A program made the position numbers and the translations under genes. The notes under the pieces are model-generated. The model did no database searches, had not been told where the DNA came from, and saw only the letters and a program-made list of their open reading frames with translations. DNA of 64,000 bases. It comes from Salinicola halimionae (GTDB lineage: Bacteria; Pseudomonadota; Gammaproteobacteria; Pseudomonadales; Halomonadaceae). This document shows, in pieces, positions 1 to 64,000 of the stretch (the first letter of the stretch is position 1; each line of letters opens with the position of its first letter). The stretch covers positions 609,545 to 673,544 of the forward strand of contig NZ_PZJQ01000002.1 in NCBI RefSeq assembly GCF_003206065.1, read 5' to 3'.

Positions 1-46
1 ACTGGCGTTTTGCGTTACAAGCTGCGTTGATCTGTATTCGCGGTCT

Positions 47-373
47 CTAGTGCCGCCCGTGATGATCTTCGGCGCGCTGGATGTTGGAGAGTTTGGGGTT
101 GACCTTGGGGTTGTGGCGATAAAGCAGGGCCACCTTGCCGAGCGTCTGGACCAATTCCGCGCCGGAGGCCTCTGTCAGCTCCTCGACCATGGCTTGACGT
201 TCCTCTCGGTCGGTAATCGCCAATTTGACCTTGATCAGTTCGTGGTCGCGCAAGGCGCGCTCGAGCTCCTGCTGGGCGCCTTCGCTCAGACCGTTTTCAC
301 TGACGGTGACGATCGGCTGCAGGTGGTGGCCGATGCTGCGAAAGGCTTTCTTTTGTGCGGATGATAGGCTCAT
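47..373 (-). CDS. yhbY: YhbY-type CRM-domain RNA-binding protein
   Basis: A 108-residue protein that is a single CRS1/YhbY (CRM) domain, which in this family binds pre-50S ribosomal particles and assists assembly. The N-terminus matches the family (LSSAQKKAFRSIGHHLQPIV), followed by the conserved segment DHELIKVKL and the glycine-containing element ELVQTLGKVALLYRHN. The length is normal for the family. It is transcribed divergently from rlmE across about 240 bp that must hold both promoters. This yhbY-rlmE-ftsH divergent arrangement is standard in gammaproteobacteria, which supports the call. Confidence 0.95.
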   Translation of the reverse strand: MSLSSAQKKAFRSIGHHLQPIVTVSENGLSEGAQQELERALRDHELIKVKLAITDREERQAMVEELTEASGAELVQTLGKVALLYRHNPKVNPKLSNIQRAEDHHGRH

Positions 374-615
374 GGTAATCTGACCGTTGGACTTCGCGAT
401 ATTTTACAGCGGTGCTGCAATCGGTCTCACCACCGCACTGTCTAAACGCGCCATGTTACGGGTTTCGATGGCAGCAGGAAAGATGCCGTTGGCTCGCCGA
501 TGTGTGTTTTGGCGCGGCGCTGCCGATGTTTCCCGTGGCTTTCGAACCGCACTCCCGTTTTTAGACCTGCATAATCGCTCTTCGCTCTCTCGACTATTCT
601 TTCAGGTGATCACCA

Positions 616-1293
616 GTGGCGCGCTCTTCCAGCTCAAGCCCCTCATCCGGCGCTGACAAGACCGGCTCTCCCACGCGGCAGAGCAAAAGCAGCGCCGGCT
701 GGATGAAAGAGCATTTCGACGATCGCTATGTTCAGCAGTCGTGGAAGGATGGGTATCGTTCGCGTGCAAGCTATAAGTTGCTGGAACTGGACGAGCGTGA
801 CAAGTTATTGCGTCCCGGTATGGCTGTGATCGATCTGGGTGCCGCGCCGGGGGGGTGGAGTCAGATCGCGGCCGAGAAGGTCGGCAGTGAAGGGTTGGTG
901 ATCGCCTCCGATATCCTGGAGATGGACGCGCTGGCCGGCGTCAGCTTCATCCAGGGCGATTTCACCGAAGAGCAGGTGCTGGCAGCGATTCTGGGCGAGC
1001 TCGGTGAGCGCCGTGTCGACCTGGTGCTGTCAGACATGGCGCCGAACATGAGCGGCATGGCGGCGATCGACCAGCCGCAGTCGATGTATCTGGTCGAGCT
1101 GGCTCTCGATCTGGCGAAACAGACGCTGTCGCCCGGTGGTCATTTTCTGACCAAGGTTTTTCAGGGCGAAGGATTCGATGACTATCTGCGGGATTTGCGA
1201 GGCAGTTTTCGCAAGGTGGTAACGCGCAAGCCGGAGGCATCGCGGGCCCGTTCCCGGGAAGTCTATCTGCTGGCGCAAGGATTTCAGGGCTAG
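616..1293 (+). CDS. rlmE: 23S rRNA (uridine-2552 2'-O) methyltransferase RlmE
   Basis: A 225-residue SAM-dependent methyltransferase of the FtsJ/RrmJ family, which methylates U2552 in the A loop of 23S rRNA during 50S maturation. A Ser-rich N-terminal tail of about 25 residues precedes the core. The SAM-binding motif I appears as [13 protein letters not shown]. The catalytic K-D-K-E tetrad can be placed at [28 protein letters not shown] and the final RSREVYLLA. The start chosen is GTG, because no ATG lies upstream of the conserved core. ftsH follows closely, as in E. coli. Confidence 0.97.
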
Positions 1294-1383
1294 GCTTGCA
1301 AGCGTGGTTGAGCGACCCCATCTGGTGTAGTGTCAGATCACGGCAAGCGCAGGCAGCAAGGTTCGTACTACGAGGGTGGTGTC

Positions 1384-3351
1384 TTGAACGACATGGCGAA
1401 AAATCTAATTCTCTGGTTGGTCATCGCGGCTGTCTTGCTGACGGTGTTCAACAATTTCAGTGTCGATAGCTCGCCGCAGACGATGAGCTATTCACAGTTT
1501 GTGCAGCAGGTCCAAAAGGATCAGGTGCGCAGCGTGACCATTGAAGGCTATACCATCAATGGTGAGCGGGACGATGGCACGCAGTTCCAGACCATTCGCC
1601 CGGCGGCTCAGGATCCCAAGCTGATGGACGATCTGCTGGCGCATAACGTCACCGTGGTCGGACAGAAACCCGAAGAACAGAGCCTGTGGACGCGATTGCT
1701 GATTGCCAGCTTTCCGATCCTGTTGATTCTGGGCATCTTCGTCTTCTTCATGCGCCAGATGCAGGGTGGTGGCGGTGGCAAGGGCGGCCCGATGAGCTTC
1801 GGCAAGTCGAAGGCCAAGCTGCTGAGCCAGGATCAGATCAAGTCTACCTTTGCTGACGTTGCCGGTTGTGACGAAGCCAAGGAAGAGGTCGTCGAGCTGG
1901 TCGACTTCCTCAAGGATCCGTCCAAATTTCAGCGCTTGGGGGGGCAGATTCCCCGCGGCGTACTGATGGTGGGGCCGCCGGGTACGGGTAAAACGCTATT
2001 GGCGAAAGCGATTGCCGGCGAAGCCAAGGTGCCGTTTTTCAGTATTTCCGGTTCCGACTTCGTCGAGATGTTCGTTGGCGTGGGTGCGTCTCGTGTTCGT
2101 GACATGTTCGAGCAGGCCAAGAAGCAGGCTCCATGCATCATTTTCATCGACGAGATCGATGCGGTCGGCCGTCATCGCGGCTCCGGCATGGGTGGCGGTC
2201 ACGACGAGCGAGAGCAGACCCTGAACCAGTTGCTGGTCGAGATGGACGGCTTCGAAGCGAACGATGGCATCATCGTGATTGCCGCGACCAACCGTCCCGA
2301 TGTGCTCGATCCGGCACTACTGCGTCCGGGCCGCTTCGATCGCCAGGTTACCGTGCCGTTGCCGGATATTCGCGGCCGTGAGCATATTCTCAACGTTCAC
2401 CTGCGCAAAGTGCCGATGTCAGACGGCGTCCAGGCCAGCATCATTGCTCGCGGGACACCAGGGTTTTCCGGTGCCGACCTGGCCAACCTGGTCAACGAGG
2501 CGGCGCTGTTCGCGGCGCGGCGTAATCGTCGTACCGTCGGTATGGAAGAGTTGGAGCTCGCCAAGGACAAGATCATGATGGGCTCCGAGCGTCGTTCCAT
2601 GGTCATGTCGGAAAAAGACAAACTCAATACGGCTTATCATGAGTCCGGTCACGCCATCATCGGCCTGGTGATGCCAGAGCACGATCCGGTCTACAAGGTC
2701 ACCATCATTCCTCGCGGGCGAGCGCTAGGCGTGACCATGTTCCTGCCGGAAGAGGATCGCTACAGCTATTCGCGTCAGCAGATCATCAGTCAGCTCTGTT
2801 CGCTGTTCGGCGGACGTATCGCAGAAGAGATGACGCTGGGGCCGAATGGCGTCACTACCGGTGCGTCCAACGACATCAAGCGCGCTACCGAGCTCGCGCA
2901 CAGCATGGTGGCCAAATGGGGGCTCTCCGATGAGATGGGCCCGCTGATGTATGACGAGGACGAATCTCACCAGTTCCTCGGCGGTCCGGGTCAGGGCGGT
3001 GGCAAACTGACGTCCGGCGAGACTTCCACGCGTCTCGACAAGGAAGTCCGTCGAATCATCGATGAGTGCTATGCCATAGCGACCAAGGTGCTCGAAGACA
3101 ATCGCGATAAGCTCGACATGATGGCCGAAGCGCTGATGCAGTACGAGACCATCGATGCCTTGCAGCTCAAGGACATCATGGAAGGCCGCAAGCCGCGCCC
3201 GCCGAAGGATTGGGGCGACGATGGTCCGACATCGGGTTCCGGTCGCCCTGTCGACGATCCCGACCCGCAGCCGAGTGAAGATGGCGCCGCGGACGATGAG
3301 TCCGACAGCCGTCGCCCGTCTGATCCGTTGGGTGGCTCTTCCGGCCTTTGA
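1384..3351 (+). CDS. ftsH: ATP-dependent zinc metalloprotease FtsH
   Basis: Membrane-anchored AAA+ protease that degrades misfolded membrane proteins and regulators such as LpxC and sigma-32. The order is an N-terminal transmembrane helix ([15 protein letters not shown]), a small periplasmic domain, a second helix ending in [12 protein letters not shown], the AAA module with Walker A GPPGTGKT (about residues 197-204) and Walker [10 protein letters not shown], then the M41 zinc site HESGH (about 419-423). I place the start at TTG because the product then begins [12 protein letters not shown], as in E. coli ([11 protein letters not shown]), and a GAGGGTGG sequence lies just upstream. A GTG at 1330 would add 18 unconserved residues. 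The C-terminal tail is acidic and proline-rich. Confidence 0.96.
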
Positions 3352-3531
3352 CTGACCTGAAGCGCGAATGGTGCAGTTGCCAATGAGCGGCGCTGCGAGC
3401 GAATAGCATTGCAAGTGTAGTGTCAGGAGTTGCGACAGGGCGTCAGAAATGGCGCCCTGTCGCGTTTCAAGCTGGTTGAGCGACGATCATGGCCTGCCTG
3501 AGGTGGGCGTTTTTGCGAGTAACGGATTTTC

Positions 3532-4413
3532 ATGACTGACTGGGTACCCGTCGGCGCCCGCTTGCGCTGCGGTCATCACACTCTCGATCTTTCGCGGCCC
3601 TGCGTCATGGGGATTCTCAATGTGACGCCGGACTCGTTCTCGGATGGCGGTCGTCACGATCGGTTAGATGACGCGCGGCGCCACGCCGAGCGCCTGTTGA
3701 GGGACGGGGCGGCCATCATCGATGTCGGAGGGGAGTCGACTCGTCCTGGGGCCGAGGCCGTGCCGCTGGATGTCGAGCGTGATCGCGTGCTGCCGGTGGT
3801 CGACATGTTGGTGCGGGAATTCGATGCCTTAGTGTCAGTCGACACCAGTACACCCGAGCTGATCGGTGAAATTGCCGAGGCCGGGGCGGGATTGATCAAC
3901 GATGTACGCTCGCTGACTCGCCCTGGCGCTCTGGAGGCAGCGGCGGCTACCGAGCTGCCGGTGTGTCTCATGCATATGCTGGGTGAACCACGCACGATGC
4001 AGCAGGCGCCTAGTTACGAACGTCCGGTCGAGATCGCCGTGGCCGATTTTCTGCGTGAGCGGGTGGCTGCCTGTGAGGCGGCGGGTATCGCGCGGGATCG
4101 ACTGCTGCTGGATCCCGGGTTCGGTTTTGCCAAGACCCTCGGGCATAATCTGCAACTGCTCAATCGGCTGCAGTCGCTAGCCTCGTTGGGGTTGCCGCTG
4201 TTGGTGGGCATGTCGCGCAAGAGCATGATCGGTCAGACATTGGGGCGTCCCGTCGATGAGCGACTGCCCGGTGGGCTGGCATTGGCGGTCATGGCGGTCG
4301 AGCGCGGCGCAAGAATAGTCAGAGTGCACGATGTCGCACCCACGGTCGATGCGATCGACATGGCTTGGGCGGTGCTTCAGGAACGACCAGCTTCAGGAAC
4401 GGAGCAATCATGA
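3532..4413 (+). CDS. folP: Dihydropteroate synthase
   Basis: A 293-residue TIM-barrel enzyme that condenses p-aminobenzoate with 6-hydroxymethyl-dihydropterin diphosphate in folate synthesis and is the sulfonamide target. Family motifs are intact: [15 protein letters not shown] near residue 25, [36 protein letters not shown] and [10 protein letters not shown]. The stop codon overlaps the glmM start (ATGA), so the two genes are translationally coupled. The ftsH-folP-glmM order is conserved in gammaproteobacteria. Confidence 0.97.
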
Positions 4414-5801
4414 GTAGACGTTATTTTGGTACCGATGGCATTCGCGGTACCGTTGGTGAGTATCCGATCACTGCCGACTTCATGCTTAAGCTGGGCTGGG
4501 CGATGGGGCGAGTGCTGGCTCGCAAGCTGTCGGGCCATCAGGCGCGCCAGAAGTTTTCCCAGTCGACACCGACACGGCCCAAGGTGATTATCGGCAAAGA
4601 TACGCGTATCTCGGGTTACATGTTCGAATCGGCGCTGGAGGCGGGCTTGTCAGCTGCCGGTGCCGATGTGTCGTTGCTGGGACCCATGCCGACGCCGGGT
4701 ATCGCCTATCTGACCCGTACCTTCCGTGCCGACGCGGGCATCGTGATCTCTGCGTCGCATAATCCGTACCAGGATAACGGCATCAAGTTTTTTTCGGCGG
4801 AAGGGCTGAAACTGGCCGACGAAGTCGAAACGGAAATCGAAAACGAACTGGATAGGCCGCTGGAAACGATGGCGCCGAATCAGCTGGGCAAGGCCGTCCG
4901 AATCAATGATGCGGCCGGGCGCTATATCGAGTTCTGTAAATCCACGGTCCACAATCGCCTTGAGCTGCACGGCCTGCGGATCGTGCTGGACTGCGCCCAC
5001 GGGGCGACCTATCACATCGCCCCAAACGTCTTTCGCGAGCTGGGTGCCGATGTCAGTGTGATCGGTGGCGAGCCCGATGGTCTCAATATCAATCAGGAGG
5101 TGGGTTCGACGCACACCGCACGCTTGAGCGAAGCCGTGTTGGCCCGCCAGGCAGACCTGGGTATTGCTTTCGATGGCGATGGTGATCGTGTGCTGTTGAT
5201 CGACCGGCACGGCAAGCTGGTGGATGGCGACGAGATTCTTTACATCATCGCGCGAGATCTGCACGCCCGTGGCAAGCTCAATGGAGGGGTTGTGGGTACG
5301 CTCATGACCAACTTCGGCTTGGCCGCCGCCTTCGAGAAGCAGGGGGTCCCCTTCGAACGGGCCAAGGTGGGCGATCGATATGTGGTCGAACGTCTGCTTG
5401 CCAACGATTGGCTGTTGGGGGGGGAGGCGTCCGGCCATATCGTCTGTCGCAACGTACAGACCACGGGAGACGGAATCGTCGCTGCGCTGCAGGTGTTGGC
5501 AGTGATGGTGCGAGAGAATGCTCCGCTGGAGCAGCTGCTCGATGGCTTCGAGAAAGCACCGCAATCGCTGATCAATGTTCGGCTGCCAGCGGGTTTCGAT
5601 GCCGTAACGCTGCTGGACAGCCAGGCGCTGCGCCAGACGGTGAGCTCGGTCGAGGATGAGCTGGGCGGTAGCGGTCGGGTGTTGCTGCGCCCGTCGGGCA
5701 CCGAGCCACTGATTCGAGTCATGGTGGAGGGAAGGCCGCGATTCGACGTTCAGGCCATGGCCCAGCGGATTGCCGATAGTGTCGAAACGCTGATCGCCTG
5801 A
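4410..5801 (+). CDS. glmM: Phosphoglucosamine mutase
   Basis: A 463-residue alpha-phosphohexomutase that interconverts glucosamine-6-P and glucosamine-1-P for peptidoglycan and LPS precursors. The true start is the ATG overlapping the folP stop, giving [16 protein letters not shown], which matches the family N-terminus. The active-site serine lies in [12 protein letters not shown] (about Ser116), the metal loop is [10 protein letters not shown], the sugar-binding loop is GGEASGHIV and the phosphate-binding loop is [13 protein letters not shown] short insertion near residues 40-55 ([14 protein letters not shown]) shifts the serine by about 14 positions relative to E. coli GlmM. Confidence 0.97.
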
Positions 5802-5880
5802 CCCAGCTAGATAGCCGGCGGCACTTGTTGTCTTGCTGTCAAGGCTCTTATACCATGTCGCACCACCAATGGGAGGTTGC

Positions 5881-6630
5881 ATGCGCAAGCCGTTGATTGC
5901 GGGTAACTGGAAGATGAACGGCTCGGCGGAGTTGATCGAGACGTTTGGTCGAGCATTCGCCGAGAATGAGTTGTCGTCGTCAGTCGACGTGGTGATCCAT
6001 CCTCCGTTTCCCTATCTCGATGCCGCGCGACGCGCGTTCGCGGACACGCCTCTCGGCCTGGGGGCTCAAACGCTCAATCCGTTGTCCTCCGGTGCTCGCA
6101 CCGGTGAAGTCAGCGGCCAGATGCTTCGCGAGTTCGGGGTCGAGTATGTGCTGGTCGGCCACTCCGAGCGTCGCCAGCTCTATCAGGAAAGTGACGAGCA
6201 AGTTTACGAGCGTGTTATAGCGGCGCTTGGCGCGGGGATCAGTCCGATCCTGTGCGTGGGCGAGACGCTCGAAGAGCGCGACGCCGGCCGGTCCGAGGAT
6301 GTCGTGCTGCGGCAGGTGGGCTACGTCATGGCCCGGCTCGAGCCGAGTCAACGGCGACAGATGACGCTCGCCTACGAGCCCGTCTGGGCTATCGGTACCG
6401 GGCGTACTGCGACGCCGGAGCAGGCACAGCAGATGATGGCTGCAATTCGCGGTTATCAGGCTGGCTTCGACCGAGAGTTGGCCGATACTCTGCGTCTGCT
6501 TTACGGCGGCAGCATGAGTGCAGATAACGCCCAGGCGTTGCTCGCACAGCAAGATATCGACGGCGGCCTGATCGGCGGAGCGTCGCTCAAGGTCGACGAT
6601 TTCATAGCGATTTGTCAGTCAGCAGGTTGA
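5881..6630 (+). CDS. tpiA: Triosephosphate isomerase
   Basis: A 249-residue glycolytic TIM barrel interconverting dihydroxyacetone phosphate and glyceraldehyde-3-phosphate. The start is set at ATG 5881 because the product then begins MRKPLIAGNWKMNGS with the catalytic Asn/Lys. The catalytic His is in VLVGHSERR, the catalytic Glu in LAYEPVWAIGTG, and the phosphate-binding end of the barrel is LYGGSMSADNA. Only four bases separate it from secG. The glmM-tpiA-secG order is typical of Pseudomonas-like gammaproteobacteria. Confidence 0.97.
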   Translation: MRKPLIAGNWKMNGSAELIETFGRAFAENELSSSVDVVIHPPFPYLDAARRAFADTPLGLGAQTLNPLSSGARTGEVSGQMLREFGVEYVLVGHSERRQLYQESDEQVYERVIAALGAGISPILCVGETLEERDAGRSEDVVLRQVGYVMARLEPSQRRQMTLAYEPVWAIGTGRTATPEQAQQMMAAIRGYQAGFDRELADTLRLLYGGSMSADNAQALLAQQDIDGGLIGGASLKVDDFIAICQSAG

Positions 6631-6634
6631 TTTC

Positions 6635-7015
6635 ATGCAAATAGCAGTTTTGTTGGTTCACGTTCTGGCCGCCATTGCACTGGTGGTATTCGTCCTGCTG
6701 CAGCAGGGCAAGGGCGCTGAAGCGGGCGCGGCTTTTGGTGGCGGATCCTCACAGACCGTCTTCGGTTCGCGCGGTAGCGGCGGGTTTCTGTCCAAGCTGA
6801 CAGGCGGCCTGGCGGCGTTGTTCTTCGTCACTTCGCTGGGGCTGGCTTATTTTGCGACCAACTCGAATGGTGCACCTCAAAGCGGCATTCCTGATGCTCA
6901 GGTAATCGAGCAGCAACAAAATGGGGCGCCGTCGCTTGACGATGGTGGCCAAAGCGGGAATAATGCTGCGCCAGCACTCGAGGAAGGTGGCGGTCAAGAA
7001 TCGTCAAATCCTTGA
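6635..7015 (+). CDS. secG: Preprotein translocase subunit SecG
   Basis: A 126-residue inner-membrane subunit of the SecYEG translocon. Two hydrophobic segments (residues about 3-22 and 55-75) flank the conserved cytoplasmic loop with LQQGKGAEAGAAFGGGSSQ and VFGSRGSGGFL. The C-terminal 45 residues are Gln/Gly/Asn-rich and low in complexity, as is common in pseudomonad and halomonad SecG. Two tRNA genes follow, as in the usual secG-leuU order. Confidence 0.96.
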   Translation: MQIAVLLVHVLAAIALVVFVLLQQGKGAEAGAAFGGGSSQTVFGSRGSGGFLSKLTGGLAALFFVTSLGLAYFATNSNGAPQSGIPDAQVIEQQQNGAPSLDDGGQSGNNAAPALEEGGGQESSNP

Positions 7016-7098
7016 GTGGAAAGGAAAACTCGCTGCATTAGCTAGACCCGTGATGTGGCGAGATTTAGTGTAGCGTTTCGATGCTATACGCCCCTGAT

Positions 7099-7185
7099 GC
7101 CGAAGTGGTGGAATTGGTAGACACGCTATCTTGAGGGGGTAGTGACCTTATGGTCGTGCGGGTTCAAGTCCCGCCTTCGGCACCA
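7099..7185 (+). tRNA. tRNA-Leu (anticodon GAG)
   Basis: An 87-nt class II tRNA. The acceptor stem pairs GCCGAAG with CTTCGGC, the D arm contains GGTAGACA, and the anticodon loop TTGAGGG gives GAG, reading CUC/CUU. A long variable arm and the T-arm sequence GGTTCAAGTCC are present, and CCA is encoded. It lies between secG and tRNA-fMet, the position of leuU in E. coli. Confidence 0.97.
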
Positions 7186-7346
7186 TCGTCAAGCTTGCGG
7201 ACATGTTGGTCCGTGCTCAAGGCGATCAGGTAAGAGTTTTAGTAGGACGGTTCTTGTTGCAAGCGGTTGTTGTAAAAAGAATCGGGCGATATCGCAACCT
7301 TCCTTGACCCATCTCAAGGTCGTTTCTATAATCGCCAGTCTGATGT

Positions 7347-7423
<77 letters not shown>

Positions 7424-7432
7424 AGTTTCTTG

Positions 7433-7462
7433 AAAGGCCCCTTCCTGAAGAAGGGGCTTTTT
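7433..7462 (+). terminator. Rho-independent terminator after tRNA-fMet
   Basis: Perfect 8-bp stem GCCCCTTC/GAAGGGGC with a 5-nt loop, extendable by further A-T and G-T pairs, followed directly by a T run. It sits about 10 bp after the tRNA. It probably ends the tRNA transcript or attenuates read-through into rimP-nusA. Confidence 0.85.
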
Positions 7463-7599
7463 GTTAGTAGCTTTGTCGTTGTCAACGCCATGTCGTTGTT
7501 GACGTCGCTGCTGACGCCAATGCCAGTCAGCCACCTAGCACCTTGCATGTCTCTCAACTCCCGGTCAGGTGCCTGATGCAACTGCTGTAGGAGTCGTTT

Positions 7600-8061
7600 G
7601 TGGTCACCAAGGACGCAGCACTGTATGCGATCATCGAGCCGGTGGTAACCGCCATGGGCTTCGAGCTGTGGGGTCTCGACTATCTGGCTCAGGGCAAGCA
7701 CTCCAAGCTGATGATCTATATCGATAGCCCTGACGGCATTTCGGTCGATGATTGCGCCGGCGTCAGTCGTCAGATCAGCGGCGTCATGGATGTCGAAGAT
7801 CCGATCTCGGGCAACTACAGCCTGGAGGTTTCCTCTCCGGGGCTCGATCGCCCGCTCTATACGCTTGATCATTTTTCGCGCTTTCGCGGCCATGTGGTGC
7901 AGCTCAAGTTACGCACCGCGTTCAATGGTCGGCGCAAGTTTCAGGGGCGCTTGGCCGGCATCGATGGCGACGAAGTGCTGCTGCACATCGATTCGGAAGA
8001 ATACTGCTTTCCCATAGAAAGCATCGATCAGGCTCGCGTCGTTCCGCAGTTCGACGACTGA
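7600..8061 (+). CDS. rimP: Ribosome maturation factor RimP
   Basis: A 153-residue 30S assembly factor that starts the nusA-infB operon. The N-terminal domain contains FELWGLDYLAQGKHSKLMIY and the conserved DDCAGVSRQISG; the centre contains YSLEVSSPGLDRPL, the hallmark RimP motif. The C-terminal SH3-like domain ends in IDQARVVPQFDD. The start is GTG with a TAGGAG Shine-Dalgarno sequence seven bases upstream. Confidence 0.96.
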   Translation: MVTKDAALYAIIEPVVTAMGFELWGLDYLAQGKHSKLMIYIDSPDGISVDDCAGVSRQISGVMDVEDPISGNYSLEVSSPGLDRPLYTLDHFSRFRGHVVQLKLRTAFNGRRKFQGRLAGIDGDEVLLHIDSEEYCFPIESIDQARVVPQFDD

Positions 8062-8169
8062 TTTCGATCACCTGTTATTCGATAATCCAGTGATTCGAAA
8101 CTGACTCAATTATTCGAGACCGACTCAGTTATTCGAGATCAAGAACCGGTTTTTCGGCGAGGCATAGGC

Positions 8170-9663
8170 ATGAGCAAAGAGATACTGCTGGTCGTTGACG
8201 CCATCTCCAATGAGAAGAGCGTGCCCCGAGACGTCATTTTCGAGGCGGTCGAGGCGGCGTTGGCCAGCGCGTCGCGCAAACGTTTCGAAGGTCAGGACGT
8301 CAGTATTCGCGTCCAGATTGATCGCCGCACCGGCGAGTACGATACTTTCCGCCGTTGGGTCGTGGTCGAAGACGACGAGTATCTCAGTGAAGATCGTGAA
8401 GTTCCGCTCTCCGAAGCAGAAAAACGCGATCCGCCGCTGGCAGCGGGCGATGTCGTCGAAGATCAGGTCGAGTCGGCAGCGTTTGGACGAATTGCTGCTC
8501 AGACCGCCAAACAGGTCATCGTGCAGAAGGTGCGCGAGGCCGAACGTGCCCAGATCGTCAAACAGTACACCGAGCGGGAAGGTGAGCTGGTAGCGGGTAT
8601 CGTCAAGAAAACGACACGTGATGGGTTGATCATCGACCTTGGCGAGAATGCCGAGGGTTTCCTGCCGCGTGGCGAGATGATCCCTGGCGAGCGCTACCGC
8701 ATGAACGAACGAGTGCGTGCGCTGTTGTGGAAAGTCGATGCGGAAGCGCGTGGCTCTCAACTGATTCTGTCGCGAACCAAACCTGGCGTGTTGGTCGAGC
8801 TGTTCAAGATCGAAGTGCCGGAGATTGCCGAACAATTGATCGAGATCAAGGGGGCTGCCCGCGATCCGGGGGCGCGCGCCAAGATCGCGGTCAAGACCAA
8901 TGACAGGCGCATCGATCCGGTCGGTGCCTGTGTCGGCATGCGTGGTTCACGCGTGCAAGCGGTGTCCAACGAGCTGCGTAACGAGCGCGTGGACATCATA
9001 TTATGGGACGACAACCCCGCGCAGTTGGTGATCAATGCCATGGCGCCGGCGGAAGTCGCTTCCATCCTCGTTGATGAAGACGCCCACTCGATGGACGTCG
9101 CCGTTGGCGAAGACAACCTCGCTCAGGCCATTGGTCGTAGCGGTCAGAACGTCAGACTCGCCAGCGAGTTGACGGGCTGGACGCTCAACGTCATGACCGT
9201 CGATGAAGCCGAGGGTAAACGCGAGCAGGAAGTCGACAGCCTGGTCGAATATTTCATCAACCATCTCGAGATCGACGAAGACGTTGCCCGTATCCTGGTC
9301 GAGGAAGGGTTCACGACGATCGAAGAGCTGGCCTATGTGCCACTCGAAGAGATGCTGGAGATCGAAGAGTTCGATGAGGATCTGGTCGAGGAACTTCGTG
9401 CACGAGCCAAGGATGAGCTTCTCAACTTGGCCATCGCGTCGGAAGAGCAGTTGGACGGCGCTCAGCCCGCCGAAGACCTTCTCACGATGGACGGCATGGA
9501 CCGCCACCTGGCTTTCATTTTCGCCAGCCGTGGCATCGTTACCATGGAGGACCTCGCAGAACAGTCCATCGAGGATTTGAAGGATATCGACGACGTGGAC
9601 GAGGAGCGCGCAGCGGTACTGATCATGACTGCCCGTGCGCCTTGGTTTCAGAGCGAAGAGTAA
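8170..9663 (+). CDS. nusA: Transcription termination/antitermination protein NusA
   Basis: A 497-residue RNA polymerase-binding factor for pausing, termination and antitermination. It begins with the NusA N-terminal domain ([20 protein letters not shown]), then the S1 domain ([20 protein letters not shown]), KH domains ([20 protein letters not shown] and [16 protein letters not shown]), and two C-terminal acidic helix-hairpin-helix repeats as in enterobacterial NusA. The length matches E. coli NusA (495). It is the second gene of the rimP-nusA-infB operon. Confidence 0.97.
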
Positions 9664-9690
9664 CGTGGTCACGGGTTCAGGAGGGTCGTA

Positions 9691-12216
9691 ATGTCAGACA
9701 TGACCGTAGAAGAGTTTGCCGGCAAGGTGGGACGCGATGTGTCCCGCCTGCTTGAACAGATGAAGGATGCGGGTTTGCCGCATCAGAAAGAAAGCGATGC
9801 GGTCTCCGAAGAAGACAAGCAACGTCTGCTCGATCACCTCACCAAGAGTCACGGTGGTGGCCGCGGTCCGCGTAATCGCATCACCTTGACGCGCAATACC
9901 CGCAGCAAGATTCGTTCGGGCGAGCGTGGCAAGACCATCGAGGTGCAGGTGCGCAAGAAGCGGACCTACGTCAAGCGGGATGCGGAGCCGGCCGAAGAAG
10001 AAGTGGTCGAGGAAAGCGGGCCGCGTCAGCTGGTCGGCGATATGGCCGATCAGGCGCAGCAGCAGGCCGATCAGCAAGCCAGCGCCGAGGCGGTGAGCGA
10101 GCCGGTTCAGGAAACGGCTGGTCAGGAGGTCTCCAACAAGGCCGCCGCGCCAGCCCCCGAGCCGCAGGCGCCGGGCGATGACATTCCTCAGGAGCCGCAG
10201 GTCGAGGACAACGAGCCGACTTCCAAGAGTCAGCCGTTCGTCGAGCCGCCGCCCAAGGAACAGCGCACCGAGAATCGCCGCGCCCATCCGAAGAAGGACA
10301 AGGAGCGTGATCAGGGTCGTCGCGGACGTCGTGATGACAATGATGATCGTTCCGAGCGTCGTCGAGGTAGTGGCGCCAAGAAGGTCAAGCGTGCCGAGCG
10401 CCGGGGTAGCCGTCGCGGTCGCAGCGACAACGAGCACGGCTTCCAGCGACCGACACAGCCGATCGTGCGTGAAGTCGCGCTGCCTGAGTCGATCAGTGTT
10501 GCCGAGCTCGCGGACAAGATGTCGGTTAAGGCCAACGAAGTGATCAAGGCCATGTTCAACATGGGCGCGGCGGTCACCATCAACCAGACCATCGATCAGG
10601 ATACTGCTGCCATCGTGGTCGAAGAGATGGGGCACAAGCCGAAGCTGGTCAAGGAAGATGCGCTCGAGACCGCAGTGCTCGAAGGCATCTCCTATGAAGG
10701 TGACGAGATTACCCGTTCGCCGGTCGTGACCGTCATGGGTCACGTCGACCACGGCAAGACCTCGTTGCTCGACTTTATCCGTCGGACCAAGGTCGCAACC
10801 GGGGAAGCCGGTGGTATCACCCAGCACATCGGTGCCTACCACGTCGAAGGCGAACATGGTGGCGTCACGTTCCTGGATACCCCGGGTCACGCAGCGTTTA
10901 CTGCCATGCGTGCTCGCGGTGCCCAGGCGACCGACGTCGTCATCCTGGTCGTCGCGGCGGACGATGGTGTCATGCCGCAGACGGTCGAAGCGGTCGAACA
11001 CGCCAAAGCCGCCAACGTGCCGTTGGTTGTCGCGATCAACAAGATCGACAAGGAAGGCGCCGATCTCGATCGGATCCGTAACGAGCTGTCTCAGCACGGC
11101 GTGATCTCCGAGGAATGGGGTGGTGATACCCAGTTCGTGTCGGTCTCGGCGAAAACCGGTGACGGTATCGATCAGTTGCTGGAATCGGTGCTGCTGGTTT
11201 CCGAAGTGCTCGAGCTCAAGGCCGTTCCCGAAGCGCCCGGCAAGGGTGTCGTGGTCGAATCGCGTCTCGACAAGGGTCGCGGTCCGGTGGCGACCGTGCT
11301 GGTACAGAACGGTACGCTCAATCGTGGCGATATCGTCCTTGCCGGTCTGCATTACGGCCGGGTGCGGGCGTTGACCAACGAGCTCGGCAAGCAGGTCGAG
11401 TCGGTGGGTCCTTCCATGCCGGTCGAGATTCAGGGGCTGGACGGTACGCCGGAAGCCGGTGAAGACTTCATGGTCCTGACCGACGAGAAGAAGGCGCGTG
11501 AGATTGCCAACTTCCGCCAGGGCAAATACCGCGAAGTGCGTCTGGCGCGCCAGCAGAAAGCCAAGCTGGAGAACATGTTCAGCCAGATGGGCCAGGACGA
11601 AGTGGCCAAGGTCAACGTCGTTCTCAAGGTCGACGTGCAGGGCTCGCTGGAAGCGATCCGCGGCGCGCTGGAAGAGCTCTCCACCGACGAAGTTCAGGTG
11701 GCGGTCGTCTCTTCCGGGGTCGGCGGCATCACCGGTACCGACGCTAACCTGGCGCTCGCCAGTGAAGCGATTCTGGTCGGCTTCAATGTCCGAGCTGACG
11801 CCTCCGCCCGTGAAATCGTCGAGCGTGAAGGGCTGGATCTGCGCTATTACAGCGTCATCTACCAGCTGATCGACGAGGTCAAGCAAGCCATGAGTGGCAT
11901 GCTGGCGCCGGAGTGGAAAGAAGAGATCGTCGGTATTGCCGAAGTGCGCGATGTATTCAAGGCGCCGAAGATCGGTGCCATTGCCGGCTGTATGGTCGTC
12001 GAGGGCTCCGTTCACCGCAACAAGAAGATCCGTGTTCTGCGCGACAACGTGGTCATCTACGAAGGCGAGCTGGAATCCCTGCGTCGCTTCAAGGATGACG
12101 TCAACGAAGTGCGCAACGGCATGGAGTGCGGTATCGGCGTCAAGAACTACAACGACGTCCAGGTCGGCGACAAGATCGAGGTCTTCGATCAGGTCAAGGT
12201 CGAGCGTACCCTGTAA
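9691..12216 (+). CDS. infB: Translation initiation factor IF-2
   Basis: An 841-residue GTPase that places fMet-tRNA on the 30S subunit. An IF2 N-terminal domain ([20 protein letters not shown]) is followed by a long low-complexity linker rich in Ala, Glu, Gln and Arg (about residues 100-260), then a second IF2 N-domain. The G domain carries G1 GHVDHGKT (about 350-357), DTPGH and NKIDK. The C-terminal beta-barrel and fMet-binding domains end in KVERTL. A GGAGG lies seven bases before the ATG. Confidence 0.97.
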
Positions 12217-12284
12217 GTGACAGGATCCCGCCGGCGCCTAGGTTTTTTACGAAATAGGCGCTTGCGGGATCTCGAGAGGCAACG

Positions 12285-12752
12285 ATGCGCGAATTCAAAC
12301 GAACCGACCGGGTCGCCGATCAGCTGCAGCAGGAGCTGGCCGTGCTGATTCAGCGCGAGATCAAGGATCCGCGTCTGGGGATGGTCACGGTCAGCTCGGT
12401 GACGGTCAGTCGGGATCTGGGTTACGCCGATATCTACGTGACGCTGCTGGGCGAGAACGATCCGGAACGAGTCAAGGAAAACATGGCCGTGCTTAAGCGG
12501 GCGGCCGGATTTCTGCGCTCGCAGATCGCGCGTCGGATCAAGCTGCGCCACGTGCCCGAGCTACGCTTTCACTACGATGAAAGCGTAGTGCGCGGGCATA
12601 AGCTGTCGGCCTTGATTGACGAAGCCGTCGGCAGGGACCGTCCGCCGGAAGGCGGTGAGGTGGCTCCGGAAGACGGGGCTCTCGAAGACGACACTCAGGA
12701 AGACGAGGCTCACGACAGCGAGTCTCGGAAAGAGGATGGAGAGTCGCGCTGA
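12285..12752 (+). CDS. rbfA: 30S ribosome-binding factor RbfA
   Basis: A 155-residue cold-shock factor needed for 16S rRNA 5'-end processing. The KH-like fold is recognisable from REFKRTDRVADQLQQELAVL, KDPRLGMVTVSSV and LRHVPELRFHYDES. The last 38 residues form an acidic Glu/Asp-rich tail beyond the usual domain. The stop overlaps the truB start by one base (TGATG), indicating translational coupling. Confidence 0.96.
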   Translation: MREFKRTDRVADQLQQELAVLIQREIKDPRLGMVTVSSVTVSRDLGYADIYVTLLGENDPERVKENMAVLKRAAGFLRSQIARRIKLRHVPELRFHYDESVVRGHKLSALIDEAVGRDRPPEGGEVAPEDGALEDDTQEDEAHDSESRKEDGESR

Positions 12753-13678
12753 TGGCTCGGCGTCGCAAGGGGCTGCCCATCAATGGCGTGCTGTTGCTCG
12801 ACAAGCCCAAGGGTCTGTCGAGCAATCACGCGCTTCAGCGTACTCGACGACTGTTTCAGGCGCGCAAGGCGGGCCATACCGGCACGCTGGATCCGATGGC
12901 AACCGGGCTTCTGCCGGTCTGCCTGGGCGAGGCGACCAAGTTCTCTGCGCATCTGCTCGAAGCTGATAAGGTCTACCGCACTCGGATTCAGTTCGGTGCC
13001 GTGACCGATACCGGAGACGCTGAAGGTGAGGTGGTCGAGCGACGGGCATTGCCCGAGACGTTGGATCGTGATGCCATCGAAGCCGTTCTCGAGCGTTTTC
13101 GCGGTGAAATCGAGCAGATTCCGCCGATGTACTCGGCGCTCAAGCATCAAGGGCGAAAGCTCTATGAGCTTGCACGTCAGGGCGAAACGGTAGAGCGTGC
13201 GCCGAGGCGTGTGACGATATATGATATGCGCCCGTTAGACTGGGAGTCCGATGGGGTCTGGTTGCAGGTTCGTTGCAGCAAAGGCACCTACATACGGACA
13301 CTGGCTGAAGATATCGGCGCTGCGCTCGGTTATGGCGCCCATATCACGGCGTTGGAACGTCTCGAAACGGGCCCCTTCAACAGTGAAGGGCGGCTGTCCT
13401 TGGAAGCGCTCGAAGCCATGAGCGACGAGGAACGACTGGCGCAGCTATTGCCAGTCGATGTCATGCTCGCACATCTGCCAACGCTCGAGGTCGCGGAAAG
13501 TGTGGCGCACAGCCTGCTTCTGGGGCAGCGGGCAGCGGTACCGGAAAGCCAATTGGCGCCGGGGGCCACCGCAAGACTCTATCGCGACGAATCCTTTTTG
13601 GGATTGGTCGAGATGACCGCGCCGGGGGAGGTATCTCCTCGACGGCTGGTCGACACGACTCGCGTGGAACCGGACTGA
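12752..13678 (+). CDS. truB: tRNA pseudouridine(55) synthase TruB
   Basis: A 308-residue enzyme that makes pseudouridine 55 in the T loop of tRNAs. The catalytic Asp is Asp47 in GHTGTLDPMATG, matching Asp48 of E. coli. Other family motifs are LLLDKPKGLSSNHALQ near the N-terminus, PMYSALKHQGRKLYELAR and RCSKGTYIRTLAEDIG. A PUA-like C-terminal domain follows. It is coupled to rbfA by a one-base overlap and lies ahead of rpsO as in most gammaproteobacteria. Confidence 0.97.
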   Translation: MARRRKGLPINGVLLLDKPKGLSSNHALQRTRRLFQARKAGHTGTLDPMATGLLPVCLGEATKFSAHLLEADKVYRTRIQFGAVTDTGDAEGEVVERRALPETLDRDAIEAVLERFRGEIEQIPPMYSALKHQGRKLYELARQGETVERAPRRVTIYDMRPLDWESDGVWLQVRCSKGTYIRTLAEDIGAALGYGAHITALERLETGPFNSEGRLSLEALEAMSDEERLAQLLPVDVMLAHLPTLEVAESVAHSLLLGQRAAVPESQLAPGATARLYRDESFLGLVEMTAPGEVSPRRLVDTTRVEPD

Positions 13679-13816
13679 GCCTTCGTGGGCTCGGCCGGAC
13701 ATGCGGTCAGCATCGATTCGATGCGCCCGTCCCTGTGACGGTTAACCGGGAGGCTGCAAATATGCGTGGTCTCCGACATTCATCATTCAGGCATATTGCT
13801 TGCTGGAGAGTTTTTC

Positions 13817-14086
13817 ATGGCACTAACTGCTGAAAAGAAGGCCGAAATTGTCAAAGAGTTTGGTCAGGGTGAAAGCGACACCGGTTCTCCGGAAGTCCAA
13901 GTCGCATTGCTGAGCGCCAACATCGACGGTCTGCAGAGTCACTTCAAGGATCATAAGCAGGATCACCACTCCCGTCGTGGTCTGATCCGCATGGTCAACC
14001 AGCGCCGTAAGCTGCTGGACTACCTCAAGGGCAAGGACTTCGAACGCTATCAGGCGTTGATCAAGAAGCTTGGCCTGCGTCGCTAA
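13817..14086 (+). CDS. rpsO: 30S ribosomal protein S15
   Basis: An 89-residue primary 16S rRNA-binding protein. The start is the ATG giving [18 protein letters not shown]; the conserved region [16 protein letters not shown] and the end LIKKLGLRR match the family at exactly the standard length. The 138-nt leader upstream could hold the S15 autoregulatory structure, but I could not confirm one by eye. A strong terminator follows, and pnp, the usual next gene, is absent. Confidence 0.98.
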
Positions 14087-14432
14087 AATCGCTGGGTCGC
14101 CCAGTCCGGCGGCCTAAGTCTTGGCGAAAGCCGATGGCTCATGTCATTGGTGATAAAGCCCTACCGACCTGTTCGGTAGGGCTTTATCTTTGTCCGGCCC
14201 CTCTTTTCTGTCGCGAGCGCCCCGGTCGTTGAAAGCGTCGCCGCTGCACGCGCCTGATCATGGTTTTGAAGTTTTCGGCTCGCCAAACGCCTGATGAAAC
14301 CACCACCGGCAATGATGCCCGGCGCGGGCGCCGCTATCGGACGCGGGCGATATCCCGATAATGGCATAGACTAATCGGTAGACGACCTTATAAAGACAAG
14401 GATCAGGGGTTAAGGATTACGGGGCTATTGCC
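14087..14432. other. Intergenic region between rpsO and eutB
   Basis: 346 bp without a gene. It contains the rpsO terminator at 14153-14190 and then about 240 bp of sequence that should hold the eutB promoter. No second hairpin or convincing -35/-10 pair was recognised. It marks the end of the conserved translation cluster. Confidence 0.6.
14153..14190 (+). terminator. Strong terminator after rpsO
   Basis: A perfect 15-bp inverted repeat (ATAAAGCCCTACCGA and its complement) separated by the loop CCTGT. The stem starts with an A-rich and ends with a T-rich stretch, so it could act in both directions. It ends the rimP-nusA-infB-rbfA-truB-rpsO transcript. Confidence 0.9.
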
Positions 14433-15869
14433 ATGGCTGAACACGCAATCGATATCGGCGGTCGACGCTACCACTTCGAAAGTCTCGGGACGCTGATGGC
14501 CGCTGCCTCGCCGCGTCGTTCCGGCGACGAGTTGGCCGGCATCGCGGCAGCCAACGCCGAAGAGCGCGCTGCTGCCCAGATGGCACTGGCGGAACTGCCA
14601 TTGACCACGTTTCTGGAAGAGCCGCTGATTCCCTACGAAGAAGACGAGGTCACTCGGCTGATTCTCGATCGCCACGATCGTCAGGCGTTCGCCCCCGTCG
14701 CCAGCCTGTGCGTCGGCGAGTTTCGCAACTGGCTGCTTTCCGATCGCGTCGATAGCCAGTCGCTGAAAGCACTGGCCCCTGGCCTGACGCCTGAGATGGT
14801 CGCGGCGGTCTCCAAGTTGATGCGGGTGCAGGATCTGGTGCTGGCAGCGCGTAAATGCCAAGTGGTCACGCGCTTTCGCAACACCATCGGTCTGCCTGGA
14901 AGACTTTCGACGCGACTGCAGCCCAATCACCCCACCGACGACGCTTCCGGCATTGCGGCCAGCATTCTCGACGGATTGCTTTATGCCAGCGGTGACGCGG
15001 TGATCGGGATCAATCCTGCCACCGATAATACTTCGACGGTGGTGACGCTGCTGAAGATGCTCGACGAGATCATTTCGCGCTACGAGATTCCCACCCAGAG
15101 TTGCGTGCTCACACATGTCACCACGGCGATCGAAGCGATCGAGCGCGGCGCGCCCACCGATCTGGTGTTTCAGTCTATCGCGGGGACCGAGGCCGCCAAC
15201 CGGGGCTTCGGCATCGATCTGGCGTTGCTGCGGGAAGGGCGCGAAGCGGCGCTGTCACTCGATCGCGGGCCGCTTGGGAATAACGTGATGTACTTCGAAA
15301 CCGGGCAGGGCAGTGCGCTTTCCGCCGGTGCCCATCACGGGCTCGATCAGCAAACCCTGGAAGCCCGTGCCTACGCCGTGGCGCGTGAATTCGAGCCGCT
15401 GCTGGTGAATACAGTGGTTGGTTTCATCGGTCCGGAGTATCTGTTCGACGGCAAGCAGATCATTCGTGCCGGGCTGGAAGATCACTTTTGCGGCAAGCTG
15501 CTCGGCGTGCCGATGGGCTGCGACGTCTGCTACACCAACCATGCCGAAGCCGATCAGGATGACATGGACATGCTGATGACCCTGCTCGGTGCGGCAGGTT
15601 GCAACTACATCATGGGCATTCCCGGCTCCGATGACATCATGCTCAACTATCAGACCACCTCGTTCCATGACGCGCTCTATCTGCGGCAGGTCCTCGGACG
15701 TCGCCCGGCGCCGGAGTTCGAGACCTGGCTGGAGGCCAGCGGGATCTACCGTCACGGCCACGGCATCGCCTTCGAACGCGAGTTGCCGGCGCGATTCCAG
15801 CACGTGCTGGGACCGATGACGCCGAATGGCACCGTTTCTGAAACATCGACTTCTGAGACACCGCCATGA
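14433..15869 (+). CDS. eutB: Ethanolamine ammonia-lyase large subunit
   Basis: A 478-residue TIM-barrel subunit of the adenosylcobalamin-dependent enzyme that converts ethanolamine to acetaldehyde and ammonia. Family signatures include LGTLMAAASPRRSGDELAG, VGFIGPEYLFDGKQIIRAGL, VPMGCDVCYTNHAEADQDD and NYIMGIPGSDDIMLNYQTT, which line the substrate and cobalamin face. The length is slightly above E. coli EutB (453). The stop overlaps the eutC start by four bases (ATGA). No microcompartment, reactivase or ethanolamine permease gene lies nearby, so this is a compact eutBC unit as in many pseudomonads. Confidence 0.96.
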   Translation: MAEHAIDIGGRRYHFESLGTLMAAASPRRSGDELAGIAAANAEERAAAQMALAELPLTTFLEEPLIPYEEDEVTRLILDRHDRQAFAPVASLCVGEFRNWLLSDRVDSQSLKALAPGLTPEMVAAVSKLMRVQDLVLAARKCQVVTRFRNTIGLPGRLSTRLQPNHPTDDASGIAASILDGLLYASGDAVIGINPATDNTSTVVTLLKMLDEIISRYEIPTQSCVLTHVTTAIEAIERGAPTDLVFQSIAGTEAANRGFGIDLALLREGREAALSLDRGPLGNNVMYFETGQGSALSAGAHHGLDQQTLEARAYAVAREFEPLLVNTVVGFIGPEYLFDGKQIIRAGLEDHFCGKLLGVPMGCDVCYTNHAEADQDDMDMLMTLLGAAGCNYIMGIPGSDDIMLNYQTTSFHDALYLRQVLGRRPAPEFETWLEASGIYRHGHGIAFERELPARFQHVLGPMTPNGTVSETSTSETPP

Positions 15870-16687
15870 ACGACGAGCATTCTCGGCCGAATAATTCCGC
15901 GATTGCCGTCGCCAATCCGTGGCAGCGGTTGCGTGAGTTGACCGATGCGCGAATTGGGCTGGGGCGTGCCGGCGGCAGCCTCCCAACCGCCGCGCAACTG
16001 GCGTTCCAGATGGATCACGCACGTGCGCGAGACGCGGTGCATATGGCGCTGGATACCGAACGCCTGATGCCAGATCTGGACGCACGCTTCCCGTTGGCGC
16101 TTCGTCTAAACAGCCAGGCCGTCGATCGCGATGAATATCTGCGCCGACCGGATCTCGGGCGACAACTGTCTGCAGAAGCCGAACGGGAGCTTGCCAAACT
16201 CACGCTGCAGCCCGGCGACGTCTCGATCTGTGTGGTCGACGGCCTATCCGCGCGGGCGATTCACGAGCAGGCCATGCCGTTTCTCGACGCTGCGCTGCCG
16301 GAGATCGAGAAACTCGGACTATCGCTGGGGCCGGCGGCGCTGGTAGAGCAGGGGCGGGTAGCGATCGGTGACCCGATCGGCGAAGCGCTCAAGGCGCGCA
16401 TGAGTGTGGTGCTGATCGGCGAGCGTCCCGGCCTCAGTTCGCCGGATAGCCTGGGGCTCTATTTTACCTGGGCGCCCCGGATAGGCCGGCGCGACAGCGA
16501 GCGGAATTGCATCTCCAACATTCGCCCGCGAGGCCTGAGTTACGCCAATGCCGCCAAACTACTCGCCTACCTGATGCGCGAAGCGCAGGTGCTGAACACC
16601 TCCGGCGTCACCCTGAAGGACGACAGCGAAGTCGACTCTCACCTCGGCGATGGCCGCCAAGGCAACTTCTTGCTGCCGCCCAAATGA
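15866..16687 (+). CDS. eutC: Ethanolamine ammonia-lyase small subunit
   Basis: A 273-residue partner of EutB that completes the cobalamin-binding site. Recognisable segments are TDARIGLGRAGGSLPTAAQL, LAFQMDHARARDAVH, VCVVDGLSARAIHEQA-like VVDGLSARAIHEQAMPF, LIGERPGLSSPDSLGLYF and RNCISNIRPRGLSYANAA. It is translationally coupled to eutB. Its last 16 codons overlap the 3' end of the convergent AraC-type regulator gene. Confidence 0.95.
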   Translation: MNDEHSRPNNSAIAVANPWQRLRELTDARIGLGRAGGSLPTAAQLAFQMDHARARDAVHMALDTERLMPDLDARFPLALRLNSQAVDRDEYLRRPDLGRQLSAEAERELAKLTLQPGDVSICVVDGLSARAIHEQAMPFLDAALPEIEKLGLSLGPAALVEQGRVAIGDPIGEALKARMSVVLIGERPGLSSPDSLGLYFTWAPRIGRRDSERNCISNIRPRGLSYANAAKLLAYLMREAQVLNTSGVTLKDDSEVDSHLGDGRQGNFLLPPK

Positions 16688-17358
16688 ATAGGAGTGTCGA
16701 TTTCGGCCACCTCGCTCAGGGAAGAACGGCCTCGCAGGGCGGCGACGTTGTCGGCATCGGTATCGTAGTAGACGTCGTTGGTGCCATCGATGCAGACATC
16801 GTCGGCGCCCATCGATGTGGGCGGCCGGGCAGGGTCGTGGCCGAAGCGGCGTCGCCATTCGCTGGGGCTGGTACCGGTGGCTCGGCGGAACAGGCGTGTG
16901 AAGTGAGACTGGTCGCAAAAGCCGCAGGCCAACGCGATTTCGGTGAGCGGTGTCTGCCGACTTTGCATCAGTGTTTGCGCCTGCTGGATACGCAGGCGAT
17001 GGATGTAATGGCATGGGGTTTCGCCGAAAGTCATTTTGAAAGCATGCGTGAAGTGACCGACACTCAGGCGGACGATGGCGGCCAAGTCAGCGGCACGTAT
17101 CGTATCGTGGAGATGGGTCCCGATATGGACGGTCAAACGTTGAGTTTGCCAGCCCGCGAGTTTGCCTGGCGTGGTTTCATCCGGGAGCCGTTCTTTCAAC
17201 AGCGTCATTACCCGAGAAAGACCCAGCTGCTCGGAGAGCGATTCGTCGGCAAGGGTATACGTTGCCTGGGTCAACAGGGATAGCGCGATGACCATTCTGT
17301 CCGTCTGCACGTCATGGTGAGTCGGGTAAGCGGTCGATCCTTGACGAAGGTGTGCCAT
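16639..17358 (-). CDS. AraC-family transcriptional regulator
   Basis: A 239-residue regulator with the double helix-turn-helix of the AraC family at about residues 90-175 (RAADLAAIVRLSVGHFTHAF and EIALACGFCDQSHFTRLFRR, ending GTSPSEWRRRF). The N-terminal region lacks an obvious cupin sensor domain. About 60 residues follow the DNA-binding domain; this tail has no recognisable fold and runs antisense into the end of eutC, suggesting loss of an earlier stop codon. GAGGAG lies ten bases before the ATG. Position suggests control of eutBC, but that is an inference. Confidence 0.9.
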   Translation of the reverse strand: MAHLRQGSTAYPTHHDVQTDRMVIALSLLTQATYTLADESLSEQLGLSRVMTLLKERLPDETTPGKLAGWQTQRLTVHIGTHLHDTIRAADLAAIVRLSVGHFTHAFKMTFGETPCHYIHRLRIQQAQTLMQSRQTPLTEIALACGFCDQSHFTRLFRRATGTSPSEWRRRFGHDPARPPTSMGADDVCIDGTNDVYYDTDADNVAALRGRSSLSEVAEIDTPIHLGGSKKLPWRPSPR

Positions 17359-17520
17359 GCTCGAGCTCCTCTACTGCGACGTCAGAGTACCGATGATCGA
17401 TCGTGGTCGTTGACAATATAAGCCCCGTTGGTGGGGGAGATGCCTCCCTCGAAAGAGGGTGGCGGCAGCTCTCTCTACCTACTCGGTATCTACGCCACGC
17501 TTCCTTTACGCCACTCTCAT

Positions 17521-18156
17521 TTACGCCATATCGATGATGCCGCGCCGCAGCGCGATGGCGACGGCATGCGTGCGGTTGCTGGCGTCGAGTTTGGCGATCA
17601 GGTTCTTGACGTGGGCCTTGATCGTTTCCTCGGTGAGCCCAAGCTGGCGTGCAATCGCCTTGTTGGATTGTCCTTGCGCGATGCAGCGCAAGACCTCGAC
17701 TTCGCGTCGGCTGAGCGGCTCGGCACCGAGATGGCTGGCCAGATCGGCGGCAATCTCGGCGGGAAAATGGGACTTGCCTTCCGCAAGGGCTCTGATGGTC
17801 TCAACGAGTGACTTGCGCAGCGTGCTTTTCAATAGATAGCCAGTGGCGCCGGCCTGGATGGCATGCAGGACGCGGACATCGCCCTGGTAGGTGGTCAGAA
17901 TGGCGATGCGCGCCGCAGGGAATTCGTCGCAAATGGTGCGGATGGCGGCGATGCCGTCCAGTTCGGGCATTTGCAGGTCCATCAGCGTGACGTCGGGCTG
18001 TAGGTGCCGATAGCGATCGACAGCCTCGACCCCGGTGCTGGCTTCCCCGGCCAGCTCGATATCCGATTGACCCGCGATCACGGCGGCGATGCCTTCCCTC
18101 AACAGCGGGTGATCGTCGGCGACCAGTACCCGAATGAGCCCATGGCGTTGCTGCAT
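17521..18156 (-). CDS. NarL/LuxR-family response regulator
   Basis: A 211-residue two-component regulator. The receiver domain has the acidic pair ADDHP, phospho-acceptor Asp60 in TLMDLQMPELDG, the Thr in ILTTYQGD and the Lys in YLLKST. The LuxR-type helix-turn-helix (LSRREVEVLRCIAQGQSNKA, LTEETIKAHVKNLI) occupies the C-terminus. ATG 18156 is preferred, since GGGGAG lies upstream and the codon falls three bases after the kinase stop. It is therefore translated from the same mRNA as the sensor kinase. Confidence 0.93.
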   Translation of the reverse strand: MQQRHGLIRVLVADDHPLLREGIAAVIAGQSDIELAGEASTGVEAVDRYRHLQPDVTLMDLQMPELDGIAAIRTICDEFPAARIAILTTYQGDVRVLHAIQAGATGYLLKSTLRKSLVETIRALAEGKSHFPAEIAADLASHLGAEPLSRREVEVLRCIAQGQSNKAIARQLGLTEETIKAHVKNLIAKLDASNRTHAVAIALRRGIIDMA

Positions 18157-18158
18157 GC

Positions 18159-21100
18159 TCAGGTTCTCCCCAATCGCCACCGGCGCCGTGACCGGGTTTG
18201 CCTTCGATAGGCCTCCGCTGCCGGAACCGACAAGCGAACCGTGGTCCCGACGCCAGCCTGGCTATCGATCGTGAGCCTTCCCCGGAGCTGTCGGGCGCGT
18301 TCCTGCATGCCGGGCAGACCCCAGTGTTCGGGGCGGCCCGAAGACGTCAGGTAATGGCTGGGAATCCCCGTGCCGTCGTCGCTGATAGACAAGCGCAAGC
18401 CGTCCTTCTCATAGCTCAGGGTAGCGGTGATTTGCGCAGCCGCGGCATGGTGAAGCGCATTGCATAGCGCCTCATGGCCGATCCAGTACACCTCGTTGTC
18501 GACCTGCGAATGCAGCCGCCTCAGGGTGCCCTGAGTGATGACCTGGCAAGTGACGCCGTGGGTGGAGGGCCACTCCAGCGGCACCCGAGATAAACGTGCG
18601 GCGAGACTATCGCTGGCCGAGGCGCGGCGCAGAGACATCACGCGTTCGCGGCCTTCGTCGATGACTTCGTCGGCGCGATCGAGAGCCCGGGTCATCGCCT
18701 GACGAGCCGGATCTTCGGTGGGCATTCTGTCGGCGGCGGCCTGAAAATGTAGCACCAGCGCCTGGATGCTCTGCAATAGCGTGTCATGCAGTTCGCGGGC
18801 GATACGGTCGCGTTCGGTGTGGCGTGCCTCGAGCCGAGCGCGCAGATAAAACGCCGCCTGGCGCATCCGATAACGATAGAGGGCCCACAGCGCGGTGATG
18901 ATCGTCAGCAGACACAGCCCGCGAAAGATCCAGGTTTGATAGAAGGCAGGGGCGACGTGCAGCGCCACGCTGGCGGAATGTGGGTACCAGACCCCGCTGC
19001 TGCTCGCGGCATCGACGTCGAAGCGGTAATCGCCGGGCCCTAGCCGGGTGTAGATGGCCTGACGGCGATTGCCGACTTCGTGCCACTGGGCATCATAGCC
19101 GTTCAGGCGATAACGAAAGTGGACGCTGTCGGGCCGGGCCAAGTCGATCGCGGTGTAGTCGATCGCGATACGCCTGGGTCGACTAGACAGCGAAATCCGG
19201 GAGGCCGAGGAGTAGGTATTGGCGTCTGCCGAGACGGCCGTAATTCGGGGCTCGGGTGGTGGCGATCGATCCTGGCTCCGGCTCGGATCGATCGAGACCA
19301 CGCCGGTGACGGTGGCGAACCATAGACGACCGTTCTGCCCCCTGATGGCGCTGGGCACCGGATGGATTCGGAAAGCGTCGTTGGGAAGATCGTCATCCCC
19401 ATCGAAGCGGCCGAAGCGAACGCGATAGCCGGGGTCGTCGAGCACCTGAGCGATTTCCGCCGCCGGAATCCGCAGGATGCCGGATTGGGTATGCAGCCAC
19501 AGATCTCCCGGCACGGACGAGGCAAGCGGCGGCAAGTTGGTGCGGTGCTCGCTTGCGCTCTCCGACCGGGTTTCGATGATTGCATGAATGCCGGTGAACG
19601 GGGCTCCCCGGGCGACGGCATGAAACCGTTCGCCGTCGAACAGGGCCACGCCGTTGGTGCCGGCGACCCAGAGAGATTGCGACGACGGGGCGAGCGCCGT
19701 CACGTTACCGATGTTCAGGCCCTCCGGCTCCCCCCACTGTCGAACGCCATCCTCGTCTCGTCTGACCAGTAGATCGTCCCGGTAGCCGAACCAGACCCGC
19801 CCCTGGGCGTCGCTGGCGGCGCTGATCGGCATGGTCTGACTCGGTCGACTTGTCGGCGGGCGCGTGGGTTGCCAGATTCCATCGTGCCATCGGAACAGTC
19901 CCAGTCGGTTGATCGAGACCCACAGTACGCCACTTCCATCTCGGGCCATTGCGCGCACGCTCGCTTCAGCCTGGGCAGCTGGCGGCAACGCGGTGAGATG
20001 GTTCAGCACGCCTTGATGCGTTCGCCAGAGACCGTTAGGGCCGCCCAGCCATACGTCGCCTCCGGTATCGCTGAAAGCGCTGGTGATGGGCGGCGGGACG
20101 TCAGTCGTTTGCCAGTTTCCCGCTGATTGGCGCATGACCGGACGATTGCTGGATCCTGCCCACAACGTGCCGGACGCCTCCGCGGCCAAGGCGATGTTGC
20201 GGGTGCCATCGGGTAGTTTCGCTGGCGTGAGAGTCGCAATTCGAAAGCGGTCCAGGCCAGCGCTGGTGCCGATCCACACATTGCCTGCGTCATCCTCGAA
20301 GACGGGCTCAACATCGTCGGCGCTGAGACCATCGAGATGGACATAGTGCTGGAGCGCATCGCCAAGCGAATCGGAGGAGGTCGACAACACGCGGCCGTTT
20401 GCGGGCAGTCGCAGCAGGCCGTCGCCTTGCGTTCCGATCCACAGGTTGCCGTCGCGATCAGCGGCCAGACCCAAAGAAACGACATCGATGGAGGGCGAAG
20501 TCTTTCCGTCAGGCAAAATCGGGCGCACTCGGCCGGGATAGAGTTCGGCGACCCACAACGTGCCGTCACGGGTCTGGGTCATCTGACTGATCCAGCCCAC
20601 AGGTTGATCGACAGTGATGAATCGATGGTTACCGCGGGGCAGGTAGAAAAGATGGTTCTCGCTGGCGGCCCAGAGTGTGCCGTCACGGTCGACGAAAACC
20701 GCGCGGGCGTTGTTGCCGGGGAACCCCCAATCGGCCGAAACGAGTTGCCAGCGATTGCCGTCGAAGCGTGCCAGGCCATCATTGGCGGCAGCCCAGACGT
20801 TGCCGTCGTGATCCTGCGCCAGTCCATAGACCGCGCCGCTGGGGAATTCCGCTCCTGGGGTATATTCAGTGAGTCCGCCGTCACGAATCAGGCTGATACC
20901 CCCACGTCGAAGACCGACCCAGAGCCCGGCATCGGGAATCGCCAGCAGGGACGAAACGGTCGTCACGGTGTTTCCCTCTAGCGAGACATAGCGCTCGAAG
21001 GTATTGCCATCGAATCGAAACAACGAGTAGTGGGTGCCCAGCCACAGATAGCCATCCGAGGTCTGGGCGATAGCACCGACCTGGCCCGGCCCGCCCTCTT

Positions 21101-21260
21101 CCGCGGTCCCGCTCCAACTGCGGTGATGTAGCTGCTGGAGAGAAAGGTCCGAGTCCAGTGCCAGCGCCGTGGGCGGCATCAACAGCCAGATCCACCACAG
21201 CCAGAGGCCGACCGATCGACGGATCGGAGCGTTCAGCCAAAGCGACGACGTAGGTTTCAT
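18159..21260 (-). CDS. Beta-propeller sensor histidine kinase
   Basis: A 1033-residue membrane sensor. A signal or first transmembrane segment (SVGLWLWWIWLLMPPTALAL) is followed by a long periplasmic region of two-component propeller repeats (DGYLWLGTHYSLFRFDG, DGNVWAAANDGLARFDG, DGNLWIGTQGDGLLRL, AGNVWIGTSAGLDRF and others), then a Y_Y_Y domain, a transmembrane helix (TWIFRGLCLLTIITALWALY), a HisKA_3 dimerisation domain with His825 in RIARELHDTLLQSIQ and a HATPase domain (NALHHAAAAQ, ISDDGTGIP). The start is set at ATG 21260 (TAGGAAC upstream). It pairs with the downstream regulator. The ligand is unknown; related sensors respond to carbohydrates. Confidence 0.92.
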   Translation of the reverse strand: MKPTSSLWLNAPIRRSVGLWLWWIWLLMPPTALALDSDLSLQQLHHRSWSGTAEEGGPGQVGAIAQTSDGYLWLGTHYSLFRFDGNTFERYVSLEGNTVTTVSSLLAIPDAGLWVGLRRGGISLIRDGGLTEYTPGAEFPSGAVYGLAQDHDGNVWAAANDGLARFDGNRWQLVSADWGFPGNNARAVFVDRDGTLWAASENHLFYLPRGNHRFITVDQPVGWISQMTQTRDGTLWVAELYPGRVRPILPDGKTSPSIDVVSLGLAADRDGNLWIGTQGDGLLRLPANGRVLSTSSDSLGDALQHYVHLDGLSADDVEPVFEDDAGNVWIGTSAGLDRFRIATLTPAKLPDGTRNIALAAEASGTLWAGSSNRPVMRQSAGNWQTTDVPPPITSAFSDTGGDVWLGGPNGLWRTHQGVLNHLTALPPAAQAEASVRAMARDGSGVLWVSINRLGLFRWHDGIWQPTRPPTSRPSQTMPISAASDAQGRVWFGYRDDLLVRRDEDGVRQWGEPEGLNIGNVTALAPSSQSLWVAGTNGVALFDGERFHAVARGAPFTGIHAIIETRSESASEHRTNLPPLASSVPGDLWLHTQSGILRIPAAEIAQVLDDPGYRVRFGRFDGDDDLPNDAFRIHPVPSAIRGQNGRLWFATVTGVVSIDPSRSQDRSPPPEPRITAVSADANTYSSASRISLSSRPRRIAIDYTAIDLARPDSVHFRYRLNGYDAQWHEVGNRRQAIYTRLGPGDYRFDVDAASSSGVWYPHSASVALHVAPAFYQTWIFRGLCLLTIITALWALYRYRMRQAAFYLRARLEARHTERDRIARELHDTLLQSIQALVLHFQAAADRMPTEDPARQAMTRALDRADEVIDEGRERVMSLRRASASDSLAARLSRVPLEWPSTHGVTCQVITQGTLRRLHSQVDNEVYWIGHEALCNALHHAAAAQITATLSYEKDGLRLSISDDGTGIPSHYLTSSGRPEHWGLPGMQERARQLRGRLTIDSQAGVGTTVRLSVPAAEAYRRQTRSRRRWRLGRT

Positions 21261-21359
21261 GCAGATGTTCCTACGGCTATGCGCCGACTTCGTTTTCGCC
21301 GGTCGAGTTTGGGGAAACACCAGGGAGTCCGATACTACACCGAGCGCCTGTCGTTGGCG

Positions 21360-22040
21360 TCATTCAGGATTTTGCGCCCAATCGAGCGTGGCGTCGGCAA
21401 CGGCTTCCCAGCCGGATTCGACGATTAGCTCGTCACTGTGATGGGGAAACGCATGCAGCGTGGTGATAGCCATCGAGCGGCGATGGCGTCGGTAGCAGGC
21501 CGCGACGTTAGCACTCGATACCCGGCGACTCTTGCCCGCGCTGATCAGCAGCAGCGGCCCACGGTCGTCGTTGGCATAATCGATGGCGGTGCCGATGCCC
21601 AGCGCGGCTTCGAGCAATAGCCGGCGCGGCATGGCAACCGATCGTGGGAGAACGTGCGTCGACCCCGGCGCTGAAGCAGGAGGCGGCAACGAGATCAGAG
21701 ACGCCCAGTGCCCCCGACGCGGTACCGGACACAGCGCGATGCCGGCAGTGCCGAGGCCGCGGTCCAGCAGCAGCTGGACGAAGAGTCCGCCGAAACCGTG
21801 GCCGACGAGCAGGGGCGGAAACGACATCGAATCGATCCAGTCGGCGTAGTGATCGACGACGCTCTTGATCGAAAGCCCGGACCAAAGAGTGTTCGAAGCT
21901 GCGGTATCAGGCATCGTTGGAAGCCATGGCCAGGCGGGTGCCTGACAAAGATAGTCACAGGCGCCGTAGCGGCTGATGAAGGGTTTCCAGCAGGCGGGCG
22001 TCTGGCCAACGTCGTGGATGAATACGACGGGCCGTTTCAC
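21360..22040 (-). CDS. Alpha/beta hydrolase-like protein lacking the nucleophile serine
   Basis: A 226-residue alpha/beta-hydrolase fold protein. The oxyanion strand VVFIHDVGQTPACWKPF and the nucleophile-elbow strand PPLLVGHGFGGLFVQLLL are present, but the GxSxG serine is Gly82 (GHGFG). A candidate His is in AFPHHSDELI. Without a nucleophile at the elbow it may be a non-catalytic relative or use another residue. It is on the same strand as the chloroperoxidase-like gene upstream (126-bp gap), but co-transcription is unproven. Confidence 0.7.
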   Translation of the reverse strand: MKRPVVFIHDVGQTPACWKPFISRYGACDYLCQAPAWPWLPTMPDTAASNTLWSGLSIKSVVDHYADWIDSMSFPPLLVGHGFGGLFVQLLLDRGLGTAGIALCPVPRRGHWASLISLPPPASAPGSTHVLPRSVAMPRRLLLEAALGIGTAIDYANDDRGPLLLISAGKSRRVSSANVAACYRRHRRSMAITTLHAFPHHSDELIVESGWEAVADATLDWAQNPE

Positions 22041-22166
22041 GTCGAAATCGTCCAGTGGCTACGCATGATGCGAGGCTTCGCCCGTCATTGTGATCGGTCG
22101 TGCCGATAGTGGTCATCGGCGCAAGCGGGAAAGTCGAGTCCGGCGCCTCGCGGCGCCGGCCAGTTG

Positions 22167-22988
22167 TCAGGAACGAGCGAACGCGAGCAAATCGGCGTTG
22201 AGCTGATCCTTGTGGGTATCTGCCAGGGCGTGACTGCCGCCCTCGTAGACCGTCAGTTGGGCGTCGGGGATCAGCTCAACGCTCAGGCGAGCCGCGCCCT
22301 CGATGGGCACGATCTGGTCGTCGTCGCCGTGGATGATCAGCGTCGGGATGTCGAAGGCTCGCAGATCGTCGATGAAATCGGTCTCCGAGAACGCCTTGAT
22401 GCAGTCGTACTCGTTTTTCAGGCCACCCATCATGCCCTGTTGCCAGAAGGCGTCACGCATGCCCTGACTGATCTCGGCGCCTTCACGGTTTGCGCCGAAG
22501 AACGGTGTGGTCAGGTCCTGGAAGAACTGCGAACGGTCCTTGGCCACGCCCTCACGGATGCCATCGAAAACCGCCATTGGCAGACCGGCGGGGTTATTGG
22601 GGCTCTCCACCATGATGGGCGGCACCGCGCCCATCAGCACAGCCTTGGCGAGGCGTCGGGTCCCGTGGCGTCCGATATAGCGGGCGACTTCGCCACCGCC
22701 GGTGGAGTGCCCGACCAAAATCGCGTCCTGCAGATCCAGCGCGTCGATCAGTTCGGCCAGGTCATCGGCGTAGGTATCCATGTCGTTGCCGTGCCACGGT
22801 TGGCTAGAACGACCATGGCCGCGGCGGTCGTGGGCGATGCAGCGAAAACCGTGCTCTGCCAGGAACATCATCTGGCTCTCCCAGGCATCGGCGCATAGCG
22901 GCCAACCGTGGCTGAAAACAATAGGCTGACCGGCCCCCCAATCCTTGTAATAGATGTCGGTGCCATCGCGTGTCGTGATCGTTGTCAT
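22167..22988 (-). CDS. Alpha/beta hydrolase of the non-heme chloroperoxidase type
   Basis: A 273-residue hydrolase of the cofactor-free haloperoxidase/esterase family. The oxyanion-hole segment [13 protein letters not shown], the sequence [11 protein letters not shown], nucleophile Ser95 in [14 protein letters not shown], the acid in [13 protein letters not shown] and the His in [11 protein letters not shown] form a complete triad. ATG 22988 is chosen because AAGAGGAG lies eight bases upstream. The physiological substrate cannot be read from sequence; esters or lactones are most likely, and peroxidase activity is often a side reaction. Confidence 0.9.
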
Positions 22989-23102
22989 CGGAAGCACTCC
23001 TCTTACAGTATCGAGTTGTCGTAACGTCGGGTCGGAATTTCCAGCCCGGTGGCACTCGGTGGCCTTGCCACCGAGAAGGAAGTGACGTTGGTGCGTATCG
23101 GC

Positions 23103-23807
23103 CTAGCGTTCATTGACCGCACCGATGGATTCGCTCTGCGGCAATGGACGCCGGCGCCAGGCGATTAGCGTCATCGTGGCGAGCAGCGCCACCGGCAGCA
23201 GCAGCGCGAGGAACAGCATTTCGCGATAGGCCACGGCACCGGCGATGGCGCCGAGCCCGAATGCCGCCACCGCCGGCAGGGTCCTGGATAGGCGACCTCT
23301 GGCCGCTTGACGCACTTCCTGCGAGCAGCGCCGTCCGACCAGTTCGACGATATCGAGCACGGCCTGGGTCACGTTGCCGGTCATCACGGTATTGGGGACG
23401 CCGACTCGCACGATCAGTCGACTATGGGCGTTCTGTATGCCCATTGCCGTGGCGCCGGTCATGCCGCAGAGGATGACGTTCAGATCGTTGGGATCGACGA
23501 CCGGTGAAATGCGAATGCCCATCAGACAGAAGGCGAGCAGCAACACCGTCTGGGTGCCATAGAGCACGCTGGGCGCCAGAGGCCGCGGCAGCCATCTGAC
23601 CAGAAAGCTGCTCAGCACGACGCCGATCACGAAGGCAGGAAACGCCATCAGCTTGATGAGTGCACCCTCGGCGAAGCCACCGGCCTGCGCACCGATCAGC
23701 ACGAAGTTGCCGGTTACGTGGGCGGTAAAAAGCCCGAAGAGCGCAACGAAGCCGAGCGTATCGACGTAGCCCGCGATGCCGGCGAGTACCGTATCCTCGT
23801 GCTTCAT
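23103..23807 (-). CDS. DUF1275 (YoaK-type) membrane protein
   Basis: A 234-residue inner-membrane protein with about six hydrophobic segments. The family signature is visible at the N-terminus (AGIAGYVDTLGFVALFGLF, TAHVTGNFVLIG) and in the centre (MTGATAMGIQNAHSRL, VPNTVMTGNVTQAVLDI). Function is unknown for the family; a transport role is often proposed. Its start overlaps the DoxX stop by four bases (ATGA), so the two are translated together. Confidence 0.88.
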   Translation of the reverse strand: MKHEDTVLAGIAGYVDTLGFVALFGLFTAHVTGNFVLIGAQAGGFAEGALIKLMAFPAFVIGVVLSSFLVRWLPRPLAPSVLYGTQTVLLLAFCLMGIRISPVVDPNDLNVILCGMTGATAMGIQNAHSRLIVRVGVPNTVMTGNVTQAVLDIVELVGRRCSQEVRQAARGRLSRTLPAVAAFGLGAIAGAVAYREMLFLALLLPVALLATMTLIAWRRRPLPQSESIGAVNER

Positions 23808-24313
23808 GCCCTTTCCCTCGGCGACGTCTCCGAGAGCTGTGTGTCAGAGAGCGGTGTGTCAGAGAATGGTGTGTCGGAGAATGGTGTGTCGGAGAGGCGT
23901 ATGTCGGAAAGCCGCGTCACGAGAATCAGCGCGGAGATCAGTCCGAGATGCTCGAAGAAGCCGTTCAACGCCATGAAGCGGGCTTGGCCGGTGAGGTTCC
24001 AGAAATCGTTGGCGACCAGCATTGCCACCAGCGTCAGACAGCCGAGCGCGCCGGCACCGAGCCATGTCCCGCGGTTGAAGATGATGCTCAACGAACCTGT
24101 CAGTTCGATGACGACCGCCAGCGTTGCCCACAGCCCGGCGGGATGAAGGCCGAAATGGGCCTGCTCCTGCATGGCAGCCTCGAAGTGCCAGAGTTTGTCG
24201 AGGCCGCCGATCAGGTAGGCCGAGGCCAGTCCGGTCCGGGCCAGCATCAGCAGGCCGGGCCGGGCCACCAGGGCCGAGACCCAGCGCGGGTTACGCGCGC
24301 TCGTCAGGTTCAT
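23804..24313 (-). CDS. DoxX-family membrane protein with a pentapeptide-repeat tail
   Basis: A 169-residue DoxX-like protein with four hydrophobic segments (AYLIGGLDKLWHF, LWATLAVVIELTGSLSII, LGAGALGCLTLVAMLVAN, FFEHLGLISALILVT). The family is linked to quinone or redox roles, but no active site is known. After the last helix the protein ends in a hydrophilic tail built from repeats of LSDTP/FSDTP encoded by a 15-bp tandem repeat. It sits one base after the amidohydrolase stop and overlaps the DUF1275 gene, so it is in an operon. Confidence 0.85.
   Translation of the reverse strand: MNLTSARNPRWVSALVARPGLLMLARTGLASAYLIGGLDKLWHFEAAMQEQAHFGLHPAGLWATLAVVIELTGSLSIIFNRGTWLGAGALGCLTLVAMLVANDFWNLTGQARFMALNGFFEHLGLISALILVTRLSDIRLSDTPFSDTPFSDTPLSDTQLSETSPRERA
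23832..23906 (-). repeat. 15-bp tandem repeat within doxX
   Basis: Five adjacent 15-bp units, each resembling GAGAGCGGTGTGTCA on the plus strand, with a sixth degenerate copy to about 23921. The period is a multiple of three, so copy-number change keeps frame and only lengthens the SDTP-type tail of the DoxX protein. Confidence 0.9.
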
Positions 24314-24314
24314 C

Positions 24315-26210
24315 TCACACCGCCCAGCAGGCGCAGCCGAGCGCGCCCCAGAAGGCTTTCAGGTCCGAGGCCGGGGCCTGACTGGCCCAGGCTCGCGCAT
24401 GATCGTGCCCATGCACGGCGCACCCCGAACCGCATCCACAGGCGCTGGCGGAGACACGCATCACGGGGGGCGGGTTGGTGGCCACTTCTGCCTCTTTCCA
24501 GCCGCCGTAGCCACCGTAACGATTCACCGGCGACCAGTCCGGCATGGCCGGTGGTGGCGCGTCGTCCAGCCCTTCGAAATCGGCGGCAGCGTAGACCACG
24601 CGCCCGCCGACCACGGTTAGCTGCGAGCTGGTGTGGGCGATCTCGTCTTCGGCACAGGTATAGAAATCCCGATCCGGAACGATCAGGTCCGCCAGTTGAC
24701 CCTCGACGATCCGGCCCTTGTTACCCTCCTCGTTGGAGAACCAGGCGACCTTCTCGGTCCACATCCGCAACGCGGTATCGCGATCCAGACAGTGATGTTG
24801 CGGGTAGAGGCGCAGGCCGCCGACGGTCTTGCCGGTCACCAGCCAGGCCAGCGACACCCAGGGATTGTAGGAGGCGACGCGTGTGGCATCGGTACCGGCG
24901 GAGATGCGCACGCCCATCTCGAGCATCCTGGCGATCGGCGGTGTCGCCTCGGCGGCCTTGGCGCCGTAGCGCTCGACGAAATATTCACCCTGGTAGGCCA
25001 TGCGGTGTTGTACCGCGACGCCGCCGCCCAGCGCCGCGATCCGTTCCATGGAACGCTCGGTGATGGTTTCGGCGTGGTCGAAGAACCAGTGAATGCCCTC
25101 CAGCGGTGTCTCCTCGTTGACCTTCTCGAAGACGTCCAGGGCACGGCTGATGGTTTCGTCGTAGGTGGCGTGCAGCCGCCACGGCCAACGGTTCTGGACG
25201 AGAACGCGGACCACTTCCTCTAGTTCGCCTTCCATCTCCGGCGGCATCTCGGGGCGCGGCTCACGGAAATCCTCGAAGTCGGCGGCGGAATAGACCAGCA
25301 TTTCGCCGGCGCCGTTATGGCGGAAATAATCGTCACCCTGCTTGTAGCGCGTCGAGCGTGTCCAGTTCAGGAAGTCCTGCTTTTCTTCCTTGGGCTTCTG
25401 AGTGAACAGGTTGTACGCCAGGCGTACCGTCAACTGACCATCGTCCGCCAGTTGCTGGATGACCGCGTAGTCGTCGGGGTAATTCTGGAAGCCGCCACCG
25501 GCATCGATCACGCTGGTCACTCCGAGCCGGTTCAGGTCGCGCATGAAGTGGCGTGTCGAATTGAGCTGATAGTCGAACGGCAGCTTGGGGCCCTTGGCCA
25601 GCGTCGAGTAGAGAATGGTGGCGTTGGGACGTGCCAACAGTAAACCGGTGGGGTTGCCTTTGGCGTCGCGCAGAATCTCGCCGCCCGGAGGCTCGGGCGT
25701 CTCTTTGGTGTAGCCGACGGCGCGCAGTGCGGCGGCATTGAGCAGTGCGCGATCATAAAGATGCAGGATGAATACCGGGGTATCCGGCGCCACGGCGTTG
25801 AGCTCTTCAAGCGTGGGCAGTCGCTTCTCGACGAACTGGTTTTCGGTGAATCCGCCGACGACCCTAACCCACTGCGGTGGTGGCGTGATCGCGACCTGCT
25901 GCTTGAGCATGCGCATGGCATCGGCCAGAGACGGCACGCCGTCCCAGCGCAACTCCATGTTGAAATTCAATCCGCCGCGGATGACGTGGATGTGGTTGTC
26001 GATCAGTCCGGGCAGTACCGGTTTGTTACGTAGATCGATGACCTGCGTATTGGCGTCGGCCACGGCCATGACCTCGCTGGCGGAACCCACCTTCGAAAAC
26101 CGACCGCCCTGGATGGCGACGGCTTCCGCCCGCGGTTGCGACGGGTTCAGCGTGGTGAACCGGCCATTGACCAGAATCAGATCCGGCGATGCATTGGCGA
26201 CACGATTCAT
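24315..26210 (-). CDS. Amidohydrolase family protein (YtcJ-like)
   Basis: A 631-residue metal-dependent amidohydrolase of the amidohydrolase-3 group. The N-terminal beta-sandwich strand PDLILVNGRFTTLNPSQPRA leads to the metal motif LIDNHIHVIRGG; later family motifs include the acidic AGTDATRVASYNPWVSLAW and GQLADLIVPDRDFYTC. The ATG at 26210 is chosen since it starts at the conserved domain and overlaps the XapX stop by four bases. The C-terminus carries an unusual Cys/His-rich tail (ACGCGSGCAVHGHDH) resembling a metal-binding extension. The substrate is unknown. Confidence 0.88.
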   Translation of the reverse strand: MNRVANASPDLILVNGRFTTLNPSQPRAEAVAIQGGRFSKVGSASEVMAVADANTQVIDLRNKPVLPGLIDNHIHVIRGGLNFNMELRWDGVPSLADAMRMLKQQVAITPPPQWVRVVGGFTENQFVEKRLPTLEELNAVAPDTPVFILHLYDRALLNAAALRAVGYTKETPEPPGGEILRDAKGNPTGLLLARPNATILYSTLAKGPKLPFDYQLNSTRHFMRDLNRLGVTSVIDAGGGFQNYPDDYAVIQQLADDGQLTVRLAYNLFTQKPKEEKQDFLNWTRSTRYKQGDDYFRHNGAGEMLVYSAADFEDFREPRPEMPPEMEGELEEVVRVLVQNRWPWRLHATYDETISRALDVFEKVNEETPLEGIHWFFDHAETITERSMERIAALGGGVAVQHRMAYQGEYFVERYGAKAAEATPPIARMLEMGVRISAGTDATRVASYNPWVSLAWLVTGKTVGGLRLYPQHHCLDRDTALRMWTEKVAWFSNEEGNKGRIVEGQLADLIVPDRDFYTCAEDEIAHTSSQLTVVGGRVVYAAADFEGLDDAPPPAMPDWSPVNRYGGYGGWKEAEVATNPPPVMRVSASACGCGSGCAVHGHDHARAWASQAPASDLKAFWGALGCACWAV

Positions 26211-26533
26211 GAGTGATGGTCCTCTGGATCGAGCTGGCGAGCGGCGGGATCGGTCGAAGTGAGACAGCCAGGGGCCGGGTTCGAAGGTACCCCGTTGTTC
26301 CGCCCCGGCAGCACGCCAAGAATGTGATTGCTGCAATCGGACTTGTGCCAGGCCGATGCCAGCGAGGTGCCGCCCAGGACATGCTTGGCGACCGGAATCA
26401 CCTGCTCGCCGCAGAGCATGCCCAGCAGTCCCAGGAGAGCCACGAGCGGCGGCGCCGGTGAGCGTACCTGGAGCAGACTGTAGAGGATGCCGACCAGCAC
26501 ACCGGCACCGATGGAGAGCAGGTAGAGCTTCAT
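26207..26533 (-). CDS. XapX domain-containing membrane protein
   Basis: A 108-residue protein with two hydrophobic segments in the first 55 residues (LYLLSIGAGVLVGILYSLL and PPLVALLGLLGMLCGEQVI), matching the XapX (DUF1427) domain. The remaining 50 residues are hydrophilic and not recognised. XapX proteins commonly neighbour amidohydrolases and isochorismatase-type hydrolases, as here. It is coupled to the amidohydrolase by a four-base overlap. Confidence 0.85.
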   Translation of the reverse strand: MKLYLLSIGAGVLVGILYSLLQVRSPAPPLVALLGLLGMLCGEQVIPVAKHVLGGTSLASAWHKSDCSNHILGVLPGRNNGVPSNPAPGCLTSTDPAARQLDPEDHHS

Positions 26534-26670
26534 GGCTGCATGTGCCTCTCAAGACGATTGGCTGAGATAGACCGAACGTGGCGGCCATGCTCCCGACATC
26601 GCCGAGAGAATGGCGGTTACGACGCGGACGTCGAGCATCGAACGTTCAGGCTGTCGTGACCGGCCGGGCG

Positions 26671-27351
26671 TCAGCGCGCGGGAACCGGTTCCTGCGTCGG
26701 ACCGTGTTTCACGCGCTCTTCGGCGCCGTGCACCATGGTGTAGGCGTAGTCGACACCCATGCCGTAAGCGCCGGAATGCTCCTTGACCAGTGCCATGACG
26801 GCGTCGTAGGTATCCTTGTGCGCCCAGTCGCGCTGCCATTCGAGCAGGACCTGCTGCCACGTCATCGGCACCACGCCGGCCTGAATCATTCGCTGCATGG
26901 CGTAGTCGTGAGCCTCCTTCGAGGTGCCACCCGAGGCGTCGGCGACCATGTAGATCTCGTAGTCCGCGTCATGCATGGCGGAAAGCGCGAAGGTGTTGTT
27001 GCACACTTCCGTCCACAGACCGGCGACAACGACTTTATTGCGGCCATTCCTGGCCAGGGCGTCGCGGACTTTCTGATCGTCCCAGGAGTTCATGGAAGAC
27101 CGCTCGAGAATGGGAAGGTCCGGGAACACGGCGAGCAATTCGGGAAAGGTGTGCCCGGAGAAACTGAGCGTTTCCACGGTGGTGATGGTGGTGGGAATGC
27201 CGAAGATGCGGGCGGCCTTGGCCAGCCCCACGACATTGTTCTTCAGCACCTGCCGATCGATGGACTGCACGCCGAAAGCCATCTGCGGTTGCTGGTCGAT
27301 GAAAATGATCTGGCAGTTGTTTGGCGTCAAGACTTCCAGTTTCGGTGACAT
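26671..27351 (-). CDS. Isochorismatase-like hydrolase of the YcaC type
   Basis: A 226-residue cysteine hydrolase. The catalytic Asp lies at about residue 19 in CQIIFIDQQPQM, and the nucleophile Cys is Cys117 in VVAGLWTEVCNNTFAL, preceded by a cis-peptide-like region, as in YcaC. The ATG at 27351 starts the conserved domain and has GAGAAGGG upstream. The substrate is unknown; amide or hydroxamate-type compounds fit the family. A 137-bp gap separates it from the XapX-amidohydrolase-DoxX run, which may be the same transcription unit. Confidence 0.88.
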   Translation of the reverse strand: MSPKLEVLTPNNCQIIFIDQQPQMAFGVQSIDRQVLKNNVVGLAKAARIFGIPTTITTVETLSFSGHTFPELLAVFPDLPILERSSMNSWDDQKVRDALARNGRNKVVVAGLWTEVCNNTFALSAMHDADYEIYMVADASGGTSKEAHDYAMQRMIQAGVVPMTWQQVLLEWQRDWAHKDTYDAVMALVKEHSGAYGMGVDYAYTMVHGAEERVKHGPTQEPVPAR

Positions 27352-27677
27352 GATCAGCCCTTCTCGATGAGTGATAGCGGAAAGTCGCGGTCGAATCGAG
27401 CGGATCAGGGCGCTGTCACACACCTTTCCGGCGGCCATGGGCATCTCGATTCGTGGCTACCAAGGTACGGAAGCGTGGCAGATGAAAATTGAACGAAACG
27501 GCGTCCTTTGGAACAAGACAATGGCGGTGAGCGGAGGTCACGATCATCTTAATGGCACCTTCCAGCCCAAGCTTCGCTTGGCCTCAGGCGTCGAATTGAT
27601 CATTTGCGCTAATCCATCTCCGACGCGCAAGCTGGGTCCTAGCTCGAACGACAACTTCAACGACGCAGGGAGGGAGC
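27352..27677. other. Divergent intergenic region between the YcaC-like hydrolase and betC
   Basis: 326 bp between diverging start codons that must carry both promoters. I see a small hairpin, CCAAGC-TTC-GCTTGG, near 27570, and a moderately AT-rich patch near 27480-27530. No convincing BetI-like operator or sigma-70 pair was found by eye. Confidence 0.5.
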
Positions 27678-29192
27678 ATGACGCGACCGAATATTCTGGT
27701 ACTGATGGCCGATCAGGTGAATGGCACCCTGTTTCAGGACGGGCCTGCGGACTTTCTGCATGCGCCTAATCTGAAGAAGCTGGCCAAACGATCGGTCAAT
27801 TTCAACAACGCCTATACACCGAGCTATCTGTGCGCGCCGGGTCGTGCGGCCTTCATGTCGGGTCAGCTGCCGTCGCGGACCGGCGTTTACGACAACGCTG
27901 CCGAGTTTCGTTCGGCCGTGCCGACCTGGGCGCATCATTTGCGCCGCGCTGGTTATTCGACCTGCCTTTCCGGCAAGATGCATTTCGTCGGTCCGGATCA
28001 ATTGCACGGTTTCGAGACGCGCCTGACGACCGATGTCTATCCTGCCGATTTCGGCTGGACGCCGGACTATCGCAAGCCGGGCGAGCGGATCGACTGGTGG
28101 TATCACAATCTGGGCTCGGTCACCGGCGCCGGCGTCGCCGAGATCTCCAATCAGATGGAGTACGACGACGAAGTCGCGTTCCATGCCGAGCAGAAACTGT
28201 TCGACCTCTCTCGCGGGCATGATTCGCGTCCCTGGGCAATGTGCGTGAGCTTTACTCACCCGCACGACCCTTATGTGACGCGGCGCAAATTCTGGGATCT
28301 GTACGAAGATTGCGAGCATCTCGATCCGGAGCAGGGCGTGGTGCCGTTCGATGAACTCGATCCGCACAGTCAGCGGGTTTTCGAGGCCAACGACTATACG
28401 AAATTCGATATCCAGCCCGAAGACGTGCGTCGGGCGCGCCGTGGTTACTTCGCCAATATCTCCTATATCGACGACAAGGTCGGCTCGATTCTGGATACGC
28501 TCGAACGGACGCGGATGCTTGACAACACCATCATCGTTGTCTGCTCCGACCACGGCGACATGATCGGCGAGAAGGGATTGTGGTTCAAAATGAGCCCGTT
28601 CGAGGGCTCCTCCAGGGTGCCGCTGATGATCGCCGCACCGGGGCTCGAGGCACGTTCGGTCGAGGCGCCGGTATCGACCATCGACATCAATGCCACGCTG
28701 GCCGATCTGGTGGGTATCGATCTGTCCGAGGTCGCGCCCTGGACCGACGGTCAATCACTGCTGCCACTGGCTCGAGGCGGTACCCGCGAGGCGCCGGTCT
28801 ATATGGAATACGCGGCCGAAGGCACGTACGCTCCGCTGGTCACGATTCGCGAGGGCAAATGGAAGTTCAACCATTGCGAGCTCGATCCGCCGCAGCTGTT
28901 CGATCTCGAGGCCGACCCGCACGAGACCCGCAATCTGGCCGAGGATCCGGCGTACGCGGAGGAGCTGGCCGCATTTCAGGCCAAGGTACGTGACCGTTGG
29001 GACATGCAACGCTTCGATGCCGACGTCCGCGAAAGTCAGGCGCAGCGGCTGATCGTCTACGAAGCGCTGCGCAATGGGCACTACTACCCGTGGGATCACC
29101 AGCCATTGCAGGATGCCTCCCAGCGCTACATGCGCAATCACATGGACCTCAACATCGTCGAGGAGTCCCAACGCTTTCCTCGCGGTGAGTGA
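27678..29192 (+). CDS. betC: Choline-sulfatase
   Basis: A 504-residue sulfatase that releases choline and sulfate from choline-O-sulfate, feeding glycine betaine synthesis or providing sulfate. The formylglycine precursor is Cys52 in LCAPGRAAFMSG (C-x-P-x-R). Metal-site residues are visible at NILVLMADQ and VCSDHGDMIGEKGLWFKMS, and the choline-sulfatase-specific C-terminus (YEALRNGHYYPWDHQPLQDA) is present. GGGAGG lies before the ATG. The genes betA, betB, betI and a choline sulfate transporter are not in this window, so betC stands alone here. Confidence 0.94.
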   Translation: MTRPNILVLMADQVNGTLFQDGPADFLHAPNLKKLAKRSVNFNNAYTPSYLCAPGRAAFMSGQLPSRTGVYDNAAEFRSAVPTWAHHLRRAGYSTCLSGKMHFVGPDQLHGFETRLTTDVYPADFGWTPDYRKPGERIDWWYHNLGSVTGAGVAEISNQMEYDDEVAFHAEQKLFDLSRGHDSRPWAMCVSFTHPHDPYVTRRKFWDLYEDCEHLDPEQGVVPFDELDPHSQRVFEANDYTKFDIQPEDVRRARRGYFANISYIDDKVGSILDTLERTRMLDNTIIVVCSDHGDMIGEKGLWFKMSPFEGSSRVPLMIAAPGLEARSVEAPVSTIDINATLADLVGIDLSEVAPWTDGQSLLPLARGGTREAPVYMEYAAEGTYAPLVTIREGKWKFNHCELDPPQLFDLEADPHETRNLAEDPAYAEELAAFQAKVRDRWDMQRFDADVRESQAQRLIVYEALRNGHYYPWDHQPLQDASQRYMRNHMDLNIVEESQRFPRGE

Positions 29193-29376
29193 AATGACGG
29201 TCGTTGGAGGGCGAGGTGGCAATCATTTCGCCTGCGGCGTATGAGTAGGCGTCGCATCCGCGTATAATCTGCGTCATACGAACGTCCAAGATGAAAGTCG
29301 AGTTCACCTCGGCTTTCGTCGTTCTATCGATACTGTCGTCGCTCCATTCACGTCGTTTCCCGCGAGATTCCCCGCT

Positions 29377-30966
<1,590 letters not shown>

Positions 30967-31050
30967 CGCTCGTTTTCGATATCCCTCCTGGGCCGTGCAT
31001 GGGCTACGCTGAACGATAGCGAGTTCATGCCCGTTCAGGAGAGCCCCGTC

Positions 31051-31683
31051 ATGTCAGACGCCCCCACCAAGAGAGTCGACCCCGCCAAGACCGCCCTGGT
31101 GCTGATCGAATTCCAGAATGATTTCACCACGCCCGGTGGTGCCCTTCACGATGCCGTGAAAGGCGTCATGGGGCGTGATGACATGCTGTCCAAGACCCAG
31201 ACCCTCGTTGCCAGGGCGCGAGCTGCCGGTGTCAGTATTCTTCATGCGCCCATCCACTTCGCCCCGGGCTATTACGAAATTGCCGCCCAACCCTACGGCA
31301 TTCTGGCCGGTGTGGTGGCCGGTAACGCCTTCGTGCAAGGGCAATGGGGCGCCGAGATCTGCGAGGTATTGACACCGCAACCCGGCGACATCGTCATCGA
31401 GGGTAAACGAGGTCTGGATACGTTTGCCTCGACCAATCTCGATTTCATTCTGCGCAGCAAGGGAATCGAAACCATCGCGCTGGCGGGTTTTCTGACCAAC
31501 TGCTGCGTGGAATCGACCATGCGCTCGGGCTACGAGAAAGGCTTCGAGGTGCTGACGCTGACCGACGCCGTCGCCGCTACCAGCGAGGCCGAGCACGATG
31601 CCGCCATCGCCTACGACTACCCGATGTTCTCCAAACCGATGACCAGCGCCGAGTTCGCCGGGTTACTCCCGAGCGCCACATAA
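31051..31683 (+). CDS. Isochorismatase-family cysteine hydrolase
   Basis: A 210-residue cysteine hydrolase. The nucleophile Cys is in AGFLTNCCVESTMRSG and the basic residue probably in VIEGKRGLDTF. At the position where most members have the catalytic Asp (IDxQNDF), this protein has Glu in LVLIEFQNDFTTPGG. That substitution occurs in a recognisable subfamily, so activity is plausible. ATG 31051 is chosen because CAGGAG lies ten bases upstream. The substrate is unknown. It follows ybiT by 84 bp on the same strand. Confidence 0.88.
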   Translation: MSDAPTKRVDPAKTALVLIEFQNDFTTPGGALHDAVKGVMGRDDMLSKTQTLVARARAAGVSILHAPIHFAPGYYEIAAQPYGILAGVVAGNAFVQGQWGAEICEVLTPQPGDIVIEGKRGLDTFASTNLDFILRSKGIETIALAGFLTNCCVESTMRSGYEKGFEVLTLTDAVAATSEAEHDAAIAYDYPMFSKPMTSAEFAGLLPSAT

Positions 31684-31858
31684 ACGCGAAACGTTCCCGG
31701 TCTGGGAGAGAAATGCCATCGCCAGGGTCTAAGGCCAAGGTCTATCGAGAGAGCCGATGGCAATGCGTCGTGGTCATCATCGGCCAGCGAGACCGCCGGT
31801 GCGCTGGAGTGCCGGCCAAAACCGCATGCCGCGGGACTCGACGAAGGAGCGACGAGCG

Positions 31859-33229
31859 ATGATGTCACGAGCAAGATCCGTTTCGGTGTTATTGGGTGCC
31901 CTGATGACGACAGTGGCAACGGCAGCGATTGCCTTGCCCAGCAGTTTTCCCACCGGCACGACCGTCTACGATCCCGAGCGGGCCTATAATGGTCTCGTGC
32001 TGTTTCCTGGCGGCGATCTCAAGACCCACCTGATCGACATGAATGGCAACGAGGTCCACCGCTGGGACTTCGAGGGCTTCCCTCCGATTCCGCTCTCGGC
32101 CGATCAGGCCAACGGCGAAAAAGGGCATCTGCTGGTACAGTTGGCGCGCGCCGAAAAGCTCCCTGAACATGCCAGCCCCGGCAATGGCTTGACCAATGCC
32201 TCGGTCGCGGAAGTGGATTGGGACGGTGAGGTGAAATGGCAGTGGGGCGGTCAGCAGAATCCGGTCTATCAGCATCACGATATGCGCCGCCTGCCCAACG
32301 GCAATAATCTGGTAATGACCGCCGATATGCGGGAGCTCAACGGTTTCGACTACGAGATCATCGACAACGCGGTGGAAGAGGTCGATGCCGATGGCAAGGT
32401 CGTCTGGTCCTGGACGGCTGGTGATCATCTCGACGAGATGGGATTCTCCGACGAACGGCTGCGTTCGCTCAAGGATTCCGAGGATCCGGATTTCCTGCAT
32501 TTGAATACCGCGCTGCCCGTGGGTCCCAATCACTGGTATGACGGCGGCGACGAGCGCTTCGCGCCGGACAACATCCTGATCAACTCGCGCAATGCCAACG
32601 TCACTTTCATCGTCGATCGACAGAGCGGCGAGATCGTCTGGCGCATGGGTCCGGATTTCCCCGCGCTGCAACTGACCGGCAAGCTCGGACGCCCGGTCGA
32701 CCAGACCGTGGGCTCGCACGATGCGCACATCATTCCGGAAGGGCTGCCGGGTGCCGGTAATCTGCTGATCTTCGACAACCAGGGTAACGCCGGCTTTCCG
32801 CCCTCCCGGCAGGGCTTCTTCTCGTCCTCGCGCGTGATCGAGGTCGACCCGACCAGCGACGAGATCGTGTGGCAGTACTCCGGCGACATGTCCGGGCGCT
32901 CGCCTTACACGTTCTACAGTTCGTTCATCTCGAGCGCGCGTCGGCTACCCAACGGCAATACGCTGATCGACGAAGGTCAGAACGGGCGACTGTTTCAGAT
33001 CACCCAAAAGGGCGAGATCGTGTGGGAGTACGTCAGCCCGTTCTTCGGCAAATCGATGCCTGAGGACGACTACGTCACCAATCAGGTCTATCGCGCGCAG
33101 TTGGTGGATTACGACTGGGCACCGGACGGCACGTCCCACGAGGAAACCGCGGTGAAGCCGGACTGCGGTCTCTATCCGGCGGCGCCCGGCTGCCATCCGG
33201 GCCAGCCCGACGCGCCTTCCGGCACCTGA
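31859..33229 (+). CDS. Periplasmic arylsulfotransferase family protein
   Basis: A 456-residue exported protein of the arylsulfate sulfotransferase (ASST) family, which moves sulfate between phenolic compounds through a sulfohistidine intermediate. A signal peptide is evident (SVSVLLGALMTTVATAAIA, cleavage near ALPSS). Beta-propeller features repeat through the body (WDGEVKWQWGG, HHDMRRLPNGNNLVM, SSARRLPNGNTLIDEGQNG, KGEIVWEYVSPF), and candidate catalytic histidines lie in YQHHDM and VGSHDAHIIPEG. Two cysteines near the C-terminus could form a disulfide. The ATG has GAAGGAG nine bases upstream. No dsbL/dsbI partner is adjacent. Confidence 0.85.
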   Translation: MMSRARSVSVLLGALMTTVATAAIALPSSFPTGTTVYDPERAYNGLVLFPGGDLKTHLIDMNGNEVHRWDFEGFPPIPLSADQANGEKGHLLVQLARAEKLPEHASPGNGLTNASVAEVDWDGEVKWQWGGQQNPVYQHHDMRRLPNGNNLVMTADMRELNGFDYEIIDNAVEEVDADGKVVWSWTAGDHLDEMGFSDERLRSLKDSEDPDFLHLNTALPVGPNHWYDGGDERFAPDNILINSRNANVTFIVDRQSGEIVWRMGPDFPALQLTGKLGRPVDQTVGSHDAHIIPEGLPGAGNLLIFDNQGNAGFPPSRQGFFSSSRVIEVDPTSDEIVWQYSGDMSGRSPYTFYSSFISSARRLPNGNTLIDEGQNGRLFQITQKGEIVWEYVSPFFGKSMPEDDYVTNQVYRAQLVDYDWAPDGTSHEETAVKPDCGLYPAAPGCHPGQPDAPSGT

Positions 33230-33330
33230 GCTTCTCGGTCGGCGTGACGGCAACGTGCCGCACGCTGGCCGGGTGCAGATGACGTAAGGTCTGCGTAGAC
33301 TCCAGAACACACTTCCCCGTACGAGTGACC

Positions 33331-34764
33331 ATGTCCAGCCACCTCGCAGATTCCTCGCGCGCCGCGAATTCCCTTCCGGGTGACGCATCGCTCGATACCC
33401 TGATCGTCGGCGCCGGCGCGACCGGGCTGGCGGCGACCTGGACGCTGGCCAAGCGCGGCCAGAGCGTCACCCTGCTCGAGAGCAACGACCAGGTCGGTGG
33501 CAATCTGCATACCGAGCGGGACGGCGAGTGGCAGATCGAGCACGGCCCCAACACCGTGATCATGAAGCCGCCGCTCTATGCGTTGCTCGAGGAGCTCGAC
33601 CTGCTTGGCGAAGCGCAGCCCGCCAATGCGGAAAGCACCAAGCGTTTCGTGGTGCTGAACGGCCAGCCCGTGGCGCTGCCGATGAAGCCGCTGGACGCGC
33701 TGACCAGCCCGATCATCGGTTGGCGCGGTTGGACACGGCTCGCTCGCGAGCCGTTCATTGCCCGCTCGACGGCATCGGAAGAGACACTGGCGGCGTTCGT
33801 CGAGCGCCGCCTGGGGCCAAAGATTCTCGGACGCATGGTCGATCCGTTCGTCTCCGGCGTCTATGCCGGAGACCCCGCGCGGCTCTCGGTTCAGGCCGCG
33901 ATGCCACGGCTGGCTGCGATGGAACAGCAGCACCGCTCGCTGATCATTGGCGGTCTCAAACGGCTTCGTCAGGCGCGCCGCGATCCTTCCCCGATACCTG
34001 TCGAATGGCGGGGAAAACTGGTCAGCTTTCCGCAGGGGCTGCAGCGTCTGGCGGACCGGCTGGCAGAATGTATTGCTGCCCAGCCGACCGCGGCGCTCCA
34101 GACTGGCTGTGAAATCAGTGGCATTCGTCGCGAAGGCGAACAGTGGGTCGTCGAGGATCGCCAAGGCCAGCAATGGCGGGCCCGATCGCTGGTGTTGGCG
34201 GTGCCGGCACCGGTGGCGGCGATACTGCTGCGCCCGCTGGACGAGCGGCTGGCGAAACCGCTGTCGGCGATCGCCTATCCGCCGGTCAATGCCATCGCGC
34301 TTGGCTTCCGCGAGCAGGACATTGCGCATCCGCTGGATGGTTTCGGCGTGCTGATTCCGCGCGCCGAGAAACGCCGTACGCTGGGCGCGCTGTTCTCTTC
34401 GACGTTATTCGAAGGCCGGGCGCCGGCCGGGCACAAGCTGCTCAACGTGTTCATCGGCGGTCGTCAGAGCCCGGAAGCGGCAGCCGGAGACGACGCGACG
34501 CAAGTATCGCGAGTCCTTGGCGATCTGCGCGATCTGCTGGGCATCCGAGGAGAGCCGGTGTGGCAAAAAGTGACGCGCTGGCCGCAGGCCATACCTCAGT
34601 ACGAACTCGGCCATCTGGCGCGAATGGAGATGCTGGATGACGCGCTTCGGGATTATCCCGGGCTGCACCTCGCCGGTAACTGGCGTGGCGGTATCGCGGT
34701 GGGCGACTGCCTCGAGAACGGCCGCTTGCTGGCGGAAAAACTGCTGGCCGCGGAGCCGACCTGA
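33331..34764 (+). CDS. hemY: Protoporphyrinogen oxidase, HemY type
   Basis: A 477-residue FAD-dependent oxidase of the HemY/PPOX family, oxidising protoporphyrinogen IX (or coproporphyrinogen III in some lineages) in heme synthesis. The Rossmann FAD motif is LIVGAGATGLAA, followed by LLESNDQVGGNLHTE and EHGPNTVIMKPPLY; the central substrate-domain sequence FVSGVYAGDPARLS and the C-terminal FAD motif LAGNWRGGIAVGDCLENG are typical. The ATG at 33331 was preferred over a GTG two codons upstream. Many gammaproteobacteria use HemG or HemJ instead, so this oxygen-dependent type is notable. Confidence 0.9.
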   Translation: MSSHLADSSRAANSLPGDASLDTLIVGAGATGLAATWTLAKRGQSVTLLESNDQVGGNLHTERDGEWQIEHGPNTVIMKPPLYALLEELDLLGEAQPANAESTKRFVVLNGQPVALPMKPLDALTSPIIGWRGWTRLAREPFIARSTASEETLAAFVERRLGPKILGRMVDPFVSGVYAGDPARLSVQAAMPRLAAMEQQHRSLIIGGLKRLRQARRDPSPIPVEWRGKLVSFPQGLQRLADRLAECIAAQPTAALQTGCEISGIRREGEQWVVEDRQGQQWRARSLVLAVPAPVAAILLRPLDERLAKPLSAIAYPPVNAIALGFREQDIAHPLDGFGVLIPRAEKRRTLGALFSSTLFEGRAPAGHKLLNVFIGGRQSPEAAAGDDATQVSRVLGDLRDLLGIRGEPVWQKVTRWPQAIPQYELGHLARMEMLDDALRDYPGLHLAGNWRGGIAVGDCLENGRLLAEKLLAAEPT

Positions 34765-34786
34765 CGACAGGAGGGCGTCGTCAGGT
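34759..34786. terminator. Hairpin between convergent hemY and the HAD phosphatase
   Basis: A perfect 10-bp inverted repeat ACCTGACGAC/GTCGTCAGGT with an 8-nt loop, spanning the hemY stop codon. There is no T run on either side, so it may stop transcription poorly or serve to stabilise the mRNA 3' end. Its place between convergent genes suggests a bidirectional role. Confidence 0.45.
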
Positions 34787-34823
34787 CAGTATCTACTGAT
34801 TCAATGATTTTCAGTCCACCCAC

Positions 34824-35633
34824 TCACTTGTCCACCAGTTCTGCCACCGACGACAGGATTTCCCGGGGACGGAACGGATAGCGTTCGATCTCGGCATTGT
34901 CGGCGATGCCGCTCAGTACGAGCACCGTGTGCATGCCGGCTTCGATACCGGCGACGATATCGGTATCCATGCGATCGCCGATCATTCCCGCGCCGTCCGA
35001 GTGGACACCGAGCTTGTTCAGCGCCGAACGGAACATCATCGGGTTGGGCTTGCCGACGATATACGGCTTGCGGCCGGTGGCCTCGGTGATAAGAGCCGCG
35101 ATGGCGCCGGTGGCCGGCAGCACGCCTTCCTGGCTGGGCCCGGTGGCATCCGGGTTGGTGCAGATGAAGCGCGCGCCCTGAAGAATCAGGCGAATCGCCT
35201 TGGTGATCGCCTCGAACGAGTAGGAGCGGGTTTCACCGAGCACGACATAGTCCGGCTTGGTATCGGTCATGATGAAGCCGGCTTCATGAATCGCCGTGGT
35301 CAATCCCGCCTCGCCGACCACGAATGCCGACCCACCCGGCGCCTGGTCGCGCAAGAACGCCGCCGTGGCCAGCGCCGAGGTCCAGATCTTGTCTTCAGGG
35401 ACTTCCAGGCCACTTTGTCTCAAGCGTGCACTCAGATCCCGCGGGGTGTAGATCGAGTTGTTGGTCAGCACCAGAAACGGGATCTCGCGTTCCCGCCACT
35501 GGTTGATCAACTCCGATGCGCCCGGGATGGCCTTGTTTTCATGGACCAGGACGCCATCCATATCGGTCAACCAGGATTTGATGTTCCGTCGACTCGCGGT
35601 GTTATCTTTTTTGCTGGTCTCTTTATTAGACAT
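34824..35633 (-). CDS. HAD-IIA family phosphatase (NagD-like)
   Basis: A 269-residue hydrolase of the HAD superfamily, subfamily IIA. HAD motif I is DMDGVLVHENKAIPG, motif II FLVLTNNS, motif III includes YIVGKPNPMMF and motif IV is MIGDRMDTDIVAG. NagD of E. coli is a nucleotide monophosphatase; the substrate here is uncertain. It is 99 bp downstream of the reductase gene on the same strand and may be the last gene of that transcription unit. Confidence 0.9.
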   Translation of the reverse strand: MSNKETSKKDNTASRRNIKSWLTDMDGVLVHENKAIPGASELINQWREREIPFLVLTNNSIYTPRDLSARLRQSGLEVPEDKIWTSALATAAFLRDQAPGGSAFVVGEAGLTTAIHEAGFIMTDTKPDYVVLGETRSYSFEAITKAIRLILQGARFICTNPDATGPSQEGVLPATGAIAALITEATGRKPYIVGKPNPMMFRSALNKLGVHSDGAGMIGDRMDTDIVAGIEAGMHTVLVLSGIADNAEIERYPFRPREILSSVAELVDK

Positions 35634-35732
35634 GAGGCCCCTTGGCGCGCGTGGAGAGAGGATCGATACCGGATCACTTGTTCTGCCAGTTTAGCAACTT
35701 GTCGGCAACAAGTGATGTCTGCGTCTGTTCGG

Positions 35733-36665
35733 TCAATACCCGCGCTCGGCATCGGCCAGATCCGGTACGCTACCTTCGCGCTCGAAACGTTCCAGGTTGG
35801 CGGCCACGATCCGGCTACCGGTGGGGGCGTCGATCAACGAGGCGATGTGCGGCGTCACCGTGATGTGGGGATGCGTCCAGAACGGATGCTCGCTCGGCAG
35901 CGGTTCGACATGGAACACGTCCAGCGTGGCGTGGCTCAACTGGCCGCTATCCAGTGCGGCGAGCAAGTCGTCCTCGACCAGGTGTTGGCCGCGACCGGCA
36001 TTGATCACGCTTGCACCGCGAGGCAGTCTGGTGAAGAGCCTGCCATCGAGAATCCCCGTCGTCGCGTCGGTCAATGGCAGCAGGCAGACCAGAATCTCGC
36101 AGCGACCGACGAACGCCGAGAATCCGGCTTCGCCCGTGAAGGTCGTTATCCCCTCGATATCGCGTTTGGTGCGTGACCAGCCCAGCGTCTCGAAACCCAG
36201 CGCGGAAAGCGTGGAAGCCGCCGCGCTTCCCAGATTGCCGAGTCCCATGACACCCACGGTGCGATTCGTCGCTGGCGGCACTACCAGCTGTTTCCAGCGC
36301 CGCTCGCGCTGATTGGCACTGATCGTCGGCATGTCGCGGTGGTGACGCAGCACGTGTAGCGCCACGTACTCGCGCATGCGCTGGGTCAGATCCGTACCCA
36401 CGGTACGAATGATGGGAATCTGGCGGGGCAGCTTCGTATCGGCCAGCACATGATCGATGCCCGCGCCCAGCGAGACGATCGCCTTGAGATTGGGAAAGGG
36501 TAGAAACGCGCCGGTCTTCGGCTTCCACACGACGGCATAGGTGACCGCCTCGACATCGCCCGGATCGTGGAACGAGCGGATCGTCCACGCCGGCAGCAGG
36601 CCCTGAAGCTGTTCGATCCACCAGTTTGTTTTATCCACACCCGGTATTGATACAACGATAGACAT
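35733..36665 (-). CDS. ghrA: Glyoxylate/hydroxypyruvate reductase A
   Basis: A 310-residue D-2-hydroxyacid dehydrogenase. The NAD(P)-binding motif is VGVMGLGNLGSAAASTL followed by WSRTKRD, where the Arg suggests NADPH preference. Catalytic Arg, Glu and His lie in INAGRGQHLVEDDLL, DVFHVEPLPSEHPFW and VTPHIAS. Length and sequence agree with GhrA. Only 21 bp separate it from the gamma-glutamyltransferase gene upstream, so they are probably co-transcribed. Confidence 0.9.
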   Translation of the reverse strand: MSIVVSIPGVDKTNWWIEQLQGLLPAWTIRSFHDPGDVEAVTYAVVWKPKTGAFLPFPNLKAIVSLGAGIDHVLADTKLPRQIPIIRTVGTDLTQRMREYVALHVLRHHRDMPTISANQRERRWKQLVVPPATNRTVGVMGLGNLGSAAASTLSALGFETLGWSRTKRDIEGITTFTGEAGFSAFVGRCEILVCLLPLTDATTGILDGRLFTRLPRGASVINAGRGQHLVEDDLLAALDSGQLSHATLDVFHVEPLPSEHPFWTHPHITVTPHIASLIDAPTGSRIVAANLERFEREGSVPDLADAERGY

Positions 36666-36686
36666 CTTCGGAATCCTGGTAGTGAA

Positions 36687-38318
36687 TCAGGGTCGTACGA
36701 CCGACTCGTCATCGCCGAGCGGTTCAATATGAAATGGCGCCGGCGTAGCACCGCCGCCGATCGGCTGAGTCGGATCATTGATGCCGACGCATTCGCCCGT
36801 TGCCGGATTCCGCGATACCGCCGACACGCAGGCGTAGAGCTTGGGGAACACCAGCGGCTGGGCGATCTCCAGCTTGAAGCGTTCGCCCAGTTTCGCCAGT
36901 GTCGCGTGATCGAAGCGTGGATCGACACGCACCGAGCCGCGGTAGCTGGCATCCAGGCGAGGGCGATGCACGGCTTCTTCCACGTTCATGTTGAAGTCCA
37001 TCATCAATGCCGCGACCTGGGTCACTGCCGGCATGATCAGGTTGCCGCCGGAGGCGCCCACCGAGAAGCGAGCCTCGCCATCCCTCACCGCCACCGTCGG
37101 ACACATGTTCGAGGAATTGATGCGCTTGCCGCCCGCCATGGTGGTGGGATAGCCAGGGCGCGGATCGAAGTAGCTGACGCTGTCGTTCATCAGCATGCCG
37201 GTCGAAGGCAGCGTGACGCCCGAGCCGAAGCGATTGAGCAGGGTGTGGGTGAGCGCGACCATGTTGCCCTCGGCGTCCACCGACGACATCGACGAGGTGC
37301 AGGCGCCATTCTCGATATCGATGACGCCATCCATAGCGGACAGCACGCCGTTACGAATCTTGTGCTGCTTCCAGCAGTACTCCAGCGCCTCGGTGTAGGC
37401 GAGCCAGGTCTCCGGCGTCGGTTTCTCCGAGGTTGTCGGCATGGCCGCGAGCGCGTACGCCAGCATCTCGCGCTGGCGCAGGCCACCTGAGACTTCACCC
37501 GGCGTGTAAAGCGTGTAGCCGCGGTGCTCGGCGGCCATGGGCTCATACTCGAGCACTTCGTAGTTGGCGAGATCAGCGTGGCAGATTCGTGAACCGCCCG
37601 CTTGCAGGTCGGTGACGATCTTCTCCGCCAGCGCACCGCGATAGAAAGTCTCGCTGCCACCCTCGGCGATCTCGCGCAGGGTCTCGGCCAGATGGGGGAT
37701 TTTCAGGCGGCTTTCCGGCGTCGCCGGGTGGCCGCCGGGGAGATAGATATCGCGTGAGGTTGGGTCGCGGGCTAGCGTCCGCGCACAGACACCGATCTGC
37801 AGGCTGGTGAACCAGTCGACGTTCAGCCCGCGCTCGGCCAAACGAATGGCCGGTGCCATCACCTCGCTGCGGGGCCGGGAGCCCAATCGGCTCAGGGCGT
37901 GTTCGAGCCCGGCCACGGTACCGGGCACGGTGATCGAGCGATAGCCTTCGATGTTGGCGTTGTCGACCACGCCGGGAAAACCCATCGGCGTTGCCGGCAG
38001 GTTCGGGTCGACGGGATAGTCGTCGAGTCGGGTGTCGCCGGCCAGGGTTCCCTGGAAATCGAGCGCCACCGCGCGCTGCTCCTTCGCCAGCCAGATCACC
38101 ATGAAGCCGGCACCGCCAAGGCCGCTCATCCACGGCTCGACCGCATTGAGCGCGTAGGCCGTGGCGACGATGGCATCGATGGCATTACCACCGGCGTTGA
38201 GCTGCGCGGCGCCGGCCTGCGCCGCCACGCGATGCTGGGACGTCACCGCGCCATGCCGGGAGCGCGCGGCCGGTGTGGTCAGCGTCCAGTTGTCGATATC
38301 GCGATGGAATCGTGTCAT
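36687..38318 (-). CDS. ggt: Gamma-glutamyltransferase family protein
   Basis: A 543-residue N-terminal-nucleophile hydrolase of the gamma-glutamyltransferase family, normally self-cleaved into two subunits. By alignment the nucleophile that begins the small subunit is Thr341 in GACTSSMSSVDAEGN. Other family regions include NAGGNAIDAIVATAYALN, VPGTVAGLEHAL and FSVGASGGNLIMPAVTQVA. There is no signal peptide, unlike secreted E. coli Ggt, so it is probably cytosolic; related members act as amidases or acylases, so glutathione may not be the substrate. The start overlaps the serine hydrolase stop by four bases. Confidence 0.87.
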   Translation of the reverse strand: MTRFHRDIDNWTLTTPAARSRHGAVTSQHRVAAQAGAAQLNAGGNAIDAIVATAYALNAVEPWMSGLGGAGFMVIWLAKEQRAVALDFQGTLAGDTRLDDYPVDPNLPATPMGFPGVVDNANIEGYRSITVPGTVAGLEHALSRLGSRPRSEVMAPAIRLAERGLNVDWFTSLQIGVCARTLARDPTSRDIYLPGGHPATPESRLKIPHLAETLREIAEGGSETFYRGALAEKIVTDLQAGGSRICHADLANYEVLEYEPMAAEHRGYTLYTPGEVSGGLRQREMLAYALAAMPTTSEKPTPETWLAYTEALEYCWKQHKIRNGVLSAMDGVIDIENGACTSSMSSVDAEGNMVALTHTLLNRFGSGVTLPSTGMLMNDSVSYFDPRPGYPTTMAGGKRINSSNMCPTVAVRDGEARFSVGASGGNLIMPAVTQVAALMMDFNMNVEEAVHRPRLDASYRGSVRVDPRFDHATLAKLGERFKLEIAQPLVFPKLYACVSAVSRNPATGECVGINDPTQPIGGGATPAPFHIEPLGDDESVVRP

Positions 38319-39370
38319 GTGCTGGGCGTCTCGTTGTCGTTATTCGCTGTCGCCTCGATCAAATCGCCGACCAGGGCCTCGACGTCGTCCAGGTAGTCGC
38401 TGCCGCTGGAAGGTGGCGTCGGGTCGGAAGTCATCGCGACGGTCATGGCTCGCGAGGGGATCACGTAGAGCAGTTGGCCGCCGTAGCCCCAGCCGTAAAA
38501 GACCGATTCGCCGGCGATACGGGTGATGAACCAACCGTAACCGTAATCGTCACCGTTGAAGAACGAGCGGGTGCGCGGCTGCCACGAGCGCTCGATCCAG
38601 CCAACGGAGAGCACGCGCTGGCCGTCGAGCTGACCGTTCTGACGAAACATCTCGCCGAAGCGCAGCAGCGCCTGCGGCGTCAGCCCCATCTCGTTGCCGC
38701 CGAAGTAGATGCCTTGCGGGTCTCGCGTCCAGGGTGGAATGGCAAAACCCAGTGGCTCGCCCAGCCAGTCGCGGGCGAGCGCCAGAGTCGTGCCACCGGT
38801 GGCTTCGGTGAGTGCGGCAGAGAGCAGATGGCTGTTGCCGGTGGAGTAGAGCATTCGACCGCCGGGTTCGTCGACGAAGGGACGTTCGAGCGCATCGTGG
38901 ACCCAGTTCGGGCTTGCGACCCAGGCACCGTAGTTGCTGCCGGAAGTGCGCTCCAATCCGGCCTGCATCGAGAGCAGGTTGCCCACGGTGATCTTGTTCA
39001 CGCGAGGATCGATATCGGCGGGAACACGGTCACCCAGCAGCTCGACAATCGGTTGATCGACGCTCTCGATCACGCCGCGATCGATCGCGGCGCCCACCAA
39101 CGCCGAGATCAGTGTCTTTGAGAGTGACTTGATATTGGCAGTCTCGTCGGTCGCGTGGCCGCGAAAGCTCTCGTCGATCACGGTCTCGCCATCAATGGCG
39201 ACCAGCAGGGTGTGGCTGCGCGGCAGGACGCTGGCGCGCTCGATGACGCTCTCCCGACGGTCGGCGGCCAGGGCCGCGGTCGCCTGCTCGAGCGGCAGCA
39301 GCGTCAGCAGGCCAACGAGGCAGAGACGCCAGGCAGGCATGGAGTGAGAGCTTGTGAGAGAGGTCGGCAT
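38315..39370 (-). CDS. Exported serine hydrolase of the beta-lactamase class C fold
   Basis: A 351-residue penicillin-binding-protein-like serine hydrolase. A signal peptide is evident (LCLVGLLTLLPLEQATAALA). The S-x-x-K motif is SLSK (Ser82, Lys85) in IKSLSKTLISALVGAAID, the Tyr motif is YSTGN, and the third region is FYGWGYGGQLLYVIP. It could be an esterase, a D-aminopeptidase or an amide hydrolase; there is no sign that it is a dedicated antibiotic resistance enzyme. The ATG at 39370 is chosen to include the signal peptide. It is coupled to the gamma-glutamyltransferase gene. Confidence 0.85.
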   Translation of the reverse strand: MPTSLTSSHSMPAWRLCLVGLLTLLPLEQATAALAADRRESVIERASVLPRSHTLLVAIDGETVIDESFRGHATDETANIKSLSKTLISALVGAAIDRGVIESVDQPIVELLGDRVPADIDPRVNKITVGNLLSMQAGLERTSGSNYGAWVASPNWVHDALERPFVDEPGGRMLYSTGNSHLLSAALTEATGGTTLALARDWLGEPLGFAIPPWTRDPQGIYFGGNEMGLTPQALLRFGEMFRQNGQLDGQRVLSVGWIERSWQPRTRSFFNGDDYGYGWFITRIAGESVFYGWGYGGQLLYVIPSRAMTVAMTSDPTPPSSGSDYLDDVEALVGDLIEATANNDNETPST

Positions 39371-39438
39371 GTTTCCGAGTGTGGCGCATGCCACCGCGAT
39401 CTTCCACGTGGGTCTATTGGCTCGGCCCAGGGGACTTT

Positions 39439-40416
39439 TCAGACCGTGCGGGTCCGGGCGCCAGCGCGCCAGCCATGCAGATAGAAACCGAGATAGCGCA
39501 GGGCGACGTAGCCGACGATGCCCGTGGCAACGATCACTTCCAGTATCGCCAGACCGTGAATGATGGCGACATCGTGCGCGTTGAAGCCATGGTCCTGCAT
39601 CCATCCGGCTGTCTTCGCCAGTGCCGAGGCGCCAATCACCATGGGGAAGGTGAAGGCGGCGTAGCCTGGGCTGTAGGGCAGTCGCAGAAGTTTGAAAAAC
39701 GCCAGATAGATCACGGCGGTCATCAGGATGGCGATGCCCGCGAGTAGTGCGACCATCAGCGGGTTCGGTTCGGTGACCACGGTGAGATAACCCGCCAGCG
39801 ACAGACTCGCGGGTGCCGCCATGATGGCGATGGTGGGCTTGGCGGGATCGGGAATCTCGTCGGCGAAAATCAGCCGATAGATCATCACTGGCAGCAGAAC
39901 CGCATAGAGCGCCATGCCGAAATAGAGCAGGCCTGTGGCCAGCGGGTGCAGCGCTGCGACACCCGGAAATGCCACGTCGGCGACGATGATACCCACCGGT
40001 GGTACGAACCAGGCAGGCACCATATGGTGAAGTTCGAAGGTCTTTGCACGATGAGCGACAAAGGCGGCGAGAAAGCTCAGGTGGAGCGCTACCGCGGCGA
40101 GCCAGAGCACGACGCCAGCCGCCGGCATGATCCAGTCTCCTACGGTTTTCGATACCACCATCAACGCCATGGCGAAGGTGGGTACCACGCTACCGACGAC
40201 GGGATGCGCCAGATCCGCTCGCAGCAGACGGGGATGAAGCACGAACTTGGTGCCGAGAATCAGCAGCAGGATCGCAGCGATGGCTGCGCCCGCCAACTGT
40301 GCCCCGCCGCCGAGCGGGGCGAAGCCTTCCCAACTCCAGCCGAGGCTGGAGATGCCCAGCGCCAGACCGGCCATTGGGGTCGGGGCAGTCTGAAGTCGCT
40401 GGGACATCGTGATCAT
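39439..40416 (-). CDS. TDT-family transporter (TehA/Mae1/SLAC1-like)
   Basis: A 325-residue inner-membrane protein with about ten hydrophobic segments, fitting the tellurite-resistance/dicarboxylate transporter family. Features include PTPMAGLALGISSLGWSWE near the N-terminus and VPAWFVPPVGIIVADVAF in the centre. The family includes malate and sulfite transporters and anion channels, so a small organic or inorganic anion is likely. GAGGAG lies seven bases before the ATG. It starts a run of five minus-strand genes and diverges from a LysR gene. Confidence 0.85.
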   Translation of the reverse strand: MITMSQRLQTAPTPMAGLALGISSLGWSWEGFAPLGGGAQLAGAAIAAILLLILGTKFVLHPRLLRADLAHPVVGSVVPTFAMALMVVSKTVGDWIMPAAGVVLWLAAVALHLSFLAAFVAHRAKTFELHHMVPAWFVPPVGIIVADVAFPGVAALHPLATGLLYFGMALYAVLLPVMIYRLIFADEIPDPAKPTIAIMAAPASLSLAGYLTVVTEPNPLMVALLAGIAILMTAVIYLAFFKLLRLPYSPGYAAFTFPMVIGASALAKTAGWMQDHGFNAHDVAIIHGLAILEVIVATGIVGYVALRYLGFYLHGWRAGARTRTV

Positions 40417-40466
40417 GTGTTTCTCCTCGGAAGCGATGGAGACACCTTATGGCAATTCGAGCTATC

Positions 40467-40510
40467 GTTATATTTTAACTTTTTTCACAATTCGTTTTGT
40501 TATATTTAAC
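40467..40510. promoter_or_regulatory. Direct repeats in the LysR/TDT divergent promoter region
   Basis: Two near-identical AT-rich sites, GTTATATTTTAAC (40467-40479) and GTTATATTTAAC (40499-40510), start 32 bp apart, about three helical turns, between the divergent starts. The region is far richer in A/T than its surroundings. This fits binding sites for the adjacent LysR regulator, an inference without a known consensus. Confidence 0.55.
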
Positions 40511-40557
40511 AAATTGGTGGCTTTGCATGAACACGCGACGAAATCGAGGAGCTTTGG

Positions 40558-41451
40558 ATGGCTATCACGTTCCGGCAGTTGCAGGTTTTCGTTGCCGTCG
40601 CGCGGGAACGCACGCTAACCACGGCGGCGGCGACGTTGTTTCTGACCAAGCCGGCGGTCAGCATTGCGCTGGCGGAGCTCGAAAAGCAGTGCGGGCGAAC
40701 GCTTTTCGACCGTCATCGCAACCGGCTCTATCTCAATGATCAGGGCCGACGCCTGCTGCCGATGGCGGATGAACTATTGGCACGCGGCGATGCCATCGAG
40801 CAGCTGTTCGACAACGATGCCCTCGGCGGGCATCTGCATATCGGCGCCAGCTACACGATCGGTCATCAGTTATTGCCGATGTTGTTGCGGGATTTTCGTC
40901 TTGAGACCGGTCACCGGGATCAGCAGGTGACCATCGCCAACAGCGCGGCGATCTGCGCGGCGCTGGAAGCGTTCGAACTGGATATCGGCATGATCGAGGG
41001 GCGCGTTGCCGGTGAGCGCTTCCATGTCATGCCTTGGCGGCGTGACCGTATGCTGATTGCGGCAGCCCCCGATCATCCCCTTGCGCAGCGGGGCAAGGTC
41101 GAGGTCGAGGCGATGGCGGATTACGCCTGGCTGTTACGAGAGCCGGGATCGGGCACGCGGGAGCAGTTCATGCGTTTCATTGCGCCACAGTTGCCGCAAT
41201 GGGAGCTCAGTCTGGAGATAAACTCGGCGGAGGCGATTATCAACGCCGCATCAGCCGGGCTGGGATTGACGTGCCTGTCCACGTTGGAAGCGCGTCACCC
41301 ACTGAACGATGGTCGCCTGGTCGAAATCGAGCTGGCGCTGGAAATGACGCGGGAATTCAGTCTGGTGCTGCACCGAGATAAATATCGCAGTCCGCTGATC
41401 GAGCGATTTATCGGATTCTGCAGAGATCGGGGTGACAGTGTCGAAACATGA
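40558..41451 (+). CDS. LysR-family transcriptional regulator
   Basis: A 297-residue LysR regulator. The N-terminal winged helix-turn-helix is typical (ITFRQLQVFVAVARERTLTT, FLTKPAVSIALAELEKQCG, LFDRHRNRLYLNDQGRRLL), followed by the substrate-binding domain (GGHLHIGASYTIGHQLLPML, FELDIGMIEG, AASAGLGLTCLS). It is transcribed away from the TDT transporter gene with 141 bp between them, which suggests control of that gene and its downstream partners. The inducer is unknown. Confidence 0.93.
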   Translation: MAITFRQLQVFVAVARERTLTTAAATLFLTKPAVSIALAELEKQCGRTLFDRHRNRLYLNDQGRRLLPMADELLARGDAIEQLFDNDALGGHLHIGASYTIGHQLLPMLLRDFRLETGHRDQQVTIANSAAICAALEAFELDIGMIEGRVAGERFHVMPWRRDRMLIAAAPDHPLAQRGKVEVEAMADYAWLLREPGSGTREQFMRFIAPQLPQWELSLEINSAEAIINAASAGLGLTCLSTLEARHPLNDGRLVEIELALEMTREFSLVLHRDKYRSPLIERFIGFCRDRGDSVET

Positions 41452-41483
41452 ATTCTGATGTCAGCCAGCCACCGGGCATCCCT

Positions 41484-41508
41484 GCCCCCGAGAAGCACTC
41501 TCGGGGGC
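41484..41508. terminator. Hairpin between convergent LysR and DUF2501 genes
   Basis: A perfect 10-bp GC-rich inverted repeat, GCCCCCGAGA/TCTCGGGGGC, around the loop AGCAC in the short space between convergent genes. It has no T run, but position and stability suggest a shared transcript end. Confidence 0.55.
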
Positions 41509-41542
41509 GAGTATTGGTGCAACGGATCACTCGTTGTTGATA

Positions 41543-42007
41543 TCAGCCGCCAAGGAATGACGACATCGCCTTGTCCGTGATCATGCCGCAGGCCTTCTCA
41601 CCTGCCTTGTCCTTAAGGTTGGTCAGGCTGAAAGTCTGACCGTTTCCGCCATCGAGCAACCCGCTCAGTCCCTGCTGGTAGCTGTCGTTCTCCTCGGCCT
41701 GACTCTGGCCGCCAATCTTCTCGAGCAGGCCGTTCTTGACCTTGTCGGTGGCGCTTTCGGTATAGCCCTGGTCCTGGCAATAGCCGAGGACGCCGGCGAC
41801 GTTCTGCATGCTGCCGAGGTTCATGGAGCCGGAGCCCAGTGCGCTCAGCAGAGAGGCGCCGCTGGCAGTGCCCGTACTCTGGGAGGACTGGCCGGACATC
41901 ATCTCGCCAGCGCTTTTCTTGACGCTATCGAAACTGTAGGCCGAGGCCATCGGCGAGGCCGCGACGGAGGCGGTCAGCAGAGCAGCGGAAAGGAAACGAA
42001 GATTCAT
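41543..42007 (-). CDS. DUF2501 domain-containing exported protein
   Basis: A 154-residue protein with a clear signal peptide (FLSAALLTASVAASPMASA). The mature part is Ser/Gly-rich and contains two cysteines (VLGYCQDQGY and EKACGMITDKAM) in the arrangement of the DUF2501 family, whose E. coli member is YjjA. Function is unknown. CAGGAG lies ten bases before the chosen ATG. It converges on the LysR gene and seems monocistronic. Confidence 0.85.
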   Translation of the reverse strand: MNLRFLSAALLTASVAASPMASAYSFDSVKKSAGEMMSGQSSQSTGTASGASLLSALGSGSMNLGSMQNVAGVLGYCQDQGYTESATDKVKNGLLEKIGGQSQAEENDSYQQGLSGLLDGGNGQTFSLTNLKDKAGEKACGMITDKAMSSFLGG

Positions 42008-42276
42008 CAAATATGACTCCTGAATAAAAAATACCCCCATGCAAGAGAGGGCTCGATGAAGCGAATCGCGACTGGAGACGAAATGTTGACGATAGGGCGA
42101 TGAGACGCCGCGCTAGCGCTGTCCTACGCTAGGTTAACCACAGCCGACGGTTCAAGATCGGGTAATGACGACCTTCCGGTGATCTCATTGCTCGATGAAG
42201 AAACGCCGAGCCGGCGTCATGGTCTGGGCTTTGAGTATCGGAAGGGACCCGATGTTCCCTCGAAAAAGGAGATGTC

Positions 42277-42465
42277 ATGATTATTACCGTGGGTGAATTC
42301 AGGAAAGTGCTCGAAGAGTACGACGATGATCTGGAATTGAGTTTCAGCGGTCTGGAGTATCATCGTGTTCGGGCCAAGGGCGAGATGCATCTGGAAGTCG
42401 AGTTCGAAGAGAAAATCTTCAGGGATAAGGTGGGCCACATCAAGGTTCATGACGAGAAGCCCTGA
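42277..42465 (+). CDS. Small conserved-looking hypothetical protein
   Basis: A 62-residue acidic protein beginning MIITVGEFRKVLEEYDDDLE, with alternating strands (LEVEFEEKIF) and no membrane segment or signal peptide. A strong AAAGGAG Shine-Dalgarno sequence six bases before the ATG and balanced composition support a real gene. I do not recognise a characterised family. It stands alone between the divergent DUF2501 gene and the ubiM-like gene. Confidence 0.65.
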   Translation: MIITVGEFRKVLEEYDDDLELSFSGLEYHRVRAKGEMHLEVEFEEKIFRDKVGHIKVHDEKP

Positions 42466-42633
42466 ACTCGACGATTAGTCTATAGGCTTGGCCGACATCG
42501 TTGCTTTTCGGAGCTGGCGTCGTCTGGAGACGGCTCGAGTGATGGCGGAACCGTCGGAGTGCCTCGCTGAGGCTACGCCGTGGCGCCCTTTTCCGTTACC
42601 GTTACGCCTCACCGATGCTAGGGAGCGGCACTC

Positions 42634-43842
42634 ATGGATGATTCAACCCTTGTGACACAGGTCGACGTTGCCGTTGTCGGCGGCGGGCCGATCGGCCTGT
42701 GTTTCGCCAATGCGCTGTCGCGCCAGGGCGTGAGTTCCATGCTGATTGATCGCCAGCCGCGATCAGCGATGGTGGAACCCGGCAGTGACGGGCGAGAAAT
42801 CGCGCTGACCCGGGCCTCCCGACAGATCCTCGACAAGCTCGATGTCTGGCCTAGAGTCGAGCCGGCCGAACGCGCCCGGATGCGTGGCGCCAAGGTTTTC
42901 GATGGCCAGTCGCTATTTGCGATGCAGATCGCGCCGGATGCTGCCAAAGACGAGCCACTGGGTTGCCTGGTGCCCAATCAGGCGATCCGACGATCTGCTT
43001 ACGCGGCATTGCAGGCGGCGACTCCCGGACAGGGCGAGACCCTGTGGCGTGACGAGCACGAAATCGCGCGCTTCCAGGCAGGCGATGAAGCCGTCGATAT
43101 CGTTCTCGATAGTGGCGAGCGCATTCATGCCTCTTTGCTGGTAGCAGCGGATAGCCGTTTTTCCACCACGCGCCGTGCCATGGGGATTCCCGTTCACACC
43201 TATCAGCACGGCCAGCACATGCTGGTCTGTCGGATGCATCATGATGAACCTCATGATCAGACGGCGTGGGAGTGGTTCGGCCATGGCCAGACACTGGCGC
43301 TGCTGCCGGTCGACACCCATTGTTCCTCGGTCGTATTGACGCTGTCCCCGGCGGAAATGGAGAAGCAACTCGCGCTGAGCGTCGAGGCGTTCAATAGGGA
43401 TATCACCCAACGTTTCGGCGGCCGGCTAGGTTCGATGCGTCGGGTCGCCGAGCCGCACCGTTATCCGCTGGTCAGCGTCTATGCCGAGCGTTTCGTCGGG
43501 CCCCGTCAGGCACTGATCGGCGATGCCGCCGTGGGCATGCACCCGGTGACCGCACATGGCTTCAACCTCGGCCTGCAGGGCCTGTCGCGGCTGGCGGATC
43601 TGATTGGCGCCGCGCGTGCGCAGGGTCAGGACATTGCATCGCCATCGCTGCTCAGGCGCTATCAGCGCGAGCAGCGCCTGGCGACCGCGCCGCTGTTCGC
43701 CGCGACCCTGGCTATCGTCGGTTTATATACCGATGATCGAGTTCCGGCCAAACTGCTGCGCAAGGCGGTGCTGCGAGCCGGTGCGGCGGCCTGGCCGGTG
43801 AAGCGCCTGATAGCCGGTCATTTGATGCGGTCGTCGGATTAG
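42634..43842 (+). CDS. ubiM: FAD-dependent ubiquinone hydroxylase, UbiM-like
   Basis: A 402-residue class A flavoprotein monooxygenase of the UbiH/UbiF/UbiM group acting in ubiquinone ring hydroxylation. FAD motifs are VAVVGGGPIGLCFANAL, LLVAADSRFSTTR and ALIGDAAVGMHPVTAHGFNL, the last being the signature of this group. Sequence flavour (PIGLCFANALSRQG) suggests UbiM rather than UbiH or UbiF, but this needs phylogeny. Its position away from other ubi genes agrees with UbiM, which is patchily distributed and probably horizontally spread. Confidence 0.75.
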   Translation: MDDSTLVTQVDVAVVGGGPIGLCFANALSRQGVSSMLIDRQPRSAMVEPGSDGREIALTRASRQILDKLDVWPRVEPAERARMRGAKVFDGQSLFAMQIAPDAAKDEPLGCLVPNQAIRRSAYAALQAATPGQGETLWRDEHEIARFQAGDEAVDIVLDSGERIHASLLVAADSRFSTTRRAMGIPVHTYQHGQHMLVCRMHHDEPHDQTAWEWFGHGQTLALLPVDTHCSSVVLTLSPAEMEKQLALSVEAFNRDITQRFGGRLGSMRRVAEPHRYPLVSVYAERFVGPRQALIGDAAVGMHPVTAHGFNLGLQGLSRLADLIGAARAQGQDIASPSLLRRYQREQRLATAPLFAATLAIVGLYTDDRVPAKLLRKAVLRAGAAAWPVKRLIAGHLMRSSD

Positions 43843-43953
43843 CGGTATTCGATACTGGATAGCGCACGGTATTCGACACGAGACTGCGGAACGGAACCCG
43901 ACGGGCGATATCTGTCTTCGCCTTTCTCCGTCTTTCTCTCAAGAGGAGTTCGT

Positions 43954-44856
43954 ATGGATCTTGCAATGGTGGGACTCGGGCGCATGGGCGCCAACATGGC
44001 CGAGCGGCTGGTGCGCGACGGGCACCGCGTGGTGGGTTGCGACCCCAGCGAGGAGGCGACCGCCAGCGCGGCGGAAAAGGGCATCGAGCCGTCGACATCG
44101 CTGGCCGCAGCGGTCGGGGCTCTGCCGTCGCCCAGAATCGTCTGGCTGATGGTTCCCGCCGGCCCGCTGGTGGACAAGCTCATCGCCGAGCTCGAACCGA
44201 TGTTGTCTAAGGACGACATCGTGATCGACGGTGGCAACTCGATGTACAAGGACACCGTGCGCCGGGCCGAGACGCTGCGCGAGCATCATCTTCATTACGT
44301 CGATGTCGGCACCAGTGGTGGCGTCTGGGGGCTTCAGGAAGGCTACAGCATGATGGTGGGGGGCGAGACGTCCATCGTCGAGTCACTCAAGCCGCTGTTC
44401 GAGACCCTGGCGCCGGCTGCCGACAAGGGCTGGGGGCATGTCGGCCCCAGCGGTTCCGGTCACTTTACCAAGATGGTCCACAATGGCATCGAGTACGGCA
44501 TGATGCAGGCCTATGCCGAAGGTTTCGCGATCATGGAGCGCAAGGATTTCGATCTCGATCTGCATCAGGTCGCCGAGATATGGCGCCATGGCAGCGTGGT
44601 GCGCTCCTGGCTGCTCGACCTGACCGCCGACGCGCTGGGAAAGGATCCGTCGCTCGAGGGCATCGCACCGTACGTGGCGGACTCGGGTGAAGGTCGTTGG
44701 ACCGTGGCCGAAGCCATCGAACTCGACGTCAGCGCACCGGTGATCACGCTGTCGCTGCTCGAGCGTCTGCGTTCCCGCGAACAGGACTCCTACGGCGACA
44801 AACTGCTATCCGCCATGCGTAACGAGTTTGGTGGTCACGCGATCAAGAAGGACTAG
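43954..44856 (+). CDS. gnd: 6-phosphogluconate dehydrogenase (decarboxylating), short type
   Basis: A 300-residue enzyme producing ribulose-5-phosphate from 6-phosphogluconate. It is the short, mostly NAD-dependent type (about 300 residues) rather than the 470-residue enterobacterial form. The nucleotide fold is AMVGLGRMGANMAERLV, the substrate motif is DVGTSGGVWGLQEGYSMMVGG, and the catalytic Lys/Asn segment is GSGHFTKMVHNGIEYGMMQ. AAGAGGAG precedes the ATG. No other pentose phosphate gene is adjacent. Confidence 0.93.
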   Translation: MDLAMVGLGRMGANMAERLVRDGHRVVGCDPSEEATASAAEKGIEPSTSLAAAVGALPSPRIVWLMVPAGPLVDKLIAELEPMLSKDDIVIDGGNSMYKDTVRRAETLREHHLHYVDVGTSGGVWGLQEGYSMMVGGETSIVESLKPLFETLAPAADKGWGHVGPSGSGHFTKMVHNGIEYGMMQAYAEGFAIMERKDFDLDLHQVAEIWRHGSVVRSWLLDLTADALGKDPSLEGIAPYVADSGEGRWTVAEAIELDVSAPVITLSLLERLRSREQDSYGDKLLSAMRNEFGGHAIKKD

Positions 44857-45221
44857 TCTGGCGCTGCTTCATGACCGGATCGAGCTTCGTCGGCTGTCTG
44901 CTCGATCTTTTCCTGCTACCAGATGTAGTGTCTCGACGCGCCGAATGGCACAAGCCATCGGCGCGTTTTGCGTTCCGAGACGAGACTTTTTGACCCTTGA
45001 CATGGCGTGAGGCGAGCTACCATGCGGGCTCCGCGGGAGCTTTAAATTGTCCACAGGAAAGTCACAGAAAAAGACCACATCTATGCTTGGAAAATGGGTG
45101 GGCTACCATATATAGTGTTTTCCAGAAGCAGCGGACGCGGTAAGCAAACCGGGATTTCCACGCTGCCAAGCCTGCACCATCGGTCGTCGGTGGGCGTCTT
45201 TACCTGTCAAGGATGGTTATC
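44857..45221. other. Intergenic region upstream of nrdH
   Basis: 365 bp without a gene between gnd and nrdH. It contains the two NrdR boxes and a promoter near 45072-45118, then a leader of about 100 nt to the nrdH start. The stretch near 44990-45060 is AT-rich; nothing else was recognised. Confidence 0.6.
45072..45118 (+). promoter_or_regulatory. Tandem NrdR boxes over the nrdHIEF promoter
   Basis: Two imperfect palindromes related to the NrdR consensus ACACTATATATAGTGT: a weaker box at 45072-45087 (core CCACATCTATG) and a strong box at 45103-45118 (core CCATATATAGTGT). They start 31 bp apart, the three-turn spacing typical of NrdR sites. A putative -10 TATAGT (45111-45116) lies inside the second box and a -35-like TTGGAA (45087-45092) 18 bp upstream touches the first, so NrdR would block RNA polymerase. 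Confidence 0.8.
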
Positions 45222-45446
45222 ATGAGCATCACGATCTATAGCAAACCTGCCTGCGTCCAGTGCAACGCCACTTATCGTGCCCTGGACAAGCAGGGAATCG
45301 ACTATACCGTGGTCGACCTGACGCAAGACGCCGATGCGATGCAGCGTGTCCAGAATCTGGGTTATCGCCAGGTCCCCGTGGTGGTGGCGGGTGAAGATCA
45401 CTGGGCCGGTTTCCGTCCGGACAAGATCAGCACGCTGGTTGCCTGA
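45222..45446 (+). CDS. nrdH: Glutaredoxin-like protein NrdH
   Basis: A 74-residue thioredoxin-fold electron donor for the class Ib ribonucleotide reductase. The redox motif is C-V-Q-C in YSKPACVQCNATYRALDKQG, and the family-typical C-terminal segment is AGEDHWAGFRPDKI. ATG 45222 is preferred over an ATG three codons upstream because AAGGA is then at the normal distance. It is the first gene of nrdHIEF. Confidence 0.96.
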   Translation: MSITIYSKPACVQCNATYRALDKQGIDYTVVDLTQDADAMQRVQNLGYRQVPVVVAGEDHWAGFRPDKISTLVA

Positions 45447-45528
45447 TCCGGCCCTTTCGAATTTGTCAGGCTAGTGCGGAACTGGATTCCGCGCTGCCGA
45501 AAGCCGCGCAGGGCGCAGGAGAGCCGTC

Positions 45529-45933
45529 ATGGCTGGGCTGGTCTATTTCTCGACCAAATCAGGCAATACACGGCGCTTCGTCGAGAAGCTAGGTCTACCG
45601 GCAAACCGGATTCCGCTTAACCGAAGCGACCCACCCCTGCAGGTTGAAGAACCCTATATTCTCGTTGTACCGACCTACGGCGATGGCGACCCGCGCTCTG
45701 CGGTACCCGCGCCAGTCATTCGCTTTCTGAATGACGAACACAACCGGTCCCTGATTCGCGGCGTGATCGCCGGCGGCAATACCAACTTCGGCGAGTCCTT
45801 CGGTCTGGCTGGGCGAGTCGTTGCGCAAAAGTGTCAGGTACCGCTTCTCTATCGTTTTGAACTGATGGGCACTGTCGAAGATGTTCATCGAGTCGTCGCA
45901 GGAGTGACCGAATTTTGGAAACGCTCAGCCTAG
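45529..45933 (+). CDS. nrdI: Flavodoxin-like activator NrdI
   Basis: A 134-residue FMN protein that supplies the oxidant for assembling the dimanganese-tyrosyl radical cofactor of NrdF. The flavodoxin start is [19 protein letters not shown]; the NrdI features [14 protein letters not shown] and [18 protein letters not shown] are clear. Its end overlaps the nrdE start by 19 bases, giving translational coupling. Confidence 0.96.
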
Positions 45934-48092
45934 ATACCGGTACGGCCGCACGCCCCGCCGCCGGCGCCGAACACAATGCCAAGGCGCTCGACTACCACGC
46001 GCTCAACGCCATGTTGAATCTGTACGATGCCGACGGCCATCTGCAGCTCGACAAGGACCGTGAAGCGGCGCGTCAGTATTTCCTGCAGCACGTGAACCAG
46101 AATACGGTGTTCTTTCACTCGCTGAAGGAAAAGCTCGACTACCTGGTGGAAGAAAGCTACTACGAGCAGAGCGTGCTCGATCAATACGATTTCAGCTTCG
46201 TCACCGCGTTGTTCGATCAGGCCTATGCGGCGAAGTTTCGCTTCCAGAGCTTTCTGGGCGCGTTCAAGTACTACACCAGCTACACGCTCAAGACCTTCGA
46301 CGGCAAACGCTATCTCGAACGTTTCGAAGACCGTGTCTGCATGGTCGCGTTGAGCCTGGCTCGAGGCGACGAAACGCTGGCCAAGCAGTTGGTCGAAGAG
46401 ATCATTCATGGCCGCTTCCAGCCGGCGACGCCGACCTTCCTCAACTGCGGCAAGCGTCAGCGCGGTGAACTGGTGTCGTGCTTCCTGCTACGCATCGAAG
46501 ACAACATGGAGTCCATCGGGCGCTCGATCAACTCAGCGTTGCAGCTCTCCAAACGCGGCGGCGGCGTGGCGTTTTCGCTCTCCAACGTGCGCGAATCCGG
46601 TGCCCCCATCAAGCGTATCGAGAATCAGTCCTCCGGCATCATTCCGATCATGAAGATGCTCGAAGACGCCTTCTCCTACGCCAACCAGCTGGGCGCGCGT
46701 CAGGGCGCGGGTGCGGTCTATCTCAACGCGCACCACCCGGACATCCTGCGATTCCTCGACACCAAGCGCGAGAACGCCGACGAGAAGATTCGCATCAAGA
46801 CGCTGTCGCTGGGCATCGTGATGCCGGACATCACCTTCGAGTTGGCCAAGCGCAACGAGGACATGTATCTGTTCTCGCCCTACGACGTCGAGCACATCTA
46901 TGGCGTACCCTTTGGTGACATCAGCGTCACCGAGAAGTACGAAGAGATGGTCGCCGACGGGCGTATCCGCAAGAAGAAGATCAACGCCCGCGAGCTGTTC
47001 CAGACCATCGCCGAGCTGCAGTTCGAATCCGGCTATCCGTATCTGATGTTCGAAGACACGGTCAATCGCGCCAACCCGATCCACGGCCGGATCAACATGT
47101 CGAACCTGTGCTCGGAGATTCTGCAGGTCAACACGCCGACCGAATACGACGACGATCTCGGCTATCGTCAGATCGGCGAGGATATCTCCTGCAACCTGGG
47201 CTCGCTCAACATCGCCAAGACCATGGATTCGCCGAACTTCGGTACCACGGTGGAAGCGGCCATTCGCGGTCTGACCGCGGTCTCCGAGATGAGCAACATT
47301 ACCTCGGTGCCGTCGATCGCCGAAGGCAACGCCAAATCGCACGCCATCGGCCTGGGGCAGATGAACCTGCACGGTTATCTGGCGCGTGAGCACATCCTCT
47401 ACGGTTCGGAAGAAGGGTTGGATTTCACCAACATCTACTTCTATACCATCGCGTTTCACGCCATTCGCGCTTCCAACCGCATCGCTATCGAGCGCGACAA
47501 GCGCTTTGCCGGCTTCGAAAAATCGACCTATGCCAGCGGTGAGTACTTCGACAAGTACACCGAGCAGGCGTGGGAGCCGAAGACCGAGAAAGTGCGCGGG
47601 CTGTTCGAGAAGAGTGGTATCGAGATTCCGGCCCAGGACGACTGGCGGGAGCTGAAGGCATCGGTCATGGCCCATGGGCTGTTCAACCGTAACCTGCAGG
47701 CGATCCCGCCGACCGGTTCGATCTCGTATATCAACAACTCCACCTCGAGCATCCACCCGGTGACGTCCAAGGTCGAAATCCGCAAGGAAGGCAAGCTGGG
47801 TCGCGTCTACTACCCGGCGCCGTATCTGACCGACGACAACCAGGAGTTCTACCAGGACGCCTACGAGCTCGGTCCGGAGAAGATCATCGATACTTACGCC
47901 GAGGCGACGCAGCACGTCGACCAGGGCCTGTCGCTGACGCTGTTCTTTCGCGATACGGCGACCACCCGCGACGTCAACAAGGCGCAGATCTACGCCTGGC
48001 GCAAAGGTATCAAGACGATCTATTACATTCGTCTGCGTCAGGCCGCGCTGGAAGGCACCGAGGTGGAAGGCTGCGTTTCCTGCACGCTGTAA
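45915..48092 (+). CDS. nrdE: Class Ib ribonucleotide reductase alpha subunit NrdE
   Basis: A 725-residue catalytic subunit that reduces ribonucleoside diphosphates. The class Ib start [19 protein letters not shown], the active-site regions [40 protein letters not shown] and [13 protein letters not shown], and the C-terminal redox tail EGCVSCTL are all present. It lacks the N-terminal ATP-cone, as class Ib enzymes do. The chosen start is TTG, with AGGAG ten bases upstream; the next Met (MLNLYD) would cut into the conserved region. Confidence 0.96.
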
Positions 48093-48200
48093 CGGTGCCA
48101 AATGGCTGCGCTCGGCCATGCTGTGTTGAAAGCCGGCTCGAAATGCTCATTTACACCCGTAAACTCCGCGTTCTCGCCGACTTTCGCCTTGCCTGACCAT

Positions 48201-48221
48201 CGCTCGCCAATTTGGCGAGTG
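48201..48221 (+). other. Hairpin in the nrdE-nrdF spacer (first)
   Basis: A 9-bp stem with one G-T pair, CGCTCGCCA/TGGCGAGTG, around the loop ATT, in the 219-nt space between nrdE and nrdF. There is no T run, so it is more likely an mRNA processing or stability element than a terminator. Confidence 0.5.
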
Positions 48222-48254
48222 ATGATGTCATAGTCGATTGCCGCGTAGTTTTGA

Positions 48255-49298
<1,044 letters not shown>

Positions 49299-49656
49299 GG
49301 GAAGCACTGAATAAATGACTGCGCGGATAAATCACTGCGTTGTGCGGTGCCGGGGCGCCGGTCCGATCGGAATCCTCACCTATACCCCATAGGCTCCGGT
49401 TCCTGTGCTCCGTACGCCTTGTGCTTTAAACCGCTCGCCGATATTTTCAGCGCTCCCCCAAGCTCCGGGATTCGTCTTGATCGTGCTGGATAAACCGCCT
49501 CCGGGCGGTTTTTTCATGTCGGTACGAATGAGTAAGACAATGTCAGGCTTCGCCGATTTGGTGATTCGACCTTCCACGTTCACTGCACACTGCCTGCACG
49601 AAACGGCGAGATAGTACTCCTGCACCGTGTCTCGGTGCGCAACCGGAGTCGAAGTC
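49299..49656. other. Intergenic region after nrdF
   Basis: 358 bp without a convincing gene. It contains the terminator near 49492-49515 that probably ends the nrd transcript, and the promoter region of the downstream Spy-like gene. The 190 bp before the terminator hold nothing that I recognise. Confidence 0.5.
49492..49515 (+). terminator. Rho-independent terminator
   Basis: Perfect 8-bp stem AAACCGCC/GGCGGTTT with a TCCG tetraloop and a T run continuing from the stem. It lies about 190 bp after nrdF and is the best candidate for the end of the nrdHIEF message. Confidence 0.85.
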
Positions 49657-50421
49657 ATGAAATTTCATCAAAAGTCACTCATCGTGCTAGCCATTGCCGC
49701 TTCTACCTTGTCACCGCTGGCCTTGGCTGCATCCGCCGAACAACCCAAGCCGCCGGCTGCCCACGAAGCACGGATGACGCACGCCAACCCACTCAAGGAT
49801 GCCGTGGTCGCCAGTTGGAATCTCGACAAAGACGAGCTGGCCAGTCTGGCCCAGGCCGACAGCGATTTCCGCGCAGGTCTCAAACAACTGCACGTTGATT
49901 CGAAGGACAGCGACAACAAGGCCGAACCCGAACAGCGTCGCGCGGCGATCCAATCACTGCTCGAGCAGCAGCGTCAGCAGTTGGCCGGCGTGCTGACCGA
50001 TGAACAGCTGCACGCCTACCAGATGCTGGAGCGCCCGCGGCCTTCGATGATGCGTCATCATGGTGGTCCACGCATGGATCCCGAACAGATGGCTGCACAG
50101 CTCGAGCAGCGCTATGCGCCGCTATTCGCGACCTGGGATCTGAATCAGGACCAGAGCGCCAAGGTGCTGAATGCCGAGCGCACCTTTTTCGACGGCCTGC
50201 ATCAGTTGAAGCGTCCCGATGCCAAGATGGCTGACGAGGCGCAGGACCCGCGCGGCGCGCAGTTCAAGCAACTGCTCGAACAGCGCCATAGCGCACTCGC
50301 CTCGGTGCTAAACGATGACCAGGTCACCGCGTTCGAGGCGCTGACCCAGCCACCGCGCGGCCCGCATGGTGGGCCTGAGCATGGACCGCGCACCGGCGAC
50401 GACGAGCCCGCCGCCGGTTGA
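49657..50421 (+). CDS. Exported Spy/CpxP-like protein with a duplicated module
   Basis: A 254-residue periplasmic protein. A signal peptide is evident (SLIVLAIAASTLSPLALA, then AASAEQ). Two related modules follow, about residues 45-135 and 150-235, each with a tryptophan-containing start (VASWNLDKDE, FATWDLNQDQ), a central helix and an LTxxQ-like end (VLTDEQLHAYQML and VLNDDQVTAFEAL), as in Spy/CpxP proteins. His/Gly/Pro-rich linkers follow each module. By analogy it may be an envelope-stress chaperone, but this is an inference. GGAG lies eight bases before the ATG. Confidence 0.7.
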   Translation: MKFHQKSLIVLAIAASTLSPLALAASAEQPKPPAAHEARMTHANPLKDAVVASWNLDKDELASLAQADSDFRAGLKQLHVDSKDSDNKAEPEQRRAAIQSLLEQQRQQLAGVLTDEQLHAYQMLERPRPSMMRHHGGPRMDPEQMAAQLEQRYAPLFATWDLNQDQSAKVLNAERTFFDGLHQLKRPDAKMADEAQDPRGAQFKQLLEQRHSALASVLNDDQVTAFEALTQPPRGPHGGPEHGPRTGDDEPAAG

Positions 50422-50454
50422 ATGATCGCCAACCCGCAACACGAGTTATTGTTG

Positions 50455-50479
50455 AAGCCCTTCTTCGGAAGGGCTTTTT
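50455..50479 (+). terminator. Rho-independent terminator with UUCG tetraloop
   Basis: Perfect 9-bp stem AAGCCCTTC/GAAGGGCTT closed by a very stable C(TTCG)G tetraloop and followed by a T run. It lies about 35 bp after the Spy-like gene. Confidence 0.92.
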
Positions 50480-50580
50480 CGTCGGCCGATCACTACCGTT
50501 GCCTGACGTCTTCGCTTGCAGTTGTTAGTCTTTAGGCGAATGCGCATTACCACCCACCTTCTGCGACCGGAAACCCTCTC

Positions 50581-51201
50581 ATGGAAGATCAATGGCTCGT
50601 CTGGGCCAAGCGGCTCTCGGCCCTTGCCGATACCGGACTGCACTACTGCCACGACAAGTTCGATCGCGAGCGCTACGAAGAGGTCGCCGAGATCGCGACG
50701 TCGATGATGGCGGCGCTGGGCGATATCCCCATTGGTCGTGTGAATCTGGCTCTGGGGGAAGGCGAGGGGCATGTCACGCCCAAGATCGATGTACGCGCCG
50801 CGATCATCGACGATGGCAAGATCCTGTTGGTCAAGGAGAAGATGGACGGACGCTGGACGATGCCCGGCGGTTACGCCGAAATTGGCCTGTCGGCCGCCGA
50901 GAATACGGTAAAGGAGGTGTGGGAAGAAGCCGGCGTCACGGTCGAGGCCAAACGACTCTACGCCATTCGTCACAAGGCCAAGCACGCCTACCCGCCGGAT
51001 GTGCTCGATTTCTACAAGCTGTTCTTCCTCTGCGAGCGGCTCGACAGTGCGCCGCTCGACCCTGGTCATGAAGTGCATGACGCCGCCTATTTTTCGCCCG
51101 CCGAGCTGCCGCCGCTCTCGGAGCCTCGTGTCATCGCGCGGGACATCGTCGAGGCTTTCGCCTACTTGGCCGACCCGCATCGGCCGGCGATAATCGACTG
51201 A
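50581..51201 (+). CDS. NUDIX hydrolase with an N-terminal NUDIX-associated domain
   Basis: A 206-residue pyrophosphohydrolase. An N-terminal helical domain (about residues 1-60, DQWLVWAKRLSALADTGLHY) typical of YjhB-like NUDIX proteins precedes the NUDIX fold. The NUDIX box reads GGYAEIGLSAAENTVKEV followed by WEEAGV; the first conserved Glu is Leu, a change also common in this subfamily. Substrates of such enzymes include nucleoside diphosphate sugars and ADP-ribose, but none can be assigned. Confidence 0.9.
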   Translation: MEDQWLVWAKRLSALADTGLHYCHDKFDRERYEEVAEIATSMMAALGDIPIGRVNLALGEGEGHVTPKIDVRAAIIDDGKILLVKEKMDGRWTMPGGYAEIGLSAAENTVKEVWEEAGVTVEAKRLYAIRHKAKHAYPPDVLDFYKLFFLCERLDSAPLDPGHEVHDAAYFSPAELPPLSEPRVIARDIVEAFAYLADPHRPAIID

Positions 51202-51304
51202 AGCTGGATCGACCGAAGTTGGGATACCTGAATCCAGGCCGATTGCGTCGATTTTCTGCCGCATGAATCCAATAATGAATGAGTTCACGCTAGGAGAACC
51301 GCGG

Positions 51305-52846
51305 ATGCGGCTGACAGTCTGGCTCAGCATGGCGTTGGCAATATGCGGCGTGGCAGGGTGTTCGTCGCTACCTCCCCTGGAAGGACGCACCGCTTCCCGC
51401 GCCCTGTCGGCAGAGACGACCGCGGATACCACGCTGGGCCGCGCGGTCAAGGCTCGCGCGTCGCGCGGCGCGATTGGGCAGAGCGGCGTCCACCCGATGC
51501 TTGATCCGCGCGAGGCATTTGCGGCACGTATGCTCCTGGCCCGGGCCGCGGAGCGTACGCTGGATGTGCAGTACTACATCTGGCATGACGATCTGACCGG
51601 CACGTTGCTACTCGACGCGCTGCGCGATGCCGCCGATCGTGGTGTGAGAGTGCGGCTGTTATTGGACGACAACGGCACGACAGGAATGGATTCGACGCTG
51701 GCGGTACTCGATGACAACCCCAATATCGAAGTGCGGCTGTTCAATCCGTTTCTGCATCGCCGCTTCAAGTGGCTGGGCTACGTGACGGATTTCTCACGTT
51801 CCAACCGACGGATGCACAATAAATCCTTCACTGCCGACAACCAGGCCGCGATCGTCGGCGGGCGCAACGTCGGTGATGAATATTTCGGCGCCGACGACGG
51901 GGTGCTGTTCGCGGATCTTGACGTGCTGGCCGTCGGGCCCGTAGTCCAGGATCTCTCCCGCGATTTCGATCGCTATTGGACCAGCGACTCCGCGTATCCG
52001 GTCGCTGATGTCCTTGAGGGTGTCGGCGCCAGCGATCAGCGCTCATTGGCGCAACAGGCCAGAGAAATCGAGAACGGACCCGAAGCACGGGCCTATCGAC
52101 AGGCTCTCGAAGACTCTCGACTGATCCAGCGACTGGAGACCGGCGATCTGTTGCTGCAATGGGCCGATGTCGAGATGTTCAGCGACGATCCCGCCAAGGG
52201 GTTGGGGCAGGCGTCGTCCAGCAGCCTGGTGCTGAGCCATATCCTCGATCTTGCCGACGACAGTAATCGGTCATTCCTGTTGGTATCCCCCTATTTCGTG
52301 CCTACCGATGCCGGAACAGAAATATTCCGGCAGTTGGCCGCACGAGGTGTCCAGGTTCAGGTGCTGACGAACTCGATGGCCGCCACCGATGTGCTGGCAG
52401 TGCACGCCGGCTATGCTAGCCAGCGCCGGGCGTTGCTCGAATCCGGTGTCACGCTCTACGAGCTCAAGCGCCAGCGCTCGGATGCTGGGCACCAGGCGGG
52501 GCCCTTGGGGAGTTCCGGCGCCAGCCTGCATGCCAAGACGTTCTCGCTCGATGGTCATCAGGTTTTCGTGGGGTCATTCAACTTCGACCCCCGCTCTGCC
52601 AATCTCAATACCGAGCTGGGATTCGTCATCGATAGCCCGGCGCTTGCCGGCGACATGGCTGCAATGTTCGAGGAGCGTATTCCTCAGGAAGCATATCGGG
52701 TGCGTCTGAATGGCGAAGGAAAGATGGAGTGGATATCGCTGGATGGCGACAAGACCGACATATATACCCATGAGCCCAATACGCAGTGGTGGCAGCGAGG
52801 CATGGTCTGGTTCATTTCGAAACTGCCGGTCGAGTGGCTGCTGTAG
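51305..52846 (+). CDS. clsC: Phospholipase D-family lipoprotein, cardiolipin synthase ClsC-like
   Basis: A 513-residue protein with a lipoprotein signal (WLSMALAICGVAGCSS) and two HKD motifs, HNKSFTAD and HAKTFSLD, as in ClsC (YmdC) and related phospholipase D enzymes. The first domain begins ERTLDVQYYIWHDDLTGTLL, typical of the family; the C-terminus WFISKLPVEWLL matches ClsC ends. ClsC makes cardiolipin from phosphatidylglycerol and phosphatidylethanolamine, in E. coli with the partner YmdB; no ymdB-like gene is adjacent. The ATG at 51305 follows TAGGAG. Confidence 0.85.
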   Translation: MRLTVWLSMALAICGVAGCSSLPPLEGRTASRALSAETTADTTLGRAVKARASRGAIGQSGVHPMLDPREAFAARMLLARAAERTLDVQYYIWHDDLTGTLLLDALRDAADRGVRVRLLLDDNGTTGMDSTLAVLDDNPNIEVRLFNPFLHRRFKWLGYVTDFSRSNRRMHNKSFTADNQAAIVGGRNVGDEYFGADDGVLFADLDVLAVGPVVQDLSRDFDRYWTSDSAYPVADVLEGVGASDQRSLAQQAREIENGPEARAYRQALEDSRLIQRLETGDLLLQWADVEMFSDDPAKGLGQASSSSLVLSHILDLADDSNRSFLLVSPYFVPTDAGTEIFRQLAARGVQVQVLTNSMAATDVLAVHAGYASQRRALLESGVTLYELKRQRSDAGHQAGPLGSSGASLHAKTFSLDGHQVFVGSFNFDPRSANLNTELGFVIDSPALAGDMAAMFEERIPQEAYRVRLNGEGKMEWISLDGDKTDIYTHEPNTQWWQRGMVWFISKLPVEWLL

Positions 52847-53009
52847 CTGCCAAAACGGCTTTGGTTAGCGATTCGCGGCTCTCGGTGATGATTCTCGGCT
52901 CCCATTTCGAGCCGCTCTCATGGCATCAGGCAACCTTCACGACGCCCGACGGTCTGATGGACGAAGACACGACCCATCCGGACAAGACCCACCCGCGTGA
53001 AAGGGAGCG

Positions 53010-53678
53010 ATGACCCGCATGAACGCACAGAAAATTCTTTCGCAGATCATGAAGCAGGCTGGCGGTGACAAATCGTCGGTGCAGGGCGGCGGCAGTGGCT
53101 TCGACGTCAAATCGCTGATAGGCGGCGGCGCGTTGGGCATGCTGGTCGGCAGCAAGCGCGGCCGCAGCATGGGTGGCAAGGCGGTCAAATATGGTGCACT
53201 GGCCGGCCTCGGAGCGCTGGCGTGGAAGGCTTGGCAAGCGCACCAGGAGAAGTCTTCCGCGCCCGCCACCACTGCCACTACCGAGACCGATCAGCCGCTG
53301 GAACAGCTCTCCGGCGAACGTCAGGAGACGCGGAGTCTGCTGATTCTGCGCTCGATGATCGCCGCCGCGCGCGCGGACGGCCACATCGATGCCGAAGAGC
53401 GCGCCGCATTGGCCGAGCAGATCGATGCACTGGGCGCCGACGACGAACTGCATGCTTGGGTCGAACAACAGATGTCCGTGCCGCTGGATGCCGACGCGAT
53501 CGCCCGTAATGTCGATTCGCCACAGGCGGCGCGCGAGATCTATCTGGCCAGCGTGGCTATCGTCGACGAACAGAATCCGATGGAACGAGCCTGGCTCGAC
53601 CAGTTGGCGGCGGCGCTCAAGCTCGATGGCGATCTCTGTCGAACGCTCGAGCGCCAGGCGTCGGACGCGTCGGTTTAA
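53010..53678 (+). CDS. DUF533 (YebE-like) TerB-domain protein
   Basis: A 222-residue protein. A Gly-rich N-terminal region with a hydrophobic stretch (LIGGGALGMLVGSKRG, YGALAGLGALAWKAW) precedes an all-helical TerB-like domain (LLILRSMIAAARADGHIDAE, EIYLASVAIVDEQNPMERAW) of the DUF533/YebE family. In E. coli yebE is an envelope-stress gene of unknown function. A GGGAG sequence lies shortly before the ATG. Confidence 0.88.
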   Translation: MTRMNAQKILSQIMKQAGGDKSSVQGGGSGFDVKSLIGGGALGMLVGSKRGRSMGGKAVKYGALAGLGALAWKAWQAHQEKSSAPATTATTETDQPLEQLSGERQETRSLLILRSMIAAARADGHIDAEERAALAEQIDALGADDELHAWVEQQMSVPLDADAIARNVDSPQAAREIYLASVAIVDEQNPMERAWLDQLAAALKLDGDLCRTLERQASDASV

Positions 53679-53706
53679 GCGTAACTGGGGCTAAGCGTGA
53701 CTGGGG

Positions 53707-54942
53707 CTAAGCGGGACTGTGGCATCGGGCCCGAGGTTTGGTCTCGGGTTGGCGCTGCGTCAGCGTGCCGAAAAACGCCGCGAGCGACAGTAGCGCCACC
53801 AAACTGCCATAGGCGTAAGTGGTGGGAATCAGGCCGAGATGTTGGGTCGCAATACCGCCACATAGCGCCAAAGTGCTGGCCGACAGGTAACAGATCACAT
53901 AGAACGCAGCCATCAGAGCCGAACGCTCGGTGGGCGGCGCCAGCGGCATGACAACACGCATGGCGCCCATGAACGCGGCACCGAAGCCGATACCGGCGAT
54001 TGCCGTCCCCATCAGCAGGATCGCAACCGCCTTCAGGTACACCCCCAACAGCAGCCCGAGCATGCCGACGATCAGGCAGGCGGTGCCGAGCAGCACGGCC
54101 AATCTGGGCGGCTTGGCGCGCAGGATCAGTACGCTGATACCGCCGATGAAGGGCAATAGAAACGTGATCAGGCAACCGACGAGCGGGTTGTGAACGCCGC
54201 TGATCGTTTCCACCAGCGTCGGGCCCAGCGACAGTGAAAAGCCGCCCAGCGCCCAGGAAGAGACCACTGCCGGAATGACCCGAAACAGCGGGCTACGCAC
54301 GGCCGGCGGGATCGTCGCGCGGGGACGGAGTGCTGCCAGAGCGCCGGGGCGCGGCGTCACGCTCTCCGGAATTCGACGCAGGCAGAGCCCCATGATGACG
54401 AGCATGATGATCAGGACCCCATAGACCAGGCGCATTGGCGCCGGGGCGTAGGTGACCAGCAGGCCGGCAATGAGCGCGCCGATCCCCATCCCGGACAGCG
54501 GTGCGATGCTTGCCAGTACCGGACCGCGATTGTGGTCGCTGTCGAGCATCGCCGCTGCCAATGCACTGGTCACGACACCGGTGGCGATACCTTGCAGGAT
54601 TCGCGCCGCCAGTATCCACATCAGCCCGTCGGCGACCAGAAACAGCCCCAACGACAGGATCTCCCCCACGATGGCGATAGCCACGACCGGGCGCCGGCCA
54701 ATGTAGTCCGACAACGAGCCAGTGGTCAGTAGCGCCAGCAACAGTGCGAACACGTAACTGGCGAAGACCAGCGTCAACCAGGTGGTCGAGAAATGCCAGG
54801 TCGACTGATAGATCTGATACAGCGGTGTCGGGGCGCTCGAGGCCGCGAGAAACGTCACCATCAATACCGCGTAGTAGACCAGCGAACCGAGCCTGGGCGT
54901 GGGGTAGACATTGGTCGAGCTGGAGGGTGTAGGCGGTGACAT
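53707..54942 (-). CDS. MFS transporter
   Basis: A 411-residue major facilitator with about twelve hydrophobic segments. The loop 2-3 signature is GSLSDYIGRRPVVA and the segment around LAARILQGIATGVVTSA is typical of drug/H+ antiporter-like members. It diverges from a TetR gene with an AT-rich palindrome between them, suggesting an inducible efflux pump. The substrate is unknown. Confidence 0.9.
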   Translation of the reverse strand: MSPPTPSSSTNVYPTPRLGSLVYYAVLMVTFLAASSAPTPLYQIYQSTWHFSTTWLTLVFASYVFALLLALLTTGSLSDYIGRRPVVAIAIVGEILSLGLFLVADGLMWILAARILQGIATGVVTSALAAAMLDSDHNRGPVLASIAPLSGMGIGALIAGLLVTYAPAPMRLVYGVLIIMLVIMGLCLRRIPESVTPRPGALAALRPRATIPPAVRSPLFRVIPAVVSSWALGGFSLSLGPTLVETISGVHNPLVGCLITFLLPFIGGISVLILRAKPPRLAVLLGTACLIVGMLGLLLGVYLKAVAILLMGTAIAGIGFGAAFMGAMRVVMPLAPPTERSALMAAFYVICYLSASTLALCGGIATQHLGLIPTTYAYGSLVALLSLAAFFGTLTQRQPETKPRARCHSPA

Positions 54943-54953
54943 GAAAAGGTCCG

Positions 54954-54976
54954 TTAATGCTAAAATTTTGCGTTAA
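54954..54976. promoter_or_regulatory. Palindromic operator candidate between the MFS and TetR genes
   Basis: A 23-bp imperfect palindrome centred on AAAATTTT, flanked by TTAATGC and GCGTTAA, just upstream of the MFS gene. Nine of eleven arm positions match. Its size and symmetry suit a TetR-family dimer. The assignment to the adjacent regulator is an inference. Confidence 0.55.
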
Positions 54977-55120
54977 TGGTAGTCTGGGCCTGGACGATGA
55001 ATAAAGCAAACTCTTTGCGTTTGTCATCGGTCATATCGATGCGTTCTACTTGTACCGGCTTTCATCACAGCAGATTTCATTCCCTTCAGGTGTCACCGCA
55101 CAGCGCTAGCGTGGAGAATC

Positions 55121-55699
55121 ATGGCGATCAAGGAAGCCGTTAGACCCGGCGGGCGCAGCGCTCGCGTACAGGAAGCGGTTCATCAGGCCGTTCGCGAGCT
55201 GCAGGCCGTGAAAACCCGAGACGAGCTGACGGTACCGCAAATTGCCGAGCGCGCCGGGGTCACGCCGTCGACGATCTATCGCCGCTGGGGCAATCTGTCG
55301 GAGCTGGTCGCCGACGTGTCGGTGGAGCGAATGCGGTCCGACGATGATCCGGCCGACACCGGCACTCTGGCCGGCGATCTGCTGGCCTGGGGCCAACAGT
55401 ATCTCGAGGAGATGGTCTCGGTACCGGGGCAGCGGGCGCTCAACGACGTCATGGCCAGCGCCGATAGCGAGCGTCGAGAACGCTGCTGCCGTTACAGCGA
55501 ATCACTGATGGAAGCGTTGCACGACCGGGCCATTTCACGCGGCGAGACGCCGCCGCCGGTCCGGAGGCTCATCGATGGCGTGGTCGCGCCGATGACTTAT
55601 CGCCTGCTCTATGATCGAGATTCGGCAACGGCCCACAATCTGCAGCGTTGGATTGACTGCACGCTGAAAGAAGGTGAATCCGGGGTGGCAAGCCACTGA
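55121..55699 (+). CDS. TetR/AcrR-family transcriptional regulator
   Basis: A 192-residue repressor with an N-terminal helix-turn-helix (DELTVPQIAERAGVTPSTIY followed by RRWGNLSELVADV) and an all-helical ligand domain. It is divergent from the MFS transporter and probably represses it. The C-terminal domain resembles that of TetR members with an RxIDGxxAPMxYRLL segment (RLIDGVVAPMTYRLL). The gene ends 15 bp before the convergent sctU stop. Confidence 0.92.
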   Translation: MAIKEAVRPGGRSARVQEAVHQAVRELQAVKTRDELTVPQIAERAGVTPSTIYRRWGNLSELVADVSVERMRSDDDPADTGTLAGDLLAWGQQYLEEMVSVPGQRALNDVMASADSERRERCCRYSESLMEALHDRAISRGETPPPVRRLIDGVVAPMTYRLLYDRDSATAHNLQRWIDCTLKEGESGVASH

Positions 55700-55714
55700 C
55701 AAGTCCGTTGAATC

Positions 55715-56764
55715 TCATATCAGCTTGGCTGCCACCAGCAGGTCGGCGACGGACTGGAAGGTACCATCGGGAATCGGCTCCCCATTGCCGGCACGTCTGG
55801 CAATGCTCTCGGCCAGCTCGGCATCTGCCGCCCGGGGAATATGACGGGGAATCGAGCTTGTCAGTAGATCGGCCGCCTGTGACGGATCTGCCTTGCAGGT
55901 GACCAGCGGCACTGGTGTTTCGCCACGCACATAGCGGATGCCAACCAACCATCCATCTTCGGTGCCGATCATCATCGAGGCATGTTGTACGCCGACCTTG
56001 GCATTCAACTGATGCATTTCACGGCGACGTTTGCGGCGCTCTTGGTTCATCGTCGGATCGCCTTCCTGATCCTTGCGTTCGCGCTTCTGCTCGGTCTTGG
56101 TCATGCGCTGGTCCCGCCGAAACAGCCAGCGCTGCAACATCACGTCGAAGCCGCCGACCAGCAGAAACGCGATCAGCGCGGTGATGACCAGTGGCTGCAA
56201 TAGATCGATGAAAGTGCCCTGGATGCAACCGAAGCCGCAGCTGGAGGATTCCATCAGCGATTGCAGACCGAGCCGGTACACGATGATCAGCGCAACGGCC
56301 AGGGCCAGCATCTTGAAAAGCGACTTCAGAAACTCGGTTAGGCCGCGCACCGAGAAGATACGCTTGAAACCCTGTATCGGGTCTATCTTCTCCGCCTTGG
56401 GCAGCACCGGTTCGGTGGCGAAGACGAAGCCCTGCGAGACCACGATATTGGTCAGTACGATGATCACGAAAGTGAGTGCCACCAGCGGCACCACCGACAG
56501 CAGCAGAACTTCTCCCGCCTGCGCCACCAGCCGCGGCCACAGCGAGTCGAAGGGTTCGGTGTAGAGCCGCGCTGTCATGTCGAGCAGGTCCTGAACGCGC
56601 GCGATGATGTCGCTGGCACTGACCGCGAGGTACAGCGTGCTGGCCAGCATTACCATCGCCGTGACCAGGTCCGCGCTTTTGGAGACCTGGCCCTTTTTGC
56701 GCGCATCGCGAAGTTTCTTCGTCGATGGCGGTAGTGTCTTCTCTTCGGAAGGTTGCTCGCTCAT
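55715..56764 (-). CDS. sctU: Type III secretion export switch protein SctU lacking NPTH
   Basis: A 349-residue member of the YscU/HrcU/FlhB family that gates substrate export. The N-terminus (EEKTLPPSTKKLRDARKKGQ) and four transmembrane segments are normal, as is the linker with KRERKDQEGDPTMNQERRKR. In the cytoplasmic domain the strand is MMIGTEDGWLVGIRYVRGE, followed by TPVPLVTCKAD. Aligned with family members, the autocleavage tetrapeptide N-P-T-H is replaced by T-E-D-G. The end (IPDGTFQSVADLLVAAKL) is standard. It lies 34 bp after the large translocon-like gene. Confidence 0.9.
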   Translation of the reverse strand: MSEQPSEEKTLPPSTKKLRDARKKGQVSKSADLVTAMVMLASTLYLAVSASDIIARVQDLLDMTARLYTEPFDSLWPRLVAQAGEVLLLSVVPLVALTFVIIVLTNIVVSQGFVFATEPVLPKAEKIDPIQGFKRIFSVRGLTEFLKSLFKMLALAVALIIVYRLGLQSLMESSSCGFGCIQGTFIDLLQPLVITALIAFLLVGGFDVMLQRWLFRRDQRMTKTEQKRERKDQEGDPTMNQERRKRRREMHQLNAKVGVQHASMMIGTEDGWLVGIRYVRGETPVPLVTCKADPSQAADLLTSSIPRHIPRAADAELAESIARRAGNGEPIPDGTFQSVADLLVAAKLI

Positions 56765-56798
56765 GCGCTCATGGTGTCATGTCGGTTTCTGCAGAGTC

Positions 56799-59700
56799 TC
56801 AAGCCATTTGGGTTTCGAGGTTGCTGCCGTCGCCGGCGTAATCTTCATGATCGAAATCGTCCCAGCCCGATTCAGGCAAGTGTCCTTCCTGGACGTAGAA
56901 TTCGTACTCGTCGCTGCGGTACTCGAAAATACTTACGTCGTCCGGAGCATCCCGCTGGCCGTAGTTCTGCATGTAATCTTCGAGAAACTCGTAGCGGCTC
57001 AAGCCATCTTCGGTCAGCAGGCCGTCCTCGTCCAGAGACGTGAAGAGATCCTTGAGATCGGCTTCATGGCCCTCGAGTGCGTTGGTGCGCTTGATGTCCT
57101 GCACGATGGAGAACGGCAACGTCGCGAGCGTCAATGCGGCGGATACCCAGAAAAGCGGGCCGGTGGCGGCGCGAGCGACGGCAATACCCTTGAGCGCCGC
57201 GAGTGAGGAAGCGCCGCCGGCAAGGCCGAAGGCACCGGCGGCGACGGTCACGGCGCCCTGGCCGATGGTGGCGCCATCGCCACTATCCGCGCCGCGCTTG
57301 ATCATCAGCCCGCCGAGCGCGATATCCAGCGCGCCGGTGGCCGAGTTGGCTGCGCCATCCAGAACCCTCAGGAAGGAGCTGACGGAGCGTGTCGTCGTGG
57401 TGGCGTCAGGCAATGCCGGGTTCTTGGCGAATCCGTCCTTGGCGCCTTTGACGACTTTCCCGGCGTCGTCATAGGAGATATCCAGTTTCTTGGCCAGGGT
57501 CTCCTGATCGCCGACGGGAGCATCCTTGATGATCTGCTGCATGTTGTCGCTGAAGCGCTCCCACGTATGGGGGGTGGGAGCGGGTGCCTTACCCTTGACC
57601 TTGTCGTCGCCCCAGATCTGCGGCAGCGTCTTGTCGAGGCCCAACATGGCGTTGACGTTGGTGCCATTAACCTTGTCGATGATGTTGCTACCGAGATTGA
57701 CGAAATGCTGGCTGGCGCCGAAGAAGCTGATGAATTCCTTGGCGATCGCCATGCGCCCCTCGGTGGTATCAGCGAGTGAACCACCCTTGCCTGCCAGCTG
57801 GTAGATGCCGGAGGCGAGCGAGATCAGACCGCCGGCCGAACCCAGCGCCCCGTTGCTGTTGAGCGTGCCGATCAGCGACATCATCCCGCCGTTGGTCTTT
57901 TCGTTGAGCGCCTTGTAGACGCCATTCTTCATCAGGCCGTCGATGTCCTTTTGGGTGATCGAGCCATTTTTCTGGAAGCGATCCCCGAGCTCCTGCAGCG
58001 CTTTGCCGAAGTTCTTCGCCGTCTGCTGATCGTTGAGGTATTCGTTGACGAACTTGTCGATCGTCTCCGCCGTGCGTCGTGGAATATCGACGCCCGCGCG
58101 TTTGAGCGCGGTCAGAACGGTCTTGACCACGTCCTGAGTCGCGGTGGCGGTATTGGCGTCGTTGATCTGGTCGGGGTTGGCGATCAGGTCGTCGAGATCG
58201 GTGACCATCGAATCGACCTGCAGGTTCTGGGCAAACTCAGCTGCCTTGTCGGTCTCGTCGGTCGCCGGGAATAGCGCAGCGAGGGCATTGTAGGTCTTCG
58301 AAATATCCTCTTCGGCGAGCTCGCTCTGGCCGCTCTCGCGCAGGTCGTTGATGTAATCGATGTATGCCTCGCTGAACGCCGTTTCCTCCAGCTGAGAGGC
58401 GATATCATCCTTGTGGGTGACCTTGTCGATGGCACCTTTCTGCGCCCCTGCGTAATCCTTCTGCACGGCGTCGGAGGCAAACAGGTCGCCAAGCCGGGCA
58501 TCGAGTTTTTCGCCATCGACGATCGATGACAGATCGTCGCCGCTAGCGTGATCGAGACTCAGCCCCTCGGAGATGTCGAGTCCGACCAGGTCCAGACCGT
58601 TTTCGAGCGCGCCCTGGGCGCGCAGGGCTCGGTAAAATTGAGCGCGCTCATCGTTCTTGTCGATGCTGCCGTCCTCGATGCCCGTCTTCCAGTCCTTGAT
58701 CAGATTCTGCCAGGTCAGTTCACTGACCGTCAGCTTGCGTGAGCTGTCGTCGGGGTCGGTTTCGCTGGTCTCCATCGCCTGAATGTCGACGTCGCTGAAG
58801 GTTGGCAGATCGTGATCACGACGCGCGGTATCGAGCTCTGCGTTGTCGGCGAGGCGTTGGGTATTGGTCTCACCGCCGTGCTTCGACCAGTAACCGTCGA
58901 AGACGTTGGTGACCTTGTCGCCATCGTCGCCCGCGGCACTGCCGATGCGCGCGCGCAGATCGTCGTTGACCTGGGTCACGGCATCGCTCGGGCTGACGCC
59001 ATCTTTAATCTTGCTGTCGATCAGGTTCTGGTAGAGCTGAGACAGCGTGTCGGAGCTGTCGATATGCAGGATGTTGCGCGTATCGGTGAGCGTGCCACCC
59101 GCCATGGCGGAGGCCAGCGCGTTGAGATTGTCCTCATAGCTCGGATTGTCGGTCAGCGTGGTATCGGCGAGGAAATCGTCGTAAGCCGCGTAGCCGGCGT
59201 CGATGGCATCGTTCTTGCCGCCGTGACGCTCCCAGTAGCCGTTGAAGACGTTGAGACCGTCATCGCTATCTTTTCCGGTATTGCTTAGTGCGTTGCCGGT
59301 GCGGTCAAGCAAATCGCTCTTGGCGTCGTCGATCGCAGATTGCAGATCCGGTGCTTCGCCGCGTTCACGTTGCTGATTGAGTAGATATTCCACCAGGTGG
59401 CCGAACTGCTCGCTGGCGCCCCCGGTCAGCGGTGTCACCGTACGATTGTCGATATCGATGCCTTCGGCCATGTCGGATGAGAGCGAGTTCAGCGTATCGT
59501 CGTAAGCAATATCGGCCTCGTCGCGATTGGCCAGATAGCTCTCCTCGGCCAGTGCCTTGGCATCGTCTTCGCCGCCATGGCGGTCCCAGTAACCGTCGAA
59601 GACATTGGTGACATCACCACCGCCGACGCTATCGATGCGCGAGCGCAGGTCGTCGTTGACGCGATCCATGGCTTCCTGAGTGTCATCGCCCTGACCGATC

Positions 59701-60359
59701 CGGTCCTTGATCAGGTTCTTGTAGAGCTGGGAGAGCGTGTCGGAGCTGTCCAGATGGAGGATGTTCCGGCTGTCTGTCAGCGTGCCGCCCGACATCCCCA
59801 GGGCGAGGGCGTTGAGGTTGTCCTCGTAATCCGGATTGTCGATCAGCGTATGGGTGCTCAAGAATTCCTTGTAGGCGTCATAACCGGCGTCGCCGGCCGC
59901 CTCTTCACCGCCATGGCGCTTCCAGTAGCCCTCGAAGACGTCGAGGCCCTTGTCAGCACTCTTGCCGGCGCCGTCCTTACCAAGATCGCCCAGCGCGTTG
60001 CCGATACGATCGAATAGCGCATCCTTGGCCTTGTCGATTGCCGCGCCCAGGTCCGCCTTGTCGCCGCGCCCATGCTGGGCGTTCAATTCGGCCGAAACGA
60101 GTTTCTGAAACTGCTTGGCGGCATCGCCAGTCAGCGGTGATACCTTGCGTTTGTCGATATCGATGCCATCCGCCATGTCCGTCGCCAGCGAATTCAGCGT
60201 GTTCTCGTAATCCTGGCTTCCCGGCTCGAGGCTCTCTTTCTTGGCGTCGTCATTCCGCTCGGCCAGCTTCTGTGCCAGCTTGAGAATGGAAGAAAAGGCC
60301 GGATTGATACCGGAAGGCATGATGCTCTTGTCCAGGGTGACTTCATCGTTGACGCGCAT
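56799..60359 (-). CDS. HrpK/HrpF/NolX-like putative type III translocon protein
   Basis: A 1186-residue acidic protein. Residues 51-510 consist of four modules in the order A-B-A'-B' (51-177, 178-285, 286-407, 408-510), each ending in a VFxGYWxxHGG-type motif (VFEGYWKRHGG, VFDGYWDRHGG, VFNGYWERHGG, VFDGYWSKHGG). The central part is helical and hydrophilic. The last third has hydrophobic stretches (LGSAGGLISLASGIYQLAG, TGALDIALGGLMI, ATGPLFWVSAALTLATLPF). This layout resembles HrpF/NolX and HrpK, plant-associated translocon proteins. There is no Sec signal. The family call is from pattern, not search. Confidence 0.7.
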   Translation of the reverse strand: MRVNDEVTLDKSIMPSGINPAFSSILKLAQKLAERNDDAKKESLEPGSQDYENTLNSLATDMADGIDIDKRKVSPLTGDAAKQFQKLVSAELNAQHGRGDKADLGAAIDKAKDALFDRIGNALGDLGKDGAGKSADKGLDVFEGYWKRHGGEEAAGDAGYDAYKEFLSTHTLIDNPDYEDNLNALALGMSGGTLTDSRNILHLDSSDTLSQLYKNLIKDRIGQGDDTQEAMDRVNDDLRSRIDSVGGGDVTNVFDGYWDRHGGEDDAKALAEESYLANRDEADIAYDDTLNSLSSDMAEGIDIDNRTVTPLTGGASEQFGHLVEYLLNQQRERGEAPDLQSAIDDAKSDLLDRTGNALSNTGKDSDDGLNVFNGYWERHGGKNDAIDAGYAAYDDFLADTTLTDNPSYEDNLNALASAMAGGTLTDTRNILHIDSSDTLSQLYQNLIDSKIKDGVSPSDAVTQVNDDLRARIGSAAGDDGDKVTNVFDGYWSKHGGETNTQRLADNAELDTARRDHDLPTFSDVDIQAMETSETDPDDSSRKLTVSELTWQNLIKDWKTGIEDGSIDKNDERAQFYRALRAQGALENGLDLVGLDISEGLSLDHASGDDLSSIVDGEKLDARLGDLFASDAVQKDYAGAQKGAIDKVTHKDDIASQLEETAFSEAYIDYINDLRESGQSELAEEDISKTYNALAALFPATDETDKAAEFAQNLQVDSMVTDLDDLIANPDQINDANTATATQDVVKTVLTALKRAGVDIPRRTAETIDKFVNEYLNDQQTAKNFGKALQELGDRFQKNGSITQKDIDGLMKNGVYKALNEKTNGGMMSLIGTLNSNGALGSAGGLISLASGIYQLAGKGGSLADTTEGRMAIAKEFISFFGASQHFVNLGSNIIDKVNGTNVNAMLGLDKTLPQIWGDDKVKGKAPAPTPHTWERFSDNMQQIIKDAPVGDQETLAKKLDISYDDAGKVVKGAKDGFAKNPALPDATTTTRSVSSFLRVLDGAANSATGALDIALGGLMIKRGADSGDGATIGQGAVTVAAGAFGLAGGASSLAALKGIAVARAATGPLFWVSAALTLATLPFSIVQDIKRTNALEGHEADLKDLFTSLDEDGLLTEDGLSRYEFLEDYMQNYGQRDAPDDVSIFEYRSDEYEFYVQEGHLPESGWDDFDHEDYAGDGSNLETQMA
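58830..60209 (-). repeat. A-B-A'-B' internal protein repeats
   Basis: Coding repeats of a unit of about 230 residues, present twice; each unit has two related halves of 105-125 residues. B and B' share GGTLTDSRNILH/GGTLTDTRNILH and DSSDTLSQLY; A and A' share MADGIDID/MAEGIDID. All four halves end in the GYWxxHGG motif. The structure implies an old half-unit duplication followed by a more recent duplication of the whole unit. Confidence 0.85.
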
Positions 60360-60415
60360 CGAGTTTTCTCTCTGGGACGTTGGCTGGGAGACACCGACGG
60401 TCGATCCATGGGGCT

Positions 60416-60449
60416 CATGGGGAGAGCGAGGCCCATGGGGGAGCGAGGC
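60416..60449 (-). repeat. Direct repeat in the leader of the HrpK-like gene
   Basis: Two near-identical copies, CATGGGGAGAGCGAGGC (60416-60432) and CATGGGGGAGCGAGGC (60434-60449), in the 210-bp gap between sctT and the large gene. A regulatory role is possible but unproven. Confidence 0.6.
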
Positions 60450-60569
60450 AGCATCGGAGTAACGTGGACCCAGTGTCGAAAAACAGGATGACGAGCTGAT
60501 GGCAATGGCGAAACGCTGAGTAACGAACCGTAAGGTTTTGGTGGTAGAGCGTGGGGTAAAAAGCGGCGA

Positions 60570-61388
60570 TCAGCGCATCGCGCCGAGAATGGCTTCGAGG
60601 CGGCCCATGTTGAGGTCCACGATATCGAGCTGATCGACCATCAAGGGAATCAGGAAGACCACGTAGATCAGCATCAGGAAGGCAAACAGCAGGTTCTTGA
60701 TCGGCAGCGACAGGTCGAAGGCGTGAAGATTGGGCGCCATTCTGGCGACGTAGGCCAGCATCAGATCGGCAATCAACAGCGCGATTACCAGCGGGGCGAT
60801 CATCAATACGCCAATCTGCATCACCTGATCGAGCAGGCCCAGCAAAGCCATGGCCGAGGCTTCCGACATCAGCGGCACGAAGTCCACTGCCGGCCACAGC
60901 GCGTAGCTGCGATAGAAACCATCGAGCAGCAGCATGAAACCACCGGTGATGAAAAACAGCGCCAACAGCGTGATCGTCAACAGCGTGGAAGTCACGCCCG
61001 TTTCCGTGGCGCCCATCGGATCGACGATCTGCGCCATCGTCGAGCCGCGCTGCAGATCGATCAGCTCACCGGCGACCTCGGCGGCCCAGAACGGCACGCC
61101 GAACACCAGGCCAATGGCGACGCCGATCAGCAGCTCCTTGATCACCATGCCGGCGACGCTGAAGCTGGACAGCCCGTCCGCAGTGGACATGGCATCGAAT
61201 AGCGGCACGATCAGCGGAATCGAGATCGTCACCGCCACGGCGGAGCGGATCATGCCGGTCAGGCCGAGGCGGTTGAACGCCGGTGTCACCAGCACCATGC
61301 CCAGCGCCCGTGCCACGCCGACGGCCGCTGCGGCGATCAGCGGATACGCGAACTGGGTCAGGAACTGGGCAAAATCTTCGTAGTTCAT
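60570..61388 (-). CDS. sctT: Type III secretion export apparatus protein SctT
   Basis: A 272-residue membrane protein of the YscT/HrcT/FliR family, part of the export gate with SctR and SctS. About six hydrophobic segments and the conserved region FWAAEVAGELIDLQRGSTMA followed by VDPMGATETGVTSTLL identify it. It follows sctS by 30 bp. The order sctR-sctS-sctT is universal in these systems. Confidence 0.95.
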   Translation of the reverse strand: MNYEDFAQFLTQFAYPLIAAAAVGVARALGMVLVTPAFNRLGLTGMIRSAVAVTISIPLIVPLFDAMSTADGLSSFSVAGMVIKELLIGVAIGLVFGVPFWAAEVAGELIDLQRGSTMAQIVDPMGATETGVTSTLLTITLLALFFITGGFMLLLDGFYRSYALWPAVDFVPLMSEASAMALLGLLDQVMQIGVLMIAPLVIALLIADLMLAYVARMAPNLHAFDLSLPIKNLLFAFLMLIYVVFLIPLMVDQLDIVDLNMGRLEAILGAMR

Positions 61389-61418
61389 GTGCGCGGCTCG
61401 TTGACGCTGGCGCCGAGC

Positions 61419-61688
61419 CTAGCGCGACCAGGCGGCAAAATTATCCAACACCTGATCGGCAATATTGACGATCTGCCCGGCCAGCAGCGGTCCCGAGAGA
61501 ATCAGCACCAGCAGTACCGCGACCAGCTTGACCGCCTGCGGTAACGTCTGGTCCTGAATCTGGGTCAACGCCTGCAGCAAACCGACCCCAAAACCCACCG
61601 CGATCGCCACCAGCAGGGCAGGCGCAGACACCAGCAGCACCGTCCACAGGGCGTTCTTCATCAGCGAGAGGAAGATATCGTCCGTCAT
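61419..61688 (-). CDS. sctS: Type III secretion export apparatus protein SctS
   Basis: An 89-residue protein with two transmembrane helices (NALWTVLLVSAPALLVAIAV and LVAVLLVLILSGPLLAGQIV) and the conserved loop LLQALTQIQDQTLPQAVKL of the YscS/HrcS/FliQ family. It starts one base before the sctR stop region ends, so the two are tightly linked. Confidence 0.95.
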   Translation of the reverse strand: MTDDIFLSLMKNALWTVLLVSAPALLVAIAVGFGVGLLQALTQIQDQTLPQAVKLVAVLLVLILSGPLLAGQIVNIADQVLDNFAAWSR

Positions 61689-61689
61689 C

Positions 61690-62349
61690 CTAACCGCCTC
61701 CGTAACTCAGAATCAGACCGTGCATCAGTCGCGACCAGCCATCCACCGCCACGAACAGGAAGATCTTCAGCGGAATCGAGATCAGGGTCGGCGACACCAT
61801 CATCATGCCCATCGCCATCAGTACGTTGGAGACGATCAGGTCGATGATCAGAAACGGTATGTAGAGAAGGAAGCCGATCTCGAAGGCCCGGGTCAACTCG
61901 GAGCTGACGAAAGCCGGTATCAGCACGATCAGGTCATCACTCTTCAGATCCTCGCGCGCCTCGTCCGACCACAGCGTGCGGGTGGCATCGATGAAAAATG
62001 CTCGCTCGCGCTCGCTGGCGTAGCGGGACAGATACTCCTGCAATGGCCCCCGAAGCGCCTCGCCGGTCTGCTTGATCTCCTCGACGTTGGCCAATCCCGC
62101 CGAGCGCTGTTCGAACTGGTGGGCCATCTCCCCGATCAACGGCGTGGTGATGTAGACCGTCAGGATCAGCGCGATGCCGTAGAGCACGAGGTTGGGCGGT
62201 GTCTGTTGCACGCCGAGGGCATTGCGGATCAGGAACAGCACCACCGAGATCTTGAGAAAGCCGGTCATCGTGACCACCGCCAACGGCACCAGGCCGATGG
62301 TGGCAACCACGATGATGATGGCGATCAGGTTGGGCTGAAACTCAGTCAT
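61690..62349 (-). CDS. sctR: Type III secretion export apparatus protein SctR
   Basis: A 219-residue membrane protein of the YscR/HrcR/FliP family. The segments TGFLKISVVLFLIRNALGVQ, QTPPNLVLYGIALILTVY, LIVLIPAFVSSELTRAFEIG and MGMMMVSPTLISIPLKIFLF are diagnostic. It lacks the N-terminal signal peptide of flagellar FliP, which favours a non-flagellar system. The ATG at 62349 lies inside the end of sctQ (8-base overlap), so it is translationally coupled. Confidence 0.95.
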   Translation of the reverse strand: MTEFQPNLIAIIIVVATIGLVPLAVVTMTGFLKISVVLFLIRNALGVQQTPPNLVLYGIALILTVYITTPLIGEMAHQFEQRSAGLANVEEIKQTGEALRGPLQEYLSRYASERERAFFIDATRTLWSDEAREDLKSDDLIVLIPAFVSSELTRAFEIGFLLYIPFLIIDLIVSNVLMAMGMMMVSPTLISIPLKIFLFVAVDGWSRLMHGLILSYGGG

Positions 62350-62647
62350 CCCCGGCAGGTCCCGTCTCGAGCGAAAGCCTTTCGATCTGTACTCCGATGG
62401 CATCACCGATGGCGATCAGCCGCCCACGCCCCATGCGCTGGCCGTTCACGACCAGATCGACGGCCCGTTCCGGCTGGCGCTCCAGGGGTAGCACGCTGCC
62501 TTCACCGAGCTTGCGCAACTCGCCGAGCGACATGTCCAGCCGGCCCAGCTCGCAGGTCATCTGCACCGGCAGGCTATCCATGGCCGCGTCGGTTTCCGAC
62601 GGCGCTTGGGTTGGCGATTCGGATTGATCCACAGGGGGTTCGCTCAT
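62342..62647 (-). CDS. Possible internal translation product SctQ-C
   Basis: A candidate 101-residue protein from an in-frame ATG within sctQ (beginning MSEPPVDQSESPTQAPSETD), preceded by the purine-rich AAGAGAG six bases upstream. It would contain a linker and the last SpoA domain. Equivalent internal starts are known in YscQ, Spa33 and SsaQ, where the short form joins the full-length protein in the sorting platform. Expression here is unproven. Confidence 0.5.
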   Translation of the reverse strand: MSEPPVDQSESPTQAPSETDAAMDSLPVQMTCELGRLDMSLGELRKLGEGSVLPLERQPERAVDLVVNGQRMGRGRLIAIGDAIGVQIERLSLETGPAGDD

Positions 62648-63541
62648 GACGCTCTCTTCGTGGGATGGATTCGAGTTTGGCTCGGGATGATTCGCGATCA
62701 ACGGGCCGGTGGCTTTCAGCCCGGCTTCGCTGAAACGGGCGCGGCAACTGAAGCGACCGGCCAGATTCAGCTGGACCTCCTCTACTGTTGCCGTATCGAG
62801 GATGACTACGTCGCCGGAGCGCAGGCTGCGAAACTCACCCAGTGTCAGCATTTGCTTGCCACACTCGACCCGAAGTGTGGAAATGACGCCATTGGCCGGC
62901 GCTCGCTGTGCCGGAAAGGCATGGTCGAACTGTGGCAACAGCCGTTCGGCAACCGGAACGGCAAGATCGAGGGTCAACGGGTGGGATTCGCCGTCGAGCT
63001 CGAGAGTCAAGCATAGACGCATGGTGTGAGCGGGCGGCTTCGGCTCGCCGGGCAACAGGCGTATCTCCGCGTTCAATGCCGCTTCCAGCGGCTCCAGCCA
63101 CTCGAGCCACACGACCTCCAGCCACATGGCGGCCAGCTCGGCATCGACGTCATCCAATTCACGACGCCGGTCGGGATGCTGACCGAGTCTATCGAAGGCT
63201 CGAGCATTGCCGCTCAGTGTCAACCGTTCCTCGCCAAGGCAGAGCGTGATCGCTCGTGCTTCTCCGAGGGCTAGGCGTTCTTCGAGGGCTGGAGACTCTT
63301 CGACTCGCGCTCCCGCCGGGAGCAGTCGCAGGCTGGCCGCACGGCCGTGCCAGTCGAATTCGAGCGGCTGACGAGCCACGTGCAGCGCGTTATGCAGCGC
63401 GAATCGGGAAGCCTCGACATGTGGCAGTGCCGATATCGACAGCGGGATGACTCGGGCCGCTGTGGCATCGTCCGGCGAGCCGGCTGTTTCAAACAAGGGC
63501 CGGGATCGAGCCGCGGCTGGGGTCGATGACAGATTCGTCAT
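62342..63541 (-). CDS. sctQ: Type III secretion sorting platform (C-ring) protein SctQ
   Basis: A 399-residue YscQ/HrcQ-type protein. The N-terminal two thirds are divergent; a SpoA domain is near residues 250-290 (LTLGEFRSLRSGDVVILDTA) and a second at the C-terminus (LGRLDMSLGELRKLGEGSVL, then VDLVVNGQRMGRGRLIAIGD). The ATG overlaps the sctO stop (ATGA). An in-frame ATG at 62647 with AAGAGAG upstream could start a separate SctQ-C of 101 residues. Unlike in P. syringae, the gene is not split into hrcQA and hrcQB. Confidence 0.9.
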   Translation of the reverse strand: MTNLSSTPAAARSRPLFETAGSPDDATAARVIPLSISALPHVEASRFALHNALHVARQPLEFDWHGRAASLRLLPAGARVEESPALEERLALGEARAITLCLGEERLTLSGNARAFDRLGQHPDRRRELDDVDAELAAMWLEVVWLEWLEPLEAALNAEIRLLPGEPKPPAHTMRLCLTLELDGESHPLTLDLAVPVAERLLPQFDHAFPAQRAPANGVISTLRVECGKQMLTLGEFRSLRSGDVVILDTATVEEVQLNLAGRFSCRARFSEAGLKATGPLIANHPEPNSNPSHEESVMSEPPVDQSESPTQAPSETDAAMDSLPVQMTCELGRLDMSLGELRKLGEGSVLPLERQPERAVDLVVNGQRMGRGRLIAIGDAIGVQIERLSLETGPAGDD

Positions 63542-64000
63542 GTGAGATCTCCTCGCCCCTGGCGTGCCTCTTCTATCTCCAGCTCCGTCAGTCGCTCGGC
63601 ATTGACCGCCATGGCGCGTTGTCGATCGGTTTGCAGACGTTCCAGCGCACGCTGGGCGCGCAGGCGTCGAGCCCATTCGGTGGCCTGTGCATCGCGCTCT
63701 TCTTCGGCGAGCTTGAGATGACGCATCTGCGCTCGGCGTTCGTGAAGCAGCGTTTCTCGATGCGCGGCGTCGTCGGCCATCGTTTGTTGCCAGTCGGCCA
63801 GCGCTTCGGCATTGAGCAGGCGACTTTGGCTTGAGTCGAATTGTGCCTGTTCCCGCTGATTGGCGCTGCGCTGGTGTTCCACCAACGACTGCTCCAGCGC
63901 CTGGTACTGTGCTGTCAGGTCTCTGCACTGGCGCTGACCTGTCGCCAGGGCTTCCTCGGCCAGACGCGTGCGCTGACGCCGCAGCTGCATCAGACGCTCG
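63538..64000 (-). CDS. sctO: Type III secretion stalk-like protein SctO, partial
   Basis: At least 150 residues of a highly charged, helical coiled-coil protein rich in Glu, Gln, Arg and Ala (RRQRTRLAEEALATGQRQ, LAEEERDAQATEWARRLR), which fits the YscO/HrpO family that couples the ATPase to the export gate. The frame stays open to the window edge (codons for E-R-L precede the first visible Met), so the true start is outside. The stop overlaps the sctQ start. Identification rests on position and composition. Confidence 0.7.
   Translation of the reverse strand, partial: ERLMQLRRQRTRLAEEALATGQRQCRDLTAQYQALEQSLVEHQRSANQREQAQFDSSQSRLLNAEALADWQQTMADDAAHRETLLHERRAQMRHLKLAEEERDAQATEWARRLRAQRALERLQTDRQRAMAVNAERLTELEIEEARQGRGDLT

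Follow-up and report, generated by a model that had tools for sequence, protein, structure and literature searches.

The type III export-gate protein SctU encoded in the 64,000-nucleotide window that we analysed (C4:609545-673544 of Salinicola genome G000) has lost its N-P-T-H motif, and this loss is a trait of the Rhc lineage of type III secretion systems, which is also without the ruler and gives no HrpJ-family gatekeeper match over cut-off. In the standard account, SctU/FlhB autocleavage at NPTH, coupled to the ruler, switches the apparatus from building to delivery; the ruler SctP senses needle length, and cleaved SctU changes specificity. We put at about 0.75 the probability that the Salinicola system has neither SctU cleavage nor a ruler-driven switch, an estimate that overlaps the first of the alternatives weighed below. 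The sequence-only reading of this DNA had suggested that the export gate is not switched through cleavage. This still seems likely, and it is strengthened because SctP is missing from the same loci and HrpJ does not exceed its cut-off in the same genomes; the finding is also larger than was first noted, in that it concerns a lineage.

The NPTH slot of the Salinicola SctU

The features of the protein that matter here are as follows.

55715..56764, minus strand: sctU, export-gate protein without NPTH, 349 aa (open reading frame; PF01312, E 2.7e-76; FlhB/SpaS alignments)
56054..56086, minus strand: KRERKDQEGDP linker, residues 227-237 (KRERKD and GDP invariant in the homologue alignment)
55952..55963, minus strand: T-E-D-G codons, residues 268-271, the slot that is N-P-T-H in FlhB/YscU (alignments; 30 homologues)
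55907..55924, minus strand: GETPVP, residues 281-286, the strand following the slot (invariant in 30/30 homologues)

The sctU frame is open and starts with ATG. Pfam Bac_export_2 (PF01312) covers residues 7-343 with 257 bits against a gathering score of 24.4, and the NCBIfam SctU model TIGR01404 scores 273 bits against an equivalog cut-off of 358 and is still the best NCBIfam model for the protein. In five printed alignments to solved FlhB/SpaS chains, TEDG lies beneath NPTH or NPEH with no gap nearby. The protein is thus homologous over its full length to the self-cleaving FlhB, YscU, EscU and Spa40, but unlike them it has no N-P-x-H. The replacement of N-P-T-H by T-E-D-G between well-aligned strands in an otherwise intact protein, as the sequence-only reading described it, is confirmed by these alignments, by the extent of the Pfam match and by the conserved flanks and linker. 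Two AlphaFold2 predictions, each from nine rows, had mean pLDDT values of 49.0 and 50.4, too poor for use.

Close relatives were read to see how far the loss extends. The first eight named loci (six from Salinicola, 91-96% identical, and two from Halomonas, 59-60% identical) were followed by 250 Halomonadaceae genomes, among which, counting the window's own, 32 carry a close SctU homologue (55-100% identity), clearly separated from the FlhB-like matches, which stay below 30%. NPxH is missing from the slot in all 32. Thirty of the homologues were returned whole, all of 349 aa (one row, L025, contains two unknown residues); the other two are those of G134 and G016. In these, G267, W272, V274, G275, R277, Y278 and GETPVP are invariant around the slot, and the slot itself varies: position 268 is T, A, G or E, 269 is any of seven residues, 270 is D, G, E or S, and 271 is G or D. 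TEDG is kept in Salinicola relatives of at least 91% identity; more distant relatives have other, variable residues. Since no slot residue is conserved, none there could support an alternative cleavage chemistry. Nor do the 30 homologues hold a conserved N-P or an alternative NPxH in the cytoplasmic part, where an N-P dipeptide occurs at position 293 in three and at 314 in one; a cleavable motif elsewhere, which could have overturned the original proposal, was thus looked for and not found. We suggest that what was a self-cleaving turn is now an ordinary one of variable sequence, probably in a beta hairpin, and that SctU most likely stays one chain.

Purifying selection acts on the rest of the gene. 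A sample of ten genes, 76-96% identical to that of the window and including three from other genera, gave dN/dS values of 0.119 for the membrane part, 0.055 for the linker part, 0.140 for the slot and 0.154 for the C-terminal part.

The same genomes carry a second member of the Pfam family, which differs in keeping its motif. This FlhB-like protein, taken as flagellar from its score and identity, has NPxH in all 11 Halomonadaceae genomes checked (G000, G016, G027, G029, G037, G038, G055, G072, G107, G128 and G160; NPTH in nine, NPSH in two), among them the window's own (L001, NPTH), and NPTH or NPSH also in the order relative G874. The window's genome further contains, apart from flhB, a 105-aa frame (L003, G000:C6:1424454-1427672) that matches only the FlhB C-terminal part and that we presume to be perhaps of the FlhX type.

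Motif loss along the Rhc branch

The genes upstream of sctU place it in a type III cluster.

56799..60359, minus strand: 1186-aa open reading frame with repeats, lying between sctT and sctU; may encode a secreted protein of HrpK type
60570..61388, minus strand: sctT (PF01311; TIGR01401 over cut-off)
61419..61688, minus strand: sctS, 89 aa, between sctR and sctT (as query, matches an open reading frame in the same place at other loci)
61690..62406, minus strand: sctR (PF00813; TIGR01102 over cut-off)
62342..63928, minus strand: sctQ as called, with a likely start at 63541, beside the sctO end (FliMN_C; TIGR02551 over cut-off)
63538..64000, minus strand: sctO-position gene, 160 aa, beginning just outside the window (L012:13083-13565; after sctN; no family match)

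Read from sctD (with a Y4YQ_C domain), the order is sctD, sctV, the RhcC2 half and the RhcC1 half of the secretin, sctJ, sctL, sctN, the sctO-position gene, sctQ, sctR, sctS, sctT, the 1186-aa frame and sctU. With sctC, D, J, L, N, Q, R, S, T, U and V all in one cluster, this is a non-flagellar type III system; every core gene has a family match except sctS, which was identified from its position and its homologues at other loci, with the first secretin half below its Pfam cut-off and sctN below its NCBIfam equivalog cut-off. The secretin is split, L012:18065-18940 matching only the SctC N-terminal part and L013:345-1739 having the secretin domain, and this split together with the Y4YQ_C domain points to the Rhc family. 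The 1186-aa frame contains four repeat copies about 108-127 residues apart and has no Pfam or NCBIfam match; it is a candidate for the HrpK-like gene that is expected in Rhc subgroups II and III. Its homologues lie near sctU in other Rhc-type loci, in a place relative to sctU that varies among genera, and none was found in the subgroup-I-like stretches read.

Within the Rhc family the cluster most resembles subgroup II (P. syringae T3SS-2 and NGR234 pNGR234b), whose reference strains are known here from the description by Gazi et al. 2012 (PMC3574062). Common to both are the split secretin, an FHA/Y4YQ_C-type SctD, the lack of sctP, a large open reading frame near sctU and the order N-O-Q-R-S-T; the Salinicola system differs in its halophile host and in having the large frame between sctT and sctU. 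Its SctU shares a clade with S. meliloti plasmid SctU and scores close to the SctU of a genus that is probably Pseudomonas (that of genome G817). Subgroup I (RhcU of S. fredii and Bradyrhizobium) is 34-36% identical to the window protein and likewise lacks NPTH, with a slot one residue shorter in most, and the subgroup-I-like loci read have no sctP either. On our reading the Salinicola SctU is the export gate of an Rhc-family, subgroup II-like type III secretion system.

Wider searches used overlapping draws of 369 class, 390 order and 398 phylum genomes and 249 genomes of the probable Pseudomonas genus, and from each search the best 15 to 30 matches only were read as loci. A close homologue (E 1.7e-145 or lower) occurs in 24 of the 249 genomes of the probable Pseudomonas genus, and NPxH is missing in 24/24. 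It is also missing from plasmid SctU of Halomonas sp. PA16-9, S. meliloti (two), K. pneumoniae, R. etli Mim1, B. guangdongense, S. fredii CCBAU45436 and S. alkalisoli, from the phylum members L112-L118 and L122, from second copies in G1151 and G1222, and from a more distant M. mediterraneum SctU (L223) outside the tree sample. The K. pneumoniae plasmid (L103, NZ_CP142387.1 162536-166567) is typed conjugative and carries a rhizobial-like sctR-S-T-U whose SctU is 44% identical to the window's. In Rhizobium sp. N871, R. phaseoli N931 and R. sophoriradicis CC511, SctU is only 265 aa long and ends before the turn, so that the whole C-terminal part is missing (L111:1483-2280, L221:11983-12780 and L222:1983-2780); a pectate lyase gene adjoins these subgroup III genes, and Gazi et al. 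note an HrpW-like gene in R. etli subgroup III (PMC3574062). A trait confined to Salinicola is rejected by the motif-less homologues in other genera: what might have been peculiar to one genome marks the Rhc branch of type III systems. For the same reason self-cleavage, which the sequence-only reading gave as defining the YscU/HrcU/FlhB family, cannot define SctU as a whole.

Other slots are altered too. L045, L047 and L049 form a separate group in which the motif is lost and one residue deleted, L048 has AGAQ, and NPTR stands in place of NPTH in L046, L096, L098 and L099. A family member, L137, has NPTQ. NPTH is retained in two rhizobial systems outside the Rhc clade, those of R. etli IE4803 and B. 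diazoefficiens pNK6b.

Mapping NPTH on a tree, a check proposed at the outset, was done with the motif columns removed from the alignment and the probable-Pseudomonas sequences outside it. The window's SctU and 26 others make one Rhc clade (support 100/95), none with NPxH; one of these 27, L111, ends before the slot, and L111 and L122 are long branches about whose join the tree program warns. L045, L047 and L049 form another clade (100/99), and L048 stands beside the Rhc clade (97/65). Parsimony gives two changes of the motif, and trees with a single NPTH-less clade are not rejected in the AU test (p 0.155), which together indicate one or two losses of NPTH.

Ruler and gatekeeper genes

In the window's cluster sctO abuts sctQ and leaves no room between them for sctP, which is absent from its slot. 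An SctP model gives no match at E <1 in the loci that span this cluster (L012-L014), and no HpaP match was found in the window's genome at E 0.01. In the first set of loci the interval from sctN to sctR is 1395-1768 bases in 19/19 NPTH-less loci, which fits sctO and sctQ only, and 1865-2979 bases with a third gene in 17/17 NPTH loci (in L185 the third gene is of 152 aa and overlaps sctQ). These third genes are of the ruler type: all eight that were compared with Pfam (seven from NPTH loci and one from the NPTR locus L182) match HpaP or Flg_hook, if weakly in L145 (E 0.009) and L185 (E 0.0017), and of six compared with NCBIfam five match YscP/HpaP models below cut-off and L145 matches none.

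The SctP model was built from 18 third genes, 17 of which are recovered at E <1e-8 when left out (L185 gives E 0.78). With it SctP is recognised in the NPTH loci L184 and L138 too, and no NPTH-less locus scanned has a match at E <1; L101, scanned separately, gave noise only (best E 0.7). In a held-out set from the probable Pseudomonas genus, SctP was found in 6/6 NPxH loci (five NPTH, one NPNH; E 2.7e-10 to 3.6e-4) and in 0/6 NPTH-less loci, nor was it found in the R. phaseoli locus, where sctN is followed directly by sctQ. Interval lengths overlap in this set, L234 (NPTH-less) having 1889 bases and L227 (NPTH) 1452, the latter because its sctR frame was called with an early start. Among the sctN-sctR intervals in view SctP is thus present in 23/23 NPxH injectisome loci vs 0/26 NPTH-less loci. 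Outside this count are six NPxH loci with no model match whose sctN lies outside the stretch (L146, L147, L157, L183, L187 and L189), L190 and L191 (NPTH, no match) and the NPTR loci L186 and L188. For L178-L180, of the separate NPTH-less group, and for L181, absence of SctP comes from the model and the genome search only, since a different gene order or an sctN beyond the stretch makes the interval uninformative there.

L190, with NPTH, an sctN fragment and sctR, was considered as an exception and set aside, since its interval holds an FlgD-domain gene and the locus looks flagellar. That gene (L190:17851-19131) is a 427-aa frame between FliM/N-type and FliJ-like genes in a second locus with an FlhB, and its product may be a fusion of ruler and hook-cap protein. 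A transglutaminase (TGL) domain gene precedes sctQ in the separate NPTH-less group (L178:13437-14663 and L179:5120-6517).

Genome-wide, HpaP (PF09483) was found at E 0.01 in 17 of the 18 NPxH genomes, 16 over cut-off and none in G817, in the NPTR genome G448, and in one of the 25 NPTH-less genomes (G105, on a contig other than that of its sctU); the match in G1257 likewise lies on a contig other than that of the sctU read, and flagellar FliK may account for some of the other matches. HrpJ (PF07201) exceeds its cut-off in 14/18 NPxH genomes vs 0/25 NPTH-less genomes, and also in the NPTR genome; in 8 of these 15 genomes the match does not share a contig with the sctU read or is distant from it. 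For the window's genome there is a single HrpJ match, below cut-off and on another contig, and the control Bacillus subtilis gives a match below cut-off as well. Joint loss of NPTH and SctP amounts to one independent pair (the starred branches) or two, and on so few we do not claim that the association is significant.

That SctP is missing from the Rhc family is already published: Gazi et al. (PMC3574062) report an hrpP/yscP-like gene to be absent from all Rhc subgroups, and the Rhc rows of their table have no entry where Hrp1 rows have HrpJ. A literature search that covered few subscription papers returned no report of a rhizobial SctU/RhcU without NPTH and no paper with both RhcU and NPTH, RhcU being named in PMC3574062; the one phrase match for a lacking NPTH, in PMC3040844, concerned Xanthomonas deletion constructs only.

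How an uncut gate may work

Mutant studies in Xanthomonas, as given in PMC3040844, frame what the loss would demand. N264A in the NPTH of HrcU blocks secretion of translocon and effector proteins and not that of an early substrate, so that compensation must exist in NPTH-less systems. Y318D, a single change in the HrcU C-terminal domain, bypasses the ruler and uncouples late export from it, which implies that a change in the C-terminal part can free the gate from the ruler. Secretion of every class of substrate (pilus, translocator, effector) by one strain with such a gate is on record. S. fredii CCBAU45436, a soybean symbiont whose SctU (L106) lacks NPTH, is one of the strains reported in PMC6865838, where eight Nops appear in the medium: NopA, B, C, D, I, L and P from both strains, and NopX missing only from CCBAU25509. 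Those authors regard NopA, NopB and NopX as injectisome components and the other Nops as possible effectors. Dependence on the type III system was tested there in CCBAU25509 only, whose rhcN mutant still showed NopA outside the cells, and the SctU that we read is that of CCBAU45436.

With cleavage, SctP and the HrpJ-family gatekeeper absent together, the classical switch would be missing as a module. In the version that we prefer, a one-mode gate exports pilus, translocator and effector proteins alike, and whatever order there is in export would be set by other means, such as gene regulation, chaperones or SctV. It is possible, though in our judgement doubtful, that SctU is uncut and the gate still switches, the hairpin or C-terminal part being reshaped on a pilus-finished signal from a partner other than SctP; absence of cleavage is common to both accounts. 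Purifying selection on the C-terminal part (dN/dS 0.154), the invariant GETPVP and W272, and the ruler-independent late export of the single-change Xanthomonas HrcU (PMC3040844) would suit such reshaping, but we have no candidate for the signal protein, and subgroup III does without the C-terminal part altogether. That SctU reaches the same two-chain form through a cut at another site or by a protease is improbable, given the lack of a conserved N-P in the cytoplasmic part and of a conserved slot residue on which one chemistry could act.

Decay of the system, with NPTH loss as the sign of a dead gene, is very improbable. In a relative of the window's genus, G134, sctU does lie in two reading frames (L236, G134:C1:1774000-1776000), but the constant 349-aa length of the 30 whole homologues and the low dN/dS reject decay for the family, long open frames are found for the remaining core genes of the cluster in the window, and the NPTH-less S. 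fredii CCBAU45436 is reported to secrete (PMC6865838). As for a sequencing or assembly error at the slot, the same loss in separately sequenced species and genera excludes it, together with a local frameshift, which had been judged unlikely from the start; we regard this explanation as refuted.

We thus favour a one-mode gate, and we lean slightly towards its broader form, in which the Rhc branch, in halophiles, pseudomonads and legume symbionts alike, has dropped the whole switch module (SctP, the gatekeeper SctW and SctU self-cleavage, and in subgroup III also the SctU C-terminal part) and uses one gate mode for early, middle and late substrates. The prediction for such systems is that SctU is not cleaved and that needle length is not set by a ruler. 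Intact systems with neither cleavage nor ruler would make the purpose of the switch testable by comparing natural systems, and plant symbionts that are easy to work with carry systems of this lineage. If this broader form is true, the switch is not a necessary part of the type III injectisome.
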